A stretch of DNA of 64,000 bases from Nymphaea colorata (Eukaryota > Streptophyta > Magnoliopsida > Nymphaeales > Nymphaeaceae). Positions within the stretch are counted from its first letter, which is position 1. Every line of letters starts with the position of its first letter. The DNA lies in NCBI RefSeq assembly GCF_008831285.2, contig NC_045147.1:15664854-15728853 (forward strand), in the 5' to 3' direction. Below the pieces are notes generated by a model. It did no database searches. It was not told the origin of the DNA and saw only the letters and a program-made list of their open reading frames with translations. A program made the translations under genes and the position numbers. This document shows positions 1 to 64,000 of this stretch, piece after piece.

Positions 1-13643: not shown

Positions 13644-15563
13644 GAGCTTCTTAATGTTGAAGTTTATTGTCGCTTTTTGTTTCTTTAAGCCAGAATGTTG
13701 ATTTTTGGATATGCAATTTTGACGTGCACTTTTCTATTTGATATCATTGTGATTTCTTAAGTCTGCTTGTTTGCTACATTAGAGACGATTTGTGAGGTTA
13801 TGGGGGGATATAGTATTGAGTTTGACCTCTGCCGATGCTGTAGCCTTTTCTTTTGTTATGAAAAATATTATCTATTTTTCTGGCAACACTGAATAACCAG
13901 CTATGTTGCAAGTCCAGAATCTGTGAATTTGCTCGATCCAAACGCTCGTTCATCTAACAATAATCAATAAAAAGTCTAGCTAATCAGTGAATGATAACAA
14001 CTCATCCATACCAGGTGTAAGCTTGTATAGTACTTTCTTGCATCTGTTAGTGCAGTGGGTTCGTGGTCATCTTGAAGGTGTTTGTCAGAAGGCTCCTTTT
14101 CTGTTGTATGTTAGGTTACTGAGTTTTGCAACGTTTATTGCAAAAAACTCGTGGAAGGGTTTTCAGAGAAATGGATATATTCTACTGGGTGAAGGCTATC
14201 TTAATGCAGTGAGTTCGCTTGTCACATAGACAGTTTCACTGATTCAAATTGATGACAGAACTCATAGATTGTCCTTGATTTCCATATTTAGGCAATTCTA
14301 CGCCCTTGTTGTATGTTGCAAATTCATGGTATAACTGGATTTGATTTTAGGGTATTGAGAGTTGCTTCCATTTGCTTTGTATGCATCAACGAGTGTGGTT
14401 GATGGTTGGTCTTAGGTTGTGTGTTGCCTTTCTTGTGCTCGTGACGAAGCGTTCGGTGATCGGCTTTATTTTGAATTTTCTGCGTGAGTATATGCGTGTT
14501 GTCTCGAGGCATTGCAACTAATACGTTAGCATGGAACTGGGGGCTTCTGATTTTCTAATTATGTAGCGATTATACTAAACCATTGTGGGTTATCTTGGGT
14601 ACAACTCTTGAATTACCGTAGTTATGAAAACTCTCCTTTGCATATCTACGGGGCTGCGGTTGTGATAATGTGGCATTATTCTGATGTTGCCCGCGGATGA
14701 AGGGGCATTATTTACACAAATATCTTGCACTGGCAAAGGTGATGTTAGGCATGTAGATCGCATAATTTAAGCAGTCCCTTTATGTCAGAGCCTTTGGGAC
14801 TGGGAAGAAAAATAGTATCTACTTTGTTGACATGAAGTTTGGAAGGCCCGCGACGTTCACGTTCAGTTTCACCAGAACGAAGCCAAGCTCGAGTCTGAGT
14901 AGGTTTAGATGGTGGCTTACCATGAATATTTCTGTAACGTTCCTTTTACTCGTGTCATCCTATTGATACCAAGTAATTGAACATCACAACATTCTTGGAG
15001 AAGATTCAAATGTGTCATTTTTTGCCATAAGAGGTGGGGGAATGAGTTAATTGTGGGACCGCTGTATATATATAAACTCCACATCTAACTCGAGAAGCTT
15101 CGAGTCCCATATTAACTGAAAGCTAGGAAAAAGACAAGCTTCGAGTCCCATATTCACTGAAAGCTAGGAAAAAGACGGGAACAAAACAAGTCGCAGTTGC
15201 ATCTCCGGCGGAACTTTTTAAGCTTTCGGTAATTCAAATTTATTTCGACATACAATCCAACTCCATGCACCACTAAAGTCCATTTTTCATCAAATAGATC
15301 CACTCTGAAGGTTGATAACTAGACGACTTTTCGGGTTGTAAAGGAAGCTTCTCGAATGTGTGCTTGCAGATTATGCTAGCACACTAGCTCGACGTAGCAG
15401 GGCAAATTGATGGTAAGTTTGAAGAGAACGAATATGAAGCTTCATATCACTTGTTGGACTAAACATTTTACAAAATGAGAAGAATTGCTCACAAATCAAG
15501 CCATATGGACAGACGTCTTTGAAAATTTAAAGCTGTTGCTGTATGACTAGAATGGCCTCTGGC
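13644..15563. other. convergent intergenic region between RPS15A and the IMPACT-family gene
   Basis: Both flanking genes end toward this stretch, so it holds their 3' UTRs. Apart from the 41-bp tandem repeat at 15095-15176, I see only AT-rich single-copy-looking sequence and no exon. Confidence 0.6.
15095..15176. repeat. 41-bp tandem duplication, two copies
   Basis: Copy 1 is 15095-15135 and copy 2 is 15136-15176. They start AAGCTTCGAGTCCCATATT, end GGAAAAAGAC, and differ at one base (A or C at unit position 20). The near identity indicates a recent slippage or duplication event. Confidence 0.97.
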
Positions 15564-17203
15564 TTACTGGAGCAAAATCCCAACTTGCCCACTGAAACTG
15601 TCCTTGATTTTGCTGTCTAATGCTTCAACTCTGTCGTAATCCAGTTTGAACATAACCAATGTAATCCCTTCTTTACCAGTCTCATAATCTTGCTGAATAT
15701 CCTCAACTTGGAATTTCTGAAGCTGTAAGCAGCACATCGTAAGTCAGTGCGCTAGAAAGTGGTGACCTGGGTATTCACTAAAAAATAGGTGGTGATTAGA
15801 ACGGCGAAGAATTATATGCAAACAGTACAGCATTTATATGGTTTAACCAATCACACTACTCTCTTCATTTGCACTGTTCAAGCAAAACCTAATAGCATAC
15901 AAACATACGCTAAACTCCTTGAGTAAAACCCAAGTAAACGTGAGCTACAGATGTGATTGTGGTCCACCTAATCACGCAACTCAGCACAGAATGCGTAACT
16001 TGCAACCGTAGAATAAAGCACCTGAAACAAATTTGATTGTCTAGGCTTACCAAATGGTATACAGTTCCCAAAAGGTCAAACGGCACTTCCAGACCAACTG
16101 AAACCTGAAAAGCAACATACTAAGGATGTTGTATTGCACTAATAATGCAACCTTCTCCCTAGAAAGCAATACATTCAGATTACTATTTGTCACCTTTGCT
16201 TTGACAAGGGAAGTAGGAGCATCTCTCAGGCAGTCTGCAGCAACTCCTCCATACGCCCTGACCAAGCCTCCAGTTCCTAATTCTATTCCTCCAAAGTATC
16301 TGAAATCCATGGCAAAAAGCTGATTAGCAATGGCTATCTCTTCTCGGCTCAGAGGCAGAGTACCAAGTAACAATCTTAAATTTCTGTTTCATTTCCACAA
16401 GCTGATGAATCAATTGAAAGGGACATGGCACAGACGGTCCTCTCTTATAATAAAAAAGCATCATTTCCTTGAACTGGTCATTAGATAGTAAGGAGAGAGG
16501 TGAAGGGCCAAGCCCCTCTACTTGTTTAAAAGCAACACGGATAGGGGAAGTCTCACTTTCTCTCTGACTCAAGTCAGGCCAGGCAAGATTGGGTACAATA
16601 AGGTCCTCTCCAAGCCCAACCCTGCTAAGAAATAGGTTGCAGTCTCTGTGGACCTAGAATTTGGTCTCCGATGAAACCATTTCAGATCCATAATCAGGTC
16701 AGCCCCCAACAGCCCAATTTCCACTCCTATGGACCCTGAAAGACTATACACTCCATTTCTTTCTCGACTGGCTGCACGATTCGGGGGAGAGAGGAGTTCA
16801 ACCGCTCAAGCATATCAAGGGATTTCAAGGATATGTTGTTCGGAAAGGTAGGTGGACACATCGCTCATCCCATCCCTGCTAAAAAGATTTTTTTTTCTTG
16901 AAAACTCAAATAAAAAGTTAAGAATAGGCAATATCCACAGAATAGAATGCAGCACAAATGTAAGTATTCAACTAGTGGCCCATCATTTAGTTGGTCATAG
17001 GCTAATGCTTTGAAAACAAAACTCAAAGCTGAGAGTATATAAGAAAAGGACAACTTATTCACCTTGTTACAACCACCATCACTCTATCAATTCCGGAGGA
17101 AACAATGGCAGAATATATTGGTCTACCAGCAGTACCTCCTGGTTCTCCATCATCATTACTCCGGTATTGATCTCCAAGCTAGAAGGAATAAATAAATAAT
17201 AAA

Positions 17204-17239
<36 letters not shown>

Positions 17240-20200
17240 AAACTGAAACGAGACAGATCCACACAAACACGTCTTCATAGAGGTTCATTATTTTTTTTTG
17301 TTAATGCAAAGATGTAACTCCTTGCATTCGGGAATATATTATTTTTTACCTAAATTAATCACTCTTCACCTTAGGGAGGTTTGATTGTCTGGGAGAATTG
17401 AACTTCCACAAAGGTTCTTCCTGAGTTCTATTATCAGAAAAGTTTAACAAAAGATGAAAATACTTTTCAGGAAAAGAAGCTTCTCACTGTTACGATTTTC
17501 AATCCCAAAGGGCTCAATTTTTCCGTTTTTTTTTTTCTTTTGGGATAAGGTTTCATATATCGTCCATTTTTCCTCTCCCATTGTCACCACTGGGGGTCTG
17601 CCTCTCTCCTCTTGCTCTCCCTCTTGCTGCAGCACCCTCCCGTGGCACAACAGACCTCTCTCTTCTCGCTGACTCTCTCTGTGGTAGCCATTAATGAAGA
17701 GTCTCCCTGAGAAGTTCCATGGCAAATGTCACGAGACTTTTATTGTTGTGGTCTCTGCACGAAGAGCTCCCTTTCTGACCTTTTATCTGAAAAGGAAATT
17801 GATACGAGATCCGGTACTTGCAAGAGTAAATAACTGTCACCAGTACTGGTCTGACACATATTTTACAGCTGTGCGAAAATAGAAGGAAGATTATGATCTT
17901 CAATTTGGAGCAACTGTCACAATTTTCCAAAGTTAATTGACACATTGCTAGGGAAAGAACAGATATTAGGAAGTCAAAGAAGGTCAGTTTTCTAGAAAAT
18001 ACTGATCATGTAAACAAGGTCGCATTAAAACTTGTATGAAATACATAAGTCTGGTGAAATTTGATCATGGCACAAAGAAAACGCTTTGATTCTTATATTG
18101 CTAACATTCCTCTTCGTGTGCAGGTTCATCTGTGAAGTTACAGATGGGCACTGAATGTTTAACTCCATCCTGGAGGAATTCTTGCAGATGCCCCATGCAA
18201 TTCGAACACCATACTCTGTGTTCATATGAATCACATCCCAAGCTGCAGTTAAGGACAAAGCGATCACTGATGGTATCATCCACGGGAGATACTAAATGAA
18301 AAAACTATGTCATCAATTGAGACAACAGAGCAGCTCCCCATCCCCAAGGAGATTCGGTAGCATATCTTAGTGCTGCTTTTCTAGCGTGATCACACATGAT
18401 AAAAAGTCTCAAGGGATGTTGGCATGGAATGTGCAAGGCATGAAACCTCTTCCTAGTCCCTTCCAAATCTTTATTCACGACTATCAGACAAATACATAAA
18501 ATATGAAAATAACATTTTCACTAAGCAATCAAACATTGAAAAACCGTTTCTCAAGAGAACCTTTTTCATCCCAAGCACCCTGCACAACTTCCAAAGGAAA
18601 AGTTTATCCTGCAAAACACGTCTTGCTATTAGGTGCCCCGTTGAGGATTAGGTATGTTGATATATTTGTTTCCTCATCAAGAATATTCAAAGGAAACAAT
18701 TTAAGGAAATGCTCTTTTGTTTACTTATCTGTATCTCATGCATCTGTTGATCTTGCTTATAAATTTTGTTTAATCCCAGCACCACACTTATAAAATTTTT
18801 TTGAGGCACCACTCAATGGTTAACTTCATCAGTCAAACTTTTCCCAGTATAAGCGGAAGCAACTGACCATATAACAGTAAATGCATGTAATGGTTTAAAA
18901 TGAACAAAAAAAACTGGAAATCATGATATCATGAGTAATTGTTGAACAAGACAAACAAAAATGAATACGTATCATATAACACAACAATCATTGAAAACCA
19001 CTTTAGAAAAAGGTAGCATATAATTATTTAATTTACCCAAAAAAATTTCACATTAATTCTGCCTGTTCGTTTTTACTACATTAAGGTCTTCCACATGAGT
19101 CACTTCATTCAGAAAATGTGGAATACATCAGCCAAGTCTCTGCTTCCATTCAGATTTTTAGAACCAAGAATAGAGAAGAATGAAATTTCTTAAAGAGAAT
19201 GAGATGCACAACCCAATGACAGACCAACCTTGTTTCATATGGGGTCCTACTGGTGGAAAAACCAATGGTTTAGATATTATCTGTAAGCATTGTACTGATC
19301 ATATCAAGGTTCACTATTATCTTTAAATCGACAGTGCAAAATTATATGATCTCCTAAAACTAGGGAGATTGGAAAGGAGTAGCCTTGCCAAAATCTTTCT
19401 AAATTGTGATACCTCCGCAGCTCCTTGAAAGCACAATCTTCAGTTGTTTAACATGTAGTAATGAATCACAATTTGCGCACCTTGTAGGCCCAGCAGTTGT
19501 GAGTTGCACGAGGATCACGAACCTACAAAGAAAAAAGATCCAATCAAGTCAACATGCACATTGAGAGTATAAAAGCTATAAAACAAAACTCCAAACCATT
19601 ATTTCCACGAACTGAACATTTCCAAGCACCAGATCAGGTGGCATACTCCCTGAAAGGAGAAGGAAGCCTGGAATGCCATAGTCTAATGCTCAACCAGCGA
19701 AATACTCACTAAAATTGGTCAAACCAAAGAATCACAAGTTCAGGCAGCTTCAATATGGAAGACAATGCACTTCCCCAGAAACAGCATCATTCAAAGAAGA
19801 AGCAAAAAACTTTTCAAGGGAGTTTGCAACTGAAAAGTAAGAGAAGCACGCTTAATCTGCTCTTCCTGCAGTCACACCATATCCACCACCTATAACTTTT
19901 GAAGTAAAAAACAAAGCTCCAAAAACCAGAACTAGATAAACAATGAAAATAATAGAACTAGAACTTTCCTTCTAATTAATAAACTTTGACCATCAGACTC
20001 CAGCCTACTGGGCAAATAGAATTATAAAATAGGCAGTACCAGCATACTTAGCATGGAGGTGTTCAGTAAGCATCTCTACAGCCCTTGAATTTTATTCATT
20101 TCCTCATTAACTCACCTAGTGCCAATTAGTGTGGTTGAACTCCCGCTACAGCAACAAAAAGCGTTTGTTTACAACCATTGTCACAAACATCGTTTTCCGC

Positions 20201-22527
20201 TAGTAAACGACGATGTTTTGCATGGGTACAATATGGCAGAATTGTTTTTCTCAGGAAAATATTTATTCCAAAAATATTGATCTTTGCAAATTGCAAGATA
20301 ATTAAACATCGATTTATTCTTCCTTTGAAAAATGATTTGGACTACTGCTTCCCAACAGCACAATATCCATCAATTGCTCTTTTCAGTCAAGGGATTGTGC
20401 ATAGGGTGATCTGAAAACCCAGATCCCTGGAAGTTGACTGCCTTCTGGCTATAACAGACCATCTTTTCATTCAAAGTGGGTGCATCAATTATCATAATTG
20501 AGTCAATTTAGAAACATTAAAAATTAAAGGAACAATGGAACTCAATTCTTTCAATTACCAGACCACAGTTAAAGGTGTTGTGGAACACGAGCATAAAAGT
20601 TAACTTTTTGGAGATATCATCTACAGATTTTGCATAGTGTACCTCCCACACATGACCACCCATAGTTTTTGAGTGCTTATGTAGTGCATATAAAATTTCA
20701 AAAAATAAATTTGATGCCTGGGCCAAAAAATAAAGATGTTTCCCATATGTACTTCAAATGATTTTCACAATAAAGGCCAAGGCATCATCATGAACTTGAA
20801 TTTGCCTTCCAAAATCAAAATGCCTCTAAGGAAGACTGAAAAAACATTATACATCTGGTTATCAAGGATGTCACTGTTTCAAACTTTCAAAGGCCTGAAC
20901 CATTGAACATTCAAATGGTGATCATGTCAACAACCAAAAATCCCAAAAGCAATACCAATCATGACCTTCATTACCATCCCTACATAGATCAAAGTGACAC
21001 TAGAAGATCTACCTTCACATCGTGATTCTGATTATCCATTGCACCACAAACACATAAAGTTCTCAGAAAATCATCAAAATAATTTAGCAGCCAATCCAAC
21101 CCGATTCAATTCAAACATGTCGAATGACGAGTTTGATCATAACAAACCCTATGACTATTTACCTCAGGTTTGAAAAAAATCATCTCATCAAGCTTCCATT
21201 GCTACTATTATGCAAAACTAAGAGTTTAAAAAGTTCAAAGCTCTCACAGGATTCCAGAAGGTGTTCACCATCACTTCTATGGAGTTTAACAAGTGTCCAA
21301 TCTCTTTGCAAAATCCTTGGATGGTATCTCATTGGTAAGGATAAGGAGAAATTTGGACTTAATCTATGTGAGAGCATCAAAATGCTGAATCTTTTAAGAA
21401 TCACGTAAGCCTGCCAGATTGCAGTGCAATTACATCCCGTTTTTGTTATGTTAGGATTATATCAGTACGTGTAATCCACGGCTTATCTGACCCCTTGTAA
21501 GTCTCCTATTGACGGAGACAAGAATATCTCAGGCACAGGATGACCCTTCCTAGCATGTAAGCTTGCACTATCGGCATTTCTGGCATCATTAGTGATCGCT
21601 TAAGCAAGACCATCGTTTTTGTAGTTAGATATCTCCAATCCCTGGGAATTGGCTGATGCAGGACAGTTCATTTCTTCAGTTGGCCTACCCTCCGTAGTCT
21701 TTCTTTGCTGTGCCATTTCTTTGCTGTGCCATTTCACGGGTCAGAAGTCTCCTCTGGATGGAGAGAAGTATGTCTGAGGAATAGAATGACCCTTTCTTGC
21801 ATGTAAGATTAGCATCCTCGGCATTCCTGGCATCATTAGTGACAAGACCATCCTTTTTGTAGCTTGATATTTCCAATCCTTGTGAATCCGCTGATGAAGG
21901 ACAGTTTAGTTCTTCAGTTGGCCTACCCTCCATAGTCTTAGTTTGGTGCGCCATTCACAAGGTGCTACTAAGATAATAAGGGATACAAGGAGAAGAATCA
22001 GCAACAACCAAGTTTTCGCCCTTAGACCTCCACAAGAATCCCGCTTTCACTGAACACCAAAATAGGGGAAAAAGAAAATGTACTGCGAACCCAGAATGCA
22101 GTCTACTTTATCCCCTTTTTAATCATCTTACATATTTTCCCTACACGTCCTTACGGAATTCGAAAGATCATACCAACAAAGGAAAAAGGAGGGCAAAAGA
22201 GAAATAAAGAAAGGAACAAACGGGATCACCCACAAAGAATCCCGAAAGAGCATATACCTCAGAGAGAAAGGAGAAGGCGGATTCTTCGTCGACGATGGGA
22301 GCAGCGAACCCGATGAACTTGCTGCGCTTAATCTCCTTCTTGCAGGTAACTCGGCGGCTGAGCGTGATGTAGGATTGGCCCTGATCGTTGGCGGGAGATG
22401 AGGAAGCCGAGAAGGCGCGAGGAGTAGTGCTGCCTAGCATGGCCATCTGGCTCCTTGTGCTTCTGCACCTGGTTACGCCGTTGAAGAGGATGGCAGGAGA
22501 TTGCAGAATCCACGCCTTTCCCTTCAT
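15564..22527 (-). CDS. IMPACT/YigZ (UPF0029) family protein, organelle-targeted type
   Basis: Six exons on the minus strand: 22258-22527, 19481-19522, 17063-17178, 16194-16299, 16051-16104, 15564-15722. They join to 248 residues. The IMPACT N-terminal domain is clear: [16 protein letters not shown], then [25 protein letters not shown] (113-125) and [19 protein letters not shown] (143-161), followed by a small ferredoxin-like C-terminal domain as in bacterial YigZ. Family members fold like ribosomal S5 domain 2 proteins. Yeast and mammalian relatives regulate GCN2, but that role cannot be assumed here because the RWD domain is absent. About 60 residues precede the domain and look like a Ser/Arg-rich targeting peptide. 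An in-frame downstream Met at residue 28 is a possible alternative start. Introns 1 (2.7 kb) and 2 (2.3 kb) are long. Confidence 0.92.
17207..17236. repeat. (GA)n microsatellite in intron 2 of the IMPACT-family gene
   Basis: A 30-base GA run. Read on the gene's minus strand it is a (TC)n tract ending 28 bases before the exon 3 acceptor, so it lies where the polypyrimidine tract and branch site act. Confidence 0.95.
21501..21954 (-). repeat. imperfect tandem duplication of about 210 bp, gene-fragment-like, in an intron
   Basis: Copy 1 spans about 21501-21716 and copy 2 about 21747-21954, both beginning GTCTCCT and ending near TGCCATT or CGCCATT. Read on the minus strand, both copies keep a parallel reading: [20 protein letters not shown] in one and [20 protein letters not shown] in the other. 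Copy 1 also has an 8-11 base insertion and a stop. A smaller duplication of about 16 bases (TTTCTTTGCTGTGCCA) links them at about 21700-21732. This may be a captured exon repeated in tandem; I do not recognise the protein. Confidence 0.75.
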
Positions 22528-24730
22528 TCATTTCCTATGGGCCACAATGCAATCTTCCCCCCGCTTCCATTCGTGTTGCGCGCCGACTTTCTATAGTAAC
22601 ATGCCTGCGTTCGTGAACCAACACGAATGGAGAAGTTCTCACGTACAAATAAATACAGAATTGATAAATGCTAGCTACAATTTCAATTCTTTGTGCCCCA
22701 TTTTTTAATATTTTTTTAATGCTGACGACTCATTTTCATCGTATACCACATTCAATAAATAATGCGTTGGCCGAAATGGCATCAAATTTGTGAGCCAAAA
22801 AAAATGTACTTCTTTTAGAAACTGAGACTAGTAGTCAGGTTAGGATTTTTGACCATTCTAAGTAAAGCTAAGTTTTTAAATCGGGTCATAACAATTTGAA
22901 TCGTTATTTTTCAACTGCTTCACATTGCACAAATGATGTGTTTGTTGTTCTCTCTCTCCCAAACAGTATCTCTATAAGCTTTTTCAAATTTTTATGTATG
23001 AGATTGATCCTATGCTATAGTGACATTTTAGGCGTATTTGAATGTTGGTGAATGTCATGTGATGCACCGTTTCACGACCGTCGCCTCTTATTTGGCTGCA
23101 CAACAAGTCGAGACAACTCGAGCTCGACTCGTTTACTAAAAAAACTCACTCTAGCTCGACTCTTATATTGTTTTTCTTTCTTTTGATCTTGACAACACAC
23201 TTAGTTGATTTATGTGGACCTTGTTGCATGTGACTACAATCAGTCCTTAAGCTCATGGTATCCAAATTAAGACTTCGCTCATATTGCTTGTGACTGTTTT
23301 TGGTGTTAGATTAGCACTTAAACATTTTGATTAGTGTCTTGTACATGAGTTAAAGACACAAGTTAAATGAGTTAATGCTAAAACAAGTTAATGTTAAATG
23401 AGTTAAATGGGTTAAACTAGTCGAGTTTTGAGTTCAATTTTGTATAATCGAGTCGAACTCGAACTTGCCAAGCTTGGGCTCAACTCGGCTTGTTTGCAGC
23501 CCTATTCTTGTCTCACTTTTGAGATGCAACAGAAAAAATAGAAAATCTGTACATTTCGTTTGAGGTGCAACAAAAAAAAAGAAGAAGAAGAAGAAAACCT
23601 TTACATTTTGTTTGTGTTTAGGTTAATGGAACTCCATAGACACCCTTCATTGTGTTTGAATGGGGATCATACGCCAAGGCTGATGTTTGGAGGGTGACAT
23701 GAACCACCATGTCAATGGCCATTGGTTACTAAACCAGAGTTGTGGCTTCCTTCTTTAGGCTCATTCGTAAGTTACATGGAAGGTCATCATGCCAAGGGGT
23801 GTGAGAGAGAGAGAGAGAACAAAATGAGAATAACCCACGGGCTTATTAAAGGTATAGTCGCTATAATAGAGACATAAATGAGGCAACGAGATATGGTTCT
23901 ATCACTCGGAAGCTATGTCCTGGCCTTTATTGGGCACTTAACATCATGACATTTAACCTTAGGCTGTCATTACAGGAATTGCCATCAAAGACCAGCACAA
24001 GCATTTAAACATGAGGTCAAGTTAAACATTTCGCCGTGTGCGAAACAAAAAAATTAACATACCACGTTGAGCAAGCGCTCATATATATTTGTTTGCATTG
24101 TTTACTCATTTGATCTGACTTACAGGCAATTGAATCAATTGAGCTGATCGCAGACTGCCTCCAAGGTCTAAGGTTGCTTCAAGGTTTGGGTGTACCTATG
24201 ATACACCTTTCAAATAAGTGTCAGGCTTACCACCGTTTGTAGCCCAAAGAGTAACACACTGTAGCATCACATGACCAGGGAATTCAAACCTACTCAAAGC
24301 TGTGCAAATATCACAAATATCAGCCTATAAGTAAGATTTTATTCCACAAGCTGCACGAAGACAGGCAATAGTAGTCGTTATGCTCCAAGCAGCCGAGTAC
24401 CCATCTCGTCTTGCTGAATTTCAATGGCACAATGAGAGAAGACGAACGGAAAGGACGGACCCAAAACATGGTAGGAATCAAGATATAATCTGTATCCAAG
24501 TCTGAGTTACTCAATGAGTTATTTTTAAATATTAACAAACAGTGAGGTGGATTGATGCATCAACCAGACCAGGAGACGATTTTCAGTACAACTACCTCGA
24601 GTAACAAAAATAAAGATAATTTCCTCGTAGGAACAAGCGTGGGCTCAGAAAAGACCTTTCTACTTTTTCTCTTTGTTCTCACACTCATACACAGACAGGC
24701 ATGCATACCCGGAAAGTTTGGTTCCGCACA
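22528..24730. other. intergenic: IMPACT-family promoter and AP4M 3' side
   Basis: The first part is the upstream region of the minus-strand gene starting at 22527. It also holds the TIR element at 23093-23504 and a short GAA run near 23580-23597. No exon was found. The final few hundred bases should include the AP4M 3' UTR. Confidence 0.55.
23093..23504. mobile_element. GAGCTCGAG-rich MITE-like element, copy 1
   Basis: The ends are near-inverse: TGGCTGCACAACAAGTCGAG on the left and CGGCTTGTTTGCAGCCCTA on the right. The inside is rich in GAGCTCGACTCG and GAGTTAAACGAG-type motifs shared with the copies at 33686-34102 and 62095-62480. The 8-base flanks (CTCTTATT and TTCTTGTC) agree at five positions and all differences are transitions, consistent with an old hAT-type target duplication. 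No coding capacity is seen. Confidence 0.6.
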
Positions 24731-27700
24731 TCATAGACGAGCAACATATGAATTTGCATGTGTCACGTATCTCACCCACCGATACGGATTGTGTGTCTTT
24801 GATTTCTTGGCGATCTGCAAATACCTTACCTGCATCCAACAAAACATCATCATCACATACAGCATATAAATTGGAAGTGCCAACTTAAAAAATTCGGCAA
24901 CAAGAACAGTCGCTCTCTTAAAACACTTCGGGTCCTGATCTCAGGACCCCTCTTACTGTCCAATCCCTCAGAGTCTCAGACTTATTACCACATCTCTCCC
25001 ATCCATGCCCAGGTTCAAGCGAGAAATGGATGGAAACGCTAAAAAACCCCTTCTCAGCTCCAGCATGCCAGTGGCTGCTTTTCTTATATTTGTGCTCAAG
25101 TAGCCTTCTTCTGGCCATGTTGTCCCATTTGTTAGACGCTTCTGATATTCCATCCATTTTCGAGCCAACCACCAACTAAAAAATGGCTGATTTACCTTCG
25201 ACATGAACAGTGCAGCCCAGCCAGTTGACTGGCCGGAAAACAGTTATCTATGACTTTTTAGGGTTTCGGCAATACTTTTAATGGGTTTCTCGACCAATTT
25301 CTGGCATTCTGCAGTAAATTGATTCCGCTTGGTTCATTTTCCAGCCATTTGTTGAGCTGAATTTGTAACTATTTCTCACAAAATCAGGAATAACAAAATT
25401 GTAGTCGTCTGCATACAATACAACCTGAGTTCGACCAACAAGGTTTGCAAAGAAAGACCGGCTTTCAGTCAAAATCTGCATTCCTAATCCCAGCTTTGGC
25501 ACCATCGCCAAACAAATGCCTTACTATTTGAGACCTTCCTTTTTCCCATTAGCAGCCAAGGCAGGAGTGTATGATCATACGAGAATAATTTAGTATACCC
25601 CCTTCTACACGCTATAGGGCATCTAAATTTCCCTGCCGCTAGCCGACATAAAACATGCCTTTCAGTTGCACAACTGAATTTGCAGAAACAAGTTAAAGAA
25701 CACAAACTATGGAATATCTTAAGCAAACAGTAAGTTTGCTTCAGAAAATCAACAGGCGTCATGCAAGAAAAAACTATCACCAGAAACTTACACATTCAGT
25801 AAGAACTAGCTAAACCAGTCAGTTACCTGAAGCCTGGAGGCATTGTACATTGGAATTGTGAAATTCATGCTCACTGGCCCAGCTTCCCTCATTATATTTG
25901 CTGTTCAGAAGCAAAATGCAATTAATATTAAAATTGCTTGTCACATTAGACTGTTAATGGAAAACAATAGGCACAGGAAGTTAGTATCTCACTTGTTTTC
26001 TCCCTACAAAACAATGGAAGGACAAAGGACAAATTCAAAATAAAGCAAACTTATGCCCACCATGTGATTCCTGTGACAATGTAAGTTTTGCACGCAAGGT
26101 ATGCTCCGATCCACCAACAATCTGGATAATTGTTACATATAGTCAGTAAAATACATAAAAAACCAGCTGCATAGGGAAGATAACTATGCATAACCAATCT
26201 CATCAGAACTGTAGAAAGGATCTTGCCTTTTTCAAGTTCCATTCAAGCTTTCTATTTGCCTCTTTAAAATCTGTAATTTGACCTATTGCACCAGGTTCCA
26301 GTTCGTAGCTAACCCTGAGGAAATAATAGTAAATTTAAGCAAGAGTTTTATTGGAGGACACAGCAAACCTAGAGGTGAAATAAACCTAAGCTTTAGTTTT
26401 CCAAGTCAATATGACTGAACTAAAAGAAGCATGATAGAGATGCAGAAAATCATTTCTTGAGCAGAACCTCGGCCCATGGACATCAGAGAATACAGTCCAT
26501 AGCTATAGAAAGGTGCAAGTCATGCATGACAAGGAGGCTCATGCACACCCATCTTGCCATTGGAATTAACATGACTGGAGGAAAAAAAAATATATAACAT
26601 GACAAAAAAAAATATGCAAACCCATTTTGTCATTGTAGTTTCCTTTGAGACCATGCAAGATACAAATGAACTTTAGCAACTTACAAAGAGATTGTGCCCC
26701 CTCAGAAAGCATGAGATAGAATTTTGCTTCTCTCAGCAAATTTCAAAGAAATTGCTCACTTTGACTATAGAAAAATGGGTGCCAATAATTATAGTTATTA
26801 TAATGTGTGAGAAGGAATATACTTATATCAACAAGATATTTTGCATATCACAGGATGTTGTATGATATGTACCATAATAAGGAAGAACGATAGAATACTT
26901 TCAGGGGCATATGGTTCCCTCCCATATTTGGTCCCTTTTCCACTGAAATCCTGTATTCTATGACCTGATGAAACATAAAGTATTGCAGAATACAAGCAAG
27001 CAGGAACACAAAAAGGGGCAGAACTTCCCCCTACTGAAGGGATGCCACTCTACCACACTCTTTATAGTGTTGCAGGAGGGCCATCTACAAATTTGGGGGA
27101 AAATAATGCAATTTGTGATCGTGTCATGAAGGAAGATTTTAGTAGTCCTTTTTGTGTAGCAGCCCATTTCATCCTCTAAAGTCAAAAGATTCATTTATTT
27201 CCATTATTATTGGGCTGCTTGACCAAATTATTAGTACTGAGTGGAATTCCTGCTTGTGCAACAAGTTTTTATGTTAACCAATGATTCATGGAACTAATAA
27301 TTAATTGAGCATGTAATTTTCTGATACATGTATGCATAGCATCATTTTTTTCTGCATTATGATCATTTAAATATTTTCTTCATTTTTCTATTTTGAAAAC
27401 TTCCAAAGAACATCAATGTTCTATGTCGATGCTACAGAATATCTCCTTTTGGGTTTGATCTAGACTGGTTGCAATATACAACTGACATTCAACTGAAGGA
27501 ATTACATGGATCACCATAAAAAATGCACTAGCAGCATAAATGATATATATAACCTTGTTGTGTAAGTTGGCAGTGGCATATGCACTGAAATTGTGTTTGC
27601 AGTTATGGTAGGCGAGAAATCAGCCCGTACTTTCAAAATTACTTCTGCCTGAAAATTAAAATGAAAGACCACGAAACTGATAAGAGACCTCTTTCTTTTC

Positions 27701-30700
27701 ACAAAAAAAGACATTACAGATCCAGAGTTTCTGGCCTTTAAATACTTGAAATTATGCAAACATGCCTTGAAAGATCCAGCTTCTTCGATAACAGCATTGA
27801 CCCGAAAGGGAGGCTTGAATTCCTGAGTCATACGATAGTTCATGACAGAAAATTCTCCATCAGGTGGTACCTGCAAAACTCAGAATAATAGAAATGTCTC
27901 TGAGTAAAGTGCAACACTAAGCAAATTATTAGCTCAACCTTTGAAGGAGGCCATCTAGATAACAAGCAGCAATTCAGAACCAAAAGATGCAGCATGATAA
28001 ACTTGAGTCTGGTTAGGACAGTAATGCACATAATGGGAGAATGGTGTTACAGGACTCCAATACACAAGCCATCATTCAAATGCCACAATCTACATGTCAA
28101 AGCAAGATATGATCCATTATCTATACTTGACAATCAGACCTTTCAGGCCTTTCAAAATGATCGCAACAAGTTGAATCAATTTCCAACTAAATACTAACCA
28201 GAGTCAAGGTCCTGTCCAAGTCAAAATTTTCAAGATGCACCGTCTCATGGAAATTACAGTCATCCAATACCACTGGCCCCACCCCAGCAGAACCACCGAA
28301 ACCTGAAACAACAAAAAATGGATACTGATGTACATGTGGAACATAGGTTTTACGAGAAAGTGCATTATTTAATTTAAGATGCTGCTAGTTTGGAGGCTAC
28401 CAATGCCAGGCATACCACCAATCTTTTTGTCGTACATGAGATACATTACTTCACAATGTTCACATATCTAAGGGCATCGCTGAAAAGAAAGAGAACTGAT
28501 GCATGTCCTTACATCTTTTCTTCACAGTTCAAGAGTGGACCTCAACTAAACTGGGTGTAACTGATATATGATTCTAGCTTGCCAGATTGTGCTAGCAATA
28601 TATGTCTCCTAATCTTTTGAGGAGGAAGGAGCTGTCATGCATATTTGCACTATTTCTCACCTTGAGCTCCACCAATAAAAAGTGCCATAATTACTGAAGA
28701 ATGGGCAGAAACATGCAGCCATTGTGCTTTCAAAAATCTTTCTGAAGGATTAAACTAGTTGAATGAGTGAAGAACCCCCGCGTGCAAAGAATTTTTTATC
28801 CCCATCTACTTAGTATAAACAAAGAAAACAAAAAGATTTTTTCTTGGTCATGGTATACCAGTAAGATAATAAATTAATAAGTTATCACTAGTTGAGCTAC
28901 AGTGCATACAGAATGGAATCAACATTAAGAGGGTAGGCAGGATCGACTGCATTTCTTAATGGGTGCATGCTTCAGCAACTAATGCAGACACAAGGCAAAA
29001 AATGATGCATACCATAGGCAGAACTTCCTCCCCTCCCAATGCTTAGCTCTTCATTAAGGGCAAGACGGATTTCTGGGTTTCCAGTAAGATAACTTTTCAT
29101 TTGAATGGTGCCATCAATCTCAGAAGTCAAGATATAACCCTGGCATCAAGAAATCAATTTATATGCTCTGTCTGAAACTCAGGTGAATAAGAGAAGGGAC
29201 CACAGGAGAAGAAAGAGTTAACCACTAATCAAATAATTGAAAAAAGGTGCAAGCAATATGACTATTGGTTTGCATGAATCAACATCTGACAAGTTCACAA
29301 AAGCATCAGGGGACAAGATGATGCCTCATTCATGTAAAATAGCATATCAGTTTGGCTGTTTAGATTTTGTACCAAAAGATAATGCTAGCAGTTATATTAA
29401 ACTTGCAGATAGATTGGAGGCATCACCAATGGGCATTTTGGTAAAGAGCATTTGTACAAAATTATGATGCTAGATTATAGGATACTTTTAAAAACTGAAT
29501 TGAGATAATTAACAACTTTCAGTGGGCAGCAAACTAGTTCCGGTTGGGGCTCCACTGAACTTTGTCACTACCATTTTTCCCAAAAACTCCTAAAATCAAG
29601 GACAAGAAAGGGGTTCAGCAGTGTGTCCAATTTATCATCTAAGATCTGGTGAGCGTTCATATGGATACCCTTTTCATTCCAACAGGAATTCACATTCGCC
29701 AAGACAACCACATATCCAGACACACTGTTAAATTGTGAAACATGCATAAGCATATGTATGCGTGTGCGCGTGTGCATGAGCAGGTATCCATGTGTCCTCA
29801 TATAGGCATGTCCGTCACCACACAAGGTTCCAAATTTAGAATAAAATACTTATTGGTTAAAAAAAAGAGTTACCCACATACCTGTGTGAGGACATGTACT
29901 CACATAAGAGACAGCCACATCTATTCACATACATCACACCCCTATCTAGTCACAAAATTTTTGCACTTTACTTGCTATTTAATACGTTAAATAGAAATGC
30001 CTTGTCAATAAGCACTAAGCACTAAATGACAAGATGAGATCCCCATGTGGTGAACCATCAAATACTTGTATAGTTAAATGTTTTCCAAAGGAAGGAACTG
30101 GCTGTTGATTAAGTTTGCTGCAGCCATGAGAGCACGAAACAATTTTGGTCCAGATAACAAAAGGACTTGATTGTCACAGTCTTTAGCCCTTTGAGTTAAT
30201 GCAATGTCAATTTTCAATGTAAATTTCAACCTAATAAATCATGAGTACATCCACCAGCTCTTGATCTCTACACCTCTATGGCTGGATTTTTTCTGAGGAA
30301 TGGTTCAAACAAAACATGACCTAGCTAGAAATACAGGAAAATACTTACACTTGAACTGAAAGTGACACTGATTTTCTCAATAATATCAACAAAGATTTCC
30401 TCTCTCTTTTTACCCCCAGGTTCATTGGCAACAACTGATTTTGTCACTGCTGTTCCTGGCATTCTTTTTGATCCATGCTGAGAAATACACATAGAACCAA
30501 ACAAATGAATACTTGAAGTTCGTAAAAAGATAGTCTTCAAGGTAGCCATTAATGAAGCCAATCACTATCCAAGCTCATAATTACCACAAAGATAGCTGCA
30601 GGACCAAGTGGTGGCAAACGTGCAGCATCAACCACAATTGGCTCATTGAAGATGTATGACTTCAATACCTCAGTAGAAGTAGTTTGTGGATAACCAAAGT

Positions 30701-33109
30701 CCTTGTGCAACAGAAGAAACCAATTACAAGACGTAACTTAAAACACCACTACACTAACTCAAACTGAAAATGGTAAAAAAGAAAATTATCCATCCTAAGT
30801 CACAAAGTCATCTCCCCTCCATCAATCAATTAATCTGCTTGGAAGCTGACTTTCGAAGGGAACTTATGAAATTGGAAAAACAAAACTGGCGGTTCCTTGA
30901 ATTCATTGACAGATGTTACCTCTAGAAGGTGGTTAATAATTACAAATTCTTGATTCCACTCATAGCCACAAACATTGCCGATAGTTAGAAAATATCCTGA
31001 TATTTAACCATTTAAACCAGCCATTACTGTCCAACAAGTATCCTGATATTTTCAAAATCATTGCCAAAAAGAAAAATATCATGATACAATTGCAATATCG
31101 TCCTGAGCCGTTCCCAATATTTACCTGAGAGTCTGAAACATTGAAAAAAGTCCTTTTTCATGATTTTTCAGTATGTGACTTTTTTTTTTTTTGCTTGTTT
31201 CTTTATGTTTTCAGAGAGTTTTTTTTACTTGTTTGATAATATTTTTAGAAGAAAAATACTAGAAAACCTATTATCTCAAAACCTTTTTTTGTCTTCTTAA
31301 CATTTTCCAACTTTTAAAGCTTCCTAAATTTCCTAATAGTTTCCTGATAAATTACTGAGAAAATTATTGGTGACTCTGTTTTGAGTGCAACATTGACCCA
31401 CTTCCAACTCAAATCCTCCTTATCTCATCCAACAGGTCGAAAAGAGATCATAAATGACACACTACCATAAAGGTAACATACTCATCTTCGGATTGCTTGA
31501 AATCAATATTTGCACCAGAATACTCATCCAATGACTTGAAAAGTACAACCAGACACGATCCTAGTTTTGCTTAGGTGAGCTGTAACGGTCGGAGTATCGC
31601 ATATGGGATCAAAGCAATGCTAAATATCATTGCTTCACTTCTAGATATATATGATGCGCTAACATTAATATTAAATAGCATCATCTTCTATTGCCATATT
31701 CCAATATCTCTTGTTTCAAAATGATTAATTAACCAACGGACAACATCCTGGCAAGGTGGACAGACACAAAGGAAGTTCGAGGATTTGATTCCAAAGTATT
31801 GTAAAAATGAACAAAAGAAAAATCTGAGAACAAGTGCTTACGATAACTTCATCTAACAGCTCATACACAAGAACAAAATTTTTTCTCAGCGATTCCTCAC
31901 TGAGCACACCAAGATAATCTTTGATGACACGAGCAATCCTTTGCAATAGCTCCAAAACAAGAGAAGGAGACACATTGACCCTTGTTGTAGCAACAAACAG
32001 CAAGCCAGCCACCTTTACATGAATATAATTTACACCATCCAAATTCTGCAAAGGAAAAAGATAAAATTAAAAAGGACATCAAGAAGTCAGGTACAGGCAT
32101 TTCAATTCAACATCATTACATTGTAAATTGGATGAAAATATAATGTCTGATAACCAACGACATATATAGACCGACCTGTCGGACTCCTTATATGGCTAAT
32201 TATGTAATCATAGGACACCAAGGAGTACGACTACGAACTAACTATTAAAGCAGGAATAATATTTCTCACTTTATGCTTGGCTAGAGAATTGCATTTAGAA
32301 AGCATTCCATATCAGAAAGGTTTTGAAATAAGAACAAAACTTACAAGTACCCACACCATTGAAAGAAAGAAAAATATAAATCCTCAAAAACAGTTCTCCT
32401 TGGGTTAGAAAACAGGGGAAGAGAGAGAGCGGAATGGCGGAGATAGGTTACTTCAGTTTAAGGAGCAGTCGAGCTCAAATTCTCCAGTCACCAAGGACTC
32501 TGAACCAGCGGGATCGAAATTCACAAGGAAGGAAGGAGACACAGAAGAAGACAAGGATAACAAGCGAAGTAACGGAAACGAAAACCTGGAAGAGAAAAAC
32601 AGTAATAACCGTTCCCCACACCAAGGACGTCCGCTAAAAAACGGCCTTTCAGTGAAGGGATACCTACAAAGACAGGGGGTGCCTCCTCGCCTTCGTCTCC
32701 CTTCCAAAACTTGACTTTGCGAAAGAAAACCTCTGCGCTCCCTTTCTGCACTTCACCGCGATCTGCATTGCCATAAAAAACAGAGGACCTTTAACTCAAT
32801 CGGTATTCGATAGACACGAAATTGAAGTTCAAACTACGCGGAAAATGAATTCAACGCCTCATTTCCACGAGAAGCACTCAGATCCCTAATTGTTCCTCCA
32901 AGTAAAAAGATAATCACTACGCACAAGTTGCAAGTTTGTGATCAGGGGGTCAAAATGATAAGACGAACCCTAGATACACGAGAGCAGGCGGTTATCAAGA
33001 AGAAAAATAGAAAGGAAAGAGCAAACAAAAGGAAAGGGTCGTGGAACTCACAATCGCGGAAGACGATGTTATCTCCCCTCTGAGATAATACGAAGAATTG
33101 ACAGATCAT
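24731..33109 (-). CDS. AP4M: AP-4 complex subunit mu
   Basis: Thirteen exons on the minus strand: 33052-33109, 32668-32762, 31842-32045, 30585-30701, 30349-30477, 29013-29139, 28199-28302, 27766-27870, 27554-27648, 26227-26314, 26061-26121, 25827-25900, 24731-24829. They join to 451 residues, the length of the Arabidopsis protein as I recall it. It is the medium subunit of the AP-4 adaptor, which selects cargo (in plants, vacuolar sorting receptors) at the trans-Golgi network. Residues 1 to about 140 form the longin-like domain (FFVLSQRGDNIVFRD at the start); residues about 180-451 form the mu homology domain (EIFVDIIEKISVTFSSSGYI, ELEPGAIGQITDFKEANRKL, ending YNPYRWVRYVTHANSYVARL). Introns 8 and 10 use GC donors (AAG|GCATGT and AAG|GCAAGA). 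The start is the ATG that begins the conserved N-terminus, with Cys at residue 3. Confidence 0.95.
29750..29778. repeat. 29-base alternating purine-pyrimidine tract in AP4M intron 5
   Basis: From GCATATGTATGC through CGTGTGCGCGTGTGCATG every base alternates purine and pyrimidine, with a CG/TG-rich core. Such tracts can adopt left-handed Z-DNA. It sits inside the intron between exons 5 and 6 of AP4M; no function is evident. Confidence 0.85.
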
Positions 33110-33685
33110 GGTGCCCCTCCTCCGGTGACGAGGTCCGGCGGCCGTTTTCCCGGTAAAGTCCAAGGCGAATTGGCGGGCAACGGGCGTGGAGACGCGCAGA
33201 CGTAGATGCCCATCACAGGAGCGCAAGTGGGTCGGGTTTTAAGATTCAAACTAGGACCCGAACCGTACTAACTCAATTACCAAGTCGGCCGCGTCGGATT
33301 CAGGTCAGATCCAAATTCTATTGTATTCGACTTTATCGGATTTTAGATACTCGAATTTGGATCTGGTCTCAGATTTACACTCTAATTTTTATGACCAAAT
33401 TCAGATCCAACTATCAAAGCAGATCTTTTATCAGGTCCCAGTAGGATACCAGACCAATTTTTGAATCGTTTATGAAAATGCCTACCAAATTTGGATCCAT
33501 TTGGTAACTGAATCCAGTTTCCTCTACCAGATTTGGCTAAATGAATTTGAAGTTGGAATGGTAATCAAATATATCCAATCCATTTACAATATTTCAGCCG
33601 TTTGTTCTTGAAGCCTTAATTTGGATCTGACAATTGAAGCTTGTCTCAACTGAAGTGCACGTTGCCTCATACAACCAATGTTAAG

Positions 33686-34102
33686 TGGGGCTGCCTAATG
33701 AGTCGAGCCAGCAGGAGCTCAAGCTCGACTCCAACTTGCTCATTAAAACTCGACTTGTTTATAAATGAGTCAAGCTCGAGTTCAAATGTAACCTCGAAAT
33801 GTAAAACGAGTGAAGCTTGGGCTGTAAAAATTTGACTCGTTCAAACTTCAAGGGCTTGACTACACAATAAATATTGAATTTATAATGAGAAAATATACTA
33901 GGTTAATCGAGTTACAAAAAAAAAAAACATACTTAACATAAATGAGTTAAACGAGTTGAGTTTGAGCTCAATGTTGTATTGTCAAGTCGAGCTTGAGCAT
34001 GTTCCATTGAACTCGACTCAAGTTCAGTAGAGTTCAAACTTTAGTTTTTTTTTTTTGTCAAGTCAAGCTCGAGTTGGCTCAACTCAGCTCGTGTGCAGCC
34101 CT
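33686..34102. mobile_element. GAGCTCGAG-rich MITE-like element, copy 2
   Basis: Left end TGGGGCTGCCTAATGAGTCG and right end CAGCTCGTGTGCAGCCCTA are near-inverse. The interior has the same GAGTCAAGCTCGAGTT and GAGTTAAACGAGTTGAG motifs as copies at 23093 and 62095, in the same order. Flanking octamers ATGTTAAG and ATTTTAAT agree at six of eight positions, as expected for an aged 8-bp duplication. Confidence 0.65.
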
Positions 34103-34359
34103 AATTTTAATTTTAAGAGAAAAAACTTACGATGCTAGCATTATTATCCATGGTGTGTTTTCCAAGTCTACATAAATTTTAGAGCCAGACAGTGGAACTG
34201 TTCCAATTGCTACCAACATTTATAGTTGCCTACCATCATAGTCTGGGACATGCCTTGAAAAGGTTTCGGATGTTCATTTTTTTTTAGGGTACACCAAAGA
34301 TCTCGAAATTTCAAAGACATCTAATACTGGTTGGAAGGTATGGAGTTGTGAAAGTGATT

Positions 34360-34510
34360 ACCATTTGGCAATAAAAACATTAGCACAATATTTCATGAAT
34401 CTGTTTCAAAGATTATAACAAATTTATGAAACATTAATAAGACAGATTAATAGAATATTGTCTTAACATTCATGTTGTCAAACACACTATGAGGGGCTAT
34501 TTGACAAAAG
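34360..34510. mobile_element. TTTGGCAATA-type MITE-like segment, copy 1
   Basis: The segment begins AGTGATTACCATTTGGCAAT and ends in a near inverse (ATGTTGTCAAACACACT). Its interior carries ATATTTCATGAATCTGT, which also appears in similar segments near 55404-55567 and 56930-57070. The borders are approximate and no clear target duplication was found. Confidence 0.4.
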
Positions 34511-35501
34511 TAACAAACCTTTATTATTTCATATATTGCAATGTTTTATGAATCTGTCCCATTTATGCTTCGGGACCTACCAAAAAGCCAGCTTACAATT
34601 ATATATTTAAATTTCAGGCAAGGTCATGAACGGCAGAAAATAAGTGCTGCCACTGTTTCTTTTAATTTATTACTGTTACATACATGTGTAAATTGCAAAA
34701 CAAGCACTATATAGATTTGGTACGCACAAGTTCATTTTTTTTTTCTCATGATCTGCCATTATGTTGTGTCGGTACGTTAGGATGCTGATTTATTGTCAAT
34801 TTTTTTCAAACCATGCCAAGCGTATAACAACTTATATATGTTATAGAACATAAACATAAAAGTCCTAACATTGTTAGAGCCCTGTTTCTTTCAAAATAAT
34901 CTGCCTCTCAGATTCTGACGAGGATTATGTCCTGGCTCAATCAATCACCTTGCTTCCCAACAATTGTCAACTAAGACCCCCACAATGCTTTCAATCAATA
35001 ACGCCCCAAATAGGACAATCTTCCAGTCTTCACTCTTCAGTTGCGCTCATTTTGGTTACAAATAAAAAAAAGTATAAATCTTGGTTTGATCAGGCACATA
35101 ATTGCAAATTGAGAAAGAACTGCAGAAGTCAAATTTCAAAGATTATCAGCTGCGGTTGCAAATGCAAAACGAAAAAAATATTGCGTTTGGATTCCCGGTT
35201 CATCCTAAGCATAAAAAAATCACACGAATGAGATTGCAATCAAGCATAAGGGGGCTTCTTTACATAACAAAGTAAGCCAAATTCATTGGAAAGAATTGTA
35301 TTTTACAGACTCTTATCATATCAAAAAGATCAAGTTTAGTTGCCCCCCATTGTATCTAGTAGATTAGTCCATGGGAGATATAGCTCACCCACCGCCAGGC
35401 GTATAACTGTCTTGATAACTTTTCTGCAGCAAGTACGTCGTACTTGTGTCATTTAAAGTAGAAAGGCCCTTCACGTTTTACTACATAGGGCATGCTGCCG
35501 T

Positions 35502-35592
35502 GCATCATAGACATGAAATACCATGCACGTTTAGTTTGCTCTCATGGACATCAGCGTCTTCTGATCATGTCAAGAACATTCTCACGAATCCA
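35502..35592 (-). pseudogene. duplicated copy of the FAP2 C-terminal coding segment
   Basis: This stretch is a diverged direct copy of 35594-35688, which holds the last codons, the stop and the adjacent 3' sequence of the FAP2-like gene. Read on the minus strand it gives RENVLDMIRRR and a stop, parallel to GENVADIIKRC and a stop in the functional copy. It abuts the functional copy and would lie in the 3' UTR of the transcript. It cannot be translated as part of the protein unless the upstream stop is bypassed by splicing. Confidence 0.85.
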
Positions 35593-35645
35593 AGCATCAT
35601 AGTCATGAAATCTGTATCAAGCACGTCAAGTTTCTTGTATGCACA

Positions 35646-38600
35646 TTAACATCTTTTGATGATGTCGGCAACATTCTCACCAATCTCCTTCTTTGCCTGA
35701 ACTGAAACTGGTATGTCCCCTATATACATGCTGAAAAATGCTCCTGTGATTGAAGACAAAATACTTTGAAACGAACAATCCAGAGGTTAAAAACAAGACA
35801 AGAATGTGGACCAAGTTGATGTACCTGTTACATTTTGAGTGATCTAACTAGTTTAATTGCCAAGATAATTTTTTTCAATAACGACGGTTTTTCACTTTTC
35901 TTAGCCATTACTCAGTGTAAAGCCATAAACATGCTTACTTAATTTTCTTAGTACTTCACTTGCATTCAGATTTTTCTAGGGAAACTGGATTAAATGGATT
36001 GAACAGTATAGGGAAAATAAAGCTCACTGCATAAATCCTTGCTTTGGACAGCCCCAATCTGTTTCCCACCAACTGCAATTGATAAGTTTAATGTAAGAAT
36101 CTCTTACTGTAGAGGGGAAAAAATAAAAAATTACAGATTGACTTAGATAACCACTTACACTCTGTTATGAGTTGCCCATCTGTGGTTTGACGGAAATCAA
36201 TCGTCGTCCCCTAAAATGATATTGATTGTTAATTTCTCTATTCCTTTTGCAGGAACCCCAGATGACAAAGGAAAGGAAAGGAAATTACAGTGGATAGCTG
36301 TATATCACGAGGAAATTGTGAACCAAATAGTCTCAGGCAATCTACATCAGCATCTGGATTCATCTTTTAAAATATATAAAGCTAGTCAGGATAAACCTCA
36401 GTCGAGCAATATTTGTGGGAGATACATCGCATGTGTATGTGTTTATATACCTTCAGCAAACGATTCCTGAGAGATCTTTCAAACACACTGCAATAAAAAA
36501 CAGAAACATGATGATGAACAAATATCCTTTTAATCACCAATCAGGAAGAAAATGAATGGCTGATAAACTTCCAACTTTATCTATCTTTTCCTTCTTTTAG
36601 GATGGGGTAGAGGGTAGAAGGAATGGGTTTGTTTGCAATGGGAGAGAGGAGGCACGTCAACCAGGATGAGCCCTCGGCAGCATACACTTAAATTATAGGA
36701 AAGTAGACCTGCCCCTTAAAGCCTATCCGTACTTCATGAGCTTGCATGAAGCATCTCCTGAGACATATAGGGCCTTCAATATTGCTTATAATTTACATAA
36801 AATATAAATAACCAGTCTCACACACTCTCGCTAGCAGGCAACTCTTTCCCTCTTTAGTTAGATCTTATGCTAATCATCCCCAATGTCTCTCTTTCTTCCA
36901 GAAGAGATGTCAACTTGTAGGAGCAAATAAATGGAGAGTATAAGTTTTCTGCTGTTAGGATTCATAAGGTACATGTCCCTGATGCGATATTTGCATCACC
37001 AATGTCGTCAACATCCTTCTACTATACTTGTCCTACCATCAGCATGTTAAATGAGGATGGCTGCTACACAGTCTTGTACAACCTTCAAGCTCTACACCCT
37101 CAACAACCAAGTTCCCAACCTCTCATGGTCTCACTTCTCACGTTCCTCATCATCTTATTTTTTCCTTTTCCTTGTGATATGTAAGTACGGTACAATGAAC
37201 AAAATTTAACTTAAACAGAAACCATAAGTTACATAAATTGATCATTACTGATTAGTACCCTATGTAAACTTACATTCTCCCAATCAACAATTTCATGTTA
37301 AACGAATAATACTCTTCTAACCAGCACCTTGTCATCAGTATAGATGCAGAAATAATTCCCTCAAATTTTCAAGGTTTAAATATGCATCCAGGATCCAGCT
37401 ATTTATTCATACGGAAGCAGGCATCGGTCACTTACGTCTGCACAGTGCTCATTTTCAGATAGTTGCAGCTAACCACAAGCCTAACAGTCATATCAATATC
37501 CGCCCTGAAAAAGCAAAAGGATGTCATCAGCTGAATAAAACAAGCATCCAAGGGGCACATGCAGATGCATGTACCGTGATGAAACACACACACATGCACC
37601 AGGTCAGGTTTAAACATATTTTTATTCTAGTGCTTAATTTTATGTGATAATAAGAAACACAAACATTTTAGGATGACTATAATACAATGCATATACCTGC
37701 AAGGAAGCTGGGAAGAAACTCACTTTTCTAGATCTTGGTCACCCATTTAGCACCCATTAATTGTATGTCAATGATAGGAAAAGAATAGAAAGTCTATCAT
37801 GGCATACGAAGGCTGCCTTCTAGCATCAATGCAAGTAAAAACCTTAGATGACTACATCCAAATACAAGAGACTTATGGACACCAAGAAGATGGAAAAAAA
37901 AAAACATTAGAGAAGCACCTGAGAAGGTCCTGCAGAAATTCTTCATGCCCCTTGAGTTCATCAACAGGCACACATGCATACTTCTGACCCAATTTTTTAC
38001 AGACCGAACCAGGGTGAACATCTGGACAAAATAGTAACAATAATAATATAAGCACACGGACAACGATCTGTACTTGCAGATTTAGTAAAACTTATGCAGA
38101 TCATGCTGCCCATAGCAGATTGAATTAGAGAGCAGGAAGTGTTCATTTCCGAAGATGAAAAAAATTCAACTGCTTCCAAGTGCAGATCAATACTCACATA
38201 AACCAAAAGCATAAACCTTTAACTTCTTCACTTTGATCACTTTCATGCTCCTTGAGCCAACTCCCACAAGTACCTGCACTAGAAGGAAAGGATGAAAAAT
38301 TCAAACCTGGACACCCTGAGTGAGGGATAAAGAAACAGAGGATGGAAATGCCAAAAGAACAATTTTGAAAGCCTAGAACATTTTTCAATGAGAACATGCT
38401 GCACCTAGCCAGAAACATCCATGATTCCACGATACAACAGAAGCACTAACAAACATGAGCACTGCAAGTCATCACATTTAAAGGGGTTGATAGTGTAAAA
38501 ACGTAGTTCTCCATCATGGAACAACTCCAGAAATGAAATCTCAAGGAAAGACAATTAACAATACAAGAATAAAAAAAAATACAGCAGTAACAGCAAAAGG

Positions 38601-40167
38601 AGTTCTGTTGATGGAAACAATTTGGGGAAGAAAAGAAAAATGGAATATGTAAGAAAAGATCCTAAGCAACCAAGAAGATATGAAATACAAAGCAAAATTA
38701 CATGTCATAATTAGGTATAGCAGTTAGCAAATGATAAAAACATAACCCAAAAAAAACAAATGAAAGAGTCAAAGAACTATCCACACTAACTGAAAAAAAG
38801 AAAATGCCAATCACAAGAAAGGCAAAAGGCTATGACATAAACATTAAAACTGCCAGTAATAAAAGAAAATCTATAGAAATGTTTCAAGATATGGACAGCC
38901 ATGGAGGAATAGAAAAAAGGAGATATGAAACCCAGGAAGAGGTCATTAGGTGGCATTTCAAGAGCTGTTCTACAGGTTTTAGAAACAATAGATATGGACA
39001 CGTGCAATCTGATGTAGAGCAATATCTTGTTGATGTAAGATGTTCACTTGCAAGTAAAATGCTCATAAAGCATTGAGCATGCACGTACACAAATTTCAAC
39101 TACTGTTTTCAAATTTTCACATAGAAATGCCTACACACTAGTTTTTCAGATGCTTCTTTTTCCAGAGAATATTGTCTACAGATCAGTGAGATCTTAAACA
39201 TGCACGAAGAATTACCATATCAAAGCATGGAGGATAGATGTAATACCTTTGAAATCTTATTGGAATTACTGCCATCAGCAAAATGTTTGTCCAATACTAT
39301 GGGGAACTTAATCCCTGTTTGTGGTTCAGTTGTGTCTCCTACACTCATCCAACTTTTGCTTAACAGCGGAAGGTTATGACACCCATTGTTCTCTTCCGCA
39401 CAAGGTGTTAGATCTGCTTCAGTCTTCATTCTTTCAATGGTCCCATCAAGAGGAGCAACCAATATCCTTGAAGACCTTGTGTTTGTATTCAAGCAGAGGA
39501 AATAAGCATATGCAAAATAATTACATGGTTAACACTTAACAATAAAATCAAAATATTGACACTTTTATTCAACACCTGAGTGTCATATATATTTTCACGA
39601 TCTTGATGTTCAGCAAAAAAAAAGGAAGAAAAGGTATCTTGTTTTTTGTACTTACAAATTTTCAACCGATGGCACAAGAGAAGCAGCTATTGACAACCAT
39701 GAAAATTGCTGAAACTGGTGAAGTTCACCCCGCAATAGTTTCGCAGCAGCATCAGCGACTTTATTAATATACAGTAGAGTTGGTCGTGATGTTGGTGTAA
39801 GATTAGTAGGAAATCTGGAAATATCATGTCCACAAGTTGTAAGTGGCCTTGTTTCTGCACAAGATTGATGGCTTTTACATGACCTATGCTGGTCATTCAA
39901 TACATTACGGTGCAGAGCAGAATTAGGTCTTGATAACAAAAGGAGAAGAGCTCCAGCCAAATGAGAAATGCGACCAAAGGCTTCTCCAATTGCCAGACTT
40001 CCAGGAGCATGAAAACATCCAGGATGAAAAAGGGAAGTGTCGACAAATGCACCTATTCTTGACCACAATTGGCCACCAAAAGAATATAGACGATGAGTAT
40101 CCGATGGAAACATTAAGGAATAATCACGATAAGGATCCCAGTCTGACAATAACCAGTGATTCCACAT
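35646..40167 (-). CDS. FAP2: chalcone-isomerase-fold fatty-acid-binding protein, FAP2-like
   Basis: Nine exons on the minus strand: 39656-40167, 39247-39475, 38198-38273, 37919-38021, 37436-37504, 36451-36487, 36159-36210, 36028-36072, 35646-35743. They join to 406 residues. The first 247 residues (opening MWNHWLLSDWDPYRDYSLMF, with a hydrophobic LAGALLLLLSR stretch) are typical of the FAP2 branch. Residues 248-406 are the chalcone-isomerase-like domain (VLVGVGSRSMKVIKVKKLKV, GLYVHPGSVCKKLG, LVVSCNYLKMSTVQT, FERSLRNRLLKGTTIDF, FFSMYIGDIPVSVQ). Family knowledge: plant FAPs bind plastid fatty acids and lack chalcone isomerase activity; FAP2 is the branch with the long N-terminal part. All introns are GT-AG. 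A TATAAAG at 41297-41303 on the minus strand suggests a promoter about 1.1 kb upstream, hence a probable leader intron. The 3' end of the coding region is tandemly duplicated downstream. Confidence 0.92.
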
Positions 40168-43100
40168 TTTCTCCTAGAAGTAGATGCCGTACTTGAGTGA
40201 CACTGCAATACTAGCCAGGAATGGGGATGAACATTGAAAAACTAGAGCAGAAGCTCTGCACCTGAAAACATCCAAGAATTTAGACAGTACAAGTTAACAT
40301 CATAAAGAAATTGAATGTCTCATACAGCAAGGGAAAAATGATATCACAAACTCCCACCGGGCTGTTCAGGAAGGCACCTCATGAAAACCAAAAACGGATT
40401 TTGCAGGACATTTTCCCATGTAATAATTTATCATAAAGGACCCTTGCTGAACGGAGGAACATATCTTGGAAAGCAAGCATTCTACCATGCTTATCGATCT
40501 CCCCTTCAGAACAGGAGAAGGGGAGCATGGAAGACATTCAAAGCAGACAAAAATCAGGCTCAGAAAATATGTTGCCCGTTTGTCTAGCACGTGTCTCTAC
40601 AAAATATTCAGGAAGCCAAAATGGCAAAATCAAAAGACTGGTCGATTTTATTATGTTCGATCAGGAGAGGTAAGTTATCCTCACAAGTGGACGAAATCAT
40701 TCATTTATCCAAACACGCCCTAAGATCAAAGAGGAAGAGAATACACAAGTAAATTCAGACAATCCCTCCACGTGTTTCCTCATCCAATACCGTGGCATTT
40801 CCAAGTTCTAACCGAAAGAAAAAGAAAGAGATTTCAGCAAAAACTTGCCGAATTAAATACCACCAAATTAGATCCGCATCTAACATTTATCCTCAGATAC
40901 AAAATACGAACAATTGCACTAAAAACCATCGAACAAATTCTGAATCAAGATAAAACTGAAAAAAAAAAGGCTGAAAAGGAAGCAAGTACAAAGCTCACCG
41001 AAAAGCGTGCTCGGTCTCATTCCTCCAACAGACCCCAAACGCGGAAATCTGGAAAGCAGTCGGAGGGAGGAATATTTCAAAGACCTAAAAGGGTACTTGT
41101 AGGAGGATATACAGGAGATGAAGGCTCCCCTTAGCCGAAAACAAGGACTTCCGCCTTATGAACGCAAAGAATGAGACTGGGGAAAGCAAAGGATCAATGT
41201 TCTGATCAGAATTTCTGATCTGGTTGGCAGTAAAGAATGCCAACAACGTACTGGCAGAAAGTTTGGCCACGTCAAGACTTCTCCTTCCTCTTCTCCTTTA
41301 TAACCAGGGAGCCAACGCAGAGGAGAGGCCTTCAGGAGAAAGAGGGAGCATGCTCCTTCCCTTTTTGTCCCCTGTCCAGCGTGGACCACGTAGGAGTATA
41401 CCTTTTGGTGCGCGTTTCTCCCCACCAGGTCGGTGGCATTACGGCCACAAATTTCGTCTCTCTCGAAACTGGTTTCCACAGACGAGCGTTTGGAGCCAAG
41501 ACAACGACTTGAATTTCAGGAAACAGATTGCTGGGAATTTCAAGTACTTGGTACGTATGTTCACGTTTGATTGACAGTTGAATCTGTCTAATTCGAAGAG
41601 TTTTTTAAAATCAAAGAAAAAATTGTCCATATAAAATTTAGCCCATTTTCTAGGAGGCGTTTCTATGGGCTGTGAAATGATCCTGACGATATTTTGTCCC
41701 ATTTTCAGTTTTAGATGGTAATTGGGCTATCTTCACGTGATTTGACAGGACATTTAAGACAGGCTGATGTCTGATATCAAACAGGTTTCTGTGTCCAGAT
41801 GCTTGTCCAAACATCCCAAACGCAGCCTTCAAATCTTTTACTCGGAAAAACTTATGTCCTTTGTCCCGTATTTCTCAAAGAAAAAAACTATTTCTACTCA
41901 ATAAATTCCATGTGTTAATGAAATCATAGCGTTGCAATAAGAGTACATCTCACATTGAGGGGTTGTTTGATTATTTTAGGTCTCAAGTATTGTGGGATCT
42001 TAGAATTTCTATTTGGAAGATACAAGGATCAGACTATAGAAATGGAAACTTGTATTTTGAAATTCATGAACTTGAAATTAGACTCCTCTTTCCTCTGACT
42101 TGATATTCATAAACTTGACGCATGAAGATTATAGAGATTTTAAATATACAATCCTCAAATCGTGCAGGGTTTATTATAACCATGAATTTAAAAGGGGTCG
42201 GTGCCATTTTAATATCGTCAATGGCCGGACATTTTTTCCTTCTCATTTCCGATTGTTAGAGGTAGGAGCTAAAGGGTGTTGGTGGGTAGAGGCAGGCTTC
42301 ATTGTTACGAAAAAGGGGTATTGATAGGCGTTCCCATTATTAGGATTTTCCGGGCTTTCTTCAATCAGGATCTTGCTTTGAGGTTTATTTATATCAAAAG
42401 CTTAAATTCCAGTCCTTCTCAAGGGTGTCTATGACGTTTAATGCATCTTGGCGCGCTCCCATGTGTAAGTAGTGTTTCGATTAGAAACTAGACTTCTTCA
42501 TAGCCGGAGCAGCAAAATAATTGTTCATAATTTCACTAAATTCGAACATCGATGCAAGAGGAAGTATTATCAGCATGATGGTGGGAGAGCTATCTTCTTT
42601 ATCTTGGAGGAGCAGACGGATGAATCCCCTGCCCGGACGAGAGCCGAAGCCCCTCTCCTTTCCCTTGCCCCCAGGTAAATACCTTCTTATCTCAAAATAT
42701 TGCAGTCGAACACAGAGAAAATAGAGCGGACTCCCCCAATATACTGGAACTGTTCTTGCGGAATGGTGGAGCTTCAGACATGTAAAAGCTATTCAAAGAA
42801 AGCTAATGAAGACCTTTAACAGACTGTACTTACCAGGATTTTCTATGGAGTAAATAGGTGTTTGGAGGAATGGTAGTGTTCTCACAAGGCCTTAGGGCTT
42901 GCTGATATCCTACTATAGGATAATTTTGGGTGATGGTTTGCTGAGTGTCTAGTACTCATCATGTAGTCTACGGTTCAAAAGATTAAAGAATGCTTCTGCT
43001 ACCTTTAAGGTTGAGCCAGATTGGTCCGGGTTTGTGGTAACCTCGGCGCTGCATGGGCTAGAAATGACTTAAAAAGTCGACTCGTGACAAATTGAAGGAC

Positions 43101-44018
43101 ATAGAACATAATAAAAAGTCAAAAAAAGTGTTGAGCATCGTTATAATGAGTGTGGAGCATGGCTATAATGGCGACTATCAATCTGATGCAAAACTGAGTT
43201 GAAGCATATGGTGCAGAGGACACCAACAAGATAGTGGCAAGGCGAGAAGTTTTTTTTGAAGGGACACTCATTCACATATTTTCATATCTGAAGGGGGCAT
43301 TCATATATATAACAGAGCAAGTATGTTAATGTGAAAACAAAAAGAACATTGAGGGGCTGGTGTGGGCTGCCCAGGTCTCTAGCTGGCTTCAATTCACATC
43401 TTAAAAGAGCTACAAGTTATGATGCAAGCCATGACGATTTTTTAATCACTTAAGTACGTAGTATTTTCTCATGCCAATTTCCATGTTACATCAAAACAAA
43501 TACAAATTCACAAATTACAAAGATGAAGTGCTTATGCCTCATCCTCCTTTAGTGAGGCTTTTCCCAACACAACTTACCTGAATATGGTTGCGAGCCAACA
43601 TTGCAGGTTATCTACTGAAGGAAGTCGGTCTGCTTTCCGAGCTACTGGTGTTCTACATCAATTCCAACTGCTTTAACTTCTCCCCATCTCCTTTCTTCCC
43701 ACTGAAAGAGGAAGGAAAAAGTGGAGGGAGAGAATGAGCCGTTAAAGCAGTTGCCTATCCATCATCAGAGCGAGCAGGTAAAGATCGATTGGCTAAGAGG
43801 GACACTTTGAACACCATTAAGGATGGTTTAGGAAGGAGGGTATTTAAAATAATTTGAAATTCTAGGAGGTTGAGTAAAAAAATTTAGTAATCGGGCGTAC
43901 AGAAAAGTTTCTTTATTAAGAACCCTGGATTAAGGATGATTGCTCCTGAGTGGAATTCTGATTTCAAGCGGCTAATTTCCTTATGAGTCAATCAATAGCC
44001 ATAGCAACAGACTCAAGT

Positions 44019-44022
<4 letters not shown>

Positions 44023-44053
<31 letters not shown>
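44023..44053. repeat. (TC)n microsatellite
   Basis: About 31 bases of uninterrupted TC repeat in intergenic DNA downstream of GPA1. Confidence 0.95.
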
Positions 44054-44054
<1 letters not shown>

Positions 44055-44578
44055 TGCCTTCGAAGATCTTGCATATTTTAAAATGTACCAGAGATTTGTG
44101 ATTTGCTATTGATACAAGAAAATCATCAAATGAGGTGAAAGGACAAAAATTCAAAAGTTTTACGCGACTAATTATTCCTTTCCAAAGTATTTTTGTATGT
44201 TGATTAGCTTAGCGGCTTAGCTCATACAGCTAGCAACATGAGAAAACGTAATTTGATCTTGGCTTCAACCAGAGATGATCATTTTCTAAGAAAAGAAGGA
44301 AAAGAGAATACGACTTGCTGTCGCAACTACTTCAGCTAACTAAGATCAAGGAGAAAGACATCAGCTTGTGCACTTCACAGCGGGCAAAAGTGGGGGAAAA
44401 AGGCGAGAAAAAGAAAGTATCCTGTCCTACTACAGCCATCCTCTTAAATATAACGTACATCAAATGTAAATAGTCACTAAATTCTATACAGCTTATGCCT
44501 GGAAATATATCAGGGATATAATGACACTACGACTTTTGAACGGCAGACGTCAATCTTTGAAAATGAGAAAACCGTTCT

Positions 44579-44630
44579 GCAGAATAAAGATGAACCTTCA
44601 ATTAGCAGAATAAAGATGAACCTTCAATTA
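44579..44630. repeat. 26-bp perfect tandem duplication
   Basis: Units 44579-44604 and 44605-44630 are identical, starting GCAGAATAAAGATGAACC and ending TTCAATTA. They lie about 640 bases beyond the GPA1 stop, so may be in or just after its 3' UTR. Confidence 0.97.
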
Positions 44631-45267
44631 GCCGAAGAGGAATTTTATGCGCAGCTCAAGAAGGTTGAGAAGATAGTCGCCCTTTCCCAATTTAACAGCA
44701 AAAATGATGTCGAACAAGTGTGGCTTCTCAACGACTCTGCACCAGCTTACTCAGATCAGGGCACATAGAGAAACACTTCAGCACATGAGAAGAACTTGAT
44801 TCCTGGTCTACAAGAGCATGCACTTCACATCTAAAACAGAGTAAGGATCTGCCCTCTGAAAATGATTCCAAACAGAATTTGAAGAGGAAAACAGGGAGGG
44901 GCCAGGGAAGGTTCAAGGGGGGAAAGGCAACAGAAAGACCACAGGGCAGTTGCTTCCAATAACAAATTTTGAAGTAAAAAAGTTGTGCAACAAGCACGTT
45001 ACAAAACAAGCAAACAAACAAATGCATTACGATAGCAGAAACTGCTTCTGGTGGCAACTTGACAGAACAGAAGAAATAGGCAAAAGAAACAAGACCAGAA
45101 ATCGGTTGCCCCTCATACCAAAATTTCAGGAGGAAGAGAAAGTGGGGGAAACAGACATATGCATGCCAAAACACACAAATGCACCACCACAGCAGAAATA
45201 CTTCAGTGTGCTTCTGCTGCCAACTCGATGAAATCTGCAATCGGTTTCACCTGTGGATGCTCCCCCG

Positions 45268-48200
45268 TCACAGTAAACCTGCCTCAATTAAGCTTCTCCT
45301 CCTCAAAGTCTCATCCACCAATTTGAAAGTTTTCTTAACAAGTTTCTGATCCAGTGCTGTTGTCCTGTATATCTTAAAAATTCGGTCAACATGGTTTGGA
45401 GTGCTGCTCTGGAAGTATAACTCTTCAAATTTCTTCTTCACAAACCTGATAAAGGAAGAAGCTAGGTCAGACATATATAAGTCAATCATATGGATGGAAG
45501 TGGTGGCACCATGTGTATCCACAATTTATTTGCATATTCAAACAAGTTTGCAAGGTGCAAATTCAGCAGTTGTGGCTTCTATGGGGTTTCTTATAATTTG
45601 GATATGCTATTTTGGGTATATCTGCATCACAACTATACTTGAAAATGATTGTAAAATCTAATACAGGATGACAGAATATCACATAAAACTTAATTGTATC
45701 TTCACTCTTTTGTTTTCCTTTTGACGACAATGTTTGGCTGGCTTTGGGAATCAATTGCGGCAGGATGATTCACTAGTGCAACTTCATGACATCTCATAGT
45801 GAAACAGGGGCCACATCTCTTCATTTTAGTAAACAGTCTCTTCACATCCCTTTGTACATTATGCACCTAGAGGTTTCTGACCACAAACTGTGGTTCAAAT
45901 TCCAATTAACTTTCTGCTGCATAGCAGATGCAAGCCAGTTGATGTGTCAGAAAACTGAAAGACCATCGTAGCACTATCTAAAACCGATTACAGAAATAAA
46001 GTAGCCTCTCCCAACCCCGAAAAGTGGAAATAGAAAATCTTGTCAGAAAGAGAACAACCCTGGAGGAAATATTCAATTCTTTAAGCAGACAACATAATTT
46101 GGGCAATTCTTGGTAGACAGTAGCAAGTACTGATTTGAAACATCTAATAAATTTGGACTTTTACCAGGTTTTAATTTGGCAGATGCTGACTCAGAATATA
46201 AAATAGAGGCATCACAATATCCTCTATGTAAAATCTAATACAAGCAAGGGCATAGGGGCATCAAGACTGTATCTAAGGCTGCATGCATGTCCTCAATGTG
46301 TCAGCATGCCTTTTAAGTGCATCCAGACAATGACATGAGACCTCAATAAACAACTATTAGAACCCCAAGACAAGAATCAAAAACATCACTGATTCAGGTA
46401 AAACTGTAACTAGATATTTTACAAACATAAAAGAAAAAACCATTGACTTACTCATAAGCATGCTCGACCTCTTGCTTTCCTGATGAAATGGGTTGATAAT
46501 CTTTGAACCACTCACAGACACTAAGAGGAACCTGCAAAAGAAGACAGGTCAATACTTACTTTGGGAGTTCCTGTGATGATCAGAAGGCTAAAACCTCACC
46601 TTCAAAACTTTCTTCTCAAATAGATCGAACTTGTTTAGGAACAATAAGAAGCATGTTTTCTGCATCGAGAATTGAACATCAGACAACAAAACTTCTCAAC
46701 CTATATCATGAAGCTTGTGTTATGCATAGAACCTCAAAACATTGCTGCTTCAGAACCCAATCAAAAAGCCCCTTAGTTTCCATGATGCGGTTCTTGCTTT
46801 CATCCTCAAAAAGCACCTGATCATACCTGGTTCATTAAACAGAAGCAGATCAACACAACCTGCAGAATGCTAGGTTCACTTAATTTTTAAAATACTTCAA
46901 ATGCTCCAGAAAGGTCGAAAATTCAAGCAGAAGTAGTGTTGTCATTGATGATCTTGTGATATGAGAATGATTAGCCATTTACTCGCTAATTGCAGCACAA
47001 AAGATTACAGCAGTAACGCCTTCGAACAGATGAATCCACTTCCTTCTCTCATTTCTCTGCCCACCAACATCAAAGAGCCTATAGACTTGCCCACTCTTTT
47101 TGTTCTCACCCACAGGACTGCAAAGAAACATTCTTAGCGTTTAATATTTCATAGAGAATATCGTATATGTGGGAAAAAGAAAGAGAATGCAAGAAACACA
47201 TGTAATTTTAAAGTTTAAACCTCATCATGAACTTTTATGTTACTAACCACAACAGGTTGGTAGTCTAAACAACTTCAAGAAGTTCTTAGTGAGCTTCTTT
47301 CAGCATAAAAACATTAACGAGAAAACAGTAACGGAAATGTTCACATGTCTGCATGTATGTTTGAAGTTTTGAACTTTATTCGTGCTTGGCTTGCCTAAAC
47401 TGCGCTCAAGCTGGACCTGAATTGTAAACAAGTTAAGCTTAACCCTATAGGTGAAGCTCATTTCATAGATGAGCCAATTTGAAGAGATCCAATCTAAGCT
47501 CGAACTTTATGATTCTTAGTTCAGCTTCAGCTCAGTTCACACTCAGCTTGTGCATACCCCTTCTTTTGACTACACAAATAACAAATTGTGTAATTCCAAA
47601 CCTTATATGAAGCAAATGGATTAAAATAACCTTGGACCGTGCGACGGATAATTTTACCTGAACTGTATTTCTACAACACCTGTAGTACGAACTCTAGCAT
47701 AAAGAACATCCTCCTGCAAAGATTAAAAAATTGAGGCAAGAAGTTCAGTAACAGCATAATGACTAAGAGACTTGCAGTCCAAGATAGAAACTACTCTCTC
47801 TACACAGAGAGCTCATATAGCATTTTTTATTTTGTTTGGCATAAGAATTAGCTACATAGAACACTGGAGAAAAGACGATGCCTCAGGAACCCACACGACC
47901 AGCATATAGCCATATACAGTCTTTTGAGAAATATCTTACTTATTAGCCACAGGATAGGACAGTGGAACAGATTATTTGCATACTCGACACATCACTGCTG
48001 ATCAACAATCACAGAACTAGGAACATACCCCAGGTAAACCCAACTAATTTGACTCATGAATTGTGTCAATCAACCTGGACCAAGTTCTAATTATTACAAT
48101 TCACAATCATGGATCCAAATTCTTTCTCCGTTTCAGTTTACAGCAATTTCCTCTCTATATAAGACCATGATTGCTTCAACAAGGTCCAAAGGCCAAAATT

Positions 48201-51200
48201 AAATTCAAGGGTACCTCTTATGCATTATCTACCTTGCATATTATGACTTCCAAGCACAATGCTCACAGAAAGATGCTACCTACTAAGAATCAAATAATCA
48301 AAATTCAGTAGTATAGCTCAGTTACTAGTTGACATATTTTAATAATTTTAAAGTGATTATTGCTGCAAAATATTGGTATGCTAACACTAGAATTTTTTGT
48401 AATAACTCGTCCTTGTTACTGAATTGATCTGCTGTATCGGCAAATCAACCACAAGCTGATCTTAGTTCAAGTCACAAGCTTGCTAAGTTCTAACCATGGC
48501 ATCAGGTCTGTAGTCTAGAATATTGACTACAGCTTAAGGAAGCTTTTCTTCAATGACTATTATACATTTATTGACTAAGAGACATTTCAGTCAATGATCT
48601 TTAAAGGGGGTTTCAGCATGTTATTTAGCATATGGTGAAGGACAAGTTAGATGGTACCCGAGGTCTACTACTGCATGCAAATGCTTCAAATCTTTATGAT
48701 CAGACAGAAATAACCCACCACAAATATCAGCAACAGGAACATGTTGCGAATCATGATTTATTATGATATGTTACAAGATATGGAAACCATGCACTTCACA
48801 GTAAATAATTCATTTATTACTCATTTTTCTCGGTAGAATTTAGCTGTGGATGCAAATGGATTAGATACAGAAGATGGTGGATCAGACTCGGGAATGCTGT
48901 ATCAAAGTACAAAACCATCAATAGATAAGAAAGTTCCCATTCAGATGTATGTGAATATACTTCCTTTAACGAACTTGTATTCTACTTAATGCAATGTACA
49001 ATCAATTTATCTGCACCCCAAACTTTAACATGATGTTGGGAACTAAAAGGAGCACATATTAGATTTGCTGGCAGTTGGTTTCTTTGGCTTAGTTTGCTTA
49101 ACTTATTTAACACAAGAAAAGATTCTCTTAATTTTCTTAATCCTCATAAGCAAGATAATAATATAGAAACAATATATGTAAGCAATGAGAGCTCCAGAAG
49201 GGAATATAACAGTAAAGCAACCAAGTTTGGTAAATGAACCTTTGTTGGTACATAGTCAGCATCAGATAATCTCTGCAAATTTTCCATAAAATACAGTGTA
49301 CAATCTGGAACTTGAAGTTCATTTGCTCGGACATAAGTTTCCTACAACCACAGCAGTAATAATTAGAAATCACATCAAGTATCTCCGAGTATCATGACTG
49401 AAACAGTATAGACATTTGCTGATGTGCAAAACTAAAGCTGATTTGACTGCAAAAAAAAGTAACCTGAATTGCAGGATCTTTCCATAAAGTCTCTATCTCT
49501 TTGGCGAGCTCCTTCGTCAAGGGAGGATAATCTAGTCTGCTCCCCATTTCAGACAGTTTGTCTCCAATCTCCTATTATATTGCAATATCAGGTTAGTCAA
49601 TAGAAAATAGGAAAAGGACAAATTAAATGGTTTCAGTTTGAGAATGCAATGAAATAATATCAAATATAAAAAAGCAAAGCAATAGATAGGAAAAGTGAAG
49701 GACTCAGATGGAGAGCACAATGAAACAATACAGAAAGCTTGGCAATTTGAAAAACACAGATGCTGAGGTGTGTGTTTGGAGGCAGAAGTTTGTACATATA
49801 TCTGTGTGTGTCATTGCCACAAATATTGCTCTTTGATATTTCTTAAAAGCTTCATGTAGGATTTTTTTTTTTTTCATTTTGTTAAGTAAAACATGGAAAG
49901 TAAAATATACATGTATATAACAAAAATTTGTGAAATTGTAAATTTTTTTATTAATTTCCTTATAAAAATTCCATATAGTTTTCAAAACCTTAAAAGAAAT
50001 TGAAAAATGGAAACATTCGCTTAAAGTACATAATAGAGAAAAGGATGTTCTGAAAAGAGCAAAATATCATTCAATTGATCCGACTCCAAAACAGAAGGAT
50101 TTACAATATTGTGTACTTTATGGTAACATTTTGACAATATCACAATATTTCCCCGATAAAAATATTTCATTCTGTTTAGGCAATATTATTGCAATATTTT
50201 CAAAATATCTCCAATAACCTTGTCCCATACTCTCTCTCTCTCTCTCTCTATACAGTTTATATATATATATATATAAACCGTATTCATATGGATTCTGAAA
50301 GGTTACGAATATACCCTTGTTAATTAATGTGTCAGAGGCATAAAAAAAGGAACTTAAACTTTGTCCTAATTAGAACCCTACTGATGAACATAGCATCTCA
50401 CAAACACACCTGTATCATACTCTAGTGACATGGTAAGGTATATGGCTAAGTTACAATAGCAGTAGAAATGTAGATTATTTTGTGAAACTAAGAAAAGGTT
50501 GGGATCACAAAGACAGTAATGAAAATATAATCACGCTGAAGCATTGCCAGCATCATGAATTTCTAACAAGAAAAAGGTTAGCAGATTAAGCTGTGATATT
50601 TCAGAAAGCACGATTCACCAACTTCACATGATTCTATAACCGGAAGAGAATTTAAAGATATTCTTGTTGGATATTGAAATAATGCTATTCGATTTGAGAG
50701 CACAGAAAAATAAGTTACCTTTTAATGTGGTAAGAAAAGCCTGTGACAAGTGCAGACTCGATATGGAAGAAAGAAGCACGTTGATGTGCTACAACATACA
50801 GCTTCTTCCCAATCATTGCTATCAGAGTGAGGGTTCCTCTATGTTATCAAAAGGGGTCATATTGAGCCTAAATTGATCATGATGCCATCATCTTAAGTGG
50901 TTTGACATTGATAACTGTGAAAGTATGTAAACAATTGTCCATGATAGCATGTGGTGTTGGTATTAAAGCATGCCCATTGAGCACTTCACGTCATTATCTG
51001 GTATGTTGCAAGAAATTAAAATGCATCCAGATTTTCAAGATATCATTTTATTTAACTTTTTGAATTTAGGGAATATGATTTTACTTTATTTTTTTATGAG
51101 AATTCAAGGAGTGCAAATATTTCAAAATCCAAACTAAAGAATGTATGGGCAAAAAATTATTATGAAAGACTTCACCAAACATGGAGATGATAAACCCCAA

Positions 51201-53324
51201 CAAAATCATGACATCACCAAAATATTGCAGATCTTCAGTTCTATCTCAATGCTAACATATGTTTCTGCGTTTAGACTTTTAAGAAGATCAGTTATCTCAG
51301 AATTTTTATATCTAATAGGCTCATTTTCTAGATCTCGGTCCAGGAAGAGCTACCCATCCGGTCAAGAGAATATCTTTGTCCAGAAAATGTGATAATTGCA
51401 ATTCATCATATTTAAACTATATATGTGTGTGTGGACCAGCAGTACAAAATTTCCCTGGAATGAAGCATAGGAAATATGAACTAGTGAATAGAATACATAA
51501 AAAAGAATGTTTGTGTCACATAAGCAATTAAGCACCCATAAGTAGGACTTAGGAAACACCGGCATTAACATGTATACCAGCAGACATAGAGTATATGGTG
51601 CTACCTTGATGAAGGGTGCTCAGAAAAAAAATAAAGGGACTGGCATGGAAAGACAACAAAAAGAAAGGGGAAAAAAAGACAACGATTATCTATAAGACAA
51701 ATGATATTGTGATGGTGACCAGGATCTGCTTTTCAAATTTGAACCAATTGCTGTGGATAATTTCTTCCTTAAGTGTGCATCATGCCAATTATCACGCAGC
51801 TACACAACCATGGACAACAGAATGTTGCTGCAGCAATTTGAAGAACAATAAAGCAGCAAGCTTGAGCAAGTTGATCATAAAATACGCAAATAGCAGGCAA
51901 TGGCCCTGGACATGTTAGTGATCAGCTTGAGATGTGGTTACCATGCATGTCATTTTCTAGAATATTACGAAGAACAAGAAATTACTTAATAGAATAGTTC
52001 ATCCCAAAATAAAAAGAGAAAACAATTCCAATGTAAATAAGACGGATATAGAAGAAGAAAAGAAAAGAAACGAGGCCTAAAAGATAAGGCATCTGCAAAC
52101 CTTATTTTCAAGAGACAAAACGTACTTTGAAGAGTCCTCATCATTCTGAGCAAACTCCTTTGAGCCATCATACAATATCTGCAAAAAATATCCTCGGTTA
52201 ACCCCAATCAAAGATCACAACACATGCAACGATTGTGAATACAGAGAACAAAAAAAAGAAAAAGAAAAACAGATAACACACACTACAGTTGTTGGTCATA
52301 AAAGGGAAACAACCAACACACCCTTTCTAGTATTGCATACTTTAATTGTCTGATATATATTTGCATGGATAACTGGTGTATAGCTCCTAAGCTCTGCCTC
52401 ATCAAATCCTGATTGAAACAAAAATTTGATCTGCATGTAGTGGAGTAAAACAATGTCAGAAGACCAGCAGCTGTCTAAATTTTGCAAAAGTTCATAGTCA
52501 AGAAGGAAAATATGTTGACCTGCTTGAAGATAGTAGACTTTCCCGACTCAGCAGCACCTGATCCAACATAGTTCTCAATGTTTAACATAATATGTACCAT
52601 TGTGTTTGAAAATACACTAATTGGACAAATATATTGAAGAAAGGCCAACAATCCATAGCGGTGAATCAAAGAACAACTCTTAAAGCTTAGGATGAATAGA
52701 TGATGCGTTAGAGCCACAAAGGTGTGTTTTGGGCATCTAGACCTTGACCATGGAGGCATGGTGCAAGCATGCAGTGACCTGTGAAGAAGTGTGTTCTGTG
52801 GGGTTGGGATGGGCAAGGTGCTGTGTCAGCTTAGAAGGGAGGTAATAGGTCAGTGTATGCTTGCATGCATGTGTAATATCATTAGGATCACCAAAGAAAC
52901 TCCTCAAACTTCTTGGTCAGACATTCATATTTAGAAAAGGGAAAGGAGTTGCTTGTAATAAAAAAATTGGATTGAGATTCCATAAAATCTAACCTAGTAG
53001 CAGCAGCTTCTGAATATGCTTCTCGGCTTTTGTTTCCAAAGCAATCTGGCGTTCTATTTCTGCAGCCTGAACGAAGAACACATTTCAATGGTAAAGAGGC
53101 ATTCAAAACTAGAAGTCTCTCCACTTTGCTGAAATAGTTCAAATTCAAGACATCTAACATCAACTACCTCACTTGCAGCCAACTGATGAAGTGGAAACTC
53201 AAGATATCAAAGATCATCTACCCTTACTAACAACAAAACAGAGAGTCAATGGGAGCTGAACCTGAGCACTTTCTTCAGCATCAGCTTCAGAGTGAGGTCT
53301 TTGTCTGCTGCAGAGTAGGCCCAT
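45268..53324 (-). CDS. GPA1: heterotrimeric G-protein alpha subunit
   Basis: Thirteen exons on the minus strand: 53262-53324, 52994-53066, 52521-52558, 52341-52430, 52101-52178, 49464-49571, 49240-49341, 47658-47713, 46983-47117, 46733-46826, 46600-46659, 46452-46531, 45268-45445. They join to 384 residues (Arabidopsis GPA1 is 383). It is the GTP-binding switch of the plasma-membrane heterotrimer. MGLLCSR at the start carries Gly2 and Cys5 for myristoylation and palmitoylation. Switch I has RVRTTG (Arg191, Thr194), switch [14 protein letters not shown] (Gln223), and the guanine-specificity motifs NKFD and TALDQK are intact. The P-loop is odd: GAAESGKST (46-54), with Ala48 where GAGESGKST or GAGDSGKST is usual. 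The full helical domain and canonical GKST exclude an extra-large G protein. All introns are GT-AG. Confidence 0.96.
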
Positions 53325-55400
53325 ATTCTCAATTACGCTGGAAAGCATCGAACTAGTAATCGGAAACTATACGACAGTGTGCCAGACAAACTTTCTGTAA
53401 GGAAGAAGAAAGAAATCCTTCCAAGGAGAAACCAGAAAGCTTATGATCGAGTTCACCAATCTAGGATTCCATACGAATGACACAACATGCTTCGCTCAGC
53501 GCAGCAATCCTGAAGAACCAAAAAGCCAATAAACATACATGAATAGTCTGCACAAGGTTGAGTCCGTGTCAAGTACATGCAAAAATATTGAAACGAGCCC
53601 GGTATACAACATTCGATAGTTAACAAGATGCATTATTTAGGCAATGGTGTCGCTTTTTTCAGCAAGATGGTCTGAGAAAAATGGGGCCTCTTCAGTTCAA
53701 TAAAGAGCCAAGTTGCCAACAAACTAAAGACTAAGCAAGTTGAAAGTTAAACGCATTCATCACCGGACATCGAAGCACATTGATTCAGATCGGACGCCAG
53801 TTCTAAACTCAAGTCGACGAAAACCGGGAACCAAATACACGATAGGCAAAAGCGGGAACGCTGACAAGGAAAGCACTCGGGCAGAGTGACAAGCATCGCA
53901 AAAGATGAACCAGCAGCAGCAAATAATGCATCACATCCAAGACACGGGAGGAGGGAGACGAAGATCGAGTAAAAACGCAAACCACAAAAACAAAGGAAAC
54001 CAAACGCATCAGAGGGAACCCCCAAAAGAGAAAGATAACACAATAAAGGGGAGGGAGCAATCACCGGGGACTCTGAAATCGATTGCAGATAAAGAGCGAG
54101 GGACGGGAAGAGCGAGGCGACCTCCCCTCCCCGCCGGATCATGAGGCCCGACACGGTGGCCGCTTGAGAACAACGCGAGGGGGAGTGAGATGAGGTGGCG
54201 GGCGGGGCAGAGCGGGACTGGCGGTCGTGGCGGCAGCGACGGTGACAGCGGCCGGCTCAACTGATGAAAAGAGGGGCCGGTCAGCGAAGGGAGGATCAGA
54301 CAGTCAAACTGAAAGAGAAAGGGGACGGCAGTGGGTCGTGCACTTCGACGTTTTGCTGACGGCGATTTCGAGGGAGAAGTGGCCGGAAGATGCAACGGAG
54401 AGCGCAACAGAAGGAGCCACGTGGTGAAGCCATTTTTGTGTTTTTTAATGAGAGGTGGGGGGATGGGAGAGCGGCGCAGCGAGTGGGGGAGACCGAGCCG
54501 CGATGCTAATTTTCTTGGTCGGGTAAAGGACGGGAATCACATTTCTCGAGGAGGTAAATTTTTTTCTCTTCAAAAATCACAAAAGATATTGTGCTCAAGT
54601 CTTCTTCACATTTAATTTTTGTTTTGAATATCAAGTTCTTTAGATTCAACTCATGGATTTTTTGGGGATTTTGGTTTGTGTTTGAATTAGATTTAAACTA
54701 AATCCCAACAAGGGATGAATTAATTTAGCAAAATGAATCTTCGTTCATGCAATTTGAACTATGTTTGAGTTATGTGTTATGTAAACAAAAAATTGATTTA
54801 TGCAAGCCATTAGATTTTATTTACCATGAGAAATTTTATAACAATTTAGCCTGTCAATTTTGAGTAAAGCTAACTCAAAACATCTAAGGTGGACTCACTT
54901 GAATGCCTTCAATGATTGCATATAAATATCCACAAGTTTACGAGCGTTTTTTTCTTTACCTAACTCATTAAAAATATTAAATTGTACTCTACGCAGTCCT
55001 AGCTTTATAGTGCATGTACGGTCTTTGGAAATGTGCTTGCATTTTTAATGTTTTCAGAAACGAACTTAAGTTCTTTGAAATATTTCAAATTTCATGCTCA
55101 AGTTGCCAAAAAAAAAAATTAATGACACCTAAATTTTAAATTTTCTTTTTGAATTATTTAAAGATGATCTTCTGGTTTTCAAAAGACATTCACGTTGTTT
55201 GGAGTGATCATGTGTCTTCATGAACGTTTCATGCAACTCTTTTATATTATATGGCAGGACAAATGTACCTTTACAAAAAAAGTCCGACCTCTTAGGAGGC
55301 ACATTTATGTGATAGAAAAGCATAGTTTTTTTTTGCAACATATTGTTTCACAATTTTACTTTAAAAAAATACATATTCGTTCCAAAGAACACACATGAAC
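53325..55400. other. GPA1 leader/promoter region and AT-rich flank
   Basis: From about 53750 to 54540 the DNA is markedly richer in GC than its surroundings and is the likely GPA1 promoter and noncoding first exon, with a leader intron between it and the ATG; the exact donor is unclear. Overlapping open frames there on both strands are explained by composition. Beyond 54550 the sequence is AT-rich and shows nothing I can name. Confidence 0.5.
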
Positions 55401-55403
55401 AAT

Positions 55404-55567
55404 GGGAGTCATTCGGCAATAGGAACACTTTGTGAGTATCCCATGAATCTGCTCTAAATATTGGATCAGATTCACAAAACAATAATCATAGTGTTTCATG
55501 AATCTACATCAATTTTTTAGGTGGATTGATAGAGCACCCACATAATGTCCTTGCTGCCAAGCAACCC
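55404..55567. mobile_element. TTTGGCAATA-type MITE-like segment, copy 2
   Basis: Left end GGGAGTCATTCGGCAATAGG and right end TCCTTGCTGCCAAGCAACCC are near inverse repeats, and the inside carries GTTTCATGAATCTAC as in copy 1 near 34360. It is about 164 bp and noncoding. I could not fix a target-site duplication. Confidence 0.5.
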
Positions 55568-55921
55568 ATGAGGGGCAACTCTTTTTATGATTTTTTCTAC
55601 TTTCATAGTAGTAACACTCAAAATTTTTACTGTAGATCAATTTAAAAGATGGGCTTTTTTTTCATTTTAAAGAGCAAAATGTTATATGAAGAAACTCTAT
55701 ATGTAAGTTTTTGGATTAGTTCAAGTTTCATTGGTCATATAATGCCTTGAAAAGCTGTTGGTTTACCTTGCTAGAACTAATGTTCCAATATTGGGGGCAG
55801 ATTTACTGAATACTCTGCAAGTGTTCTTGCTATCAAACAACCTCAATGTATATGAAAAAAACTACCTTTTCCCCGACTTAGCATTGGTGGTTGAATTTTG
55901 TTCTCTTATGATGCAGATTGA

Positions 55922-56390
55922 TGGATGATAACTGAAGTACTTCAACACTATAACTTCAAGATCTCATATCACTGGGGAAAGGCAGATGAAAGCCTATGAC
56001 ATTAGAATGCAGACAGGCAAATCTGTTAAAGAAATTATGGAGTGAAATCCTTTTTGTCCAATAACTGATAAGACAAATCTCTCTCGTGATCTACAAAAAA
56101 AGTTGTTGGATTTACCTATGATAAGAAGTTCCCTAAATGCATGAAGAAAAATTCACAATACTTTCAGGATGATTATTTGTCAATTTGCTTCATAAGTAAG
56201 AGATTATGGGTCCCAAGCAACCCAGGAGAAATGAGGCAAATGCTAAAGATCCAATTCTACCATCCACCAAAAAATACCAAAATGTACCAAAAGTGCGGGA
56301 ACCAGAATTATTTTTAGCATTCAAGAAAAAGAGATCAGAAAATCCATATCAAATGTCTTGTAGGTAATATGTCAAGGCAAAGCATAAAAA
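55922..56390 (+). mobile_element. Ty3/gypsy retrotransposon relic (RNase H end to integrase start)
   Basis: From 55922 one frame reads WMITEVLQHYNFKISYHWGK, which fits the end of Ty3/gypsy RNase H (W, L, Y-x-F-x-I-x-Y-H-x-G-K-A pattern). About 250 bases on, another stretch reads FYHPPKNTKMYQ followed by NYF, matching the integrase zinc-finger start (HPG-x-TKMY-x-DLK-x-x-FWW). A trace of the C-x-x-CQ part follows near 56360-56380. Stops and frame changes break it throughout, so it is dead. No LTRs were found. Confidence 0.6.
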
Positions 56391-56394
56391 CTAA

Positions 56395-56771
56395 GGGTGT
56401 GTTTGATAGTCTCGGATCTCAGACCTAGGACAGAGTTATGAATTTTTCAAAAATTTTATATAAGACAAATAAACTTTCTTAAAATTTGTATATAATTTTT
56501 TTTTTTTAAAATGAGGGGGGCCAGGGCCCTTGCTGCCCCCCTGGCTCCACCCCTACTCAGACCCAAGGCTGATCGAAGGTCGCTTTTATATGAAATCTAC
56601 AGTGTAAACAAATGCCAAATTTTACCACTGTATGAAAAACAGGATTTGAGATGCACATTTTATGGCCAGAACCTCAAATTTGAGGACTGATGGAAGGGCT
56701 AACCTTAAATCTTTGGATTTGCTTTTCTCAATGATCTCAAGATCTCAAATCTGAGGCCATCAAATGCCCCC
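56395..56771. mobile_element. TIR element beginning GGGTGTGTTTGATAG, host of a smaller MITE
   Basis: The left end GGGTGTGTTTGATAG and the inverse of the right end, GGGGGCATTTGATGG, agree at 11 of 15 positions, and the similarity continues inward (CTCGGATCTCAGA against CTCAGATTTGAGA). The 130-bp MITE at 56426-56555 with its 8-bp duplication sits inside. No coding capacity is seen, and the outer target duplication is unclear. Confidence 0.5.
56426..56555. mobile_element. 130-bp hAT-type MITE with perfect 8-bp TSD
   Basis: CTCAGACC occurs directly on both sides (56418-56425 and 56556-56563). The element ends read TAGGACAGAGTTATGAA on the left and CTGGCTCCACCCCTA on the right; the latter's inverse is TAGGGGTGGAGCCAG, the common plant hAT-type terminus. 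An 8-bp duplication is the hAT hallmark. It is nonautonomous. Confidence 0.8.
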
Positions 56772-56799
56772 AAAGAAATCATTATATGAAATCCACATC

Positions 56800-57994
56800 T
56801 TGCCTTCAAAATGATAATATAAAAAGACTTTGTTGCATGACTTGCGCCACTTCAACTTCCTTTGAGCTTTACAGATCTAAAACAGCAGGAAACTTTTATG
56901 AGTCTCTTTGAGAATTTGGCAACAAAGTTGTTATTGTTTTACCAACTTGTCCCAAAATTCGGCGCAGATTCATAAAATGCTGCATTACAATGTTGCATAT
57001 ACTGGCCTTAATTTTTATGGTAAATTCATGAAATAATTACAACTTATTGCTATTGCCAAATGGGTCTTTCATGTCCATTCAACTCAAGATATTTGAGGAA
57101 CTCTGTGGTAGTTGAAATGTCTGCTCACAAATAATTAAATGCAGCTCCTATGAAGAGACATAATCATGTGGGTACATGTCGTTCCTCCAGAATGGAGGAG
57201 AATTGCGTGCCTTCAAATGGCCATGACAAAAGGAAGGAGGCGCCGAATGAGAGGTACGTTCGACCACAGTTACAATCAGATTCTGATTTGCCATGTTGCT
57301 ATGAGTTTTATCTCCCTTCACATCTAGAGAGAAAAGAAACTATTTCATGGCTTCCTCTACTGCTTCCATAAAGGAAGCAGCCCTTCGGAAGATATCTGAA
57401 GAACAGATCGGCGACAGCAACCAGAAATGACAAGAAAATCACTGAGAAACAGAAGCTGATCAAAGATATGTTCAAGTATTGCAGCACCAGCCCATATCAG
57501 ATCCTGAAATTCAAGATCTAGATTTTTGTGGTGATCTCATAAATGGAATGATCCTCCCTTTAAAAAATCATTAAGAAAGATGGGGATAGATCATGAAGCC
57601 AGATGTGGAATCCCTTACAATTTACGGAAGTTTGAAACTTTTTCCAGTGAGCGAACAACTTAATTTCGAGCGAATCTTCCGCATGCTTGTGCATATTTTC
57701 AGTTAAATAAGTAAAGCAGGTCCGTTAAGCTACAGAAGCCAAAACATTCATTGTCCTATTGTGTCCTTTAGTCCCTGTTTATGTCTTCCTCTGTCCCCTC
57801 CAATACCAACATTAATCTTCTTTCCTTTTCTGGTTATATCTGATTATGATATCACTTGTATTGTATATAAAATGAATAACATGAATCTTTTTGGAACCAT
57901 TATACTCCAATAAAATTAAGTTTTCTTGAAGCAATATGAGGAACCTTTTTTTTTTTCGGGCAGTCATTAATAACTTGAATGTTTATTTAAAATA
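56800..57994. other. AT-rich intergenic with MITE-like segment and an unclassified open frame
   Basis: A third TTTGGCAATA-type segment lies at about 56930-57070: GAATTTGGCAACAAAG at the left and an inverse ending TTGCCAAATGGGTC at the right. From 57150 to 57371 a plus-strand frame (beginning MKRHNHVGTCRSSRMEENC) follows an AG-ending pyrimidine stretch; coding-like residues continue in another frame to about 57540 with stops. I do not recognise it; it could be a decayed gene fragment. Confidence 0.35.
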
Positions 57995-58009
57995 CAAAGG
58001 CAAAAGCAA
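57995..58009 (+). repeat. left target-site duplication of the LINE
   Basis: CAAAGGCAAAAGCAA recurs exactly at 60007-60021. The two copies bracket the LINE-derived sequence, as expected for target-primed reverse transcription. Confidence 0.75.
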
Positions 58010-60006
58010 AAGTCTGAGATTTTTGTTAGAACCATTGTGGACTGCCACATGTTGGAAATTCAGAGAATTCTTCAATGGCCTAATGGGGATCTTCCTTCAA
58101 GTCCCTTGGGCTCCCCTTGTTTTTGGGAAACCTTATTGAAGATCTATGCTTACCACTTCTCACTAAGGTGGAAAAGAGGTTGGCTGGATGGAAGACTCGG
58201 ATTTTGTCCTACGCGGGACGGTTATGTCTCATCCGTTATGTGTTGATGACATTACCCTACTACTGGATGATGGCGTTTGGATTACCAACTATTGTGTTAA
58301 AGAAAATGCAGCAAGCTTGTATCAAATTCATGTGGAATGAGGGAGATGGTGCACGACACATGCATCTTGTTAAGTGGGATCGACTTTGCATGCCGGTTGA
58401 GGAAGGTGGAGTTGGTATTAGAAGATTAGAAGAAGTGAATAGAGTGTTGCTTGCTAGCAGATGCTGTCGGCTTTTGACCTACGGGACACCTTAGGCCAAC
58501 ATTTTTAAGGATAAGTATTTGAGTCACCATAGTCCTTGGACTTTTAAAAAAGCTCCTAACCAAAGCTAGGGCTGGAAAGGATTGCGGTGGGGTTGGAGTT
58601 TGATCCAGGACAAAGTTGAGTGAAAAATTGGTAATGGAGAATGGACCAGGTTTTGGACGGATCGTTGGTTGGGGCAAGTGCTCTTATATAGAGTTGATGC
58701 GAATGGGTATTCATTGCCGTGTAGGGAGTTTAAGATCAGTGTTCGAGAGATTACATGTGGGAGGCAGGATAGCTAGTCTTTTGCCATTGCTAGGAGTCTT
58801 GGAGTGTCCATTGATAACATTAGGCTTATGGAGACTGAGGACAAGCTAGTCTGGAGTGAAGATGGTAAGGCGACTTTCAAAGCTGGTGAGATTATCAAGA
58901 AGTGTCGTACTCAGGGTGTTAAAGAGTGGTGGTGGAAGAAGATTTGGGCTACCTACGCTCCAACCAAGAGCTGCCAGCACACCTACATTGCTTGTGCAGG
59001 CAGACTTCCCACTCATGATAGACTTCAGAAAGCTGGAATTCAATCTTGCCAATCGTTGTTCATTGTGCCTTTGTGCGGAGGAGACTAATGGTCATATCTT
59101 AATTAAGTGTAAAGTTGCCAAGGAAGTATGGCGGTATGTTGCTGCAAAGTTTGGTAGAGTGAAGTTGCCCCAAGGTGAGATTGTAACTGAGTTCCAAAAA
59201 TGGTTACAAGCTAAGATTTCGGGGAAGTGGACACGGCGGTGCTGGAGAATGTCCTTCTTAGTTTCCTGCTGGAGCCTGTGGCAACTAAGAAACAGATGCT
59301 TCCATGACAGCCTTCAATCCCATATTGGTAGGATCAAAAGAGAGGTTTGGAGGAATTGCATAGATAGTTTTTTCTCTGTCAATTGGCCGCCTGAGGTTAT
59401 ACAGAAATTGAAAATTTGGTTGGAAACTGGGCTCTACAGTGTTGACACTATTGGCTTCGATACAAGTAGTATGACTATTAACATTGGTAGAGCTCACACC
59501 AGGCATGGACCGAGAATAGCTGGATTAAGCTATGAGGATAATGGTCAATTGGGTTGTGCCGTCATTATCAAAGACCGGGGCAGAATCTATGAGGGCGAAA
59601 TGGAAGTATTGGAGCGCATTCTTAGATTCCATAAGGAATATGGTGGTGACTATATTATCATCTTCCCAACTAAAGAATGGGTGAGAAAAATTACACAGTT
59701 GTTGGAAGGGAGAAGGACGAATGCTGGCTGGACTAGGTGTTTTAGCCAACTTCAGGGGAGAATTTCAATGAAGCAGGAGTTGATTTAGGCCGTCTGATCA
59801 TGGAACATGCCCATGGGCCCAATGACTATTTTGCTGACTTCAATGTATAGACATAGTTTGGTGGATATGGTTGTTTTCAATTTTTTTGTGAAGAGTTGGG
59901 ACAATCCTTTGTTTTTTTACTATTAAGGTCGCTTGGCCTTTCCTTATACATACTCATTTTGTTGAAATAAAGGAAGGGGGCCTAACCCCCAAGCAAGCTT
60001 TTACTT
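58010..60006 (+). mobile_element. 5'-truncated L1-type LINE, inactivated
   Basis: The insert starts within the C-terminal part of reverse transcriptase and runs through LTKVEKRLAGWKTRILSYAG and CLIRYVLMTLPYYWMMAFGL (58117-58494), typical of plant LINE ORF2. A stretch with several stops follows, then the zf-RVT region (WWWKKIWATYAPTKS, 58804 onward). A frame change near 59040 leads into a long frame to 59788 with CSLC, H and C zinc-ligand spacing (LANRCSLCLCAEETNGHILI). The last 100 or so residues resemble a degenerate RNase H-like domain. A 15-bp duplication flanks it. No poly(A) tail precedes the right copy, which is unusual for L1-type insertions. Confidence 0.85.
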
Positions 60007-60021
60007 CAAAGGCAAAAGCAA

Positions 60022-61221
60022 GCAAGGGCAATCAAAATAATATCGAATTCTCTTTGAGAAACAACTTTTCTAAAAGCAATTTTGTAAATGTCATGCCCAT
60101 AATGTAGAGTATACATTGCCATTTTTATATTTGTTATAGAATTTTAGAATCATCTATATCTTTAGCTCCCTCTCTCTCTCTCTCTGTCTCTCTTTCTCTC
60201 TTCTAATGGCTTATAAGGATAAGGACGGTCTAATTAATTAGACTTCAAATATACAATTAGTGAAGACAAAAACTTGCATTTATGATATTAAGAACAGAAT
60301 ACTTTAATTTTATATGATATTATTATCTATGAGGTGGTTGGCACAATAGATAAAGATAGGGTTTGGTAGGCAACAAATCTTCATCTAAGCTCATACGACA
60401 TAGAGTTTATGTACTGCAAAAGGTGGGACACTGATATACAAGTTTAAACATATCAGATATGTCACCTGGAGGAACTGAAAGCAGGTCTGGTACCTTGAGG
60501 GATCGGACAATGGGCAGGAGGTTCAGCTCTTAGTCAGTCGGTATGATGAAATACTCATGGTTACCCAAAAAAAGCTTAATATTACCATAAAAATAAAGGG
60601 TAAAAGCCAGCATGGGTGTTACCCTCATCTCTTTTCTCAATAGCTTTTTAGATGTTCCTTAGCTTTTTGTTGGCATATCTTTTTTTTTCCATCAATTCGA
60701 TCTTCTTCCTTTTACATGGTTGCATCTTCATTCGAAAAGTTATCGAGAAACTGGGTTTCGATAATCATGCATTTGAGAATTGTGGATCGTTGAACAGATT
60801 GTGATGCCAAAGTACCAGATGAAAGAAGAATGTCTTGATTAACTCGGGAATATGGGATCCGGGTATAGGACCATTAATATTGTTGGACTTGATGAATTCG
60901 GAGAGTCCCTCTTGACCAGAAAACTCAAGATGGGTGAATTAATTTTAACTAACTTGAGTATGAATCACAAAAAGAATTGCTTCAATAAGGAGCGTAATTT
61001 AACTCTACTTAGGCTGAGTATATCAATGGCGTTATGAGATAATTACATTTACTATATGCAAGTCTTTTAGAACTTAAGCATCAGTAGGGAAGACAGAAAT
61101 TTTTAGTTGGAGGCCAATTACGGGAGCCCTAAACTTGGTCCCAAGGCATCCCTAGACCCGGCTCACTATTGAAAAAAATGGGTGGGTGTGTCCAGTTGGC
61201 TGCTCATGACCACTCATAGCT
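60022..61221. other. AT-rich intergenic, possible SINE-like segment
   Basis: A TC-rich run is at about 60169-60200. The stretch from about 60330 (GAGGTGGTTGGCACAATAG) could be a tRNA-derived SINE head, since TGGCACAATAG fits a box A and GGCAACAAATCTT loosely a box B. The tail near 60565 has a short A run, but no target duplication was confirmed. Nothing else was recognised. Confidence 0.3.
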
Positions 61222-61229
61222 CTACCAAT

Positions 61230-61619
61230 TAGGGGCGGGCTAAGGTAGGCAGGGGCGGAGCCAGAATTTTTTTCAGGAGCGGGCCAAATGATCTGCGGGT
61301 TGGGCCAAGAGGAGCGACGGGTAGCGCCAAGAGGAGCGATGGTCGAGCCAAACTAAAAAAAATTGATTTTTTCAATTTTTTTTTTTTCTCTGCGCTCATC
61401 CGGGCCATGGCCCAGGCGGGCCCCCCTCCCTCTACCCCTGAAGGTAGGGCCTGCATGGGCTCCGACCCCACCACAATTTTTTTTTTAAATATACATGTAA
61501 ATTTTAGAAAATTTCACTTGTTCTATATAAAATTAAAAAAAAATGATATTTTGGCCCTATTCAAAATTTAAAAACTTTAATGCAGCCCTCCTCATGAAAA
61601 ATTTCTAGCTTCACCCCTC
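61230..61619. mobile_element. outer hAT-type MITE, 8-bp TSD, interrupted by a second MITE
   Basis: CTACCAAT is duplicated perfectly at 61222-61229 and 61620-61627. The ends are TAGGGGCGGGCTAA on the left and AAATTTCTAGCTTCACCCCTC on the right, whose inverse GAGGGGTGAAGCTAG is a hAT-type terminus. Removing the inner element and one copy of its duplication leaves 191 bp. No coding capacity is seen. Confidence 0.85.
61250..61440. mobile_element. inner hAT-type MITE, 191 bp, perfect 8-bp TSD
   Basis: AAGGTAGG is duplicated perfectly at 61242-61249 and 61441-61448. The element begins CAGGGGCGGAGCCAGAATTT and ends CCCTCTACCCCTG, whose inverse CAGGGGTAGAG matches the left end at nine of eleven positions. 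It lies within the outer MITE at 61230-61619 and so inserted later. Confidence 0.92.
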
Positions 61620-61627
61620 CTACCAAT

Positions 61628-62086
61628 GACATCGGATCCTTTTAGTTGGGTTGATCCATTGTAAATGATTAAAAGTTTATTTTACTTTCAAAAGCATGTG
61701 ATATTTTCTTGTTATGTACTCCACAACTCTCATACAAGACTCTTAGAGCCGTTGTCTATTTAAGACAGGTCGAGTCATGGGCTAATTTGATTGGTGAACC
61801 CACTACTCATTGTATTATAGAGTTTATATCTGTTTAGTGTTTAGGATAGATCGTGCTATATGTTAGTTACTTAAGCCTTGTAGATTTGAATTATGATGCA
61901 CAAAAACAAAAAGTAGGGCTAATTTTGGGGCGTTACATCCATACTAGATTTGAATCTATTACGCCTTTGTGAACGAAATATAATTATATGATTGGCAGGT
62001 TAATGCTTTTGTTATGGATGACTTAGCTAACATTGGTAGGAGAAATGGAGGGTGATTTGTGTGTTATGGGCATAAGAATGGAATGC
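61628..62086. other. AT-rich intergenic, nothing recognised
   Basis: No exon, RNA gene or repeat border was identified between the nested MITEs and the next TIR element. Confidence 0.6.
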
Positions 62087-62094
62087 GTTTTATG

Positions 62095-62480
62095 TAGGGC
62101 AGCACAACCAGTCGGGCCCTCTCGAGCTCGACTGGAACTTGATTCATTTATAAACGAGTTGAGCTCGAGTTCACATGTATTCATGAAATGTTAAACGAGT
62201 CGAGTTCGAGTTGTAAAAGCTCGACTGAGTTCGACTATACAATGAATATTAGATTATGATGCAAGAAAATAATTAAAGGAGTAGCAACTAAACGAGTTTA
62301 ATTGAGTTAATATAGCTACAAGAAGCGAGATAAGCTTAACATAAAAGAGTTAAACGAGTCGAGTTTGAGCTCGACATTGCATTGACAAGCCGAGCTCGAG
62401 CTTGTTCTGTCAATTTGGACACGAGTTTGACCTCGAGTTGGCCTAGCTCGAGCTCGACTGAGCTCGTGTGTGAAGCTTAA
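62095..62480. mobile_element. GAGCTCGAG-rich MITE-like element, copy 3
   Basis: It starts TAGGGCAGCACAACCAGTCG and ends GAGCTCGTGTGTGAAGCTTA(A), near-inverse ends matching the TAGGGCTGCACACGAG consensus of copies 1 and 2. The interior has the densest CGAGCTCGAG and GAGTTAAACGAGTCGAG motifs of the three. Flanks GTTTTATG and TTCTTATG agree at six of eight positions. Confidence 0.65.
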
Positions 62481-62488
62481 TTCTTATG

Positions 62489-63172
62489 CCGCCCTCCCCC
62501 ATTTACATGTTCCCCGAACATCAAATCATAAACATTTAGGAAGACCATTTGATTCCATTTGATTATATGCTTCTTGAAAGTATTATGACCATGGAGATAC
62601 GTATGTTTTAGCTCATATATAGTTTGATGGAATTAAGAATATATGATCGATTATGTATGATTTTATGTATACAGATAATATGGCAGTGTCTTTTTCACTT
62701 TAATATGTAATATTTGCTAAAACGTTATCGAAATTATTTTTCAAAAGAATAAGGTCATAAATTTCTAAAATATTTCTTAGAGGATATTTTTTGTTTTTTC
62801 CGTAGGCCATATGAACGTATAAAAACTGCTCAAAAAAATAATTTAAGTCTACATAACAAACCTTGTTCAATTATCTTTTCATTTTTTTGTCATAATTTTT
62901 TTTATTTTGGATCGATGCAGAATGAAGAACTATTTCCACAATTCCTTCGGAAATCCCAATTTAATTAATTTTCTTTTATAAGTTTTTAATCATTAATGCA
63001 TGCGTATGTCTTTGGTCTTATTCTTAGTGCATCTTTAAACTTGGATCCGCACATAAATGTGCAACATACAGCACTCACACGGTCAGATGCGTATGTCTTT
63101 AAAAACCTTCGTATATAAAAATTTTGAGAAATTATATTTCAGTTCACGTTAAAAATTTAAAGCTATGATTTG
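62489..63172. other. AT-rich intergenic, nothing recognised
   Basis: Strongly AT-rich sequence with long A and T runs. No gene or repeat border could be supported. Confidence 0.6.
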
Positions 63173-63180
63173 GTCTCCTT

Positions 63181-63480
63181 TAGGCCTGAGCATCGGGCAG
63201 GGCAGCCCGGCTGCCCGATTTCGACAGGAGCACTTACCGGGTGGCAGCAGGGGAAACCTACTCTATGAAACGGCAAGAACAGGTTCAGTACCCAACGGAT
63301 CAACCGGGCCCCCGGATAGTCAATTCTGTTACCGGGGCCCGACCCGACAAAATGTCAGGCCGGGCCGGGCTCGATGGGTTGAAACCCATTTAATTCATAA
63401 CGGCACCCGGGCCTGGGCCCGGGTCGGGCAGAGTACCAGGTACCCGGCAAAGGCAACGGCCTGGCCCGTGTCCAAGCTTA
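63181..63480. mobile_element. 300-bp GC-rich hAT-type MITE with perfect 8-bp TSD
   Basis: GTCTCCTT is duplicated exactly at 63173-63180 and 63481-63488. The element begins TAGGCCTGAGCATCGGGC and ends GGCCCGTGTCCAAGCTTA, imperfect inverse ends. Inside it is full of GGGCCCGG/CCCGGGC-type palindromes, a sharp GC island in AT-rich DNA. The open frame across it is a by-product of its composition. Confidence 0.88.
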
Positions 63481-63488
63481 GTCTCCTT

Positions 63489-64000
63489 ACTGAAAAATTT
63501 ATGGTTTTGCCCCTGGCTGCATAGTAGTGACCTTGGATCTCATGAAATAACTAGACCTACGTTCACTCAAGTCCAACGATTAAGTTATTTTTTTAGAGAA
63601 TGAGATTCATGGGGGTATTCCCCCATGGGGACCCCATCTATCTAAGAGGTTGAAAAAACGCAAATCATAACCAAGCTTCTGAAATTCTTATGACCATAAT
63701 GAGATAATTACAAAGTGGATGAGCAGTTGATAATTTTGCATGCCTTCCGCCTCCCGTACATGCACCCATATGCGATGCATGGGGCTGCGTACATGAGAGG
63801 CTGGATAGACGAAAAGCTATAAGTAAATAAATAAGTCAATAATATATATACCGAATTGTTACTCTTTATTTTATACTATTAAAACGATAGAAAAAAGTGC
63901 ATTTCATTATTTAAAACCATCGCCAAACAACTGGCTATTGCAAATGCATCTTTTGTAACAATATTTATCGGCACAAGACCATAAAGTAGCCAGCTGATTT
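63489..64000. other. right edge, nothing recognised
   Basis: AT-rich sequence with a short palindromic run CCCCCATGGGG near 63620-63632. No exon or repeat was supported. Confidence 0.55.

Follow-up and report, generated by a model that had tools for sequence, protein, structure and literature searches.

The P-loop Gly of interest here corresponds to Ras Gly12 and to G-alpha-i1 Gly42 (PMC3285607). Among the mutants described at this position, KRAS G12A and three other KRAS mutants are reported in a review to hydrolyze GTP about 40-80-fold more slowly; GAP-mediated hydrolysis in the KRAS mutants is down 97-99%, with G12A retaining a 15-25-fold stimulation by GAP (PMC6813200). A drastically reduced GTPase is also reported for G-alpha-i1 G42V, because the Val side chain blocks Gln204 (PMC3285607). 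The sequence-only reading of the present DNA had taken it as known that any side chain here slows GTP hydrolysis, which is too general; namely, Ras G12P is described as not constitutively active, and G-alpha-i1 G42R hydrolyzes GTP normally, its active shape being out of reach (PMC3285607).

Residues other than Gly also occur naturally at this position. The chains named G(z) among the solved-structure sequences, from the vertebrate G-alpha-z, carry Ser at residue 42 in the loop GTSNSGKS; basal GTP hydrolysis by this protein is reported as fairly slow, at 0.0021 per second, and only a restricted group of RGS proteins deactivates it (PMC7572916). Among Rabs, 50% or more are also given as having Ser at this position (PMC4531439). 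G-alpha1 of Naegleria fowleri has a natural Ala at this P-loop position within the residues TAQ; when TAQ was moved into G-alpha2, hydrolysis became slower and activation quicker, the protein was activated by GTP alone, and its acceleration by two tested RGS domains was abolished, while the reverse swap made hydrolysis by G-alpha1 faster, yet no RGS action was gained (PMC9283941). The swap moved all of TAQ at once, and its effects are those of the three residues jointly and not of Ala by itself.

In plants, reported rates per min are 5.80 for exchange and 0.047 for hydrolysis in Arabidopsis G-alpha, 0.92 and 0.052 in the rice protein, and a faster hydrolysis of 0.87 in the liverwort protein (PMC3386157); a review gives 1.4-4.4 for exchange and 0.12 for hydrolysis in Arabidopsis (PMC8584482). 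By the approximation of PMC3386157, the GTP-bound share in Arabidopsis and rice without RGS is about 0.92-0.99. Whether plants need GTP hydrolysis by G-alpha and RGS is a standing question. RGS is reported to have been lost repeatedly in plants with no obvious fitness effect (PMC11061236), and traits of gpa1 were rescued by GTP-locked GPA1 (many) and by nucleotide-free GPA1 (many, not all), while in maize a GTP-locked G-alpha behaved as a weak allele (PMC8584482).

In the window, namely the whole 64,000-nucleotide stretch of Nymphaea colorata DNA analyzed here, an intact gene for a canonical plant G-alpha of the GPA1 type lies on the minus strand, with the following features.

45268-53324, minus strand: gene for a canonical GPA1-type G-alpha, complete from start codon to stop in 13 coding exons, 384 aa
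52994-53066, minus strand: exon 2, with LLLL and then base 1 of the Gly46 codon at its end
52520-52557, minus strand: exon 3, P-loop, completing Gly46 and then encoding 12 residues, with AG and GT at its flanks
52550-52552, minus strand: GCT codon of Ala48, at the site of Ras Gly12 and G-alpha-i1 Gly42
47658-47713, minus strand: exon 8, switch I with Arg191 (catalytic), Thr194 (Mg) and Thr195 (RGS contact)
46983-47117, minus strand: exon 9, switch II with Gln223 in DVGGQ

When spliced, the 13 coding exons give 1155 bases and 384 residues in a frame without frameshift or internal stop, and GT-AG borders are found in 12 of the 12 introns. A pseudogene is rejected on the open frame, the splice sites and the motifs. 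The Pfam G-alpha domain (PF00503) is matched at 352.6 bits (cut-off 48.8) over residues 21-372, covering positions 3-332 of the 333 in the profile. Among the best 60 of 353 matches to solved structures, plant G-alphas come first, namely those of Arabidopsis (665.5 bits), rice (657.1 bits) and Selaginella (427.1 bits), with the next at 239.3 bits. In alignment with these proteins, the window protein is 83% identical to Arabidopsis GPA1 (2xtz, aligned without its first residues), 76% to rice RGA1 (8vgb) and 53% to Selaginella GPA (8vga).

The residues Arg191, Thr194 and Gln223, which had been called intact, are all present in the spliced protein, so that the catalytic Arg, the Mg-binding Thr and the switch II Gln are kept and the catalytic residues of switch I and II are those of the Arabidopsis, rice and Selaginella proteins. 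It is Thr194 in the window numbering that is the Mg-binding Thr, and the RGS-contacting residue is Thr195, aligned with Thr194 in Arabidopsis and Asn195 in rice; Thr at this contact is shared with Arabidopsis GPA1 and Selaginella GPA. The Asn of rice was reported to lower RGS affinity (PMC3386157), but a single-residue cause of RGS loss is described in a later paper as not supported (PMC11061236).

The 384-aa protein begins with MGLLCSR, but another ATG in the same frame is located 8 codons before this start. In canonical plant G-alpha, a Met-Gly N-terminus serves lipid anchoring. If the upstream ATG (53325-53348, minus strand) is used, the product is a 392-aa protein with MLSSVIEN before MGLLCSR, and Met-Gly is no longer N-terminal; cucumber CsGPA1 has been reported as 392 aa. 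By eye, we also noticed an AT/GA simple repeat inside intron 5 of the gene (50229-50276) and a GA microsatellite downstream of it (about 44020-44053).

Exon 3 supplies the remainder of the P-loop after exon 2, and residues 46-54 of the 13-exon spliced translation read GAAESGKST. The proposal that Ala occupies the Ras Gly12-equivalent site of this protein therefore holds, while its coordinates needed slight correction. The codon had been placed at 52551-52553 and the edge of exon 3 at 52558, each one base off: GCT sits at 52552-52550, and the exon is 52557-52520. The span given before, 52521-52558, still translates to 12 residues of the P-loop region, since the intron likewise ends in G. Residue 48 is confirmed as Ala in the sequence as given. 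At the corresponding position, Gly is aligned in all three plant relatives (Arabidopsis, rice and Selaginella). The middle base of the codon, 52551, decides between Ala and Gly, GCT being one base away from GGT, and Ala48 would most simply have arisen by a single change of GGT into GCT.

We also asked whether the gene could make Gly another way. Joins across intron 2 were tried with donors starting in exon 2 and reaching up to 30 bases inside exon 3, and acceptors at least 40 bases on, as far as the end of exon 3; among these 2341 joins, 144 were open and read ESGKST, and in all 144 the preceding residue was Ala. Splicing that restores Gly is ruled out within these joins, GCT preceding GAG in the same exon, and an alternative exon with Gly, which the sequence-only reading had named as contrary evidence, did not appear. 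A six-frame scan of the window with a loose Walker motif, which sees unsplit P-loops and would miss any interrupted by an intron, gave 7 matches, only one of which was of G-alpha type, namely the known P-loop; no second G-alpha-type P-loop was found at this scope.

The gene is not unusually diverged. Arabidopsis, rice and Selaginella share 163 columns, and the window protein differs at 9 of them (G48A, L61F, T65S, V83I, I123M, M262I, E267G, S282C and I292L), compared with 7 of 161 for Arabidopsis and 15 of 169 for rice when counted like for like. G48A is the only one of the nine within a nucleotide-binding motif. The G-alpha P-loop had been described as reading GAGESGKS or GAGDSGKS, but the motif is wider: a review states a stringent G1 motif of G(A/T/Q/P)G(E/D)SGK(S/T) (PMC8584482), Selaginella GPA has GSGESGKS, and the G-alpha-z and Naegleria loops given above depart still otherwise. 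GAAESGKS misses the stringent motif at the third position (Ala) with the remaining positions fitting, and the Selaginella loop likewise misses it, at the second position. On its whole sequence, the window protein is classed as a canonical plant G-alpha, as a variant of it.

Extra-large G proteins (XLG), which have a long N-terminal extension, are also plant relatives of G-alpha. Membership in this group is rejected for the window protein, which has 384 aa (392 from the upstream ATG) and motifs intact except at residue 48; in XLG, the altered nucleotide motifs are reported to be very weakly conserved (PMC8584482), whereas the window protein differs at one residue. In text searches of the literature, to which figures and supplements are closed, the string GAAESGKS was not found, and neither G47A nor G48A was among the matches listed. 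Searches for relatives in prokaryote and viral collections gave 365 and 83 pattern matches, respectively, none of them confirmed, as expected of a eukaryotic gene.

How, then, does Ala48 compare with the described systems? As in Naegleria G-alpha1, a slow and RGS-refractory G-alpha, the residue at the Gly42 position is a natural Ala, and that organism is reported to have 7TM-RGS proteins and some self-activating G-alphas; the flanking residues nonetheless differ (TAQ versus AAE in the window protein), Naegleria G-alpha1 is reported as not self-activating, and its host is a distant amoeba (PMC9283941). G-alpha-z shares a natural non-Gly residue and a slow basal GTPase, but its residue is Ser, Asn replaces the next Glu, and some RGS proteins still deactivate it (PMC7572916). 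KRAS G12A and G-alpha-i1 G42V share the structural position, and G12A is the identical exchange, but both are disease or laboratory mutants and not natural orthologues.

We consider it about an even chance (roughly 0.5) that the gene is a canonical GPA1 in which one base change from Gly to Ala has left a protein with slower GTP hydrolysis and a weak or absent response to RGS. The methyl group of Ala48 would crowd the space that Gln223 needs for orienting the attacking water; GTP hydrolysis would then be slower, and the RGS-assisted transition state would form poorly. Since plant G-alphas load GTP by themselves, such a protein would be almost wholly GTP-bound. It would answer RGS weakly or not at all, while G-beta-gamma binding and functions independent of the nucleotide cycle would be kept. 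Judged by the described systems, Ala48 would probably make this protein more difficult to switch off, and slower hydrolysis together with weaker RGS action is our best guess. The sequence-only reading had likewise suggested slower hydrolysis or lower RGS sensitivity, and this part agrees with KRAS G12A, G-alpha-i1 G42V and Naegleria G-alpha1, as far as such analogies carry.

The relevance that it had seen for plants fares less evenly. With hydrolysis 40-fold slower, the same approximation of PMC3386157 puts the GTP-bound share at about 0.998 or above. The G-alphas of Arabidopsis and rice are mostly GTP-loaded already, and intrinsic slowing would therefore matter little, shifting GTP loading by only a few points; an effect would come through RGS control. 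In a toy sum in which the RGS gains are assumed and are not plant-protein values, a 100-fold gain lowers the GTP-bound share of the normal protein to 0.55, while one resembling KRAS G12A, with 40-fold slower hydrolysis and a gain of 25, remains at 0.995. Lost RGS control, and not higher GTP loading, is thus the likely effect by this reasoning. RasGAP has an arginine finger, which RGS proteins are not known to have. The G12A figures come from Ras with RasGAP, and this weighs against the reading. The slow hydrolysis found in Arabidopsis and rice despite Gly at this position also weighs against slowness by Ala (PMC3386157), as do, against lost RGS control, the reverse Naegleria swap with no RGS action gained (PMC9283941) and the G-alpha-z that some RGS proteins deactivate despite its Ser (PMC7572916).

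Somewhat unlikely, in our estimate, is that Ala48 is real and nearly neutral, with a modest slowing by Ala, RGS still effective and the plant little affected. The Pfam model favors such a view. In a 76-residue piece, replacing Gly48 costs 1.6 bits for Ala, 1.0 for Ser, 1.8 for Asp and 2.8 for Val, and Ala elsewhere costs 3.9 at Gly46, 3.8 at Gly51, 4.3 at Lys52, 3.7 at Ser53 and 2.7 at Glu49, these being smoothed model scores and not a residue census; with the whole protein, the difference between Gly and Ala at residue 48 is 2.1 bits. The penalty of 1.6-2.1 bits, against 3.7-4.3 at Gly46, Gly51, Lys52 and Ser53, means that the family as modeled tolerates change here more, and this mild penalty weighs against a strong effect. 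Near-neutrality would also suit the Ser of G-alpha-z with its few deactivating RGS proteins (PMC7572916), the Ser of many Rabs (PMC4531439), the high GTP-bound share already computed for Arabidopsis and rice, and the rescue of many gpa1 traits by GTP-locked and by nucleotide-free Arabidopsis GPA1 alike (PMC8584482). It sits poorly, however, with the strong impairment reported for the identical exchange in KRAS (PMC6813200) and with the loss of RGS action in the Naegleria swap (PMC9283941).

It is improbable that Ala48 stems from an error of base calling or assembly, or is an allele peculiar to the sequenced plant (somatic or private) in a species otherwise having Gly. Such an origin would take one base, the relatives all have Gly, and the codon is read from a single assembled sequence; on the other hand, the window contains no N, the 1155 coding bases run without frameshift, stop or broken splice site, and a substitution error at exactly base 52551 has a small prior. 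Very improbable is a protein locked in the inactive state, which would hydrolyze GTP with switches that never reach the active shape: G42R at the same position acts so in three mammalian G-alphas (PMC3285607), but its effect needs a bulky charged side chain, Ala is even smaller than Val, and G42V is reported as active-locked (PMC3285607). Decay of the gene, with function being lost from the canonical G-alpha of this lineage and Ala48 an early hit, is hardly credible, although a growing redundancy of canonical G-alpha in plants has been suggested (PMC11061236), given the open frame, the 12 of 12 GT-AG introns, the retained switch residues and a count of departures (9/163) intermediate between those of Arabidopsis and rice.

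A wild plant with Ala48 in its G-alpha, at a P-loop residue that sets hydrolysis, would offer a natural test of the need for hydrolysis and RGS in plants. We regard as doubtful a stronger form of the RGS-insensitive reading, in which the lineage has fixed a Ras-G12A-like substitution and so has a natural, heritable G-alpha that is permanently GTP-loaded and deaf to RGS. If true, evolution would have found one more escape from RGS control, next to losing the RGS gene and to the change proposed for the RGS contact, and there would be evidence that this plant can do without the GTPase cycle. If Ala48 were common to relatives that keep RGS1, uncoupling would be seen to precede RGS loss; an error, on the other hand, would deserve correction.

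Across the window, no RNA family reached its gathering score, and a scan on bacterial settings gave no tRNAs. An ORF piece at 7802-8230 on the plus strand matches carbonic anhydrase (Pro_CA, 26.6 bits, cut-off 25.7). On the minus strand, the ORF at 16047-16388 weakly matches UPF0029 (28.5 bits against a cut-off of 27), and that at 22168-22527, with no family matched, resembles by eye the start of a UPF0029-type gene. Also on the minus strand, the ORF at 27511-27879 has a 45.8-bit match to the adaptor complex medium subunit, and the one at 31725-32066, again without a family match, resembles its N-terminal part by eye; the subunit is perhaps AP-4 mu. Upstream of the G-alpha gene, a plus-strand ORF at 58850-59788 matches zf-RVT (29.0 bits, cut-off 27.5) and is probably the remains of a LINE-type element, part of which the ORF at 58084-58494, matched to no family, also appears by eye to be.
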